From contig RFSX01000002.1 of the NCBI GenBank assembly GCA_009923745.1, positions 1-46,730 on the forward strand: 46,730 nt of DNA. The letters run 5' to 3'. The DNA comes from Chitinophagia bacterium. Its GTDB lineage: Bacteria > Bacteroidota > Bacteroidia > Chitinophagales > Saprospiraceae. This document shows, piece by piece, positions 1 through 46,730 of the stretch; position 1 is the stretch's first letter, and each line of letters opens with the position of its first letter. Under the pieces are notes generated by a model. The model searched no databases, had not been told where the DNA came from, and saw only the letters and a program-made list of their open reading frames with translations. The position numbers were made by a program, and so were the translations under genes.

Positions 1-210
1 CAATATGGAAAAATATATATGTATAAAACATTGATATAAAGTAAAATACACATCAATAAAATACAATATTTACTAACAGAAGGAATTTATAAATTCACAC
101 TCCAATTTCTACAGATATTCTGCGTTTGAAATGCAATATTTGCAGCCGCTAAAAAGTTAATACACATTTAGCGCTTAGCTGAAGAGATTGGAAGCTTAAA
201 ATAGGAGAAC
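1..210. other. AT-rich leader upstream of ruvA
   Basis: This stretch has no convincing reading frame and is strongly AT-rich. It presumably holds the promoter of ruvA and the end of whatever lies to the left. I could not find a full TAnnTTTG -7 box with a matching TTTG -33 box. AGGAG at 203-207 is a recognisable ribosome binding site for the GTG start at 211. Nothing else can be supported. Confidence 0.4.
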
Positions 211-807
211 GTGATCGCTTACCTGGAGGGCAAACTGACATACAAATCACCTACCTGTGTATACCTGGATATTGGAGGTAAAGCTTATGATGTTCAGATA
301 AGTCTTAATACCTACGCGGTAATTGAGCAGATGGACCAGGTGAAATTGTACACTCAACTTATTGTACGTGAGGATGCGCACACTTTGTTTGGCTTTGTCA
401 AGGAAGATGAGCGGGATCTTTTCAATCAGCTGATTTCGGTTTCCGGGGTCGGACCCAATACAGCCAGAATGATCTTATCCTATATGACTGCAGCAGAAAC
501 GGCTCAGGCCATATTGCATGATGATGTTGTGGCATTCAAAAAAGTAAAGGGCGTTGGCCCTAAAACAGCAAAGCGCATCATTCTGGACTTGAAAGACAAA
601 ATGTCAAGCATGGAATTGGAAGCGGATACCGTTCAGGTTTTACCGGGGGAATGGGCTTCTGTGAAAGATCAAGCCGTAAGTGCTCTCGTGGCACTTGGCT
701 TTCAAAAAGCAAGGGTAGTGAAGGAGGTTGAGAAGGTGATGAATGAAAACCCTGAAGAAATACAGGTTGAAAATCTGATAAAATCGGTTTTAAGGCAATT
801 GTCCTAA
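211..807 (+). CDS. ruvA: Holliday junction branch migration protein RuvA
   Basis: RuvA binds the four-way Holliday junction as a tetramer and loads the RuvB helicase during recombinational repair. The 198-residue length is normal for the family. An N-terminal OB-fold (about 1-64) is followed by two helix-hairpin-helix motifs, VSGVGPNTARMIL (77-89) and VKGVGPKTAKRII (112-124), and a small C-terminal RuvB-contacting domain (about 149-198). The start is GTG, supported by AGGAG four bases upstream and by the standard MIAYLEGKL beginning. sprA follows after 81 bases; the ruvA-sprA order is, as I recall, common in Bacteroidota, although the functions are unrelated. Nothing is missing. Confidence 0.97.
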   Translation: MIAYLEGKLTYKSPTCVYLDIGGKAYDVQISLNTYAVIEQMDQVKLYTQLIVREDAHTLFGFVKEDERDLFNQLISVSGVGPNTARMILSYMTAAETAQAILHDDVVAFKKVKGVGPKTAKRIILDLKDKMSSMELEADTVQVLPGEWASVKDQAVSALVALGFQKARVVKEVEKVMNENPEEIQVENLIKSVLRQLS

Positions 808-888
808 CATAAAACCAAAAATTTTTCGTTTAAAGACAGTAATATCAAAAAGACAGGGCAGAGAATATATTGTTTGATTGGTAATACA

Positions 889-3800
889 ATGAGTTTGAGC
901 AGCACGTTGATAAGGGGTATTGTAATACTGGTGGGACTGGTTTTTTACTTTTCCGATTCACACGCCAATGGGATAACCGTCCCGGGATCCATAGAATTTG
1001 AAGAGACAGTTACGGATACCTTTCCTATACGGGACAGGTATGGTGACTTTATTACAGATCAGCAGTATAACCCCTTTGACATATATCCCAGTAATGTTGA
1101 GCAAACCGTGGAATACGACCCGGTAAGCAACAGCTATGTTGTGTACGAAAAAATAGGGGATGAATATTTCAGAACCCCCATTTCACTGACATTTGAAGAA
1201 TACCTAGACTGGAAAAGCCGCAAGCAGCAAAGAGATTACTTTGACAAGCTGGCTGGATTTAAGGACGAGTACAGCAAAACCGGTGGGGGTATTATTGACC
1301 CGCTCTCCAAAATCAATATTGAACGCAATCTAGCCGACAGGCTATTTGGCGGCAATGAAATTACGATCGAGCCTCAGGGTAATATAGACATGACCTTTGG
1401 TTTTGATTACAGGGAAGACAAAAACCCTAATATCGACCTCAACAGGCAAAGGCAAGGGCCATTCATGGATTTTGACATGAATATCCGCATGAATGTTGAA
1501 GGTAATATTGGCGATAAGCTCAATCTCGGATTCAATTATGATACACAAGCCAGTTTTGATTTTGATAGGAAAATCAAATTGGCCTATGACTCGGAACAAT
1601 TTTCTGAAGATGATATCATCAAAACCATCGAGGCCGGTAATGTAAGCTTGCCCTTGAGATCAAACCTCATAAAGGGTAATCAAAGTTTGTTCGGACTGAA
1701 AACCGAATTGCAATTTGGACACCTCCGTTTGACAGCAATAGCTTCCCAGCAGCGCTCGCAACAGGAAAGCCAGACCATTCAGAATGGGGCGACGGTGCAG
1801 GAATTTGAATTGACCCCGGATGAGTACGATGAGAATAGGCACTTTTTTATCTCCCATTACCACAGGGATATTTTCGAGGATGCCTTGTCTAATCTGCCAT
1901 ATATCAATAATAACCTAAGGGTAACGAATATCGAAGTCTGGATTTCAGATGACAGACAGGATTATCAGCAGAACCAGACCATGATCTGTGGTATTGCCGA
2001 CCTTGCTGAGCCTAACCCCGACAAGTTTACAAATCCAAACGCTGATTATGCTATTGATCCGGCTATGCTCTCCAGCATTTTCAGAGATACAGAAGGCAGA
2101 ATTCTCCCGGATAACAGGACCAACAAATTATTTGGAGAGCTTATTGAAGATGAGGAAACAAAGAGGATAGAACGTGCTAACACGCGTCTCGAACAGGTAT
2201 ATAATTTAAGCCAACCCAGAGACTATAACATATTCCAGGGAAGAAAATTGAATCCTTCAGAATTTACTTTTAACGAGCAACTGGGTTTTATATCTCTTAA
2301 CATAAGATTGAGAACCAACCAGTCACTGGCTATATCCTATGAATATTTTTATACGCAGGCCTGCGATGATGTGTACAAGGTGGGTACCATTACGGATGAG
2401 GGAACAGTGCCTAATACAAACAGGCAAGGGGAAGTAGAATCGCAGGGGATTATATTTACAAAACTTCTGAAAGGTAACCAGGAATTCGTCAAGAGCCCAA
2501 TATGGGATTTGATGATGAAAAATGTTTATCCACTCAGGACCAATAATCTGAGTCAGACCGATTTGAAATTCGATATCTTCTACGAAGACGACTCTGATGG
2601 AACGCTTAAAAAGTTTCTTCCGGAAGATGGATTCAGAACTCTTCCTCTTTTGAATGTTTTTGGGCTGGATCAATTGAATTCAAGGAATGATCCTCAGCCC
2701 GATGGTGTATTTGACTTTGTTCCTGGTGTTACGGTGGTGCCTCAGAGCAGTAGTATTGTATTTCCTGTGCTTGAACCATTTGGAAGCTCCTTGAACGACT
2801 TGCTGGGTGACCCGGCTATTGCTGCCAAATATGCGTTCAACGAATTGTATGATACGACGGTGACAGGGGCCAGAGAAATGATTGTGCAAAATAAGTTTGT
2901 GATGGCAGGACAGTTTAAGTCTACCATCTCTTCAGAATATTCTCTGGGATCCTGGAACATACCACCTGGATCGGTACGTGTTACTGCCGGTAGTCAAACC
3001 CTGGTTGAAGGTGTAGATTATGAAGTGGATTATGCTGTTGGACGTGTTAGGATCATAAATGAATCCTATCTCCAGCAAGGTACTCCAATCAATATATCTT
3101 ATGAAGATAATTCTGTATTCAGCCTGCAGCAAAAGACAATGCTGGGCTTAAGGGCTGAATATGAAGTGAGTGATAATTTTCATATCGGAGGTACATACCT
3201 CCGGCTTTTTGAAAGGCCATTTACGGAAAAGGTAAACCTGGGCGATGACCCCATCAACAACAGGGTTTATGGTCTGGACATGGATTACAGCTCTGAGATT
3301 CCATTCCTGACAAGACTTGTAGATAAGCTACCCTTCTATTCTACAAATGCACCTTCCAATATGAATTTCACGGCTGAAGTAGCGGCATTGAAACCCGGCC
3401 ATTCAGGAGCTATAAATCTTAACAATGATAATACGGGTGTAGTCAGTATAGATGACTTTGAAGGCGCTGTCAGTGGTTTTCCCTTGAGCAGTCAGGCGGC
3501 AAACTTTTGGGTGCTGGCCTCGACGCCGCAAAACGGCGAATTCCCTGAAGCCTATCTTCCAAATGATATACGTTACGGTGCCAACAGGGCCAGGCTGGCT
3601 TGGTATGTTTTTGACCAGACCCTTTTATTTGGTCAGAACCGAAATGAGGCCAACCCCGGCAACTCATATACACGTAACATAAATCAGCAAGAATTATTTA
3701 CCAGGGATATTCCAAGAGGTACTCTAGGTAACTTGCTCACTTTTGATCTGACCTATTTCCCTACTCAAAGGGGACCCTATAATTTTGATGTACCTGGGGG

Positions 3801-6800
3801 ATATCCAGGATATTCTTCTGGTGCAGATGTAGATATTGACGGTAATGTCATTTTGAATGATCCTGAATCACGTTGGGCTGGAGTTATGCGCTATATGCCG
3901 AATACTGACTTCGAAGCCAACAATTATGAATTCGTGGAATTCTGGTTGTTGAATCCATTCCTTGAGAAGCCGGATGGTTCCGGGCATGATCCTGATGAAG
4001 AGGGATTTTTGACTTTTCACCTGGGTAATGTTTCGGAAGATATCATGTACGATAACCTTCAGTTTTTCGAGAATACGATTCCTGTAGAAGAAGGAAATAT
4101 TCCTACAAGAGAAACCTCATGGGGCAGGGTCTCGCTGGGTATTCCGAAAAACGATGGATTTGATACAGAAGGCCAAGCACTTCAGGATTTGGGCCTTGAT
4201 GGATTGGATAACGTAGCAGAGAAAATCAAGTTCCAGTCATACCTTGAGTCTTTCCCTGGCGAGCCCGTAGCGCTCAACCAGGATCCAAGTGCTGATGACT
4301 ATGCTTACTTCAATGACTTCGATGTTTTTGAAGATTCTGATAATATTCTCACGCGATACTCGCGATTCAATAACCCGGAAGGGAACTCTCCGGATATCAG
4401 TGGTGAGCAAAGGTTTACAAGAGGTAATCCTAAGCCAGATAAGGAAGACCTTAACAATAACAGGTCTCTTGATCAGGGTGAAAGTTTTTACGAGTATAAG
4501 ATAAAGATCTCCAATGCCAATGGAGAAATAGACTTGAATAACAATCAGTTTGTCCGTGATGTGCGAACCATTGAGAACCCAAGCAATGGCGTCATGGAAA
4601 AATGGTATCGATTCAGGATTCCTATTCGATCCGGACGACCTGTCAATGATATCCAGGGATTCAGATCAATTCAGTTTTTGAGACTCCTTGTCAGCGGCTT
4701 CAGAACACAGAAGACTTTCAGGATGGCTGAATTTGAATTGATTAGAAACCAATGGAGAAAACTGCCTTCAAAGTGTTTGACACCTGATGGTACATTTACA
4801 GGTGATTTTAATGTGGATGCAGTGGGTATCGAGGAGAATGATAAAAAATTACCTTTCAATTATGTATTGCCAAGGGGTATTAAGCAGGAAAGGATTTTCA
4901 ATACTTTTTCAAATGTCCTTCAGGATGAGAAAAGTTTGTCTATCGTATATGAAAACCTTCAAGATGATTGTGAGCTCTCGATATACAGGTTGAAAGAACT
5001 GGATTTGAGGCTCTACGATCGCATGCAGATGTTTGTTCATGCTGAAGAAAAGGATGGGGTACAGGAATCCGGTGATGTAGGTGTATTTATTCGTATAGGT
5101 AAGGACTTTGACCTGCACTATTACGAATATATGATTCCATTGACCCTTTCGTCGGACAGTACCCTTTCGGGAAGAATTAATGATAGTGAGACAGTCTGGC
5201 CTGAAGCAAACATGTTTGACTTCAAGCTCGATTGGCTTGTTCAGGCCAAGAAGATCAGGAACGTACTTGATCAAAACTTCAGCGAAGTATTTACTATAGA
5301 CCAAGATACCCTTGATGAACTCTTTGCAAGTGGTGTATTGAATCAATACAAGAGTATTGGTTTTGACGGCTTCGTCGATACCCTGAGTAACGACACCTTA
5401 TTTTTGCCAAGAGGCCATAAGATTTCTGTGATCGGTAACCCGAGTGTAGGAAAGATAAAGGGTATGCAAATTGGTATCCGTAATATATCGGAAGACAGTC
5501 CGCCTTCTGGCTATGCAGGTGAGATTTGGGTGAATGAACTCAGGCTTACCGGCCTTGAAGAACGTGGAGGTGTAGCCGGATTGGCTCGGCTCGATTTACA
5601 GATTGCAGACCTAGGTAATTTTACGGCGGCTGGTAGTTATTCTAGTATTGGATGGGGAGCCCTTGATCAAAAGGTCCAGGAAAGAGCTATGGAATCTGTA
5701 ACGGAGTATGATTTCTCGACAAACCTGCAGTTGGGTCAGCTATTTCCGGCCGGATGGAATTTGAGCATTCCTTTTTATGCTCAATATGCTAAATCTATAA
5801 TTACGCCTGAATTTGATGCGTATGACTTGGATATTACTGTAGAAGACGAATTTGACCTGGCCCAGGATGATCTTGATTTGACGGAGGATGTCAGCAACAG
5901 GAACCGGATTGTCAATACGATTAAGACGTTCAACTTTACCAATGTCAAGAAGCAACGTGGTGGATCAGGTGGTGGTGCCAACCAGCAGCGTAAACAGGCC
6001 AGTTCCAAAAATGACAAGGACCAACAACAACAAGACCAGCAGCAACAAGCACAGAAACCGAAAAAACCTAAAAAGCCTATGCCGTGGGATATTGAAAACG
6101 TATCTCTCAGCTACGCCTTTACACAGGTTGAATACCGTGACCCTATAATATCATCTGAAGTTTCGAAAGACTATAGGGTAGGCCTTGATTATACATATTC
6201 GCGACGCGGCGGATATATTGAACCATTCAAATTTATCAAGACGAAGAGTCTTGGATTGATAAGCAATTTCAATATCAACCCACTTCCAAACTCATTTTCT
6301 TTTAGTTCGAACATCAATAGATATGTTTCTGTGCGCCGATTCAGGATTCCACAAACACCAATATTCGAGTTTGATGATCGTCGTTTCGAATGGGAAAGAA
6401 GATATGATCTCACCTGGAACCTTACTAAATCTATCAAGATGAACTTTTCGGCTCTTAACGAATCCTATGTGGATGAGTTGCGTCAAAGGGGTATTTCCGA
6501 ACAGCTTGAAAACAGGCCTTATTACAATGAACGTGGTGATAGTATTGGTTTGAGATCAAGTGCGGAAGTCAAAGAGTATTGGCAGGAAAATTTACGTTCT
6601 GGTGGGCGTAATACAAATTACAGTCATAATGCTTCTATCAATTATACATTGCCTTTCAAATACATTCCGGGTATGGAATGGGTGGATGTGAAGGCATCAT
6701 ACAGAACAAATTATTCATGGTCTGCCGGTCCACTTATTGATATCCAGGGCGGCGAGAATATTGGCAATATTATTCAGAATGCACAGAATAGAAGTGTTAC

Positions 6801-8472
6801 GGCCAACTTTAATTTTGACCGTCTCTATGATAAGTTTAATTATCTTAAAAAGCTTGACCGGGTAGGATCAAGCAGTAATACGAGGGGCAGAAGTAGAAGT
6901 CGGACACAGACAACACGTGAGAATGAGGATACAGTTGATAAGGATGCGAAAACGCGTAAGAATAAAGAGAAAAACCCGGGTGCTATTGAAAAGCTAATCC
7001 TGAGACCTCTGTTTTTATTGCGCAGCATCCAGCTCAATTATAAGGAAGATTTCACAACCGTAGTTCCCGGATTTATTCCTGCTCCTATATTTATAGGAAT
7101 GTCAGATGGCTTTGATGCGCCGGGCTATGACTTCGTTTTTGGGGCTCAGCCAAATGTAGAATTTGGAGACCAGAACAACTGGTTGTTTGCTGCTGCCGAT
7201 AAAGCTTGGATTACCAAAAGTACAGCCCTCAACCAGGAAGTTATACAGACCAAGGCTCAAAACTTAGATGCCAAGATTCGTATTGAACCATGGAAGGATT
7301 TCAGGATAAACGTAGATTTCAAGAAGAGTTACAGAACAACTCAACAGCAGGACTTTAAATTTATTGACAAGGACGGATTCCAGGATTTTACCCAACTGGC
7401 TTACCGCAATGTAGGTTCATTCGAGATGACCTTCTTTGCACTCAACACCCTTGTTGGTGGTGATATCGATGCCTTGTTTAATACTTTTGAAACCAACAGA
7501 TCCGTCATCTCATACAGGCTTGATAATTCTGAGAACAGTGGATCTCATGCTGTAGATGGAAGAGAATATGCCAGTGGTTACGGTAAGACCAGCAGCCAGG
7601 TGCTGGTCCCTGCATTTTTAGCTGCCTATACCGATCAGGATCCAAATACAGTAAGTCTTGACCTAGAAGGGGACGTACAATCACTTGGATTTATCCCACG
7701 GCCTAACTGGACTTTGCGATATGATGGACTCAATAAGCTTCCTTGGTTTAAAGACAAGTTTTCAAGCTTTACCATTGAGCACGGTTATACATCGATGTTA
7801 AGGGTGAATAATTTCTACAGCGATGTGGAATACGACCCGGTAAGCCCATATGAGAATATTAAACCAAACGGTAATTATTATTCACGTATCGAAATCCCAT
7901 TCATCCAGATCCAGGAACAGTTCAATCCTGTCATTGGGTTGAAAATGAAAACTCGAAGTGATTTGAATATCGATTTCGAGTATAAGACGTCAAGGCAGCT
8001 TGACCTTTCTGTCAATGTGTCGACGGAGCTATTGGAAAACAAGAAATCTGAGTATGTATTCGGTTTTGGATATACGATTAAGGATTCAAACTTCCTTAAG
8101 AAGAAGTCCAAGGGCCGACGCGGTGGCTCCAGAGGTCGTTCTAGAGATGACAGTCAAAATAATGATATCTTATCTAGGGTGACGGGTGGACGGAATGTAA
8201 ATTCTTCGAGGGGTAGTGACATGACTTTGATGTTCACTTTCTCATTGATTGATGATGTGTCTCTTGTTCATGAGCTGGATTTTGGAGATATGAGCGAGCG
8301 AACGAGGGGAGCCAAAACCCTGGCCTTCAGCCCTTCAGTAGATTATATATTGAACGAGAATCTAACCATAAGAGCCTTCTTCGAATATACCGGAACAAGA
8401 CCATATGTTTCCAATAATTTCCCATCAACGACCATGAATGGCGGAATTACAATGCGTATGACCTTGAATTAA
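889..8472 (+). CDS. sprA: SprA, type IX secretion outer-membrane translocon
   Basis: SprA (Sov in Porphyromonas) is the very large outer-membrane beta-barrel through which type IX secretion cargo leaves the cell; it is also needed for gliding. From ATG 889 it has 2527 residues, slightly longer than the usual ~2400. An in-frame TTG at 874 would add five residues, but the ATG gives a clean signal peptide: MSLSSTLIRG, a hydrophobic core IVILVGLVFYF, then a likely cut after SHA. The N-terminal part has the family's FDxxR-type repeats such as GFDYREDKNPNIDLN and LNLGFNYDTQASFDFD. The last residues are alternating barrel strands. Three basic, low-complexity insertions interrupt the barrel (about residues 1687-1730, 1994-2031 and 2403-2443). 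One uninterrupted frame; the many antisense frames inside it are shadows. A probable cargo lies at 34011. Confidence 0.96.
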   Translation: MSLSSTLIRGIVILVGLVFYFSDSHANGITVPGSIEFEETVTDTFPIRDRYGDFITDQQYNPFDIYPSNVEQTVEYDPVSNSYVVYEKIGDEYFRTPISLTFEEYLDWKSRKQQRDYFDKLAGFKDEYSKTGGGIIDPLSKINIERNLADRLFGGNEITIEPQGNIDMTFGFDYREDKNPNIDLNRQRQGPFMDFDMNIRMNVEGNIGDKLNLGFNYDTQASFDFDRKIKLAYDSEQFSEDDIIKTIEAGNVSLPLRSNLIKGNQSLFGLKTELQFGHLRLTAIASQQRSQQESQTIQNGATVQEFELTPDEYDENRHFFISHYHRDIFEDALSNLPYINNNLRVTNIEVWISDDRQDYQQNQTMICGIADLAEPNPDKFTNPNADYAIDPAMLSSIFRDTEGRILPDNRTNKLFGELIEDEETKRIERANTRLEQVYNLSQPRDYNIFQGRKLNPSEFTFNEQLGFISLNIRLRTNQSLAISYEYFYTQACDDVYKVGTITDEGTVPNTNRQGEVESQGIIFTKLLKGNQEFVKSPIWDLMMKNVYPLRTNNLSQTDLKFDIFYEDDSDGTLKKFLPEDGFRTLPLLNVFGLDQLNSRNDPQPDGVFDFVPGVTVVPQSSSIVFPVLEPFGSSLNDLLGDPAIAAKYAFNELYDTTVTGAREMIVQNKFVMAGQFKSTISSEYSLGSWNIPPGSVRVTAGSQTLVEGVDYEVDYAVGRVRIINESYLQQGTPINISYEDNSVFSLQQKTMLGLRAEYEVSDNFHIGGTYLRLFERPFTEKVNLGDDPINNRVYGLDMDYSSEIPFLTRLVDKLPFYSTNAPSNMNFTAEVAALKPGHSGAINLNNDNTGVVSIDDFEGAVSGFPLSSQAANFWVLASTPQNGEFPEAYLPNDIRYGANRARLAWYVFDQTLLFGQNRNEANPGNSYTRNINQQELFTRDIPRGTLGNLLTFDLTYFPTQRGPYNFDVPGGYPGYSSGADVDIDGNVILNDPESRWAGVMRYMPNTDFEANNYEFVEFWLLNPFLEKPDGSGHDPDEEGFLTFHLGNVSEDIMYDNLQFFENTIPVEEGNIPTRETSWGRVSLGIPKNDGFDTEGQALQDLGLDGLDNVAEKIKFQSYLESFPGEPVALNQDPSADDYAYFNDFDVFEDSDNILTRYSRFNNPEGNSPDISGEQRFTRGNPKPDKEDLNNNRSLDQGESFYEYKIKISNANGEIDLNNNQFVRDVRTIENPSNGVMEKWYRFRIPIRSGRPVNDIQGFRSIQFLRLLVSGFRTQKTFRMAEFELIRNQWRKLPSKCLTPDGTFTGDFNVDAVGIEENDKKLPFNYVLPRGIKQERIFNTFSNVLQDEKSLSIVYENLQDDCELSIYRLKELDLRLYDRMQMFVHAEEKDGVQESGDVGVFIRIGKDFDLHYYEYMIPLTLSSDSTLSGRINDSETVWPEANMFDFKLDWLVQAKKIRNVLDQNFSEVFTIDQDTLDELFASGVLNQYKSIGFDGFVDTLSNDTLFLPRGHKISVIGNPSVGKIKGMQIGIRNISEDSPPSGYAGEIWVNELRLTGLEERGGVAGLARLDLQIADLGNFTAAGSYSSIGWGALDQKVQERAMESVTEYDFSTNLQLGQLFPAGWNLSIPFYAQYAKSIITPEFDAYDLDITVEDEFDLAQDDLDLTEDVSNRNRIVNTIKTFNFTNVKKQRGGSGGGANQQRKQASSKNDKDQQQQDQQQQAQKPKKPKKPMPWDIENVSLSYAFTQVEYRDPIISSEVSKDYRVGLDYTYSRRGGYIEPFKFIKTKSLGLISNFNINPLPNSFSFSSNINRYVSVRRFRIPQTPIFEFDDRRFEWERRYDLTWNLTKSIKMNFSALNESYVDELRQRGISEQLENRPYYNERGDSIGLRSSAEVKEYWQENLRSGGRNTNYSHNASINYTLPFKYIPGMEWVDVKASYRTNYSWSAGPLIDIQGGENIGNIIQNAQNRSVTANFNFDRLYDKFNYLKKLDRVGSSSNTRGRSRSRTQTTRENEDTVDKDAKTRKNKEKNPGAIEKLILRPLFLLRSIQLNYKEDFTTVVPGFIPAPIFIGMSDGFDAPGYDFVFGAQPNVEFGDQNNWLFAAADKAWITKSTALNQEVIQTKAQNLDAKIRIEPWKDFRINVDFKKSYRTTQQQDFKFIDKDGFQDFTQLAYRNVGSFEMTFFALNTLVGGDIDALFNTFETNRSVISYRLDNSENSGSHAVDGREYASGYGKTSSQVLVPAFLAAYTDQDPNTVSLDLEGDVQSLGFIPRPNWTLRYDGLNKLPWFKDKFSSFTIEHGYTSMLRVNNFYSDVEYDPVSPYENIKPNGNYYSRIEIPFIQIQEQFNPVIGLKMKTRSDLNIDFEYKTSRQLDLSVNVSTELLENKKSEYVFGFGYTIKDSNFLKKKSKGRRGGSRGRSRDDSQNNDILSRVTGGRNVNSSRGSDMTLMFTFSLIDDVSLVHELDFGDMSERTRGAKTLAFSPSVDYILNENLTIRAFFEYTGTRPYVSNNFPSTTMNGGITMRMTLN

Positions 8473-8488
8473 AAAACCCCGTTTTGGG
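8471..8488. terminator. Weak terminator-like signal between sprA and mscL
   Basis: Between the converging stop codons is AAAAAACCCCGTTTTGGG. Read on the minus strand it is a short CCC/GGG stem followed by six T residues, which would serve mscL. The stem is only three to four pairs, so this is a weak call. Confidence 0.3.
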
Positions 8489-8497
8489 CTCTTCGAA

Positions 8498-8917
8498 TTA
8501 TTGCTTTTTTAGGGCATCACGGATTTCCATGAGGATATCCAGTTCGCTTGGACCTGGGTCGGGAGCAGGAGCAGGAGCTACCTCTTCCTTCTTCTTGGTT
8601 TTGTTGTATGCCTTAACGATCATGAAAAGAACAAAACCAACAATGACGAGATTAGTGATAGAATTGATCCATCTTCCGTAGGCGACAACACCTACTCCTG
8701 CTTCCTCGGCAGCAGCCAGGGTATCGTAACTGTTGCCATCAAGGGCAATGAATAGATTTTGAAAATCAACGCCAGCTGTAAATTGGCCCACAACAGGCAT
8801 CACGATGTCGTTAACAAAGCCGTTGACAACAAGTCCAACAGCACCCGCAAGAATGACGGCAACAGCAAAGTCAATGACGTTACCTATCATAATAAAGTCT
8901 CTGAATTCCTTCCACAT
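8498..8917 (-). CDS. mscL: Large-conductance mechanosensitive channel MscL
   Basis: MscL is a pentameric inner-membrane channel that opens under membrane tension and releases solutes on hypo-osmotic shock. The 139-residue protein begins with the family hallmark FRDFIMIGNVIDFAVAVILA (residues 5-24). It has a first membrane helix at about 14-40, including the pore-lining VILAGAVGLVVNGFV, a periplasmic loop, a second helix at about 83-104 (ITNLVIVGFVLFMIVKA), an Ala-Pro-rich linker and the C-terminal bundle helix SELDILMEIRDALKK. It converges on sprA and diverges from ligA. The linker APAPAPDPGP is a little longer than usual but unremarkable. Confidence 0.97.
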   Translation of the reverse strand: MWKEFRDFIMIGNVIDFAVAVILAGAVGLVVNGFVNDIVMPVVGQFTAGVDFQNLFIALDGNSYDTLAAAEEAGVGVVAYGRWINSITNLVIVGFVLFMIVKAYNKTKKKEEVAPAPAPDPGPSELDILMEIRDALKKQ

Positions 8918-9074
8918 AGCAGTATTGTTTGGTTATTGAAAGCTGATTATCACTTGAAATATAATTAATTATGATTTAGCCTATATCATCATATCTTCAA
9001 GAATTTTAAAAATAGGATCATAGTAAATGTTATCACATTGGAGTAATTTGTGGCCTATTACCAGTTAATTAAAG

Positions 9075-11180
9075 ATGTACAGTAAAGAGCAGCAAGCCGA
9101 AATGTTCGAACAGTCTAAACGATTTTTGAAGACGCAGCCTAGTCCAAAAGACTATCCCAGACTTGTCGAAATTTTGAATTTTCATGAATGGAAATATTAT
9201 GTCGATAATAGTCCTCTGCTTTCAGATAAGGAATATGACAACTTATATGAAAAGCTCCTTCAACTGGAAGAAAATAAAGATGTAATTATCCTAACCCATT
9301 CACCTTCACAAAGGGTTTCATCGGATTTAAGCAATCAGTTTCAGACCGTACAGCATTACAATCCCATGTTGTCACTGGCGAATTCCTACAATATTGATGA
9401 CCTCAAGGATTTTGACACCCAGATAAAAAAATTGTGTTTAGGTACGGACAGACCTATTCAATACTTTGTAGAACCCAAGTTGGATGGCGGCAGCATAGCC
9501 GTCGTATATGAGAATGACATTTTTGTAAGGGCTGCAACGCGAGGCAATGGTGCGGAAGGTGATGATATCAGCGCCAATGCCAAGACCATATCATCGCTGC
9601 CACTCAGGGCAGCCTTTTCAGAATATGGAATATACAGGGCGGAATTAAGAGGGGAAGCTGTTATGTCCAAGACTAATTTTGACAAAAAAAATAAGGAACG
9701 GCAGTATGAAGGTCTTGACCTGTTTGCTAACCCCAGGAACGCTGCTACAGGAGGCCTCAGGATGAAGGACCCGATGGAAACAAGGGACAGAGGGCTGGAT
9801 GTTTTTATTTTTCAGCTGGCATATGCGGTGGATAAGGAAGGGAATGAACTCCTGTCGGGTTTTGAATCCCATGATAAGGCAATGGCCATTCTCTCACAGT
9901 TGGGCTTTAAGCTCCCTTATGATAAAAACCCATTGACGCACGATATACATGCCGCACATGCGGCATGTGAGGAGTGGGAAACCAATCGCGACAATTATCA
10001 GTATGAAATTGACGGTGCCGTAGTCAAGCTGAATGATTTTTCTTTGCAACAAAGGTGTGGATATACACAACATCACCCGAGGTGGGCAATGGCATTTAAA
10101 TTTAAAGCCAAACAGGCAACAACAAGCCTTCTAAATGTAGAGTACCAGATCGGTAAGACGGGCGCTATAACGCCTGTAGCAAAAGTAGAACCTGTACAGC
10201 TGGCAGGTGTCACAGTCTCATCGATATCTTTACATAATGAAGATTTCATCAAACAAAAGGATATACGATTAGGTGATAAGGTTTTGATTGAAAGAGCGGG
10301 TGATGTAATTCCATATGTAGTAAAATCCCTTGCCGATTTAAGGACGGGAGCTGAAGGTTACATTGAGTTTCCTTGCACCTGCCCTTCCTGTAATACACCA
10401 CTTCTTAAAAGTGAGGAGCAGGCGGCGTGGCGGTGTATGAATCCCAAATGCCCTGAACAGAACTTGCAGAAAATGATTTATCATGTCTCCAAGGAAGCTA
10501 TGAACATAGATGGCTTTGGTAAATCCCTGGTAGAGCGTTTCAGTGAGGAATCCTGGCTCAATGACATATCGGATATCTATAATCTGGATTATGATAAAAT
10601 CGCTGCTCTTGAAAAGATGGGAGAAAAATCCGCATCCAACCTAAAAGAGTCTATCGAAAAGGCAAAAGGCAATTCTTTGGCAAGACTCTTATCCAGTTTG
10701 AGTATTCATCACCTGGGTAAAAAAGCCAGTAAACTGATAGCTGCGGAGATAAAGAGTGTGTTTGAGTTACAGGACTGGACAGAGGAGAATTTCATAGAAA
10801 TAAAAGATATCGGACCGGTTGTAGCGCAAAATGTGATGCAGTACTTTTCCCAGAAGGAGCACATTGATATGTTGCGCCGTATGGAGCAGTATGGTGTCAA
10901 CGTGAAGCAGACCGATGCGGACAGGCCTGTAGAAGTGGCCGATGATGCGCCTTTAAAGGGGAAGACTATTTTATTCACGGGGAGCTTACAAACCATGAGT
11001 CGTAAGGAGGCCCAGGCACTTGCTGAACTATATGGTGCCAAAAATATATCTGCAGTGAGTTCGAATCTTAATATGCTAGTTGTAGGAGATAAGGCAGGTT
11101 CAAAACTGAAAAAGGCTGAAGCTCTCGGTACTGTAGAGATTCTTACCGAGCAGGCGTTCCTTAATCTTATAGAGTCGTAG
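9075..11180 (+). CDS. ligA: NAD-dependent DNA ligase LigA
   Basis: LigA seals nicks in duplex DNA with NAD as cofactor, joining Okazaki fragments and finishing repair. The 701-residue length is normal. It contains the N-terminal Ia region with the Tyr-rich NAD-binding helices (WKYYVDNSPLLSDKEYD), the adenylation site KLDG with Lys135, the OB-fold, and a four-Cys zinc finger (CPSC at 436-439, Cys454 and Cys459). Helix-hairpin-helix repeats and a C-terminal BRCT domain from about residue 625 (KGKTILFTGS onward) follow. All domains are intact, as expected for an essential gene. The helicase gene begins 23 bases downstream, so the two may be cotranscribed. Confidence 0.98.
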   Translation: MYSKEQQAEMFEQSKRFLKTQPSPKDYPRLVEILNFHEWKYYVDNSPLLSDKEYDNLYEKLLQLEENKDVIILTHSPSQRVSSDLSNQFQTVQHYNPMLSLANSYNIDDLKDFDTQIKKLCLGTDRPIQYFVEPKLDGGSIAVVYENDIFVRAATRGNGAEGDDISANAKTISSLPLRAAFSEYGIYRAELRGEAVMSKTNFDKKNKERQYEGLDLFANPRNAATGGLRMKDPMETRDRGLDVFIFQLAYAVDKEGNELLSGFESHDKAMAILSQLGFKLPYDKNPLTHDIHAAHAACEEWETNRDNYQYEIDGAVVKLNDFSLQQRCGYTQHHPRWAMAFKFKAKQATTSLLNVEYQIGKTGAITPVAKVEPVQLAGVTVSSISLHNEDFIKQKDIRLGDKVLIERAGDVIPYVVKSLADLRTGAEGYIEFPCTCPSCNTPLLKSEEQAAWRCMNPKCPEQNLQKMIYHVSKEAMNIDGFGKSLVERFSEESWLNDISDIYNLDYDKIAALEKMGEKSASNLKESIEKAKGNSLARLLSSLSIHHLGKKASKLIAAEIKSVFELQDWTEENFIEIKDIGPVVAQNVMQYFSQKEHIDMLRRMEQYGVNVKQTDADRPVEVADDAPLKGKTILFTGSLQTMSRKEAQALAELYGAKNISAVSSNLNMLVVGDKAGSKLKKAEALGTVEILTEQAFLNLIES

Positions 11181-11203
11181 ATTTTTTTAATACCTTTAAG
11201 TCA

Positions 11204-12442
11204 ATGAAATTTGAAACATTAGGATTTTCAGATCTGATCCTTGAATCCCTCGGTTACATGGGCTTTGAAGAAGCCACACCCATCCAGGAACAAGCTATTC
11301 CACATATTTTTGAAGGCCGGGATATTTTGGCTTCTGCACAGACAGGTACCGGGAAGACGGCCGCATTTATGTTACCTATACTGGATATGATAAGTCGGGA
11401 TGTGCCGGATTCTACAACAGCATTGATTATAGTCCCAACCCGTGAATTGGCTTTGCAAATTGACCAGGAAATTCAGGCTTTTTCCTATACAACAAATATT
11501 TCTTCCATACCGTTGTACGGCGGCGGTGATGGACAGGATTGGGAAACACAAAAGAGAGCCCTGGAAAGCGGAGTGCATGTAGTAGTAGCTACTCCTGGTA
11601 AGCTTAAGTCTTTTATTCAAAATAAATACCTTGATTGTGGTTCAATCAAATATCTTATTCTGGACGAGGCAGACCGGATGCTTGATATAGGATTCTATGA
11701 TGACATAATCTCTATCATTGAGAATCTCCCCAAGAAAAGGCAGAACCTATTGTTCAGCGCTACTATGCCTGACAAAATCATCAAATTGAGCAAGCAGGTA
11801 TTATCGGATCCTGTCCAGATCAAGATTGCAATTTCAAAGCCTAACGAAAATATTCTACAGGCTTCATTCCTGGTTTACGATACCCAAAAAGTTGAATTGC
11901 TGAGGCATCTGATTAAGGATAAACCGAAATACAGCAGCATTATCATATTCAGTTCGACGAAGAAAAACGTATCACGTATAGTATCCGCACTGCGGTCCGA
12001 AGGCATGTCGGCTCAGGCGATTTCCTCGGATCTTGCTCAAAAAGACCGGGAGGCCATGCTTAACGATTTCAAGGCCAGAAAAGTGCGTATCCTGGTTGCT
12101 ACCGATGTGATCAGCAGAGGTATTGATATCAAAGAGATAAGCTTGGTGATCAACTTTGATGTGCCGCGTGATGCCGAAGACTATGTCCACAGGATAGGTA
12201 GAACAGCTCGTGCCGAGGCGAGCGGAGTCGCGATCACGCTCATTAATCCTGATGACATGAGGTACTTCCATCAGATTGAACAACTGATTGGTAAAGATGT
12301 GATCAAGTTGAATGTACCCAAGGAACTCGGAGAGTCGCCCGCATGGGATGTGAGCAGGAGAAAGAAAAGCGATTCTTTCAATTCCAGAAAAAAATCCGTT
12401 AAGTCCAGGAATTTCAAGAAACACAAGAAGAAAAAGGATTGA
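11204..12442 (+). CDS. DEAD-box ATP-dependent RNA helicase, RhlE-like
   Basis: This is an ATP-dependent RNA-remodelling helicase, probably acting in ribosome assembly or RNA turnover. In its 412 residues all superfamily 2 motifs are visible: Q motif around ATPIQ (24-28), motif I AQTGTGKT (45-52), Ia PTRELA (78-83), Ib TPGKL (130-134), DEAD (154-157), SAT (185-187) and HRIGRTAR (329-336). A Lys/Arg-rich tail (about 376-412, ending KKHKKKKD) is typical of RhlE-type proteins and probably binds RNA. It follows ligA by 23 bases and ends at a two-way terminator shared with the converging ompH-like gene. RhlE-like is a family-level call; a CsdA or SrmB role cannot be excluded. Confidence 0.93.
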   Translation: MKFETLGFSDLILESLGYMGFEEATPIQEQAIPHIFEGRDILASAQTGTGKTAAFMLPILDMISRDVPDSTTALIIVPTRELALQIDQEIQAFSYTTNISSIPLYGGGDGQDWETQKRALESGVHVVVATPGKLKSFIQNKYLDCGSIKYLILDEADRMLDIGFYDDIISIIENLPKKRQNLLFSATMPDKIIKLSKQVLSDPVQIKIAISKPNENILQASFLVYDTQKVELLRHLIKDKPKYSSIIIFSSTKKNVSRIVSALRSEGMSAQAISSDLAQKDREAMLNDFKARKVRILVATDVISRGIDIKEISLVINFDVPRDAEDYVHRIGRTARAEASGVAITLINPDDMRYFHQIEQLIGKDVIKLNVPKELGESPAWDVSRRKKSDSFNSRKKSVKSRNFKKHKKKKD

Positions 12443-12444
12443 AC

Positions 12445-12483
12445 AAAAAAAACGGTAACCCAATGGAATTACCGCTTTTTTTT
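12445..12483. terminator. Bidirectional rho-independent terminator
   Basis: CGGTAA (12453-12458) and TTACCG (12469-12474) form a perfect six-pair stem with a ten-base loop. It has an A8 run on the left (12445-12452) and a T8 run on the right (12476-12483), so it can stop transcription in both directions between the converging helicase and ompH-like genes. Confidence 0.9.
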
Positions 12484-12500
12484 ATCCTTACGATAGGGTA

Positions 12501-13016
12501 TTACATTCCCAGTTTGGTTTTAACCAGAGTCATGACATTATCTCCATCATTCGCGTGAAGGATGGTTCCATTTGATGCATCAAAGATCATGGTATAGCCG
12601 TTGTCCTTTCCAACGGCTTCGATGGCAACTTTTACTTTATCAAGGATGGGTTGATACAGCTCTTCTCTTTTTTTGATAATCTTTTGTTGTACCTCCACCT
12701 CGTATTGCTGGATTTTTTGTTGCTCCAGTCCAAGTTCGCCTTCTTTTTCCTGCATTTGCACTTTGGAAAGAAGACCTTCACTCGCTTCTTTGGCATAAGC
12801 GTTATACTTAGCCTCGAATGCTTTAACCATGGCCTCTCCGGAAGACATCAATTGCTTTTGATATGTTTCCAGTTCAGAGTCTGCCACTTTTACCTCAGGC
12901 AGTTCCGCAAGCAATTGAGCCGAGTTGAGATAACCAAACTTTTGGGCTTGAAGTCCCAAAGTGAGGCATAACATGGTGGCCAGGATAAGGCCGGATTTGA
13001 ATAGCTTTGATTTCAT
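12501..13016 (-). CDS. OmpH/Skp family periplasmic chaperone
   Basis: Skp-like proteins hold unfolded outer-membrane proteins in the periplasm. The 171-residue precursor has a signal peptide (MKSKLFKSG, hydrophobic LILATMLCLTLG, likely cut after LQA at residue 24). Next comes the characteristic FGYLNSAQLLAELPEV beta segment, then a charged Gln/Glu/Lys-rich coiled coil (about 40-125) that would form the tentacles, and the C-terminal strand with YTMIFDASNGTILHA. Length and order fit the family. In this genome it probably supports barrels such as SprA and the TonB receptor. It appears monocistronic. Confidence 0.92.
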   Translation of the reverse strand: MKSKLFKSGLILATMLCLTLGLQAQKFGYLNSAQLLAELPEVKVADSELETYQKQLMSSGEAMVKAFEAKYNAYAKEASEGLLSKVQMQEKEGELGLEQQKIQQYEVEVQQKIIKKREELYQPILDKVKVAIEAVGKDNGYTMIFDASNGTILHANDGDNVMTLVKTKLGM

Positions 13017-13065
13017 AATTTCTTAATTGACTGATAAATTCAGGTTTGTTGCATAGTAATTACGG

Positions 13066-13073
13066 CAAAAGTA
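13066..13073 (-). promoter_or_regulatory. Candidate promoter (-7 box) for ompH-like gene
   Basis: On the minus strand this reads TACTTTTG, a perfect match to the Bacteroidota -7 consensus TAnnTTTG. Nineteen bases upstream is TATG, one base from the TTTG -33 box. It lies 50 bases before the ATG. No other promoter evidence is available. Confidence 0.45.
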
Positions 13074-13161
13074 AATTTTTGATACAATTATCCATACCAT
13101 TTAACCTAAGATTAAGTCTTTAAATATCAAATTGTTAAAACTTTAATATGAATTGTTGGCT

Positions 13162-15630
13162 CTAGTCTGATTCATTAGTCCACCGGTAGGACAGAGCTGC
13201 ATGAATATGTCTGCCTGCGCCACTTACGCCTGATGAAAAGGCCCTGTAATGTGTGTCAAGGATATTATTAATGCCAGCTGTCAGACTCCAGCTCTCGTTG
13301 ATTTGCCAATCAAGACCTGTGGAAAGAACTGCAAATGATGGGCTGCCATCTGCTGTAGCCAGTTCGGGATTGTCAACGCTGCCACCATAATCCTCGATGT
13401 TTTTCCACCCGTTATACCGCAACATTACCCGAGCTTTTATATTCTCTTTTTTGTATTCAATCCTGGCATGTCCAAAGCTTGGGGGGATATGCCCCAGTGG
13501 AGATATCATTCCTTCCTCATCCTTCGATTCTCCGGTTTGTGCATTGAATTGCAGCCGTATTTCCAAATTCTTTGAAGGATACAGGTCCATCTGTACCGAG
13601 ACTCCTTTGATGCTGCCTGACTCCGCGTTTCGATTAGCTGTCACCAGGAGGCTGTCGCCCTGGGTAATAAAGTACCGGGAGCCATCCGGCAAACTGCTGT
13701 TTTGTCGTACAATGACATCATCAAGAAAGCTGTAATACAGGCTTGTTGATAAACGGACCTTGTCATGATTCCAGCTCAGGCTCAACTCATTGTTCCATAC
13801 AGTTTCTGCTGTCAGATCAGGGTTGGGTATAGTGATCTCGTTATTGTTGATCCGTACCTTCGCCAGGTCGTCAATATTTGGGGAACGAAAAGAGGTCCCT
13901 GACGAAAGATTGACCTGAAACGTTCCGAGGGACATTTTCAAAGCTGAAATACCTACGAGAGCAGAATTTCGACTTTCTATGCCTTCATAAAAATACTCGG
14001 GCCAGCTGTACGGGTCGCTGCTGAGGTAAGAATAGGTGCTTTCCTGCCAGCTGTAGCGCAGGCCGTTGATCCAGCCGATTTTATCTTTTTTATCCTGCCA
14101 GATGTGTTGGATATAAGCCCCTGTATTTAAAAGTGTTGATCCACCGCTAGGATACCTGCTCAACAAAGAGGCAAGTCTGGTTGGATGATCACTGTATGGA
14201 TTTTCGAGGATAAAGGCTTCCGATTGCAGTTTATTGAATTGCAGATCCACTCCGTAAAGTAGGCGGTTTTGTTTGTTCAATTGCTTTTGGAGATCGATGC
14301 TTAGACCATAAACTTGTATGTCTTCAAATTGAAATTCTCTTTGATTGGATTCAAAAATTCTACTCACGCGATCTTCATCTATATCCTGAAAAGAAGCAAT
14401 GATAATGGCTTTATCTAAGTAAGGGCTTTTGGCAAGGATGTCCAGTTGATGGGCCAGCAGAAAACGGTTTTGAGGTCCATAATACCATTCGGCAAACCTG
14501 GGATTGCCATCGCGACGGGCTATCAGATTATCATACCTGGGTACGTCACTGCTCGTTGAGTACTGGATGTTCCATTCCGAGCTTATGTCTTTGCTTAATT
14601 TGAAATTCCATTTTTGCATGAAATCAAATTGGAGGTATGCTGTGCCTAGCTGGATGTCTTGATCATCGTTTATTACAATCCTGTCCACACCAGTATCATC
14701 TGTACTGATAAAATCAGGTCGTGTGCCGAACTCGGGATATTTTTCACTTCTATTACGGCCTGTGCGAAGGTCATCGAAGTCTACAAAGCTCAGGCTCGTA
14801 AGGACGGCCCAGTTGTTTTTGCCATATCCATAGTCGAGGTGTATCCTCTTTTCATGATTAGAGGAATTATACCTGACATAGCTGTTGAGTTCCTGTCTAT
14901 GTGAAAGCTGAGGGTCAAAATTCAGCTTTGCAGATTTGCTTTTGAAATGTATGATTCCACCCAATGCTTCACTTCCATAGAGCAGGGATCCGGCCCCAAA
15001 GATGATATCCATCTGTTCAAGCATGGCGGGATCTACGGTTACAGCATTTTGTAAATGGCCATTGCGGTAAATCGCATTGTTCATGCGTATGCCGTCAACA
15101 ACAAGTAATACTTTATTGGCTTCAAAACCCCGCAGGATCGGACTGCCACCACCCATTTGACTTCTCTGAACAAAAGCTCCTCCAGACATTTCGATGGCGT
15201 CTGCTGAATTCTGTGCTGCTGTGCTTAATATTTCATCAGAAGCAATACGCTTCAGGGGATTTGGAAAATCCTTTTCAGACGATTGTGTACGACCTATGAT
15301 AACTATTTCTTCTAGCAGCTCCAGGTCGGGTTTAAGTTGAACTCTAAAATTGAGGCCGGAGAGATTCTTGTATAAGAGACTCAATTCCTTATAACCAAGG
15401 TATTTAAAGACAAGGAGGCTTTCTGCATTTAGATTTACAGGCAAGACGCATGTCCCGCGTTTATCTGTAGTAAGGATCGTATCGTTGACGGTGATAAATA
15501 CTGATACCAGGGCTTCATCTTGTTCTGAAACCACCTTTAGAGTCTGTTGACTGATGATCTCAGTTGAAAAAAGCAACAATACCAATACACTAAGCCAATG
15601 GCAATTCAATCGTAATTGTAGTTCCTTCAT
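13162..15630 (-). CDS. TonB-dependent outer-membrane receptor, heme/hemoglobin-type
   Basis: This is an energy-coupled outer-membrane importer of 822 residues. A signal peptide (LSVLVLLLFSTEIISQQ) is followed by a carboxypeptidase-regulatory-like domain (about 29-105), a plug (about 115-230) and a 22-strand-type barrel. The plug stretches GGGSPILRGFEANKVLLVVD and GIRMNNAIYRNGHLQNAVTV are typical of hemoglobin/heme/transferrin-type receptors, hence the substrate guess; cobalamin or another metal chelate remains possible. The ATG lies inside the end of the upstream histidine kinase gene (41-base overlap), which implies translational coupling. No SusD partner is present, so it is not a glycan-utilisation SusC. 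The C-terminus ends ALSYRWTNESD, a strand followed by a short tail. Confidence 0.9.
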   Translation of the reverse strand: MKELQLRLNCHWLSVLVLLLFSTEIISQQTLKVVSEQDEALVSVFITVNDTILTTDKRGTCVLPVNLNAESLLVFKYLGYKELSLLYKNLSGLNFRVQLKPDLELLEEIVIIGRTQSSEKDFPNPLKRIASDEILSTAAQNSADAIEMSGGAFVQRSQMGGGSPILRGFEANKVLLVVDGIRMNNAIYRNGHLQNAVTVDPAMLEQMDIIFGAGSLLYGSEALGGIIHFKSKSAKLNFDPQLSHRQELNSYVRYNSSNHEKRIHLDYGYGKNNWAVLTSLSFVDFDDLRTGRNRSEKYPEFGTRPDFISTDDTGVDRIVINDDQDIQLGTAYLQFDFMQKWNFKLSKDISSEWNIQYSTSSDVPRYDNLIARRDGNPRFAEWYYGPQNRFLLAHQLDILAKSPYLDKAIIIASFQDIDEDRVSRIFESNQREFQFEDIQVYGLSIDLQKQLNKQNRLLYGVDLQFNKLQSEAFILENPYSDHPTRLASLLSRYPSGGSTLLNTGAYIQHIWQDKKDKIGWINGLRYSWQESTYSYLSSDPYSWPEYFYEGIESRNSALVGISALKMSLGTFQVNLSSGTSFRSPNIDDLAKVRINNNEITIPNPDLTAETVWNNELSLSWNHDKVRLSTSLYYSFLDDVIVRQNSSLPDGSRYFITQGDSLLVTANRNAESGSIKGVSVQMDLYPSKNLEIRLQFNAQTGESKDEEGMISPLGHIPPSFGHARIEYKKENIKARVMLRYNGWKNIEDYGGSVDNPELATADGSPSFAVLSTGLDWQINESWSLTAGINNILDTHYRAFSSGVSGAGRHIHAALSYRWTNESD

Positions 15631-16756
15631 TAGGCTTGGAGCTTTTTACATAGATTTTTCCTTTGTGATAGTTTTCTATTATTCTTTTTGCCAGTGACAA
15701 TCCCAGACCCCAACCTCTTTTTTTAGTGGTAAATCCCGGTTTGAAGATATTCTTGAAATCACTGGATGGTATTCCTTTTCCTGTATCGCTAATATTTACA
15801 TGAACCTTATTTGGAGTATTTTCTAGTTCAACGGTTATCTTTCCGTTACCCTGCAAAGCGTCCAGGGCATTACGAAGAATATTTTCTATAACCCAGTCAA
15901 AAAGATGGGAATTGATATTGCAATAGACTGCGTCCTGGCTTTGCTCGGTAAATTCAAAATCGACTCTTTTGGAAGCCCTCTTCTGCATGTAGTTCTTACA
16001 TGATTCCAGTTCAGTAACCAGGTCAATGCGATGAAGATCTGGCCTGGAACCTATTTTCGAAAAGCGATCTGCAATGAGGTCCAGTCGGTCAACATCATTT
16101 TTTAGTTCCGTGATGATCTCTTCATATTCCGGATTGTTTTGACTGATATCTTTCAGGTGCTCAATCCAACCCAGTATAGCCGAAGTGGGTGTGCCAAGCT
16201 GATGTGCTGTTTCCTTTGCCATTCCGGCCCATATTCTGTTCTCTTCTGCCCGGCGCGAAGCTGCCAAAACAACATAGCCCAAAATGATAAAGGTGCTTAT
16301 CAACAATATCTGTGCAAGGGGGAAAAGTGAAATCAGGGTATATAGTCTTGAATGCTCATAGTAGATGTAATTTGAGTTTCCAAATCCTTTAATGGGTTCA
16401 AATCCTTCATCCAGTAATTTCTGTCGCCTTGTGGCGAGGAACTCCTGGTCATTATTGAGAGATTCCTTCCAGTAATTATAACCAAGCAATTCACCGGATT
16501 CATCCTCCAGGATTGTAGGCAGCAGTCCGTTGAATTCCTCCAGAATGAGGTTTTCCATCATGGTATTATCCAGATTGGGGTTATCGGGGCTTGCAACGAT
16601 ACTGATGGCCTGTGTTACCAGGTCCATAGTTGCCTCCTCTCTTGCTTTGAGTTGTCTGGCCAGATACTGGGAATATATCATGGTAGTTACCACAATCACA
16701 AGCCCCAGGATAGCTATGCTTGTCTTTGCAAAAGAGTTATTTTTATAGAAGTTCAT
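15590..16756 (-). CDS. Sensor histidine kinase, membrane-bound
   Basis: This is a two-component sensor kinase. I place the start at the ATG at 16756 (388 residues, MNFYKNNSFA); a TTG at 16768 would add four. A membrane helix at about 10-31 and another at about 139-166 enclose a ~107-residue periplasmic sensor that I do not recognise. HisKA follows without an obvious HAMP domain, with the phospho-acceptor His185 in KETAHQLGTPTSAILGW. The ATPase domain has the N box (ENILRNALDAL, Asn292 and Asn296), G1 (ISDTGKGIP) and G2 (RGWGLGLSLAKRII). No response regulator is adjacent. The gene overlaps the TonB receptor by 41 bases, suggesting a shared transcript, and diverges from tsaE. Confidence 0.93.
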   Translation of the reverse strand: MNFYKNNSFAKTSIAILGLVIVVTTMIYSQYLARQLKAREEATMDLVTQAISIVASPDNPNLDNTMMENLILEEFNGLLPTILEDESGELLGYNYWKESLNNDQEFLATRRQKLLDEGFEPIKGFGNSNYIYYEHSRLYTLISLFPLAQILLISTFIILGYVVLAASRRAEENRIWAGMAKETAHQLGTPTSAILGWIEHLKDISQNNPEYEEIITELKNDVDRLDLIADRFSKIGSRPDLHRIDLVTELESCKNYMQKRASKRVDFEFTEQSQDAVYCNINSHLFDWVIENILRNALDALQGNGKITVELENTPNKVHVNISDTGKGIPSSDFKNIFKPGFTTKKRGWGLGLSLAKRIIENYHKGKIYVKSSKPNEGTTITIELPLA

Positions 16757-16868
16757 AGAGTTGTACAAACAACGGTAAAAAAAGGCAATTTATGACAGGG
16801 AAAACTCAATTTCAGGAATTTTACCGGTATTTTGAAGCTTAGTTGGCTTTGGATTAAACAAATGCACT

Positions 16869-17303
16869 ATGTCTGACCAAAAGAGCAACAAACAATCCAT
16901 GGTTCTGGCGACAGAAAATGAACTTCCTGATTTAGTCAGATGGTATCTTTCTTTGAAACGCCACCCTATCTTATTGCTTAGTGGCGATCTGGGAGCAGGC
17001 AAAACGGCTTTTGTAAAAGCCCTGTTACAGCATCTGGGTACTAGCGATGCTGTGTCAAGTCCCAGCTTTTCGATTGTAAACCAATATGAATTGCTTAACG
17101 GTGAGATCATCTATCATATGGATTTATACCGATTGGAAACAATAGAGGAAGCCTTTAATACAGGGCTGGAAGAGTATTTATACAGTGGTGATACCTGTTT
17201 GATTGAATGGCCTCAAATAATTTTGGATTATATTGAGGAGCCTTATCATCAAATGGATATTGAAATCCTGGAAGATGGCAGTCGAAAATTTACACTGATT
17301 TAA
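16869..17303 (+). CDS. tsaE: tRNA threonylcarbamoyladenosine biosynthesis ATPase TsaE
   Basis: TsaE is the ATPase that works with TsaB-TsaD to make t6A37 on ANN-decoding tRNAs. It has 144 residues, normal for the family. The P-loop is GDLGAGKT (39-46). The conserved SSPSFSIVNQYE, HMDLYRL (83-89) and EW (113-114) motifs are all present. It diverges from the histidine kinase and precedes the alanine dehydrogenase-like gene by 43 bases, probably in one transcript. Expected to be essential or nearly so. Confidence 0.96.
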   Translation: MSDQKSNKQSMVLATENELPDLVRWYLSLKRHPILLLSGDLGAGKTAFVKALLQHLGTSDAVSSPSFSIVNQYELLNGEIIYHMDLYRLETIEEAFNTGLEEYLYSGDTCLIEWPQIILDYIEEPYHQMDIEILEDGSRKFTLI

Positions 17304-17346
17304 TGCAGTGATTCTTTTTGATAAGTAAAAACCTAGAACCAATACC

Positions 17347-18576
17347 ATGTCATACGGCGGTAAAAAATTCAGTTTTTCCGATTTTTTTGCAGAAGGGCAA
17401 TACCAGACCCAAACAGAGACGCTTGAACTCAGATCAAAGTCCAAAAGCATAAGCATTGGTATCCCAAAAGAAGAAACAAACGATGAAAATCGGATAGCCC
17501 TTGTCCCCAATTCAATCCGTACCCTGATTGGATATGGACATAAGGTCAATATAGAGTCAGGTGCCGGAGAGGATTCCAAATATTCTGACCATGACTATTC
17601 CGAGGCGGGAGCAATAATTGAATATTCCAAAGAAGAGGTATTCAAATCAGATGTTATCGTCAAGGTAGCACAACCTTCTCTGGAGGAAATAAAGTTATTA
17701 CATCCCAACCAGATTCTCATTTCTCCCATTCTTCTCCCTAAAATGACGGAAGAATATTTACTGGCGCTGAAAAGGAAAAGGGTCATTGCCATGGCGATGG
17801 AGTATCTTCAATCAGAGGACGGGAGCTTTCCTCTTGTCCGTATAATGAGTGAGATAGCCGGTATGGCTTCCATATTTACAGCAGCTGAACTCTTGAGTTA
17901 CAGCCAGGGTGGACGCGGTGTTTTATTGGGTGGCGTATCAGGTGTGCCTCCAGCCAAAGTGGTCATTTTAGGGGCTGGCGTTGTAGGCGAATTTGCTACC
18001 AAGACGGCCCTGGGATTGGGTGCCTCTGTACGGATTTTTGACAACCAGATATCCAAATTGATGCGTATCCAGAACATTATTGGCAGGCATTTGCACACAT
18101 CTACATTCAACCCTGTATACCTCGGTTATCAGCTTGTCAGTGCGGACGTTGTCATTGGTGCAGTTCATTCAAAGACGGGTCGATCACCTATTCTTGTGAC
18201 CGAGGATATGGTTTCTAAAATGAAAGCGGGTTCAGTGATTATTGATGTGAGTATTGACCAGGGAGGGTGCATAGAAACATCCGAAGTGACGACACATAGT
18301 AAACCGATTTCAATCAAGCACGATGTGGTTCACTATGGTGTTCCAAATATTGCCTCAAAGGTGCCACGAACGGCAAGTATGGCCATAAGTAATATTATCA
18401 CACCACTCTTGATAAAAACGGGTGAATATGGTTCTGTTGAAAACTTGCTGTATGACACTAAGGCAATCAGGCATGGCGTCTATTGCTATAAGGGAGCTCT
18501 GACGAATGAGTACCTCAGTAAGCGATTTAATATGAAATACCAGGATATCAATCTCCTCCTGGCCAGTAAGTTCTGA
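17347..18576 (+). CDS. Alanine dehydrogenase / transhydrogenase-alpha family protein, atypical active site
   Basis: Alanine dehydrogenase interconverts L-alanine and pyruvate with NAD. The 409-residue protein has the family N-terminal domain (IGIPKEETNDENRIALVP, substrate-binding Arg49), Lys106 in VKVAQP, a Rossmann motif GAGVVG (209-214), and IDQGGCIE with Asp304. It is longer than the usual ~370 residues because of a ~34-residue Ser/Gln-rich N-terminal extension; no internal Met offers a later start. At the position of the catalytic His of known alanine dehydrogenases (FTxLHL), this protein has ISPILL, with Leu129 instead. That segment resembles the transhydrogenase alpha subunit more, while the C-terminal half is dehydrogenase-like. 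The family call is firm; the reaction is uncertain. Its stop codon abuts the stop of the next, converging gene. Confidence 0.85.
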   Translation: MSYGGKKFSFSDFFAEGQYQTQTETLELRSKSKSISIGIPKEETNDENRIALVPNSIRTLIGYGHKVNIESGAGEDSKYSDHDYSEAGAIIEYSKEEVFKSDVIVKVAQPSLEEIKLLHPNQILISPILLPKMTEEYLLALKRKRVIAMAMEYLQSEDGSFPLVRIMSEIAGMASIFTAAELLSYSQGGRGVLLGGVSGVPPAKVVILGAGVVGEFATKTALGLGASVRIFDNQISKLMRIQNIIGRHLHTSTFNPVYLGYQLVSADVVIGAVHSKTGRSPILVTEDMVSKMKAGSVIIDVSIDQGGCIETSEVTTHSKPISIKHDVVHYGVPNIASKVPRTASMAISNIITPLLIKTGEYGSVENLLYDTKAIRHGVYCYKGALTNEYLSKRFNMKYQDINLLLASKF

Positions 18577-18936
18577 TCAGGCAGCATTGCCCTTGTCTTT
18601 TCGGGCGTCGATAAAACTTTTAATGAAGAATACCATCGCTACCAATGATGTAAGCATCATAAGGCCAACACGTGCAGCAGCCATTGTGTCCGATCGCCCC
18701 ATGGCAGCAGTAAATGGCTTTACCAGCGCAAGAAGAATAAGCAGCGTCAGAACAACTGCAATATGGGCAACTAATTTATTATGGGATCTGATGCTATTGG
18801 TCATAACAAATAAGATAGCACCAAAAGCAACAGGAATAAGAGCTGTTGGAGAAGGGCTGTCTGAACCGAAATAGCCCCAGGCTCCCATGGCTACAAGGAC
18901 AAGGGCATTTAAAAGATTGGCATTGGCTGCGTTCAT
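18577..18936 (-). CDS. Small four-helix membrane protein, function unknown
   Basis: I do not recognise a named family with confidence. The 119-residue protein has four predicted membrane helices: ALVLVAMGAWGYF, TALIPVAFGAILFVM, HIAVVLTLLILLALV and VGLMMLTSLVAMVFFI. The loops are short and the tail (DARKDKGNAA) is basic. Such proteins are integral inner-membrane proteins. The gene ends back to back with the alanine dehydrogenase gene. It lies 57 bases downstream of the phosphatidyltransferase gene on the same strand, so the two may share a transcript. A coding call is supported by the continuous hydrophobic periodicity and the lack of overlap. Confidence 0.8.
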   Translation of the reverse strand: MNAANANLLNALVLVAMGAWGYFGSDSPSPTALIPVAFGAILFVMTNSIRSHNKLVAHIAVVLTLLILLALVKPFTAAMGRSDTMAAARVGLMMLTSLVAMVFFIKSFIDARKDKGNAA

Positions 18937-18993
18937 ATCAGGTAATTTTTTTTAAAGATAGACAAATGGGAAATTAATCAGTTCAAAATTCCT

Positions 18994-19518
18994 TTATTTA
19001 TCCCTAAGCACAACTTTACGGAATTTCAGAAAGTACTCCACGAAGGAGATCAGGGCAGCTGCAATGGAAAAATAAAGGATCGGCAAATAGAATGACCAAC
19101 CCAGGAGCATGACAATGAGTCCGACAAACAAAGCGCCTGTTTTGATTTTTCCCAGTATGCCGGCACTGATCTGGTATTTGTGAAATGAGGTGTAAATTCG
19201 CATGCCCATAACAGCTATCTCTCGATATAAGAAGATAAACGTAATCCAGGTAGGTATCATCCCTTCTACGCTGAATACCAACAGGGCGGACAGGACAAAC
19301 AGCTTGTCTGCTGTGAAGTCATGAATAGCGCCCAGTGTACTTGTTGTATTGTAGGTTCTTGCCACATAACCATCCAGAAAGTCACTGATGCCAGATAGTA
19401 TAATCAGTATCAAAAGGAATTCATCCTTGAAATGCCAGTCGGTAAGATACATCAAAGTGAGCGGTGCAAAAATCCACCGGGAAAAACTGATCAATTGTGC
19501 CAGGTGTAAATGCTTCAT
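18994..19518 (-). CDS. CDP-alcohol phosphatidyltransferase, PgsA-like
   Basis: This inner-membrane enzyme transfers a phosphatidyl group from CDP-diacylglycerol to an alcohol. The 174-residue sequence has the full signature D-x2-D-G-x2-A-R-x8-G-x3-D-x3-D, starting at Asp46 (DFLDGYVAR) and ending at Asp71, with all the metal ligands. About five to six membrane helices follow. The segment YREIAVMGMR resembles the REx-R segment of PgsA, so phosphatidylglycerol-phosphate synthase is the best guess; a phosphatidylserine synthase is less likely. It is divergent from the decarboxylase gene. Confidence 0.88.
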   Translation of the reverse strand: MKHLHLAQLISFSRWIFAPLTLMYLTDWHFKDEFLLILIILSGISDFLDGYVARTYNTTSTLGAIHDFTADKLFVLSALLVFSVEGMIPTWITFIFLYREIAVMGMRIYTSFHKYQISAGILGKIKTGALFVGLIVMLLGWSFYLPILYFSIAAALISFVEYFLKFRKVVLRDK

Positions 19519-19553
19519 TCTATAGGCTTAACTGCAAGATAGCTCATTTATTA

Positions 19554-19561
19554 TACCTTTG
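19554..19561 (+). promoter_or_regulatory. Candidate -7 box upstream of decarboxylase
   Basis: TACCTTTG is a perfect TAnnTTTG match about 79 bases before the ATG at 19640. The -33 position is poor (ACTG at 19 bases), so the call rests mainly on the -7 box and its location in a divergent gap. Confidence 0.38.
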
Positions 19562-19639
19562 AGCCGCAATCAATGATAGCAATTTTTAAGACGGGTATCT
19601 AACAATATCATAATTTTCCTGTTTTATATCTTATAATTT

Positions 19640-21010
19640 ATGAAGGAAGAATTAAAACGATTTGCAAAGATTGCAGGAAAGCTGCTGGATGCAGAGAAGG
19701 AAGAGGGCGTTGTCGCACCTGTTCCATATGAAGAGCTTGATAAATATCTGAATCTTGAACTTTCTGATGAAGGCATCAGTGATGATGTATTTGAAGAAGC
19801 TCTAACAGCCCTGGTCTTAAGAACTCCTAGGACGCAGACCAAAAGCTTTTTTAACCAGTTATTTGCCGGCAGGAGAGATAAGGCCTACCTGGGCGAACTT
19901 CTTGCTGTTCTTCTTAACAACAGTATGTACACCTACAAGGTAGGGGGTCCTATGATCAGAGTCGAAAAGCTTATCCTAAATAAGATATCTGAATTAATAG
20001 GATTTGAGGGTGATACAGAAGGGACGATCGCTCCGGGCGGATCGATCACCAATTACATGGCGATGCTTATGGCGCGCGACAGATATGACGAGAATGCCAA
20101 ACTTACCGGCATCAAGAAAGCTCTTGTTGCCTATACATCTGAAGAGTGCCATTATTCTGTTGCCAAAAATGCCGCGTTTTGTGGTTTGGGAAGAGACAAT
20201 GTCAGGGTTGTAGAGTCGGATATGCACGGTCGAATGCGCATTGATATTCTGGAAAAGTATATCCAGGAAGATATCGCCTCAGGAAAGAAGCCTTTCCTTA
20301 TCAATGCCACTGCCGGCACCACCGTTTTAGGATCCTTTGATGACCTGGAAGCCATTGCTGACCTACGCGATAGATATGATGTCTGGATGCATGTCGATGC
20401 AGCTTATGGTGGTTCTGTTATATTCTCAGAGAAATACAGACATCTTGTTAGAGGAGCTGACCGGTCTGACTCATTCAGCATCAATGCTCATAAAATGCTG
20501 GCCACGCCCGTGAGTTGTTCAATCATTATTACCCAACATAAAGAGTGTTTGTACGATTCATTTTCCAATGAAGCCAGCTACCTCTACCAGGGTGACCAGG
20601 ACGAGATCAATCCAGGCAAAATTTCGATTCAATGCGGTCGCAGAAATGATGCCCTTAAGTTCTGGGCTTTGTGGAAGTCTATCGGTACGAAGGGGATAGC
20701 AGATATTGTTGAGAAGCAATTCGCCATGGCAGATTACGCGCGAAGCTATGTTGAGAAAAACTCGGATTATACACTTTATAGTTTTGAAAATTCGGTTAAT
20801 ATCTGCTTTAATTACAAGGATGTGCCAGCCGAGGAGTTGTGTGCAGAATTGTACAGGAAGGGGCGTATTATGGTAGGCTATGGTCATTTCAAAAATGACA
20901 GCTTTGTTCGACTGGTTTCGGTCAATCATGGCACCGACCAAACCGATTATGATGCCTTTTTCAAGCAGCTTGAATTGACTGCTGGGGAAATAATTGCGAA
21001 TCGCTCATAG
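19640..21010 (+). CDS. PLP-dependent group II decarboxylase, CSAD/GAD65-like
   Basis: This is a pyridoxal-phosphate amino-acid decarboxylase of 456 residues. The order of motifs closely matches animal cysteine-sulfinate and glutamate decarboxylases: FFNQLFAG, YTYKVGGP, GTIAPGGSITNYMAM, YTSEECHYSVAKNAAF, ATAGTTVLGSFDDLEAIAD, HVDAAYGGS, the PLP lysine in NAHK (Lys285), and IQCGRRNDALKFWALWK. It therefore differs from the bacterial GadB acid-resistance type. The substrate could be aspartate, glutamate or cysteine sulfinate; the sequence alone does not decide. It stands alone, with no antiporter beside it, which argues against an acid-resistance role. Confidence 0.9.
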   Translation: MKEELKRFAKIAGKLLDAEKEEGVVAPVPYEELDKYLNLELSDEGISDDVFEEALTALVLRTPRTQTKSFFNQLFAGRRDKAYLGELLAVLLNNSMYTYKVGGPMIRVEKLILNKISELIGFEGDTEGTIAPGGSITNYMAMLMARDRYDENAKLTGIKKALVAYTSEECHYSVAKNAAFCGLGRDNVRVVESDMHGRMRIDILEKYIQEDIASGKKPFLINATAGTTVLGSFDDLEAIADLRDRYDVWMHVDAAYGGSVIFSEKYRHLVRGADRSDSFSINAHKMLATPVSCSIIITQHKECLYDSFSNEASYLYQGDQDEINPGKISIQCGRRNDALKFWALWKSIGTKGIADIVEKQFAMADYARSYVEKNSDYTLYSFENSVNICFNYKDVPAEELCAELYRKGRIMVGYGHFKNDSFVRLVSVNHGTDQTDYDAFFKQLELTAGEIIANRS

Positions 21011-21041
21011 CACTGAAATTTTTTCATCAATTCTGAAAGGA

Positions 21042-21064
21042 TGTCAGCTATTCTTATGCTGACA
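21042..21064. repeat. Inverted repeat upstream of htpG
   Basis: TGTCAGC (21042-21048) and GCTGACA (21058-21064) are perfect inverted seven-base arms around a nine-base loop. The element is 32 bases after the decarboxylase stop and 80 before the htpG start. It lacks a T-run, so it could be a weak terminator or an operator. Confidence 0.5.
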
Positions 21065-21103
21065 ACATAATTTCCGACATATTGTCACCTATTTGGCTGT
21101 GGC

Positions 21104-21129
21104 ATTGCCTTTGAAGGTAGTTTGGCAAT
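21104..21129. repeat. Inverted repeat close to htpG start
   Basis: ATTGCC (21104-21109) and GGCAAT (21124-21129) are perfect six-base inverted arms separated by 14 bases. They end 14 bases before the htpG ATG and flank a promoter-like TAGTTTG. An operator is possible; the spacing does not match the CIRCE element. Confidence 0.4.
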
Positions 21130-21143
21130 AGAAATAAATAGAT

Positions 21144-23012
21144 ATGGAAAAAGGACAAATCTCAGTACAAACGGAAAATATATTTCCGATAATAAAGAAG
21201 TTTTTGTACTCCGATCAGGAAATATTCCTTAGAGAGCTCATTTCTAATGCGATAGATGCCACTAGTAAGATGCAGACACTCTCAAGGCGAGGAGAAGTAG
21301 ATGGTGATCTTGGTGACCTTACACTTGATATTATTCTTGACGAAGCTAACGGAACGCTGACCATTCGTGACCGCGGGATAGGGATGACCGAGGCTGAAGT
21401 GAAGAAATTTCTCAACCAGGTGGCTTTTTCTTCAGCAGAGAGTTTTCTTAAAAAATACAAGGATGATGCAAACATCATCGGTCACTTTGGACTGGGCTTC
21501 TACTCAGCCTTTATGGTTGCGGAAAAAGTAGAAGTCGACACGCTTTCTTACAAAAAAACAGCCAAGGCTGTAAAGTGGGAATGTACAGGAAATCCGGAGT
21601 ACCAGATTTCCTCAGGGGAACGCAAGGAAAGGGGTACTGATGTGATTCTTCATATATCTGATGACAGCAAGGAATTTCTGGATAAGTCCAGGATTCAGCA
21701 GCTTCTTGATAAGTACTCCAAGTTTCTTCCTTTCCCAATCCGGTTTGGTAAGAAAACACGAACAGAATACGAAGGTGAAGGAGATGACAAAAAAGCGGTG
21801 ACTGTTGAAGAAGATAACATCATCAATAACACAGATCCTTTATGGACGAAGAAGCCCAATAAGCTAAAAGATGAGGATTATCTGAACTTTTACAGGGAAT
21901 TGTATCCAATGAGCCAGGATCCCTTATTCTGGATTCACTTGAATATTGACTTTCCTTTTAAGCTAACGGGTATATTATATTTCCCTAAACTGAATAACAG
22001 TCTTGAAGTACAGAGAAATAAAATCCAGCTTTACAGCAACCAGGTTTATGTTACAGATGATGTCAAGGAGATTGTTCCAGAATTTCTGCTTTTGCTTCAT
22101 GGTGTGATTGATTCACCGGACATTCCGCTGAATGTTTCCAGGTCTTATCTGCAAAGCGACAGCAATGTCAGGAAAATAACATCGTATATTACCAAAAAGG
22201 TAGCAGAGAAGCTTAAGTCACTTCATAAGAAGGATAATGATAAGTTTCAGGATAAATGGGATGACCTGGGCACCTTTGTGAAATATGGTATGATAACAGA
22301 TGAGAAGTTTTACGAGAAAGCTGAAGATTTTTGCTTGTTCAAAAATACGGATGGTGAATTCTCACTATTGAATGACTATATAGAAAAGCTAAAGGCAAGT
22401 CAGACAGATAAGTATGACAGGACAGTCATTATTTATGCCAATAATGAAAAAGAACAACATAGCTATATCAGTTCGGCGAAATCCTATGGTTATGATGTGG
22501 TCTTGATGAATAATGTTATTGATAACCACTTCATGCAACACCTGGAGAGCAAAAAAGATAAACTAAACTTTGTCCGGGTGGATTCTGATACAGCTGACAA
22601 ACTGGTTCAGAAAGAGGAGGAAAAAGAGTCTGTACTTTCAGAGCAGCAGCAGGAGAAACTGAAAACAATGTTTGAGAAATCTCTTGGCGAACTGCAGGGT
22701 GGACACATTGAGCTGCGTCCATTGTCACCTGACGATCACCCCGTGATGATTACACGTCCGGAATTTATGAGAAGAATGAAGGAGATGCAGATGATGCAAG
22801 GTATGAGTATGGGCGACTTTCCTGACAGCCATAATGTAATCATCAATACAAATCATGAGTTGATTGCCAAGAAACTTATGTCAATGAAGAGCGCTGATAA
22901 AAAGACGCGCTTCTCAAAATATCTATATGATCTTGCTCGATTGAATCAAAACATGCTCAAGGGGGAAGAGCTCAGTAAGTTCATCAATACAAGCATTGAA
23001 TTTTTACAATAA
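21144..23012 (+). CDS. htpG: Molecular chaperone HtpG (bacterial Hsp90)
   Basis: HtpG is the cytosolic ATP-dependent Hsp90 chaperone dimer. The 622-residue length fits the short Bacteroidota type. The GHKL ATPase domain shows Glu31 and Asn35 in RELISNAIDA, Asp76 in RDRGIGMTEAEV and the lid glycines GHFGLGFYS (113-121). A middle domain with the catalytic-loop region NVSRSYLQSD and a C-terminal dimerisation domain rich in Met (MRRMKEMQMMQGMSMG) follow. It is flanked upstream by two inverted repeats and downstream by a clear terminator, so it appears to be its own transcription unit. Confidence 0.97.
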   Translation: MEKGQISVQTENIFPIIKKFLYSDQEIFLRELISNAIDATSKMQTLSRRGEVDGDLGDLTLDIILDEANGTLTIRDRGIGMTEAEVKKFLNQVAFSSAESFLKKYKDDANIIGHFGLGFYSAFMVAEKVEVDTLSYKKTAKAVKWECTGNPEYQISSGERKERGTDVILHISDDSKEFLDKSRIQQLLDKYSKFLPFPIRFGKKTRTEYEGEGDDKKAVTVEEDNIINNTDPLWTKKPNKLKDEDYLNFYRELYPMSQDPLFWIHLNIDFPFKLTGILYFPKLNNSLEVQRNKIQLYSNQVYVTDDVKEIVPEFLLLLHGVIDSPDIPLNVSRSYLQSDSNVRKITSYITKKVAEKLKSLHKKDNDKFQDKWDDLGTFVKYGMITDEKFYEKAEDFCLFKNTDGEFSLLNDYIEKLKASQTDKYDRTVIIYANNEKEQHSYISSAKSYGYDVVLMNNVIDNHFMQHLESKKDKLNFVRVDSDTADKLVQKEEEKESVLSEQQQEKLKTMFEKSLGELQGGHIELRPLSPDDHPVMITRPEFMRRMKEMQMMQGMSMGDFPDSHNVIINTNHELIAKKLMSMKSADKKTRFSKYLYDLARLNQNMLKGEELSKFINTSIEFLQ

Positions 23013-23019
23013 AAAAATT

Positions 23020-23050
23020 AAGGAAGGGCTATCGAGGCCTTTCCTTTTTT
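23020..23050 (+). terminator. Rho-independent terminator of htpG
   Basis: AAGGAAGGGC (23020-23029) pairs with GCCTTTCCTT (23037-23046) over ten positions with one G-T pair and a seven-base loop. A T-run continues to 23050. It starts eight bases after the htpG stop. Confidence 0.88.
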
Positions 23051-23063
23051 ATATTAAAAATGT

Positions 23064-23078
23064 GTTAAGCTGCTTAAC
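23064..23078. promoter_or_regulatory. Perfect dyad operator candidate upstream of gldA
   Basis: GTTAAGC-T-GCTTAAC is a perfect seven-base dyad with a one-base centre. It is too compact for a hairpin and typical in size of a dimeric regulator site. It lies just upstream of the region expected for the -33 element of the gldA promoter candidate. Confidence 0.5.
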
Positions 23079-23106
23079 TGATTTAGTTTAGGCTCAGGGC
23101 AGATAT

Positions 23107-23114
23107 TATTTTTG
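23107..23114 (+). promoter_or_regulatory. Candidate -7 box of the gldAFG operon
   Basis: TATTTTTG is a perfect TAnnTTTG match, 43 bases before the gldA ATG. TTTA at 23082-23085, one base off TTTG, could serve as -33 with a 21-base spacer. Confidence 0.45.
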
Positions 23115-23156
23115 CTCAGAAATATCTTGAAAAAATTCTAGTAAAAATGCCATAAG

Positions 23157-24080
23157 ATGAATATCAGGATAGAAAATCTAACAAAGAGTTACGGTGACCA
23201 GAAAGCTGTAGATTCGATTTCTTTTGAAGTCAAGACAGGAGAGGTTCTGGGATTTCTTGGTCCTAACGGGGCCGGCAAGTCGACCACAATGAAAATGATC
23301 ACACATTACCTCAATATTGACGCGGGTAATATTACGATAGACGGCCGGTCAGTTAGGAATACCGATATGAAAAAACATATAGGTTATCTTCCAGAGCATA
23401 ATCCGCTTTACGAAGACATGCCGGTCATTGACTATTTGAGATTTGTAGCTGAATTGCAGGGAGTAGATGCAGTAAAACTGGACGATAGGGTAAAAGACAT
23501 GGTTCGTCTTTGTGGACTCAACGATGAAAAGCACAAGAAAATAAATGAGCTTTCAAAAGGGTACAGGCAAAGGGTAGGCCTGGCTCAAGCTATGATTCAT
23601 GATCCAGAAATCCTTATTCTGGATGAACCTACCACAGGCCTTGACCCGAATCAGATTGTAGAGATCAGGGAGTTGATCCGAACTCTGGGTAATTCCAAGA
23701 CAGTCATTTTGAGTACCCACATACTGCCGGAAGTAGAAGCTACCTGTGACAGGATTCTAATTATCAACAAAGGAAAAATTGTGGCCGACGGAACGGCAGA
23801 AACCCTGAGAAAAACAGCTTCGGGCAGTCAGGTTTTAAGAGTTAAAATCCAAGCTCCCAGTCAAGATGAAGTGAAAGAATCGGTCAGTCAATTAGCTGGT
23901 GTTGCTTTGGTTGAAAAAGTTGAGGGTAGCGAAAACAGACTTGAAATCCAGAGCCATGTTGATCAGAACGTGAATGAAGCCATCTTCAGGCTTTGTGTGG
24001 ACAAGAATTGGGTGTTGACCGAGATGGTACCATTTGAAACTAAGTTGGAAGATATATTCCGTGACCTAACTATGAATTGA
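23157..24080 (+). CDS. gldA: ABC transporter ATP-binding protein GldA
   Basis: This is the ATPase of the GldA-GldF-GldG ABC complex, which is needed for gliding in Flavobacterium. In 307 residues: Walker A GPNGAGKST (35-43), signature LSKGYRQRVG (132-141), Walker B ILILDEP (152-158), the D-loop LDP and the switch His in STHILPEVEATCD. A C-terminal regulatory extension of about 90 residues follows, usual for this subfamily. One base separates it from gldF, so the operon is tight. Related ABC-2 systems with a Gldg-family partner occur in non-gliding phyla, so the gliding role is an inference. Confidence 0.92.
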   Translation: MNIRIENLTKSYGDQKAVDSISFEVKTGEVLGFLGPNGAGKSTTMKMITHYLNIDAGNITIDGRSVRNTDMKKHIGYLPEHNPLYEDMPVIDYLRFVAELQGVDAVKLDDRVKDMVRLCGLNDEKHKKINELSKGYRQRVGLAQAMIHDPEILILDEPTTGLDPNQIVEIRELIRTLGNSKTVILSTHILPEVEATCDRILIINKGKIVADGTAETLRKTASGSQVLRVKIQAPSQDEVKESVSQLAGVALVEKVEGSENRLEIQSHVDQNVNEAIFRLCVDKNWVLTEMVPFETKLEDIFRDLTMN

Positions 24081-24081
24081 T

Positions 24082-24810
24082 ATGAAGACCAGCAATGCAA
24101 CATGGATAATAGCCAAACGAGAGTTATCTGCTTTTTTCAACTCACTTGTCGCTTATATACTGCTTATATCTTTTCTTGGCTTTACGGGCTTTTTTACCTG
24201 GCTGAGTGGCAACGGCGATGTATTTTTTAGAAAGCAGGCGGATTTAAAAGTATTTTTTATGATAGCCAACTGGACTTTATTCTTTTTTATTCCAGCTGTC
24301 ACTATGAGACTGCTTGCAGAAGAAAAGCGATCGGGGACCATCGAGTTACTGTTGACAAAGAATGTCAGCGACAGGCAAATGGTGCTCGGCAAATACCTGT
24401 CCGCTTTTCTGATGGTTTTAATTGCACTGGCATTTACTATACCATATTATCTCAGCGTTAGTCAGCTGGGCAATTTTGATCATGGAGCTACCCTGTCCGG
24501 ATACCTGGGTCTGATATTACTCAGTTCAGCATATATCGGCATAGGACTATTTGCCAGCAGTCTGACCAATAATCAGATCGTTGCGTTCCTCCTGGCACTG
24601 CTACTGGGAATATGTTTCCAGTTTATATTTGGTGTTCTCGCCAATGGCAGTACAGGGTGGATTTCCGAGTTGTTTAACACACTCAGTCTGACAAGTCATT
24701 TTGATAGTATCTCAAGGGGAGTGATAGACTCCAAGGATGTGGTGTATTTTCTATCCATCACTTTCCTGGGCATTTTTCTTTCAGAATATATCATTTCAAA
24801 AAGAAAGTAA
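24082..24810 (+). CDS. gldF: ABC-2 type permease GldF
   Basis: This is the membrane permease partner of GldA. The 242-residue protein has about six membrane helices. The N-terminal segment ATWIIAKRELSAFFNSLVAY and the EEKRSGTIELLLTKNVSDRQ loop are typical ABC-2 permease features; the loop would be the contact with the ATPase. gldA ends one base before it and gldG starts two bases after it. No irregularity was seen. Confidence 0.92.
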   Translation: MKTSNATWIIAKRELSAFFNSLVAYILLISFLGFTGFFTWLSGNGDVFFRKQADLKVFFMIANWTLFFFIPAVTMRLLAEEKRSGTIELLLTKNVSDRQMVLGKYLSAFLMVLIALAFTIPYYLSVSQLGNFDHGATLSGYLGLILLSSAYIGIGLFASSLTNNQIVAFLLALLLGICFQFIFGVLANGSTGWISELFNTLSLTSHFDSISRGVIDSKDVVYFLSITFLGIFLSEYIISKRK

Positions 24811-24812
24811 TC

Positions 24813-26300
24813 ATGAGGAAAAGTACCTGGTCTATAGTATTGATCGCGGGGATTATTATAGTATTGAACCTGCTATCCAATGAGTTTTTCTTCCGGTTGG
24901 ATACAACAGAAGATAAAAGCTATACCTTAAGTAAGGCTACCCGTTCAATTTTGAGTAATCTGTCGGAACCCATAACCCTTAGTTCATATTTTACCGGGGA
25001 CCTGCCCCCACAGTATTCCAAAAATCTGACAGACTTCAAGGATCTGCTCAAGGAGTATAACAGGCGATCATCAGGAATGGTGAATTTTGAATTTATTGAT
25101 CCGAATAAGGATCCTTCACTTGAGCAGGAAGCAGCCCAGAATGGTATTCAGCCCCTTCTCATAAATGTGCGGGAAAAGAATGAGGTCATTCAGAAAAAAG
25201 CTTTTATGGGAGCCGTTCTGAAGGCAGGAGAATCGCAAGAGGTGTTGCCCTTTATTCAGCCGCAGGGCCCTATGGAGTATCAGCTGACGAAAGCCATTAA
25301 AAAGTTATCAAACTCAGCCAAGCCCGTCATAGGCTTGATCAGTGGACACGGAGAAGCCAGCACACAGAATTTGGCAGAGGTATATCAGGAATTGAGTGTA
25401 CTCTATGATATTGAGGATGTCAATCTTAATCAAGTAAGTGACATTCCTGCCCGGATCAAAACGCTGCTCATGGTCAACCCCCAGGATTCCATTCCAGAGG
25501 CACATTTCAATATTCTTGACCGTTATATGTCCCAGGGTGGCAACCTATGTCTTGCAGTCAATACCGTGGCAGGTGATTTCCAATCTGTTCAGGGTTCAGC
25601 TTTGAATACAGGCATTCCTTCGTGGTTATACTCAAAGGGCATTGGCCTGTCAGAATCATTTGTTCTCGACGCCCAATGTGGATCTGTTGGTGTTACTCAA
25701 AAGCAGGGATTTTTCTCTTTCCAATCCCAGGTTCAGTTTCCCTATTTTCCAAGAGTGATCTCGTTTCCCGAGCATCCAGTTACGAAGGGTATTGAACAGA
25801 TAACATTTCCTTTTGCAAGTGCTATTACCAATGAAGGAACATCTACTATGATTCCATTGGTATTCAGTTCTGACCAAACGGCGACACAAAATCCTCCAGT
25901 ATATTTTGATATACAGAAACAATGGCGCGAATCGGATTTCCCTGATGGGCAGCAGGTCCTGGTGGCAGCTTTTGAGGATTTAGGTGTTCCTGGGAAAATG
26001 GTCATCTTTTCAGATGCTGACTTTGCTATTTCTCAAGGAAGAAACAGCAGGACGAATGCCGATAATTTTTCTCTGCTTGTCAACAGTGTGGATTGGTTGT
26101 CGGATGATACAGGCCTTATCGATCTAAGAACTAAAGGCGTTTCATCAAGACCTATTGAAGACATGGAGGAAGCAAAGGTCAATATGTACAAATGGGGTAA
26201 CTTTCTTATCCCCATACTTCTTGTTTTGTTTGTTGGATTTTATAGGAATCAACGTAACCGCACGCAGAGACTAAAGCGAATGGCTGCTGATTACAGATAA
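24813..26300 (+). CDS. gldG: Gldg family protein (GldG)
   Basis: This is the auxiliary membrane protein of the Gld ABC system. Of the 495 residues, an N-terminal anchor (WSIVLIAGIIIVLNLLS) and a C-terminal anchor (WGNFLIPILLVLFVGFY) bracket a large periplasmic region. That region holds the family's RLDTTEDKSYTLSKATRSIL and ISGHGEAS motifs and a Rossmann-like fold resembling ABC-transporter auxiliary (IFT52-like) domains. It is somewhat shorter than Flavobacterium GldG (about 560, from memory), but both ends are intact so I do not call it truncated. Two bases separate it from gldF. Confidence 0.9.
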   Translation: MRKSTWSIVLIAGIIIVLNLLSNEFFFRLDTTEDKSYTLSKATRSILSNLSEPITLSSYFTGDLPPQYSKNLTDFKDLLKEYNRRSSGMVNFEFIDPNKDPSLEQEAAQNGIQPLLINVREKNEVIQKKAFMGAVLKAGESQEVLPFIQPQGPMEYQLTKAIKKLSNSAKPVIGLISGHGEASTQNLAEVYQELSVLYDIEDVNLNQVSDIPARIKTLLMVNPQDSIPEAHFNILDRYMSQGGNLCLAVNTVAGDFQSVQGSALNTGIPSWLYSKGIGLSESFVLDAQCGSVGVTQKQGFFSFQSQVQFPYFPRVISFPEHPVTKGIEQITFPFASAITNEGTSTMIPLVFSSDQTATQNPPVYFDIQKQWRESDFPDGQQVLVAAFEDLGVPGKMVIFSDADFAISQGRNSRTNADNFSLLVNSVDWLSDDTGLIDLRTKGVSSRPIEDMEEAKVNMYKWGNFLIPILLVLFVGFYRNQRNRTQRLKRMAADYR

Positions 26301-26310
26301 AAAACCTGCT

Positions 26311-27237
26311 ATGAAACTCAATAATAAAATTCTCGCTATTGTATTATCAGTATTGGTGCTGATACTTATTTATCAGAAGTTTATTCATAAAGCAGATAAC
26401 AGAAGCTTTAAAGATGTGCTTTTGGAACTTGAGAGTTCAGATATAGATCAATTCAAATTGATCAATAGGGGCATCGTATCGCAATTAGAAAAAACAGAAG
26501 GCGGATGGATTCTGAAAGGGGATAATGGAGACGACTATCCTGTCAATTCTTCTGCTGTTGGTCCTTTGCTGGATGCTGCTCGTGGAGTTAAAACGCAACA
26601 ATTAGTATCAAGGTCTGCGGATAAGCATGCAGAATATGAACTGGATGCTGCTTCTGGCAAGTTGCTGGAGTGTTACAGCAAAGGGAAGCTTTTGGGTGGC
26701 CTTTATGCAGGGCGATTCAATTTTGACCAGGCGCGGCGGGCTGCCAAGACTTATGTAAGGGAAGCTGGAGATTCGGACATCTACTCTACCGAAGGATTCC
26801 TGGCAATGAGCCTTGATCGAAAGCCTGATGATTTCCGGATCAAAGAACTATTGCCCGGCCTCAAGCCAGATGAATTAAATAAAATTACCCTGATGGAGGG
26901 AGGTACAACTCAAACCATTGAAAAGACTTTGGATGCTAGTTGGATGGATGGTGAGTCGGTTATGCTGGACTCTATATCTCTTTCAAATTATATTAATGCG
27001 CTTAGTTCAGCTCGGGGATTGGATTTCGTACACAGGGATTCGATAGATGGGGCCTTGCATTCAAAGCTGACGCTGTATTCTCCAAGAGCTGAATACAATG
27101 TAGAGGTATATAAAAATGAATCTGGATCATTTCTAATCCGCAATGAGAATAATCCGAATCAGAGTTTTAGGTCGGATTCAACAAGTCTTTTCAAAACGGT
27201 GTATCTTGACTTAAAAGCCCTGTTATCCGAAGTTTAA
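26311..27237 (+). CDS. DUF4340 domain protein of the Gld-type operon
   Basis: This 308-residue protein has an N-terminal membrane anchor (ILAIVLSVLVLILIY) and a soluble periplasmic domain. The domain contains tandem segments built like DUF4340 (WILKGDNGDDYPVNSSAVGPLLDAARG and the later IEKTLDASWMDGESVMLDS copy). DUF4340 proteins of unknown function are often encoded next to Gldg-type ABC genes; here the gene starts ten bases after gldG, so it is very likely the fourth gene of the operon. A short hairpin follows its stop. Confidence 0.82.
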   Translation: MKLNNKILAIVLSVLVLILIYQKFIHKADNRSFKDVLLELESSDIDQFKLINRGIVSQLEKTEGGWILKGDNGDDYPVNSSAVGPLLDAARGVKTQQLVSRSADKHAEYELDAASGKLLECYSKGKLLGGLYAGRFNFDQARRAAKTYVREAGDSDIYSTEGFLAMSLDRKPDDFRIKELLPGLKPDELNKITLMEGGTTQTIEKTLDASWMDGESVMLDSISLSNYINALSSARGLDFVHRDSIDGALHSKLTLYSPRAEYNVEVYKNESGSFLIRNENNPNQSFRSDSTSLFKTVYLDLKALLSEV

Positions 27238-27252
27238 TCCACATGGATTTTT
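27236..27252 (+). terminator. Short terminator-like hairpin after the gld operon
   Basis: AATCC (27236-27240), loop ACAT and GGATT (27245-27249) form a five-pair stem followed by a short T-run. It overlaps the DUF4340 stop codon. Weak but well placed. Confidence 0.45.
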
Positions 27253-27324
27253 AACACTTTTCGAACAAGAAAATGAGGCCTGCGTTAGTTTTTAAAGCCC
27301 TTTCTTCTATTTGGCGGGATTGAT

Positions 27325-27332
27325 TATTTTTG
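27325..27332 (+). promoter_or_regulatory. Candidate -7 box of aconitase
   Basis: TATTTTTG is a perfect TAnnTTTG match 26 bases before the ATG at 27359. TTTC at 27301-27304, one base off TTTG, is 20 bases upstream. Confidence 0.42.
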
Positions 27333-27358
27333 ACGACTAATTTAAAACTCCTAAGGCT

Positions 27359-29644
27359 ATGGCATTTGACATTGACATGATCAGGAAGCATTATGACAGC
27401 TTCAAAGAAAGAGTGGACAACGCAAAATCTGTCCTGAATCGACCGCTTACATTGGCGGAAAAAATATTGTATGCTCATCTTCATCAGGATTCACCTTTGC
27501 AGAATTATAATCGTGGAAAAGACTATGTCTTTTTTGCACCCGATCGAGTTGCCATGCAGGATGCTACTGCTCAGATGGCGCTGTTGCAATTTATGATGGC
27601 AGGAAAAAACAAGGTGGCAGTTCCTTCTACGGTACACTGCGACCACCTTATCCAGGCCAAAGTCGGAGCAGACCAGGATTTGAAAGTTGCCAATGATATC
27701 AATTCTGAGGTGTTCAACTTTCTTGAATCGGTATCCAACAAATACGGTATAGGGTTTTGGGAGCCTGGAGCAGGAATTATTCACCAGGTGGTACTTGAGA
27801 ATTATGCTTTCCCTGGAGGAATGATGATAGGAACAGATTCGCATACTCCGAATGCTGGAGGTCTGGGCATGGTAGCCATAGGTGTTGGTGGTGCTGACGC
27901 GGTAGATGTTATGGCCGGCATGGGATGGGAATTAAAAATGCCTAAGCTTATAGGTGTGAAATTAACAGGTAAGCTGAGTGGATGGGCTACTCCTAAAGAT
28001 GTGATCTTAAAGGTTGCTGATATACTGACTGTTAAAGGAGGAACCGGTGCGATCGTCGAGTATTTTGGTCCTGGAGCTACAAGTATGTCCTGTACAGGTA
28101 AGGGTACGATCTGCAATATGGGTGCTGAAATTGGAGCTACTACCTCTACATTTGGATACGATGAATCAATGGACAGATATCTGCGCGCTACAGGAAGAGC
28201 AGAAGTTGCGGATATGGCCAATACGATGATGCCATACTTGACAGGGGATGACGAATGTTACATTGACCCGTCAAGCTATTTCGACCAGCTTATCGAAATC
28301 GATCTGGAGACCTTGGAACCTATGCTTAACGGACCGTTTACACCAGATCTGGGTACGCCGGTTTCAAGAATGAAGGAGACTGCTGAAAAAAATGGTTGGC
28401 CAACAGAATTGGAGTATTGCCTGATTGGCTCGTGCACCAATTCTTCCTATGAAGATATATCACGTGCGGCTTCAATAGCTCGTCAGGCTGTAGCTAAAGG
28501 TATTAAAGCCAAGTCGCAATTAACCGTAACGCCAGGGTCTGAACAAGTGCGATTCACAATTGAAAGGGATGGGCTGATAGATGATCTTGAAAGTATGGGA
28601 GCAATGGTGTTTGCCAATGCTTGCGGACCCTGTATTGGCCAGTGGGCACGATTTGCTGATCCGACAACCGCACCCAAAAACAGTATTGTGCACTCATTCA
28701 ACAGAAACTTTTCCAAGCGTGCCGACGGAAGCCCCAACACACATGCCTTTGTGGCGTCCCCTGAACTGGTGACAGCAATAGCCTTATCCGGACGATTGGG
28801 CTTTAATCCGATTACGGATACCTTGACAAATGAGCATGGCGAAGAGGTAAAATTGGATCCACCATCAGGTTACGAATTGCCTCCTAAAGGATTTGATGTA
28901 GAAGATGCTGGCTACAATGCACCTGCCGAAAACGGATCTGATATCAAAGTGGTTGTAGCACCGGGTTCAGACAGACTTCAATTGCTTGATCCATTTACAC
29001 CGATAAGCAAAGACGAGGTAAGTAATATGCGTCTTTTGATTAAAGCTAAAGGTAAGTGTACAACGGATCACATCTCCATGGCAGGACCTTGGTTGAAATA
29101 CAGGGGTCACCTGGAGAATATTTCCAATAACTGTTTTATTGGCGCCATTAATTATTTTAATGACAAGGCTAACAGCGTGGCCAATTATGTTGACAATGAT
29201 TCAAACGCTGAATTCCTGGCCGTACCAGATTCGGCGAGAAAATATAAAGCTGCTGGAATTGGTACCATCGTTTTCGGAGAAGAAAACTATGGTGAAGGAT
29301 CCTCCAGGGAACATGCTGCCATGGAGCCGCGCTATCTGGGAGTAAAGGCTGTTGTTGTAAAATCATTTGCACGTATCCACGAGACAAACCTCAAGAAGCA
29401 GGGAATGTTGGCTCTGACCTTTGCCAATCCAGCCGATTATGAAAAGCTCAGACAGGATGACAAAGTGAGCATTGAAGGTTTTGAGACGATGGCTCCTGAT
29501 ACGCCGCTGACTATAGTTCTTCATCACGCAGACGGTAGTGAAGAGCGATTTGATGTTAACCATACCTTCAACCACGCTCAGATAGAGTGGGTGAGAGCCG
29601 GTTCAGCATTGAATAAGATCAGGGAGGAGCTTAAAAACCAATAA
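27359..29644 (+). CDS. Aconitate hydratase
   Basis: Aconitase interconverts citrate and isocitrate in the TCA cycle using a 4Fe-4S cluster. The 761-residue protein is of the mitochondrial type. Its cluster cysteines are Cys359 in [10 protein letters not shown] and Cys422 and Cys425 in [11 protein letters not shown], nearly the same numbering as mammalian aconitase. Other family stretches are [20 protein letters not shown] and the swivel-domain [19 protein letters not shown]. Its terminator overlaps the stop codon. It is not clustered with other TCA genes here. Confidence 0.97.
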
Positions 29645-29662
29645 GGACTTATTGGTTTTTAA
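29631..29662 (+). terminator. Strong terminator overlapping the aconitase stop
   Basis: TTAAAAACCAATAAG (29631-29645) and CTTATTGGTTTTTAA (29648-29662) are perfect 15-base arms with only two central bases, in practice a 14-pair stem with a four-base loop. The stop codon TAA (29642-29644) is inside the left arm. The T5 run in the right arm and symmetry suggest it works in both directions. Confidence 0.85.
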
Positions 29663-29681
29663 ATGCTTTAGTGCATTAATG
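29662..29681. repeat. Left inverted copy of the octamer repeat
   Basis: AATGCTTTAGTGCATTAATG is, as its reverse complement, identical at 18 of 20 positions to the start of the CATTAAAG array at 30132. The two lie on either side of the four-helix-bundle pseudogene in inverted orientation. Confidence 0.6.
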
Positions 29682-29755
29682 TCTTCTTATCTGAAGGGTT
29701 TCTTTGAAGCAACTTGATTACTTAGTTTCAGTTTCATCATTCTTAGGAAAAAGGA

Positions 29756-30137
29756 ATGAAAAAAGAATTGTTTATCAATGAAATTAAGAAGAGGGCAAAG
29801 TCACTTGTATTGAAGGTTATTGTCAAATGTAATGGACTATCCAAGGGCATGTCTAACCGAATTATAGCCAATCAGTTAATCAGGTCAGCCTCATCGATAG
29901 GAGCGAACTACTTCCTCTTGTTGTGTTGCACGATCAAGGAAGGAGTTTTTCAGTAAGCTGAGCATTGTAATTGAAGAAACCAATGAAACCATTTATTGGC
30001 TTGATTTACTTGACTCCCTTCATAAAGATCATACGGAATTTGATGTAAAACCTTTTGTTGAAGAGACAACTGAACTTTTGAAAATATTTGTTTCAGCCAG
30101 AAATACTATGTTCAAAAAAAAAGAGTTGACCCATTAA
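29756..30137 (+). pseudogene. Four-helix-bundle protein (S23/IVP family), frameshifted
   Basis: The frame from ATG 29756 reads MKKELFINEIKKRAKSLVLK and continues to RSASSIGANY, the typical N-terminal half of the small S23-type four-helix-bundle proteins first seen in 23S rRNA intervening sequences. It then runs into an unrelated tail ending at 29956. One base later, the other frame from 29913 reads SSCCVARSRKEFFSKLSIVI and on to SARNTMFKKKELTH, stopping at 30135-30137. The number of residues between GANY and RSRKEF then matches the family exactly. A single extra base near 29912-29927 explains the break; the restored protein would have about 126 residues. It may be a real mutation or a sequencing error. 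The function of the family is unknown. Confidence 0.85.
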
Positions 30138-30187
30138 AGCATTAAAGCATTAAAGCATTAAAGCATTAAAGCATTAAAGCATTAAAT
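30132..30187. repeat. Tandem octamer array (CATTAAAG)n
   Basis: There are six perfect copies of CATTAAAG (30132-30179) and a seventh, CATTAAAT (30180-30187). The first copy contains the TAA stop of the four-helix-bundle gene, and the last base of the array is the first base of the TGA stop of the converging regulator gene. The array thus fills the whole gap. A related, diverged set of units lies at 36577-36650. Confidence 0.97.
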
Positions 30188-30687
30188 CACCTCATTACCT
30201 TCACGAAAGTATTCAGAAAGAAATTGGACTCAGACTGGATGAGCTTATCGAGGGCTTTATCAGCAGCAGAGGAGATCATATCCAATTCGTAAATCACATT
30301 TTTGAATTCTTCAGACTGCCGGTCGCTTATTTCAATTTGTGAGATGTCCCGAATCATATCCAGCATGGGATTGAGTTCTTTTGTTTTGCGTTTTTCAAGG
30401 GTTTTTCTGAAGACGTTCCAGAAATTTTTCTCGGCAGTAAAATAATCCTTGCGGTCCCCTGGCTTGGAACCGCGGTAGGCCAGACCCCAATCCATAAGTG
30501 CTCTCAGGTTCATATTGGCGTTTCCTCGTGAAATTTTTAATTCAGCCATAATTTCTTCTGCCGTGAGTGGGTCAGGACTGATAAGAAGAAGGGCATGGAT
30601 ATGACCCATGGCGCGATTGATGCCCCAATTAATACCCAATTCACCCCATGTTGCTATAAACTGCTTTTTGGCGTCTTCAAATTTCAT
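30187..30687 (-). CDS. GbsR/MarR-like transcriptional regulator
   Basis: This winged-helix DNA-binding regulator converges on the octamer array. I use the ATG at 30687 (166 residues, MKFEDAKKQFIATWGELGIN), since homologues of this type begin with this helix; upstream codons to 30762 look non-family. The helix-turn-helix is around LTAEEIMAELKISRGNANMNLRALMDWGLAYR, and the wing contains GDRKDYFTAEKN. A long C-terminal helical dimerisation region follows. GbsR-type proteins often respond to small metabolites. It lies 105 bases downstream of gcvT on the same strand; the regulated gene is unknown. Confidence 0.88.
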   Translation of the reverse strand: MKFEDAKKQFIATWGELGINWGINRAMGHIHALLLISPDPLTAEEIMAELKISRGNANMNLRALMDWGLAYRGSKPGDRKDYFTAEKNFWNVFRKTLEKRKTKELNPMLDMIRDISQIEISDRQSEEFKNVIYELDMISSAADKALDKLIQSESNFFLNTFVKVMR

Positions 30688-30792
30688 AATACGAAACTCT
30701 GATATATGGGAAATAGAAATTTCAAGGAATGGTTCAGTAAAGCGCGGATTTCTTTTCCACATCGATATGTATAATACCAGCTATCTAATCCC

Positions 30793-31887
30793 TTAATCCT
30801 CCTTTTTGTAAAAAGGAAGTTTCGTCACACGTGCATTAAGAACCTTATTTCGAATCTGTATGCCCAGTTCAGAGCCGGACTTGGCATGGGATTTATTGAC
30901 ATAGCCCAGTCCTATTGGAATTTCAAGGCAAGGAGACATGGTTCCAGAAGTCACTTTTCCAATAACTGCTCCTGTTTCATCAAGGATATCGTACCCATTC
31001 CTGGGTACCCTTCTGTCATTCACAATAAAGCCTACTAGTTTTTTAGAAATACCATCGGCTTTCTGTTTTTGGAATATCTTTTTTGAATAGAAATCGTCTT
31101 CTTTTTGAAGTTTGGTAATCCATCCCAGGCCTGCTTCGATAGGTGATGTGGTATCGTCAATGTCGTTGCCATAAAGGCAATAACCCATTTCCAACCTCAG
31201 GGTATCGCGCGCGCCAAGGCCAATAGGTGAAATGTCAAACTCTTTGCCAGCTTCAAGGATTTCATTCCAAACATGAACGGCATCCTTATTATCCAGGTAA
31301 AGCTCAACCCCCCCTGAACCCGTATATCCGGTTGCGGAAATAATGACATCTTCCTTTCCACACACAGTTCCTTTGGCGAAATAGTAGTATGGGATCTGGT
31401 CTACTTTTACATCTGTAAGCTTAGCCAGGATATCGGCTGCTTTTGGCCCTTGAAGGGCAAGTAAAGCGAATTCGTCAGATCGATCCGTAAGCTTACAATT
31501 GAATGTATTTGCCTTTTGAATCCAGTCGTAGTCCTTTTGAATATTGGCTGCGTTGACAACAAGCATATATTCAAAGTCCGATATTTTATAAGCAATAAAA
31601 TCGTCTACAATACCTCCTGAGCTGTTGGGAAAACAAGAGTATTGGGCTTGCCCGACTACCAGCTTTGAAGCATCATTCGAACTGATTTTTTGCAATAGCT
31701 TAATGGAATCTTCACCGCTCAAAAAGAATTGTCCCATGTGAGAGACATCAAACAAGCCGGCATTGTTTCTAACTCTTAAATGTTCTTCATTGATTGAAGA
31801 ATAACTTACAGGCATATTATAGCCCGCGAATGACATCATGCGCGCCCCTAGATTGATGTGTTCTTGCGTAAGAGGGGTTTCTTTCAT
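30793..31887 (-). CDS. gcvT: Glycine cleavage system T protein (aminomethyltransferase)
   Basis: GcvT takes the aminomethyl group from lipoyl-GcvH, passes the methylene to tetrahydrofolate and releases ammonia. The 364-residue protein has the family stretches MSFAGYNMPVSYSS, NAGLFDVSHMGQF, TGYTGSGGVELYL and PIGLGARDTLRLEMGYCLYG, including the acidic residue that contacts folate. The C-terminal domain has SGTMSPCLEIPIGLGYV. It begins five bases after the HEAT-cyclophilin stop, so they are cotranscribed. No gcvH, gcvP or glycine riboswitch is nearby. Confidence 0.97.
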   Translation of the reverse strand: MKETPLTQEHINLGARMMSFAGYNMPVSYSSINEEHLRVRNNAGLFDVSHMGQFFLSGEDSIKLLQKISSNDASKLVVGQAQYSCFPNSSGGIVDDFIAYKISDFEYMLVVNAANIQKDYDWIQKANTFNCKLTDRSDEFALLALQGPKAADILAKLTDVKVDQIPYYYFAKGTVCGKEDVIISATGYTGSGGVELYLDNKDAVHVWNEILEAGKEFDISPIGLGARDTLRLEMGYCLYGNDIDDTTSPIEAGLGWITKLQKEDDFYSKKIFQKQKADGISKKLVGFIVNDRRVPRNGYDILDETGAVIGKVTSGTMSPCLEIPIGLGYVNKSHAKSGSELGIQIRNKVLNARVTKLPFYKKED

Positions 31888-31892
31888 TGGTT

Positions 31893-33914
31893 TTAGTTTT
31901 GCAGATTACTTATAATAACATCTTCGATTGTATCACCAGGATAAATGCTCTGAATGACATCCACTCCTTCTATTACTTTTCCAAAGATCGTATATTTTCC
32001 ATCGAGATGTGGAGTAGGTGAATGTGTGATAAACCACTGTGCCGATTCTGTATTTTTTCCGGCCGAAGCCATTCCGATATAGGCTGCACCATCATAATAT
32101 TTAGGACCCAGCTCAGAATTTATAACGTAATCTGTTCCACCGTAGTTGTCAGCTCTTGGGCTTCCTGTCTGTATGACAAAATTGGGAACAACCCTGTGAA
32201 ATCTTTTGCCATCATAATAGTTTGAAGCGCTCAATTCCAGAAAATTAAGCACGGTACCCGGGCAATCAGCCATGTATAAATCAATTGTGCATGCGCCTCG
32301 GTTGGTTTTGATAATCACTTTGGTATTGGTATTGTATCCGTTGAGCAGTTCCCAATCTACAGTTCTTGATTGAGCTATATCAGTGTAATCAGGATTATTA
32401 ACGCCACGGACAGCAGCAATAGCTCTTTCAATAGCATGTATACTTTCAATATTTCCAGGATTGTCTAGCCTGGATCTGGCATCAAATAGAAATTCGGTGC
32501 TATCTATCATTTCACTCAGGTAACTTGAACGAGTAGCAATTATCTCGGCACTCATTCCCAGGATACCCTGATCAGAACTTGCTTCCATTTCGGACTTCAA
32601 GAAATCCAGTATTTTGCCTCTATGATAGTTCGAGTAGGACTGGAATGTGCCGTTAAAATTCTCATCAGAAAGTATGTTTCCCAATACCTCAATACCGGCT
32701 GTTTTTATACTCTCATCTTCAAGGTCTTTGATATAGCTTATAATCCACTCATAGGCAGCCGGATCATGAGACAGTGCTTTCAGGTAGTTGATTATTATAA
32801 GGGGGTCTGTTTCTTCTTTTATAAGTTGCTGTACTTCCCAGCGTACGGAATTGAGTGTATTACTGTAATAGTAAGGCAGCAATTTGGTAGTCGCTTTCAA
32901 GATTTCAGCCTGTACTTGCCAGGGTACACCATCACGGCCAATCTGTCGGTAATAGGAAACGTCTTCTTTGATTCCATTAGAATATAAAAACATAGCAGCT
33001 TGCCTGGCGACATTGATATCTTCATCTTTAAGCAGCTGAGTTATCAGTTCTGCGGATTCGATATAACTGTAACTGGCGAGTGCTTTAATAATGTTAATCT
33101 TAACACGAGAATCTGTTTCATTCTTCAATTCATCAAGTAATGTTTGCTGGATTTCTTCGTTATCTGTATGACGCAGGACGAGGGCCAGGGCCATTTTTAC
33201 ATCCTTGTTATTTTCTTCTGTAAGGGCTTCAGCCAATTGGAATTTTATTTTATCGATATCAAGGTCTGCAATACGTGCCATGCTATGCGCGGCATACAGT
33301 CTGGTAATCGGATCAAGTCTTGTGTTTCGTAGCGTTTCCAAGAGATAATTGATTACCGATTCATCATGAATACCCCTGAGTGCAAACCGGTAAAGGCTCA
33401 TCATTTTACCACGGAGTAGTAATGTGTCAGAATCCCTGTAGCCGCGGGATGTTGCCAGAAGGGCAGCAAGTTTATCATTCCCCAGTTTTCCAATAGCTTC
33501 AAGGATAGCTCCATTGGCAGAATTATCTACTGACATGGTATCACGTTGGCGAAACGCCCGAATGAGTGCTTCCTCAGATTCTTTTTGTCCTGTTTGCCCA
33601 ATAGCATAGGCTGCCATCGCACGTACCTTGATGACAGGATCGTCAAGCAGACTGTACAAACTGTCCAAAGCAGCTTCGTCCTGCAAGCTGGCGAAACTCT
33701 TACTTGCCAGATAGCGATACGTGGGATCTTCATGTGAGAGGTAGGGTAGCAGGCTGTCTGCGCGTTCGGAATATTCAAAATTCATAATTTTCTGAAAGAC
33801 AGGGTCATCCACATTGATCTCGACTTTTGTCAGGATTTTTTTGGACTCCGGGACACAGGCTGAACAAAATGCCAGAATAAATATTGATATAAATATTAAT
33901 ATGCGTTTGGGCAT
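31893..33914 (-). CDS. HEAT-repeat protein with C-terminal cyclophilin domain
   Basis: This 673-residue exported protein probably acts as a folding factor in the periplasm. The N-terminus (MPKRILIFISIFILAFCSAC) is a hydrophobic signal with a Cys at 20 in an imperfect lipobox. Residues about 40-520 are HEAT/PBS-like helical repeats, for example KVRAMAAYAIGQTGQKESEE. The C-terminal ~145 residues are a cyclophilin-type peptidyl-prolyl isomerase: the catalytic Arg in FHRVVPNFVIQTGSP, GMASAGKNTESAQWFITHS and LDGKYTIFGKV. The Trp that binds cyclosporin in human CypA (EWLDGKH) is His here (PHLDGKY). gcvT follows after five bases, a pairing with no obvious functional logic. Confidence 0.9.
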   Translation of the reverse strand: MPKRILIFISIFILAFCSACVPESKKILTKVEINVDDPVFQKIMNFEYSERADSLLPYLSHEDPTYRYLASKSFASLQDEAALDSLYSLLDDPVIKVRAMAAYAIGQTGQKESEEALIRAFRQRDTMSVDNSANGAILEAIGKLGNDKLAALLATSRGYRDSDTLLLRGKMMSLYRFALRGIHDESVINYLLETLRNTRLDPITRLYAAHSMARIADLDIDKIKFQLAEALTEENNKDVKMALALVLRHTDNEEIQQTLLDELKNETDSRVKINIIKALASYSYIESAELITQLLKDEDINVARQAAMFLYSNGIKEDVSYYRQIGRDGVPWQVQAEILKATTKLLPYYYSNTLNSVRWEVQQLIKEETDPLIIINYLKALSHDPAAYEWIISYIKDLEDESIKTAGIEVLGNILSDENFNGTFQSYSNYHRGKILDFLKSEMEASSDQGILGMSAEIIATRSSYLSEMIDSTEFLFDARSRLDNPGNIESIHAIERAIAAVRGVNNPDYTDIAQSRTVDWELLNGYNTNTKVIIKTNRGACTIDLYMADCPGTVLNFLELSASNYYDGKRFHRVVPNFVIQTGSPRADNYGGTDYVINSELGPKYYDGAAYIGMASAGKNTESAQWFITHSPTPHLDGKYTIFGKVIEGVDVIQSIYPGDTIEDVIISNLQN

Positions 33915-33937
33915 GGAATTGAACTTCGATTAAAGCT

Positions 33938-33945
33938 CAAAAGTA
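33938..33945 (-). promoter_or_regulatory. Candidate -7 box of the HEAT-cyclophilin operon
   Basis: On the minus strand this reads TACTTTTG, identical to the -7 candidate of the ompH-like gene. It ends 24 bases before the ATG at 33914. No good -33 box is seen. Confidence 0.35.
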
Positions 33946-34010
33946 TCTTAAATCACAAAAATGTCCTTATTTTATCCTGCATAATTTCCTAACCCGAAAG
34001 CTCTTAGCTT

Positions 34011-35474
34011 ATGCGATTCTTGAGAACTACTACTCTTTTTTTCATTACTATCGTAAGTTACAATACTGTCCAGGCTCAAAAACTGGAGAGTGCCCAATTT
34101 ATTAATTCATTCAGCAGTCAGGAAATTTCCACATTGGCAGGCATCCCGGTAGCTTATGGCGTTGACTTATACAAAGTCCGTTATTATACCTCGGATGCAA
34201 GAGGTGAGGAGCATATTGCGTCTGGCTTGGCGTGCATTCCTCAAGATGACACTGTACGATTTCCTTTAGCCTGTTATCAGCATGGAACCGTGGATGGCAG
34301 GGAGGATGTACCTTCCAGGTTGGCTGGTGGATATCAGCTACCCCTCATCCTATCTGCTTTTGGTTATGTCACCTGTGCTGCCGACTTCGTGGGACTGGGA
34401 GACTCTCCCGGTATTCACCCTTATGTCCATGCTACGACACAGGCTACAGCAGGCATTGACCTGTTGTTTGCTGTCAGGGAAATGTCGGAGGATGATAACT
34501 ACCCGCCTTTCTACGTCACCGACCAGCTGTTTATAGGTGGCTACTCTCAAGGTGGCCACGCTTCTATGGCGGCGCATAAGTATCTTGAAACGATGTACCC
34601 TGGTGAATTTGATATTGCAGCAGCGGCACATATGTCGGGGCCATATTCCATATCAGAGGTAATGATAGATTTCACTCTGGGTGATCAGCCATACAATACC
34701 GTTTCCTATTTGGTATGGGTAGCTCTAGGCTACATGGAAGCCTATCCTGAGTTTCTGGATACTTTTACGCTGGAAAAAGTATTCAAGCCTGAATATCTTG
34801 ATGATATCAAAGCTTTCAGGGATGAAGCGATTGGACGAGGCGAGTTGAATAGTAGAATTACCAACCGGCTAATGACGGATTATGGTGCTGTTTTGTGTCG
34901 AGAAATACTGCTAGAGGATGTATTGAACAGTATATTGTCAGATCCCGAATATCCATTGAATCAAGCATTGATGGACAATGATGTCTATGATTGGGCACCA
35001 CAAAGTTTGACCAATCTATACTATTGTGAAGGAGACGAAGAGGTAAGTTTTGAAAATGCCATATTAGCTGCCAATGTTATGACCCAAAACGGGGCTCCCA
35101 ATGTCCAGGCATTAAGAATGGACAATACTTTTCCCTTGAATCATGTGCAATGTGTATCGCCTGCAGCTACTTCAGTCGTGTTTTTTTGGGGTTCTATGCA
35201 ACAGTTGCTGACCTCGGCTAATGATATTGAATTGGATGACGAGGCAGGTATCTATTATGCCAATGATTTACTTATCCTTGATATTCCAGTCTCTTATTCA
35301 TCATCTGATTTGGAATTGAAGGCTTATAGCCTGGACGGACGACTTATTTCAAGTCGCCTTGTGGCAGCCGGAATGTCTGAACATTTGATGAATCTTGATT
35401 CAGAGTCCATGATTGTCATGTCTTTATTTGCAGACGGACGCTTGATAAAAACACAAAAGTTTTTTACACGATAA
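34011..35474 (+). CDS. Secreted alpha/beta hydrolase with type IX sorting tail
   Basis: A probable secreted lipase or esterase of 487 residues. A signal peptide (MRFLRTTTLFFITIVSYNTVQAQ) leads into an alpha/beta-hydrolase domain. The nucleophile elbow is GYSQGG with Ser179; the candidate acid is in CEGDEEVSF and the candidate His in FPLNHVQC. The last ~75 residues look like a type A sorting domain of type IX cargo: LKAYSLDGRLISSRLV, a short variable stretch, then MSLFADGRLIKTQKFFTR with the terminal basic residue. The protein would thus leave through SprA and be anchored or released at the surface. The substrate is unknown; the fold is closest to secretory lipases. It is alone between two gaps. 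Confidence 0.87.
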   Translation: MRFLRTTTLFFITIVSYNTVQAQKLESAQFINSFSSQEISTLAGIPVAYGVDLYKVRYYTSDARGEEHIASGLACIPQDDTVRFPLACYQHGTVDGREDVPSRLAGGYQLPLILSAFGYVTCAADFVGLGDSPGIHPYVHATTQATAGIDLLFAVREMSEDDNYPPFYVTDQLFIGGYSQGGHASMAAHKYLETMYPGEFDIAAAAHMSGPYSISEVMIDFTLGDQPYNTVSYLVWVALGYMEAYPEFLDTFTLEKVFKPEYLDDIKAFRDEAIGRGELNSRITNRLMTDYGAVLCREILLEDVLNSILSDPEYPLNQALMDNDVYDWAPQSLTNLYYCEGDEEVSFENAILAANVMTQNGAPNVQALRMDNTFPLNHVQCVSPAATSVVFFWGSMQQLLTSANDIELDDEAGIYYANDLLILDIPVSYSSSDLELKAYSLDGRLISSRLVAAGMSEHLMNLDSESMIVMSLFADGRLIKTQKFFTR

Positions 35475-35542
35475 ATAAAAACCGGGATATTTCCATTAAT
35501 GCGGTAATATCGTTTAAGTGACATATTTATTTTGCAGTCAAT

Positions 35543-35556
35543 CCCATTTAAATGGG
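35543..35556. promoter_or_regulatory. Perfect 14-base palindrome upstream of moxR
   Basis: CCCATTTAAATGGG is a perfect palindrome 49 bases before the moxR ATG, inside the 131-base gap after the hydrolase gene. It is G/C-tipped with an AT centre, as expected for an operator. As a hairpin it would have only about five pairs, and the T-rich stretch downstream starts several bases later, so a terminator is less likely. Confidence 0.45.
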
Positions 35557-35605
35557 GGTTTGTTATTTTTACGCTTCAATCAGCAAAGCATATTAGAAAA
35601 AGCAT

Positions 35606-36574
35606 ATGAGTTTGAATTATAGCAGTGATAAAGAGGCTGTCGACGGCTTGGCCTCCAAGTATAATGAGCTAAGAGATGAAATAGCCAAGATTATCGTTGG
35701 GCAGGATGAGGTTGTCAAAACAGTATTGATTTCCTTATTCGCTAACGGGCACAGTTTACTTGTAGGTGTTCCAGGTCTGGCAAAAACACTCCTGGTAAGC
35801 ACCATTGCAGAAGTTCTTGATCTGGACTTTAACAGGATTCAATTTACCCCGGATTTGATGCCATCAGATATTACCGGTGCCGAGATTCTTGATGAAAACA
35901 GGACTTTCCGATTTAATGAGGGACCTCTATTTACCAATATTGTGTTGGCTGATGAGATTAACAGGACGCCTCCCAAGACACAAGCAGCTTTGCTTGAAGC
36001 TATGCAGGAACGATCCGTAACATTCGGAGGTAAAAAGCATGAACTGCCAAAGCCATTTTTCGTCTTAGCTACTCAAAACCCTATCGAGCAGGAAGGGACA
36101 TACCCATTACCTGAAGCTCAACTGGACCGTTTCATGTTTAACATTCCACTTGACTATCCTTCCTATGATGAGGAAATCCAGGTCGTCAAAGAAACAACGA
36201 CTTACAACCAGTCTGAGCTTGGTCATATTTTGACTGGAAATGAAATCATCTATTTCCAGAACCTTATTCGAAAAATACCTATAGCCGATAATGTACTCGA
36301 ATACGCTGTTTCATTGGCAAGTAAGACCAGGCCAAATACCGAAAGGTCAACAGATGATGTCAATAATTACATAGCCTGGGGCGCCGGTCCGCGTGCTTCT
36401 CAATATTTGGTTTTGGGGGCCAAGACACATGCCGCTATTAAGGGCAAATACTCTCCGGACATAGAAGATGTCAAAGCTGTAGCGAATTATGTATTGCGTC
36501 ACCGTATTGTCAGAAACTATAAGGCCGAAGCGGAAGGCATCAGTGAAGAAAATGTGATTGCAGGACTTCTGTGA
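35606..36574 (+). CDS. MoxR family AAA+ ATPase
   Basis: MoxR ATPases act as chaperone-like remodelers, often with DUF58 and von Willebrand A-domain proteins. The 322-residue protein has Walker A GVPGLAKT (54-61), Walker B with VLADEINRTPPKTQAALLEAMQE, sensor 1 ATQNPIEQEGTYPLPEAQLDRF and a lid domain with the sensor-2 region. The usual downstream DUF58/VWA/BatA genes are not here: the next gene is PBP1A on the opposite strand. Those partners would have to be elsewhere in the genome. Confidence 0.94.
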   Translation: MSLNYSSDKEAVDGLASKYNELRDEIAKIIVGQDEVVKTVLISLFANGHSLLVGVPGLAKTLLVSTIAEVLDLDFNRIQFTPDLMPSDITGAEILDENRTFRFNEGPLFTNIVLADEINRTPPKTQAALLEAMQERSVTFGGKKHELPKPFFVLATQNPIEQEGTYPLPEAQLDRFMFNIPLDYPSYDEEIQVVKETTTYNQSELGHILTGNEIIYFQNLIRKIPIADNVLEYAVSLASKTRPNTERSTDDVNNYIAWGAGPRASQYLVLGAKTHAAIKGKYSPDIEDVKAVANYVLRHRIVRNYKAEAEGISEENVIAGLL

Positions 36575-36576
36575 AT

Positions 36577-36650
36577 AATGCCTTAATGCCTAATTGCTTT
36601 ATTGAAAGTTTATTTTTCTACCTTATTAAGCATTAAAGCATTGAAGCATT
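36577..36650. repeat. Inverted octamer-like repeats without a gene
   Basis: The left arm (36577-36603, beginning AATGCCTTAATGCC) and right arm (36625-36650, ATTAAGCATTAAAGCATTGA and on) are imperfect inverted copies; 18 of 23 positions match when one is reverse-complemented. The units resemble the CATTAAAG octamer at 30132. The element fills the gap between the converging moxR and PBP1A genes and could fold as a long imperfect hairpin acting as a two-way terminator. Confidence 0.6.
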
Positions 36651-36652
36651 CA

Positions 36653-39178
36653 TTACCCTTCTATCTCATCCATGGAAAACTCGTCGCTGAACTCTTTGAT
36701 TTTGCGTTCGCGTTCCTTTTCTTCTTTGGAAGGCAGGCGTTGGGCATCGTAAAGCTCGCAGTCCAGGATGATAGGATCCCTTTCAGGTATGGTGAAATGA
36801 GCTTTCGTATCAATCAGATTTTTCTCCTCCAGGGATTTCATAAATTCGAAGTAATACGGCCTGGCCATGGCTCCACCCGATCCGTCACCCAATGACAGGA
36901 ATCGTATCCAGCTGTTCTCTCCGCCCACCCAGGTGCCCACTACCAGGTCTGGACTTATACCGATAAACCAGCCATCAACATAATCATTTGTTGTTCCGGT
37001 CTTTCCTCCAAAATTTGAATCCAACCGCCATTCGTGCGCGCTGGTAGCATGTTGAAGGAGATTAACCATGGCATAATTGTATTTAGGGCTCAGGACTCTT
37101 CTTTGCTTAGGAATATTGTTGTAAATCAATTTTCCATTGCTGTCTTCAATCTTAAGAATGAAGTTTGGCTCATTATAGACCCCATTGTTTGCAAAGCATG
37201 CATAAGCTCCTGTCATTTCGAGCACATTCAAATCCGGCGTTCCCAAAATGATGGAAGGAGCACTTGGAATTTTGGATTTATCGATACCCATATTGGCAGC
37301 TAGATTGCGGATTAATTCCACGCTGCCCAGTTGTTTGATCAACCAGACCGAAACAGAATTTTTGGAAAGCCTTAAGGCCTCTTTAAGCGTCATCTCTTCT
37401 CCGGTATGTTTACCGTCTGCATTATCCGGAGCCCAGGTCTTCATTAATTTGAAGTTGGACTCGCCTGCTGGGATTTCATGCGGTATGTCCCTTACACGCA
37501 CGCACGGCGACATGGCCTGCTGAGAAATGACTGTGGCATACAGGAACGGCTTAAAAGTTGATCCTACCTGGTTATTTCTTAGCACGTGATCAATCTTAAA
37601 ATACTTATTGTCTATTCCGCCAACCCATGATTTTATTTGACCGGTTTTGGGATCCATGGATACTGATGCAAGCTGCATATGCTCCATATGGTACTTAATG
37701 GAATCCAGTGGGGTCATGGTCACTTGCTTTTCGCCTTCAGGCGTGTAGGCAAACACCTTCATGGATACAGGGGTGTTAAAAACCTTTCTCGCCTTCATAA
37801 GAAGTTCTTTCTTTTTTATTTTAAGATCTTCCCAAAGAGGGTCCTTTAGAATCTGGCGATAGGTCCCCGCCTGGTTCTGACTGATATATTCTTCCCGTAT
37901 CAGTTGCTGCAAATAACCAGGCTTACCCTCCTCTTTAATCATCCGATCAATATCTGTATCCCATAATCTGGCCTCGGGGTATTTGGATTTTATTTCCTGG
38001 GATAGATCACCCATTAAGTGGTTTCTCATTTTCTGATATCGATCCGAATTTTTCATCACTGCGCTCAGAAAGCTCTTCCTGTAAGCGACTTGTTTTTCCT
38101 TATTAGCGCCCCTTTCCGTGTAAGTCCAGGGATCCTGTTTCTCCCAGCGATTAAAATATTTGTCCTGAAGCTTGGCCATATGCTTTTTCATGGCCGCTTC
38201 GGCTTCTTCCTGAATTTCATAATCCAGGGTGGTGTATATTTTTAGGCCATCATTATAGGGATCGTAAGGCGTGCCGTCAGGTTTCCTGTATTTCTTATCC
38301 TCCAGTATTTTTTTCAGGTACTTAGTGAGTGTGGATTTAAAGTATGGAGCGAGACCTTTGTAGTAGACAGGCATTTTGAACTGTGACATGTCAATAGGAC
38401 GCTCCTTGAGTTTTTCAAATTCATCAGAATCAATCATTTCATTGCGCATCATTTGGTATAATACCACATTGCGTCTTTTCTGAGCATTTTCAGGAGCTCT
38501 TTTCGGATTGTAGTAATATGGATTTTTGAGCATGCCGATCAGCATGGCTGCCTCATCGATGGTGAGTTCGCTCTGATCTTTACCAAAATAATTTTTTGAT
38601 GCAGCGGCTATTCCGAAAGACTGATAAATGAAATCAAACTTATTAAGATACATCGCAAGGATTTCTTCCTTGGTATACCGCTTTTCAAATTCGACAGCGA
38701 TGACCCATTCCTGTAGTTTTTGCCATACCCTTTTGACAAATGATTTAGACCCTTTTGTAAAAAACTGTTTAGCCAATTGTTGGGTAATGGTACTACCTCC
38801 TCCTTTTCTGCTCAGGTTTACCACTGCCCTCACAGTACCTCGGGCATCAATGCCGCTGTGACCGTAAAAGCGTTCATCTTCAACAGCTATTACAGCATTG
38901 ACCAAATAGGGGTTGAGGTCTTCGAAGTCAATGATCTCCCTGTTCTTGGTATAAAGGCGACTGATTTCCCTTTGATCCCAGGAATAGATAATCGTTGAGG
39001 CTTCAAGGTCGGGGTTTTCCAGTTCACTGGTATCCGGCATTTTGGTTTGCGCAAGCAGAATGAAGAAAGCGGCTCCCAATAAGATAGCTGACACCAAGAG
39101 TATCCACAAGCATCTGATCATTGAAGGCAGCTGTTCATTCAGCGCTGTTGCATTGTTTGTTTTCTTAGATCTGGACAT
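36653..39178 (-). CDS. Penicillin-binding protein 1A (bifunctional transglycosylase-transpeptidase)
   Basis: This enzyme polymerises and cross-links peptidoglycan in the periplasm. The 841-residue protein has a cytoplasmic basic start, one membrane anchor (about 21-43) and a GT51 domain with catalytic Glu100 in VEDERFYGHSG and GGSTITQQLAKQFF. The transpeptidase domain has nucleophile Ser540 in STFK, SKNS, and Lys726 in KTGTTNDYVDGW. A ~200-residue charged helical insertion between the two catalytic regions (for example MKKHMAKLQDKYFNRWEKQD) is longer than in E. coli PBP1A and is probably typical of Bacteroidota. The tail is strongly acidic (DEFSMDEIEG). Confidence 0.96.
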   Translation of the reverse strand: MSRSKKTNNATALNEQLPSMIRCLWILLVSAILLGAAFFILLAQTKMPDTSELENPDLEASTIIYSWDQREISRLYTKNREIIDFEDLNPYLVNAVIAVEDERFYGHSGIDARGTVRAVVNLSRKGGGSTITQQLAKQFFTKGSKSFVKRVWQKLQEWVIAVEFEKRYTKEEILAMYLNKFDFIYQSFGIAAASKNYFGKDQSELTIDEAAMLIGMLKNPYYYNPKRAPENAQKRRNVVLYQMMRNEMIDSDEFEKLKERPIDMSQFKMPVYYKGLAPYFKSTLTKYLKKILEDKKYRKPDGTPYDPYNDGLKIYTTLDYEIQEEAEAAMKKHMAKLQDKYFNRWEKQDPWTYTERGANKEKQVAYRKSFLSAVMKNSDRYQKMRNHLMGDLSQEIKSKYPEARLWDTDIDRMIKEEGKPGYLQQLIREEYISQNQAGTYRQILKDPLWEDLKIKKKELLMKARKVFNTPVSMKVFAYTPEGEKQVTMTPLDSIKYHMEHMQLASVSMDPKTGQIKSWVGGIDNKYFKIDHVLRNNQVGSTFKPFLYATVISQQAMSPCVRVRDIPHEIPAGESNFKLMKTWAPDNADGKHTGEEMTLKEALRLSKNSVSVWLIKQLGSVELIRNLAANMGIDKSKIPSAPSIILGTPDLNVLEMTGAYACFANNGVYNEPNFILKIEDSNGKLIYNNIPKQRRVLSPKYNYAMVNLLQHATSAHEWRLDSNFGGKTGTTNDYVDGWFIGISPDLVVGTWVGGENSWIRFLSLGDGSGGAMARPYYFEFMKSLEEKNLIDTKAHFTIPERDPIILDCELYDAQRLPSKEEKERERKIKEFSDEFSMDEIEG

Positions 39179-39385
39179 AAGTCAGATAAGGCTATTTATA
39201 GCATTACAAAATTAAACTAAATATCGTATTAAATAAATTTATAATATGATAAATATTATAAATCAACGAATTAAATTGCCAAAATGTATTTCAATTGAAA
39301 ATGTGCCAGAAGTGATTGTATAACGAAAGTACTATGCATTACATTATGCACAGGCTATGATTATGTCAATTTTTTCTGCTAATTC
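39179..39385. other. AT-rich gap between PBP1A and pepD genes
   Basis: This 207-base stretch holds no credible gene. It contains an AT-only inverted repeat, ATTTATAATAT (39237-39247) and ATATTATAAAT (39253-39263), with perfect 11-base arms and a five-base spacer, 59 bases upstream of the PBP1A start. It must contain the PBP1A promoter, which I could not place. Confidence 0.5.
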
Positions 39386-40849
39386 TTAAGCTCTTAAAGG
39401 TATTTCTTCAAGGGTTTTAAGAAGAAAACGCCAGAATTTCTGGACTGAGCTGATCTGCACTTTTTCATCAGGTGAATGAGCTCCTCGAATATTGGGTCCA
39501 AAGGAGATCATATCCATATCGGGATAATTCTGACCCAGAATGCCGCATTCAAGGCCTGCATGGCATGCCATTACATGGGGATCTTCGTTAAATTCCGAGC
39601 GATATATTTCAGTCATGAGCATTACGATGTCAGCATCCGGTTTGGGTTGCCAGCCAGGGTAGGCACCACTCGTGTCTGTATGGGCACCTATGTTTTTGAA
39701 GCAGGCTTTAATGGCATTGGCAAGATCCTCTTTTTCTGATGCGACAGAACTACGTGTCAGGCAGAGCACTTCGTATTTGCCCTCATTTATAAGAACACGG
39801 GCCAGGTTATTGGATGTCTGCACAAGACCTTCCATATCCGGACTCATCCTGTAGATACCATTTGGACAACTGTAAACGGCATTCAGGAATGCCTGGCTAA
39901 AGGATTTATCGACAGCTTTGGAAGAATTATTTATACTTTGCATAAGGAGCTTTAATCCAGGATCTGTGCTTTTATGCTCAGCCTTCAAGACTGTTTCCAA
40001 TTGTGTGATCATTCCTTGAATGCGTTCTTTATCTGAGACATGACACAAGATACGCGCTACCGATTCTCTGGGTATGGCATTGCGCAAGCCTCCTCCATCA
40101 ACCGAAACAAGTAAAATATCCATCTCTGACGACAGGGTGTACAAGACCCTGTTCATAAGTTTGTTGGCATTTGCACGTCCCTTGTGAATATCCATTCCTG
40201 AGTGACCCCCTGTGCAGCCTTTCAGGCAGATCTCCAGTGTCAGGTTATCACGATGTGCATCTATCTGATCATATTCTCCATGAATACTGATGTCGATGCC
40301 CCCCGCACATCCAATGGTTAGTTCGTCGTCATCTTCCGTATCCAGGTTGAGCAGAATGGGAGCTGTAAGGTGACCTGCTTGCAACTCGAGGGCTCCTGTC
40401 ATGCCGGTTTCTTCATCAATGGTGAATAAGGCTTCAAGAGGGGGATGAGGGATATTCTTAGATGATAAAAGTGCCATTATGGTCGCTACCCCAATGCCAT
40501 TATCGGCTCCAAGTGTGGTGCCTTCGGCTTTAACCCAATCTCCGTCAATAAACATTCGTATGCCCTCCTTATCAAAATCAAAAACGGTATCATTGTTTTT
40601 TTGATGGACCATATCAAGATGGCTTTGAAGCGCTACAGTCTGTCTGTTCTCCATACCAGGGCTTGCGGCTTTCTTGATGATGACGTTTCCAATTTCGTCA
40701 CGATACGTTGCCAATCCCAGGGTATTTCCAAAATCAAGCATGAACTGAATGACACGTTCTTCCTTTTTTGATGGTCTTGGAACAGCATTTAATTCGGCAA
40801 AATGATTCCATAATGCCTTTGGTTCAAGTATCTTTATTGCGTCTGACAT
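39386..40849 (-). CDS. pepD: Cytosol nonspecific dipeptidase (aminoacyl-histidine dipeptidase)
   Basis: PepD is a zinc M20-family peptidase that splits dipeptides such as carnosine-like Xaa-His. I start at the ATG at 40849, giving 487 residues (E. coli PepD has 485); an upstream ATG at 40879 adds ten residues of non-family sequence. Metal and catalytic residues visible are His77 in LQSHLDMVHQ, Asp116 in GADNGIG, Glu146-Glu147 in IDEETGMTGAL, Asp170 in LNLDTEDDDE, and the late His in RGAHSPDEKV. The dimerisation insert with HSGMDIHKGRANANK is intact. It diverges from the GH3 gene. Confidence 0.95.
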   Translation of the reverse strand: MSDAIKILEPKALWNHFAELNAVPRPSKKEERVIQFMLDFGNTLGLATYRDEIGNVIIKKAASPGMENRQTVALQSHLDMVHQKNNDTVFDFDKEGIRMFIDGDWVKAEGTTLGADNGIGVATIMALLSSKNIPHPPLEALFTIDEETGMTGALELQAGHLTAPILLNLDTEDDDELTIGCAGGIDISIHGEYDQIDAHRDNLTLEICLKGCTGGHSGMDIHKGRANANKLMNRVLYTLSSEMDILLVSVDGGGLRNAIPRESVARILCHVSDKERIQGMITQLETVLKAEHKSTDPGLKLLMQSINNSSKAVDKSFSQAFLNAVYSCPNGIYRMSPDMEGLVQTSNNLARVLINEGKYEVLCLTRSSVASEKEDLANAIKACFKNIGAHTDTSGAYPGWQPKPDADIVMLMTEIYRSEFNEDPHVMACHAGLECGILGQNYPDMDMISFGPNIRGAHSPDEKVQISSVQKFWRFLLKTLEEIPLRA

Positions 40850-40946
40850 TTTATCTATTGTGTATAAGCAGAACTGCAAATATCATAAAGTCGTGGCCAT
40901 AATGAAAATTGAAAGGCAATCAATTCATCAATGTTAAGACAGATCA

Positions 40947-42482
40947 ATGAAGAAAATTTCGGATTGGGTCATGAGACAGTACTTCAAGCGTCGCAAGCGC
41001 AGGCTTGATTATTGTGTTTCCAGGCAGGATGAATTGCAGGGCAGAATTCTCCACAAAATCATATCTAACAATAGAAATACAGCTTTTGGAAAGGCACACT
41101 CTTTCAAAAGAATAATGGACACAACAAGCTTTAAACATAGTGTGCCTATAAGAAGCTACGAGGATATTTTTCCTTTCATACAAAGGATGATGCAGGGAGA
41201 GCAAAATGTGCTTTGTCGAAATTCCGTAAAGTGGTTTGCTAAATCATCAGGGACATCCACAGGCAAGAGTAAATTTATTCCTGTCACGAAGGAATACCTT
41301 CAAAAAGGACATTTGGAATGCGCCTGGGACGCGGCATGCTATATATATCATGAAGACCAGCATGCAGCTTTGTTTTCTGATAAAAGTCTGATAATGGGCG
41401 GCAGCATTCAATCCATTGGTAAGGGGATTTATACAGGGGATATTTCAGGTATCATTATAAAGCATTTTCCGGCCGTCGGAAGACATTTTTATACGCCGGA
41501 TTTTGGTACAGCGCTATTAAAGGACTGGGATCAGAAAATAAATAATATGGCCTCGATAACGGCCAAGGAGAATGTAGTCCTGGCTGCAGGAGTGCCTACC
41601 TGGCTTCTGGTCTTGTTCAGAAAAATACTTGAACAATCCGGAGCAGAAAATATGAGTCAGGTATGGCCTAATTTGAGATCCTTCCTGCATGGCGGCGTCA
41701 ATTTTGAACCGTATCGGACACAGTTTGAAGGGCTTTTTCCTTCTACAAAAATCCGCTATCGGGAAGTATATAATGCTTCTGAAGGATATTTTGGGTTTCA
41801 GGCAGACAGTCAGAGAGAAGGTATGCTGCTTATGTGCCATCATGGAGTGTATTATGAATTTGTTCCCTGGGTGAATGGTGAAGCCCTTTATGAGGATATC
41901 TGTGACTTGAAAGGAATTCAGAAGAACCAGGAATATGCTCTTGTGATTAGCAATATCTCAGGCTTATACAGATATCTCATTGGAGACATTGTAAGGATTG
42001 TAGATACACATCCTGTTAAGATAAAAGTCTGTGGAAGGGTAGGTGCTATGATCAACGTATTTGGTGAGGAGCTCAGTTCTGAGAATACGGACAGGGGTTT
42101 GGCCATCTGCTGTGCAAAGCACGATGTCGTTCCTGTAGATTATACGCTTGCTCCGGTATTTATGGAGAACCTTGGAAGAGGGGGTCACGAATGGTATATA
42201 GAATTTGAACATCCACCTGAAGATCAAAAGCTGTTTGCCCGTGACCTAGATAATATTTTACGGGAGTTAAATTCGGATTATGATGCCAAGCGGAGTCACA
42301 GCCTTGCTTTGGACAATTTAATAATCAAGGCTCTCAAACCCGGGAGTTTTGAAAAGTGGATGCGCAAAAAAGGAAAATACGGGGGCCAGAATAAAGTGCC
42401 CCGACTGAGAAACGATCGTAAAATATTGGAAGAATTGTATGCGCTGGATGAGTCCGGGACAAGCACAAATGAGGCTAATTAG
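40947..42482 (+). CDS. GH3 family acyl-adenylate-forming protein
   Basis: GH3 proteins, best known in plants where they conjugate auxin or jasmonate to amino acids, belong to the ANL acyl-adenylating superfamily. The 511-residue protein has the ATP motif SSGTSTGKS (100-108), YNASEG (about 274-279) and YRYLIGDIV. The start MKKISDWVMRQYFKRRKRR is basic. Bacterial members are widespread in Bacteroidota, but their substrates are, to my knowledge, unknown; an amide- or ester-forming synthetase acting on a carboxylic acid is the inference. The next gene follows after 13 bases, so they may be cotranscribed with recO. Confidence 0.92.
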   Translation: MKKISDWVMRQYFKRRKRRLDYCVSRQDELQGRILHKIISNNRNTAFGKAHSFKRIMDTTSFKHSVPIRSYEDIFPFIQRMMQGEQNVLCRNSVKWFAKSSGTSTGKSKFIPVTKEYLQKGHLECAWDAACYIYHEDQHAALFSDKSLIMGGSIQSIGKGIYTGDISGIIIKHFPAVGRHFYTPDFGTALLKDWDQKINNMASITAKENVVLAAGVPTWLLVLFRKILEQSGAENMSQVWPNLRSFLHGGVNFEPYRTQFEGLFPSTKIRYREVYNASEGYFGFQADSQREGMLLMCHHGVYYEFVPWVNGEALYEDICDLKGIQKNQEYALVISNISGLYRYLIGDIVRIVDTHPVKIKVCGRVGAMINVFGEELSSENTDRGLAICCAKHDVVPVDYTLAPVFMENLGRGGHEWYIEFEHPPEDQKLFARDLDNILRELNSDYDAKRSHSLALDNLIIKALKPGSFEKWMRKKGKYGGQNKVPRLRNDRKILEELYALDESGTSTNEAN

Positions 42483-42495
42483 TTAATTTGCATTC

Positions 42496-42813
42496 ATGGA
42501 AGAATCAGGCCGTCATATATCCAAAACGATCGCTCAGGACCTTGATTTCGAATTGCCTCAGGAGTTGAGTGATGAAGAAATGATCAGGCATATCTCGTAT
42601 AGGGTAGAACAACTATTAAAAGGAGATCCTGAGCTTTTGCTCAGTTATTTGTACAGACTTGATGTAGAAGAAAAGCGTATTGCTGAAGCATTGGAAACGA
42701 GTATCATGCCGACTCATGTGACATTTGCCAATTTGATATGGGAGCGGCAAAAACAAAGGCTGGCTTCACGTAAAAAGTATAAACAAGATCCCATCGAGGG
42801 CTGGGAGTTTTAA
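42496..42813 (+). CDS. Small conserved-looking protein, function unknown
   Basis: I do not recognise a domain. The 105-residue protein is acidic at the start (DLDFELPQELSDEEMI) and helical, with RVEQLLKGDPELLLSYLYRLDVEEKRIAEAL suggesting a helical pair. A basic segment (RQKQRLASRKKYKQ) precedes the ending GWEF. No signal peptide or membrane helix is seen, so it is probably cytosolic. It lies 13 bases after GH3, and its stop TAA directly abuts the recO reading frame, so a role alongside one of these is possible but unproven. Confidence 0.78.
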   Translation: MEESGRHISKTIAQDLDFELPQELSDEEMIRHISYRVEQLLKGDPELLLSYLYRLDVEEKRIAEALETSIMPTHVTFANLIWERQKQRLASRKKYKQDPIEGWEF

Positions 42814-42828
42814 ATTAAACTTTACGAT

Positions 42829-43542
42829 CTGAGCAATACATTAAAAACAGAAGGGATAGTATTCAGGAGCCTCAAATACTCAGAGACGAGCCTTATACTT
42901 GAAATTTATACTCTCGAAAAGGGTTTGATATCATGCATAGTCGGAGGCGTCAGAAAAGCCCGATCCAAGCAGGCCAACGTATTTCACCCTGTAAACATCA
43001 TTGACCTGGTGATTTATGAATCAGAAGAGAAATTATCCAGGATAAAGGAATCAGGACTAGCCGCTCAATACCATAAAATCAATTTTGACGTAGCTGTCTC
43101 GGCAGTCGCTATGTTTATAATAGACTTGTCCCGCAACGCGATTCGGGAAAGCGAAAGCAATCCTTCCATGTATGCATTTTTGAGATCTTCTTTGCTTTTA
43201 TTGGATTCTGGATCACAGAATCTCAGGTTTTTTCCTCATCGATTTGCCTTGCAATTGACTGCGCTCCTGGGATTCGAACCTATGGATAATTATTCTGATG
43301 TAAACCGGTATTTTGATGTGCTGGAAGGCGATTTTAAAGACAATGATGTAAGGCACCAGCACATCCTGGATGAGTCTTTAAGTTACAGTATGCACCTTCT
43401 ATTACAAGATGGGAATGTAGAGAATATGACTAAAACGGATAGGGCTGAATTGCTGGATGCATTGTTGGATTTTTATAAACTTCATCTGGAAGGATTCCGT
43501 GAATTAAAATGCCTGCCTGTTTTGAGGTCAGTTTTGTCTTAA
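42829..43542 (+). CDS. recO: DNA repair protein RecO, start codon non-standard
   Basis: RecO loads RecA on SSB-coated DNA together with RecR. The frame has the N-terminal OB-fold hallmark LKTEGIVFRSLKYSETSLIL, ending LEKGLISCIVGGVRKARSKQ, and a helical C-terminal domain (FFPHRFALQLTALLGFEP). The first in-frame ATG, GTG or TTG is a TTG at 42925, which would delete about 37 family residues. The frame opens at 42814, directly after the upstream TAA. Candidate starts are ATT at 42814 or CTG at 42829; I use CTG because MSNTLKTEG then has near-normal length (237 residues). A one-base error changing ATG to CTG, or coupling to the upstream stop, are alternatives. The recO identity is firm; the start is not. 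Confidence 0.85.
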   Translation: MSNTLKTEGIVFRSLKYSETSLILEIYTLEKGLISCIVGGVRKARSKQANVFHPVNIIDLVIYESEEKLSRIKESGLAAQYHKINFDVAVSAVAMFIIDLSRNAIRESESNPSMYAFLRSSLLLLDSGSQNLRFFPHRFALQLTALLGFEPMDNYSDVNRYFDVLEGDFKDNDVRHQHILDESLSYSMHLLLQDGNVENMTKTDRAELLDALLDFYKLHLEGFRELKCLPVLRSVLS

Positions 43543-43546
43543 TTTT

Positions 43547-43576
43547 TTTGCGCTTATGTATAAATGTTGATATTTG
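43547..43576 (+). promoter_or_regulatory. Candidate promoter of the fused E1 dehydrogenase
   Basis: TTTG at 43547-43550 and GATATTTG at 43569-43576 (one mismatch to TAnnTTTG) are 18 bases apart, close to the usual Bacteroidota spacing. The implied transcript starts near the small hairpin at 43579-43594. Confidence 0.4.
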
Positions 43577-43578
43577 TC

Positions 43579-43594
43579 TCGCCTACACAGGCGA
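43579..43594 (+). repeat. Short hairpin in the leader of the E1 gene
   Basis: TCGCCT (43579-43584), loop ACAC and AGGCGA (43589-43594) form a perfect six-pair hairpin 12 bases before the ATG at 43607. It has no T-run on either side, so it is more likely a 5' leader structure than a terminator. Confidence 0.45.
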
Positions 43595-43606
43595 AAAAGA
43601 TGGTAT

Positions 43607-45580
43607 ATGGAATTTAAAAGGAAAGATCTTTCTGATGAGCTATTAAGAGAGCTTTACACAGCCATGCTCAGGCCACGAATGATAGAGGAAAAAATGCTTT
43701 CTCTGTTGAGGCAGGGGAAGATAAGTAAGTGGTTTTCTGGCATCGGGCAAGAGGCTATTGCTGTTTCAGCTGCTATCGTCCTGGAAGAGGATGAATGGAT
43801 CTTTCCGATGCACAGAAATCTCGGCGTATTCACTGTAAGAGGCATTCCCCTATCAAGCATGTTTTCACAATGGCAGGGTAAAGCAGAGGGCTTTACCAAG
43901 GGTCGTGACCGCTCCTTTCACTTTGGCACAAAGGCACATAGAATTTGGGGCATGATTTCACACCTAGGCCCCCAGTTATCCCTGGCATCTGGAATTGCCC
44001 TGGCGCACAAACTAGCGGGAGAAAAAAAACTGAGTATTGCTTTTACTGGCGAGGGTGGCACCAGCGAAGGAGAGTTTCACGAAGCACTCAATGTAGCATC
44101 TGTTTGGAAGTTGCCGGTGATATTTATCATAGAAAATAATGGATATGGCCTTTCAACTCCTGTGTCAGAACAATATGCATGCAAGTCACTTGCTGATCGG
44201 GGATTGGGTTATGGCATGAAATCACACTCTGTTGACGGTAATAACGTATTGGAGATATATGCCCTACTTTCAAAGGTGGCAAACGAGATACGTTCCAATC
44301 CTGAACCGGTATTGATAGAGTGTCGCACTTTCAGAATGAGAGGCCATGAAGAAGCTTCCGGAACAAAATATGTGCCTCAGGAGCTTATGGATGAATGGGC
44401 TCAAAAGGACCCGATCATGAACTACAGAAATTTCCTGCTTGATGAGAAAGTTTTGGAGAGTGAAGAGATAGATAATATCGAGGATAGCATAAAAAAGGAA
44501 ATAAAGAAAGAACTTAAAATTGCTGAAAAGGCAACAGATGTGGATATAGAATTGCATACAGAATTGCGTGATGTATTTGCACCGTATAAGCATATACAAG
44601 TCGATGCATCAGGTCCATTGAGGAACCTGCGTTTTGTTGATGCCGTGAGTGAGGGCCTCAATGAGGTCATGAAGAAATGGGACAAGGCTGTGCTGATGGG
44701 TCAGGATATTGCAGACTATGGAGGTGTTTTTAAGATTACCGAAGGGTTTATTGACAGATATGGCCTGGACCGGGTGAGAAATACACCTTTATGTGAAAGT
44801 GCTGTAATCGGTATTGCCCTTGGTATGAGCATGAAGAGTTATAAGCCCATGGTTGAAATGCAGTTTGCTGATTTTGTGAGTTGTGGTTTCAACCAGATTG
44901 TCAATAACCTGGCTAAGATACATTACCGGTGGGGCCACAATGCCGATGTGGTCATTCGAATGCCGACAGGCGGTTCTGTGGGAGCGGGCCCTTTCCACTC
45001 ACAATCCAATGAAGCCTGGTTTGCACATACGCCAGGTCTTAAGATTGTCTACCCGTCAAACCCCGGCGATGCGAAGGGCTTGTTGATAGCCTCATTCGAA
45101 GATCCCAACCCTGTTCTGTTTTTTGAGCACAAGGCTTTGTATAGATCACTGGAAGGTGATGTTGCTGAAGGCTATTACAATACAGAGATTGGAAAGGCAA
45201 AATGTCTACGGGAGGGAAATGAACTCAGTATCATCACCTATGGCCTTGGCGTTCATTGGGCTGTGGATGCTGTTAAAAGAAAGAATATAGATGCCGATAT
45301 CCTTGACCTCCGAACTATTGTTCCCCTGGATTATGAAGCCATTGAATCGAGTGTAAGGAAAACGGGTAAGGCTATCGTTCTGCATGAGGATACCTTATTT
45401 GGCGGTATTGGTGCTGAAATTTCTGCTTACATTACAGAACACTTATTTGAAAGCCTTGATGGTCCTGTTATACGGGTGGCCAGTTTGGATACACCCATTC
45501 CATTCAATAGTGCTTTGGAAAAACAGTTCCTGGCAAACAACAGGCTTGATGAAGCGTTAGATAAATTAAAAGCTTACTAG
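43607..45580 (+). CDS. Branched-chain-type 2-oxo acid dehydrogenase E1, alpha and beta fused
   Basis: This is a thiamine-diphosphate E1 that decarboxylates 2-oxo acids and reductively acylates the E2 lipoyl domain. I start at the ATG at 43607 (657 residues); a TTG at 43574 would add 11 residues read through the leader hairpin. The N-terminal half is the alpha subunit, with the TPP motif from GEGGTSEGEFHEALNVASVW to IIENNGYG and the loop RTFRMRGHEEASG. The C-terminal half, from about RNLRFVDAVSEGLNEV, is the beta subunit with GQDIADYGGVFK and MPTGGSVGAGPFHSQS. Fused E1 of this type is common in Bacteroidota. E2 and E3 genes are not adjacent. Pyruvate or branched-chain substrate is not decided by sequence. 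Confidence 0.93.
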   Translation: MEFKRKDLSDELLRELYTAMLRPRMIEEKMLSLLRQGKISKWFSGIGQEAIAVSAAIVLEEDEWIFPMHRNLGVFTVRGIPLSSMFSQWQGKAEGFTKGRDRSFHFGTKAHRIWGMISHLGPQLSLASGIALAHKLAGEKKLSIAFTGEGGTSEGEFHEALNVASVWKLPVIFIIENNGYGLSTPVSEQYACKSLADRGLGYGMKSHSVDGNNVLEIYALLSKVANEIRSNPEPVLIECRTFRMRGHEEASGTKYVPQELMDEWAQKDPIMNYRNFLLDEKVLESEEIDNIEDSIKKEIKKELKIAEKATDVDIELHTELRDVFAPYKHIQVDASGPLRNLRFVDAVSEGLNEVMKKWDKAVLMGQDIADYGGVFKITEGFIDRYGLDRVRNTPLCESAVIGIALGMSMKSYKPMVEMQFADFVSCGFNQIVNNLAKIHYRWGHNADVVIRMPTGGSVGAGPFHSQSNEAWFAHTPGLKIVYPSNPGDAKGLLIASFEDPNPVLFFEHKALYRSLEGDVAEGYYNTEIGKAKCLREGNELSIITYGLGVHWAVDAVKRKNIDADILDLRTIVPLDYEAIESSVRKTGKAIVLHEDTLFGGIGAEISAYITEHLFESLDGPVIRVASLDTPIPFNSALEKQFLANNRLDEALDKLKAY

Positions 45581-45602
45581 CTGAATAAATAAAGACTGCC
45601 CT

Positions 45603-46148
45603 ATGGATTATGCCAATATAAAATCAAAAGTTGCCAAGTACAACGAGATACTTGAAAACACCAGAACGTATCGAAAGCAATGGCACAGTGATGTAAAAAA
45701 GCTGATTAACAGCACCCTTGAAAAAATAATAAAGCAAAGCAATCTCAATGCTTATGTGGAAGTAAAGGATGAGATTGAAAACCTGGAGGTCATCGGCATG
45801 TCTTTGGGTACAGAGATCAGCGGGATAGCTGAAAAATTGCCCGGTAACAAGATCAAAAGACCATTCATTAAAAGTAATGGGTCCCTAATTTTTCAGGAGC
45901 TCTTCAATGGCAAGATTATGATTATGATCATGTATCCATACATTGAAGGATACGGTCAGCCCAAACCACCTAAGACGCTTGAAATCTTGAGGCCCCATGA
46001 ATTGAAGGTGCCTTTTATTATCCGCTATGTAGAGGAGTTTTTACAGGAAATCATTGAGTGGGAAGATTTTGATGATGACGTACCTGAAAAAATGGGTATG
46101 AACCCTATTGGCTTTGGAGCTGTCAGGGACCGTGAGTTGGATGATTAA
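45603..46148 (+). CDS. Conserved-looking protein, function unknown
   Basis: I do not recognise a domain. The 181-residue protein has no signal peptide or membrane helix. It begins with a charged helix (KVAKYNEILENTRTYRKQWH), contains an alternating strand pair (NAYVEVKDEIENLEVIGMSLG and KIMIMIMYPYIEGYG) and ends acidic (WEDFDDDVPE and RDRELDD). It is 22 bases after the E1 gene, so they are probably cotranscribed, though a link to oxo-acid metabolism is not established. Confidence 0.8.
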   Translation: MDYANIKSKVAKYNEILENTRTYRKQWHSDVKKLINSTLEKIIKQSNLNAYVEVKDEIENLEVIGMSLGTEISGIAEKLPGNKIKRPFIKSNGSLIFQELFNGKIMIMIMYPYIEGYGQPKPPKTLEILRPHELKVPFIIRYVEEFLQEIIEWEDFDDDVPEKMGMNPIGFGAVRDRELDD

Positions 46149-46153
46149 TTTTT

Positions 46154-46191
46154 TCAAGAAGTCTCGATTTCTCGACTTCGCGAATTCTTGA
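46154..46191. repeat. Nested inverted repeat between converging genes
   Basis: TCAAGAA (46154-46160) and TTCTTGA (46185-46191) are perfect outer arms, and AAGTC (46159-46163) and GACTT (46174-46178) are an alternative inner pair. It lies just after the stop of the unknown protein gene and before the end of the aminopeptidase gene. A terminator or extragenic palindrome is possible; no T-run is adjacent to the inner stem. Confidence 0.5.
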
Positions 46192-46239
46192 TTCTATTAT
46201 TTCAGATTTATCATATAAGAACTGACTTCTATTTTGGGG

Positions 46240-46730
46240 CTAGATCAAAAACTTCCCCTTCTCGTAAATCAGTTTTCCATCGGCATAGATTTGGCCACTT
46301 TCAGTCATATCGGTAATCATATCCCAGTGGATCGATGATCGGTTTAGTCCACCACACTGCTTATAGGATTGACCGACAGCCATATGGATGGTGCCGCCTA
46401 TTTTTTCATCGAATAATATATTGCGGGTGGATTGTCGGATATTGTAGTTTGTACCTATCGCAACCTCTCCAAAATAATTGGCGCCGGCAATTGAGAAGAC
46501 CTGGTCCAGAACGTCTCCACCTTCTTCAGCATCCCATTTAATGATTTTACCGTTTTCAACCCATAAGCTGATACCACTGACATCTCTGCCCATATAGATC
46601 GATGGGTAACTGAAATAGACCTTACCGTTGACGCTGTCTTCAACCGGAGCAGAAAAGACCTCACCTGAAGGCATATTGGCCTGCCCATCCGAGTTGATCC
46701 ATGTTCGCCCCTCGACGGAAAAGCGTATAT
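46240..46730 (-). CDS. M29-family aminopeptidase, C-terminal part
   Basis: The gene enters from beyond the right edge; 163 residues are visible, ending at a TAG stop. Family M29 (AmpS / aminopeptidase T / PepS) enzymes are dinuclear-metal exopeptidases. The visible conserved residues fit: Glu in NMPSGEVFSAP, Glu in NYFGEVAIGTN, His and Tyr in GTIHMAVGQSY, and the paired His and Asp in SIHWDMI. It is cut by the window edge, not truncated biologically as far as can be seen. It converges on the unknown gene to its left. Confidence 0.9.
   Translation of the reverse strand, partial: IRFSVEGRTWINSDGQANMPSGEVFSAPVEDSVNGKVYFSYPSIYMGRDVSGISLWVENGKIIKWDAEEGGDVLDQVFSIAGANYFGEVAIGTNYNIRQSTRNILFDEKIGGTIHMAVGQSYKQCGGLNRSSIHWDMITDMTESGQIYADGKLIYEKGKFLI

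Follow-up and report, generated by a model that had tools for sequence, protein, structure and literature searches.

The window, i.e., the whole stretch of 46,730 nucleotides analysed here, is a 46.7-kb contig of a fragmented assembly (1.77 Mb in total, 285 contigs, 79.5% complete). It carries a gene of the S23/IVP family of four-helix-bundle proteins with a disrupted reading frame, flanked on both sides by short tandem repeats in mutually inverted orientation (Table 1). Upstream lies a gene which, judged from its sequence and not by a family search, we take to encode an aconitase; downstream follows a gene for a MarR-type regulator. Judged from these neighbours the S23 gene is situated between two protein-coding genes and not in a helix of 23S rRNA.

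Table 1. Positions of the S23 gene, its arms, the neighbouring genes and a related hairpin in the window
Feature	Position	Strand	Remarks
Presumed aconitase gene, upstream neighbour	27359-29644	+	co-directional with the S23 gene
Left arm, inverted counterpart of the right array with about 2.5 octamers	29662-29681	+	29659-29681 in a longer ungapped match
S23/IVP gene, 5' part, to the stop met after the frameshift	29756-29956	+	
Open frame with the 3' part of the S23/IVP gene	29901-30137	+	stop TAA 30135-30137 in the first octamer
Right arm, seven tandem octamers CATTAAAG, last unit CATTAAAT	30132-30187	+	
MarR-type regulator gene, downstream neighbour, convergent	30187-30762	-	PF12802, E=7.3e-08
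Hairpin without S23 gene, same octamer family as the arms	36577-36650		arms 36577-36596 and 36631-36650, 34-bp loop

The broken S23 gene and its arms

The family assignment was made with the two frames joined by an X, which match PF05635 (E=2.8e-11, 44 bits, cut-off 33.8) and TIGR02436 (E=4.2e-18, 65.6 bits, cut-off 24). Each half of the split gene alone also matches an S23 profile built in this analysis. The whole gene spans 29756-30137 and its reading frame is not intact, the break being located at about 29907-29935. Because the assembly is so fragmented the frameshift may be a sequencing or assembly error. In a PF05635 search of the own genome the split gene was missed at the default E-value and recovered at 0.01. 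PF05635 is the only family matched by the window protein, in which neither a Y1 (HUH) tyrosine transposase domain nor a match to the Avd profile NF033474 was found. RVT_1 was not found in the window's own genome (79.5% complete).

The reverse complement of the left arm, AATGCTTTAGTGCATTAATG, is identical to the right array at 18 of 20 positions. From the last sense codon of the S23 gene the right array runs through the stop codon, contained in its first unit, to that of the MarR-type gene on the opposite strand. Both the broken gene between inverted octamer arms and the overlap of the right array with the stop codon had been described in the initial annotation and are confirmed, with coordinates that were right within a few bases. 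The anatomy of the cassette discussed below is present: inverted arrays with units of 7-8 bp enclose an S23 gene. By eye, the left arm has 4 G vs 2 C and the right array is balanced; the polarity of the window copy is weak. A predicted RNA fold pairs both arms (z -2.5), and 2 of 100 shuffles fold equally well. With its frameshifted gene and short left arm this copy is probably no longer autonomous. Just 5' of the left arm, and overlapping the end of the aconitase gene, is a perfect 15-bp inverted repeat with a 2-bp loop (29631-29662), probably the aconitase terminator.

A 16-mer allowing up to 3 mismatches has nine matches in the window against 1.14 expected, and none of 100 shuffles reaches nine. 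Chance does not account for these matches. Across the 1.77-Mb genome CATTAANNCATTAANNCATT (up to 2 mismatches) occurs only in both arms, in the S23-less hairpin of Table 1, which folds better than all 200 shuffles, and at two stray sites (C2:31170 and C248:1788); the reversed pattern, used as a control, gave 3 matches. As a general signature of the element CATTAAAG was rejected: it is private to the window copy. A search of related genomes for the octamer repeats had been suggested in the initial annotation; the inverted arms are class-wide and the exact octamer is not, other units being used elsewhere.

Inverted arrays around S23 genes

PF05635 is present in 123 of 148 relatives. Many of their S23 genes are flanked by mutually inverted short tandem arrays, the unit differing from locus to locus. 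Flanks of 58 S23 loci from the relatives' genomes were collected, of which 4 were dropped for short flanks. In the remaining 54 loci about 200 bp upstream were aligned with the reverse complement of about 200 bp downstream, and the best local alignment was scored against a threshold of at least 30. Inverted arms were present in 33 of the 54 loci. The controls reached the threshold in 6/54 (direct orientation), 1/49 (shifted flanks) and 43/1080 (cross-locus pairs). Two loci of the genus in this set, L019 and L043, have strongly direct arms.

For a second set, 14 aligned S23 proteins were used to scan named genomes. It comprised 79 loci among the best 80 matches and, after dropping L124, 78; it is not a random sample since only the best 80 matches were kept. 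Inverted arms scoring at least 30 flank 55 of these 78 loci among the best 80 matches, compared with 325 of 6006 cross-locus pairs (5.4%), and 56 of the 78 beat all 100 dinucleotide shuffles. The median arm score is 34 for the 78 S23 loci among the best 80 matches vs 19 for 193 small genes from the same contigs. Twelve of the 193 control genes are themselves S23 genes, 5 of which score at least 30; therefore the fair control count is 2 of 181 non-S23 genes. One of these two (L129, 11190-11766) has strong inverted flanks and is, judged by a sequence motif, presumably a RAYT-like gene. Two outcomes had been named as refutations, namely relatives that always have the gene but no repeats, and repeats just as common beside unrelated genes in the absence of empty sites; neither was seen. 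Among the same best 80 matches, 23 of the 78 loci score below 30, L142, L147 and L193 being without arms by this test, and 15 of the 78 have direct matches of at least 30 instead of, or besides, inverted ones.

The association is widespread. All 12 records among the best 80 matches that are titled outside Bacteroidota and near phyla score at least 34 (Planctomycetota, Desulfosoma, Desulfosarcina, Syntrophobacterales, Acidobacteriaceae, Selenomonadales, Clostridia, Akkermansia, Alpha- and Betaproteobacteria, Limnohabitans and Lambdaproteobacteria); since metagenome bins predominate among them, individual assignments may be in error. A tblastn search of plasmids for S23 returned 45 records, mostly cyanobacterial. 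Among 16 distinct plasmid loci that were fetched, 15 score at least 29 and 14 at least 30, with units such as AGTAGGG/CCCTACT. The exception without arms of at least 29, L392, is placed after a transposase gene.

The unit sequence is private to each locus; period, complementarity and a G-first polarity are common to the loci. In the 55 armed loci among the best 80 matches the best period is 7 in 43, 8 in 9, 5 in 2 and 9 in 1; with its 8-bp unit the window copy belongs to the rarer kind. The G-rich arm is upstream in 50 of these 55 loci among the best 80 matches, the C-rich arm in 4, and 1 is tied. In annotated cyanobacterial plasmid loci the upstream arm is G-rich in 11 of 11.

Among the best 80 matches S23 is co-oriented with both neighbours in 65 of 72 evaluable genes (6 at contig edges were left out), and between co-directional neighbours it is in sense in 65 of 67. 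Median gaps between S23 and its neighbours, which here are open frames and not annotations, are 56 and 48 bp among these best 80 matches. Three plasmid copies are antisense to both neighbours. The genes flanking the cassettes are unrelated between sites. An apparent flip of S23 orientation at fadB-fadA was rejected; it stemmed from a misread strand. S23 genes also occur in neighbouring pairs or small clusters (L251 1287-3178 in G124; L237, G131:C1:504000-516000).

Filled sites, empty sites and hairpins without S23

Thirteen congeners were compared at the window site; 13 of 14 genomes, the own included, have DNA matches to the region. In G008 and G006 the aconitase and MarR-type genes are adjacent in the window's arrangement with gaps of about 100 and 156 bp, and neither S23 nor octamers are found in these gaps, at about 70% identity. 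The aconitase gene of G005 and G013 is followed, in opposite orientation, by what was read as the same regulator gene; the gap, read by eye, contains no S23 and no octamers. The other congeners are uninformative for this site. Because identity is only about 70% this comparison demonstrates absence and not a clean boundary. In G003, 3' of the aconitase gene (L096, about 2400-2700), long tandem repeats with GGAAAACGGATTAGCGG and AAACGGTCTAGCGG segments occupy the place of the cassette.

The best-resolved site is found on closed cyanobacterial plasmids upstream of a VirB10-type gene. It is filled in Trichormus variabilis ATCC 29413 and 0441 and in Scytonema NIES-4073. Six plasmids (Microchaete NIES-3275, Tolypothrix PCC 7601 and 7712, Nostoc linckia NIES-25, Aulosira NIES-50 and N. 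carneum) align in two pieces with 97-98% identity and are 428 bp shorter; the Nostoc linckia sequence is the one of the six that was read. The difference corresponds to the gene plus both arms, i.e., 423 bp plus GTAAT. The empty site has GTAAT a single time, the filled one has it on either side of the insert; this repeat was seen at this one site and could be a 5-bp target duplication or microhomology. Since the empty Nostoc linckia plasmid is without a hairpin, gene and arms came or went together. At the same site Brasilonema pBOCT2 has an S23-less hairpin with the unit family of the filled cassette, and in Nostoc C052 pC052_E a truncated S23 is accompanied by a left arm. The initial annotation had suggested testing whether gene and both arms are gained together, and they do go together: two congeners lack the gene and the octamers together at about 70% identity, and the closed plasmids provide empty sites at 97-98%.

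Several other sites are filled in one strain and empty in another, at 85-95% identity. After TraM the cassette is present in Nostoc C052 and N. edaphicum and absent in Nostoc C057, while Nostoc ATCC 53789 has an S23-less hairpin with the unit of the filled copies; owing to a separate duplication in the empty copy the boundary at this site is not clean. At 90% identity, Picosynechococcus PCC 7003 has a cassette between cmr2 and cmr3, and the corresponding gap in PCC 7002 measures 12 bp. A copy at nrdB/nrdA is absent in Calothrix NIES-4105 (85% identity), and a copy beside an integrase gene is absent in Tolypothrix PCC 7601 (92% identity). A site that is filled in G118 is without S23 in G130 (89-93% identity), where a 78-bp stretch with a hairpin of another unit is located. 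L255 and L258, with flanks 93-94% identical, differ in the S23 gene and the arms that they hold at one site, apart from a common outer right arm. Even between close copies the number of units differs (Trichormus vs Scytonema; Nostoc C052 vs N. edaphicum).

Some of these places, and similar ones, are occupied by other sequences. In the cmr2-cmr3 stretch, where PCC 7003 has S23, a Uma2-family gene is annotated in Synechocystis PCC 7338 and 7339 (H119, H120). The gap between cas6 and cas4 that holds an S23 cassette in Anabaena 90 contains a different palindromic insert, TAGGTTGGGTT...AACCCAACCTA, in Dolichospermum UHCC 0315A (L398, about 1015-1265). One site in Nostoc plasmids (H108-H114, 91-96% identity) has a four-helix-bundle gene annotated in some and not in others; it suggests a hot spot since the gene part in the other plasmids does not align with the query copy. 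In G010 a gap between genes we take, from their sequence, to be paaA and paaB (L102, about 410-500) holds a short gene-less stretch with inverted CATTAA-type octamers; in several congeners (L047, L054, L062, L068) this gap appears to be occupied by S23 genes.

Hairpins without S23 were counted as strict period-7/8 inverted pairs in 400 kb from each of four genomes (G133, G131, G069, G108). The sample from G133, a genome with 14 S23 genes, contains 31 such pairs, 2 with S23 and 29 without; a third S23 gene in the sample has arms that fall short of the strict period criterion. In G131 (6 S23 genes) 5 pairs were counted in 400 kb, 2 of them holding S23, and in G069 1. In G108, in which no S23 was found, 400 kb contain no strict pair. 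Four genomes make no correlation, and the number of S23 genes alone fails to predict hairpins, as G131 demonstrates.

The loops of 28 of the 29 S23-less pairs in G133 measure 1-185 bp and one 520 bp, against 424 and 438 bp for the S23 loops and 389 bp for the third. According to open-frame prediction 22 of the 29 are intergenic. The G133 pairs are G-first in 28 of 30 untied cases vs 11 of 25 other inverted repeats there, a polarity count that belongs to this genome, the other three samples containing too few hairpins. Two of the three cassettes in G133 have units in common with hairpins of their own genome, beating all 200 draws of foreign arms. The third has no unit in common with them; 193 of 200 foreign-arm draws reach its score.

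A proposed mobile cassette and its relation to known systems

For the class we observe the anatomy, the association of S23 genes with inverted arms, presence and absence at the same sites, a common polarity and, at two sites, forms with and without S23 at the same point. Mobility of the class is well supported; the movement itself is inferred from comparing filled and empty sequences. In our judgement the window feature is quite likely a worn copy of a mobile S23 cassette of about 0.4-0.55 kb, in which the S23 gene is located in the stem of inverted 7-8 bp arrays. The initial annotation, a small gene in a repeat-bounded cassette with mobility left as an inference, has gained support from the class-wide association and the empty sites. 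For the window copy itself mobility would follow from its class.

A working model can be outlined. The gene and both arms would be gained or lost as one unit, mostly in short intergenic gaps, and S23-less hairpins of the same arrays may be non-autonomous or deletion relatives. Folded as a stem in single-stranded DNA or RNA, the arms could serve for recognition. The cassette encodes no transposase, nuclease or polymerase. The S23 protein may bind the folded arms and help to move the cassette, and would then drive the movement. Slippage and copying between the arms may rewrite the unit, and in this proposal the ends would therefore remain complementary while their sequence drifts. By analogy with rRNA intervening sequences, which are cut by RNase III (PMC4990558), the stem in transcripts may let the insert be cut out, and operon gaps would thus be tolerable homes.

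Conversely, the hairpins may have come first. Inverted 7/8-bp arrays would then be an independent, fast-changing intergenic feature, e.g., terminators or a repeat family of their own, with S23 genes landing preferentially in the loops. The excess of S23-less over S23-bearing pairs in G133 (29 to 2) is compatible with this, as is the site that is filled in G118 and has an S23-less hairpin of another unit in G130. Yet at the best-resolved site the empty Nostoc linckia plasmid has no hairpin, and G108, a single genome, has neither S23 nor hairpins in 400 kb. We regard this order of events as rather unlikely.

A second possibility is movement via RNA: after excision of the cassette as RNA, a reverse transcriptase supplied in trans would copy it back, with S23 in an Avd-like part. 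Avd of diversity-generating retroelements is a related protein; the S23 relative L012 matches its profile NF033474 with E=1.5e-10, below the cut-off of that profile. The sense bias (65/67 among the best 80 matches) and the excision of rRNA intervening sequences as RNA (PMC4990558) are in line with such a route. Unlike in an Avd system, the window protein has no NF033474 match and RVT_1 was not found in its own, incomplete genome. RVT_1 is present in 59 of 148 relatives, as against 123 for PF05635, and is absent from G025 (8 S23 genes), G028 (7) and G004 (6), each at least 96% complete. It seems that the cassette can do without a reverse transcriptase encoded in the same genome. Further, three plasmid copies are antisense to both neighbours, and altogether we consider this route improbable.

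Placement in operon gaps, a stem in the transcript and the sense bias would equally suit a cis-regulatory module, S23 plus stem, retained to tune the expression of neighbours. The neighbours are, however, unrelated between sites, close relatives do without the cassette at the same site and the window gene is broken, which renders this reading very improbable. Ordinary slippage repeats beside an S23 gene with a cellular role in the operon, associated merely as a by-product of short AT-rich gaps, are hardly credible: slippage surely shapes the arrays, as unit numbers vary between close copies, and S23 is in sense in 65 of 67 co-directional gaps among the best 80 matches, yet slippage yields neither inverted partners across a 360-bp gene nor their polarity, arms are found at only 2 of 181 other small genes of the same contigs, and clean empty sites exist.

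The cassette is organised somewhat like RAYT/REP/REPIN systems, in which a small gene is bracketed by inverted palindromic ends and gene-less relatives are scattered in intergenic regions; RAYT is the textbook case of a palindrome-bracketed gene. Gene-less copies of the end structure are found elsewhere in the genome here as well (36577-36650 in the window; 29 per 400 kb in G133). Unlike RAYT the cassette has no Y1 transposase domain, and its ends have a fixed period and polarity but no fixed sequence.

A second point of contact is with the S23-encoding intervening sequences (IVS) of 23S rRNA in Leptospira and Coxiella (Pfam 23S_rRNA_IVP). Protein family and size are the same and similar, respectively, and both consist of an ORF within a stem of inverted ends, in sense in the host transcript. 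The Coxiella IVS has 428 nt and tandem heptamers, GACAGAT, 5' of its ORF (PMC4990558). The window copy likewise has inverted ends which, in the predicted fold, are able to pair around the S23 ORF. The cassette differs in that it is located between protein genes, its stem consists of tandem arrays with a locus-specific unit, and S23-less hairpins exist. Solved S23 relatives are XCC0516 (2gsc) and 2rld. The cassette is best read as the intergenic counterpart of the S23-encoding rRNA intervening sequences.

Heptameric repeats are a third point of contact. In cyanobacteria they go by the name STRR. With the arms of the cassette the heptameric simple repeats have a period of 7 and an intergenic location in common. 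GGGAATC in Xanthomonas, often as inverted pairs, and GGGGATT in Nostoc are intergenic heptamers (PMC4692102). TAACTGA heptamers occur in Beggiatoaceae, Cyanobacteria and Bacteroidetes, relatives having shorter gaps without the repeats (PMC4679880). Unlike the present work, the main texts of these two papers describe no gene inside the pairs and name no carrier; 'S23' occurs in neither. In the open-licence literature we found no paper tying S23 genes to heptamer or octamer arrays, which is weak evidence of absence.

Two puzzles are linked by these data. The function and origin of S23-encoding IVS were called unclear after more than 25 years (PMC4990558), and heptameric repeats are over-represented in many bacteria, few papers dealing with them (PMC4692102). 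In records from many phyla inverted 7-8 bp arrays enclose S23 genes, and the unit is present or missing as a whole. That the usual unit has 7 bp and is locus-specific, and that S23-less hairpins of the same kind exist, becomes visible only beyond the window. In its broadest form the proposal is that S23 proteins are the movers of a pan-bacterial mobile class with ends recognised by period, polarity and pairing, that this class is the source of many of the unexplained heptameric repeats and that rRNA IVS are one branch of it; we put this forward tentatively, as a possibility we rather doubt than believe. The filled and empty pair in the culturable Picosynechococcus PCC 7003 and PCC 7002 makes the model testable. 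A mobile unit without a conserved end sequence or a known transposase would be unusual, and the cassette may help to account for the puzzling 7-letter repeats in bacterial genomes.
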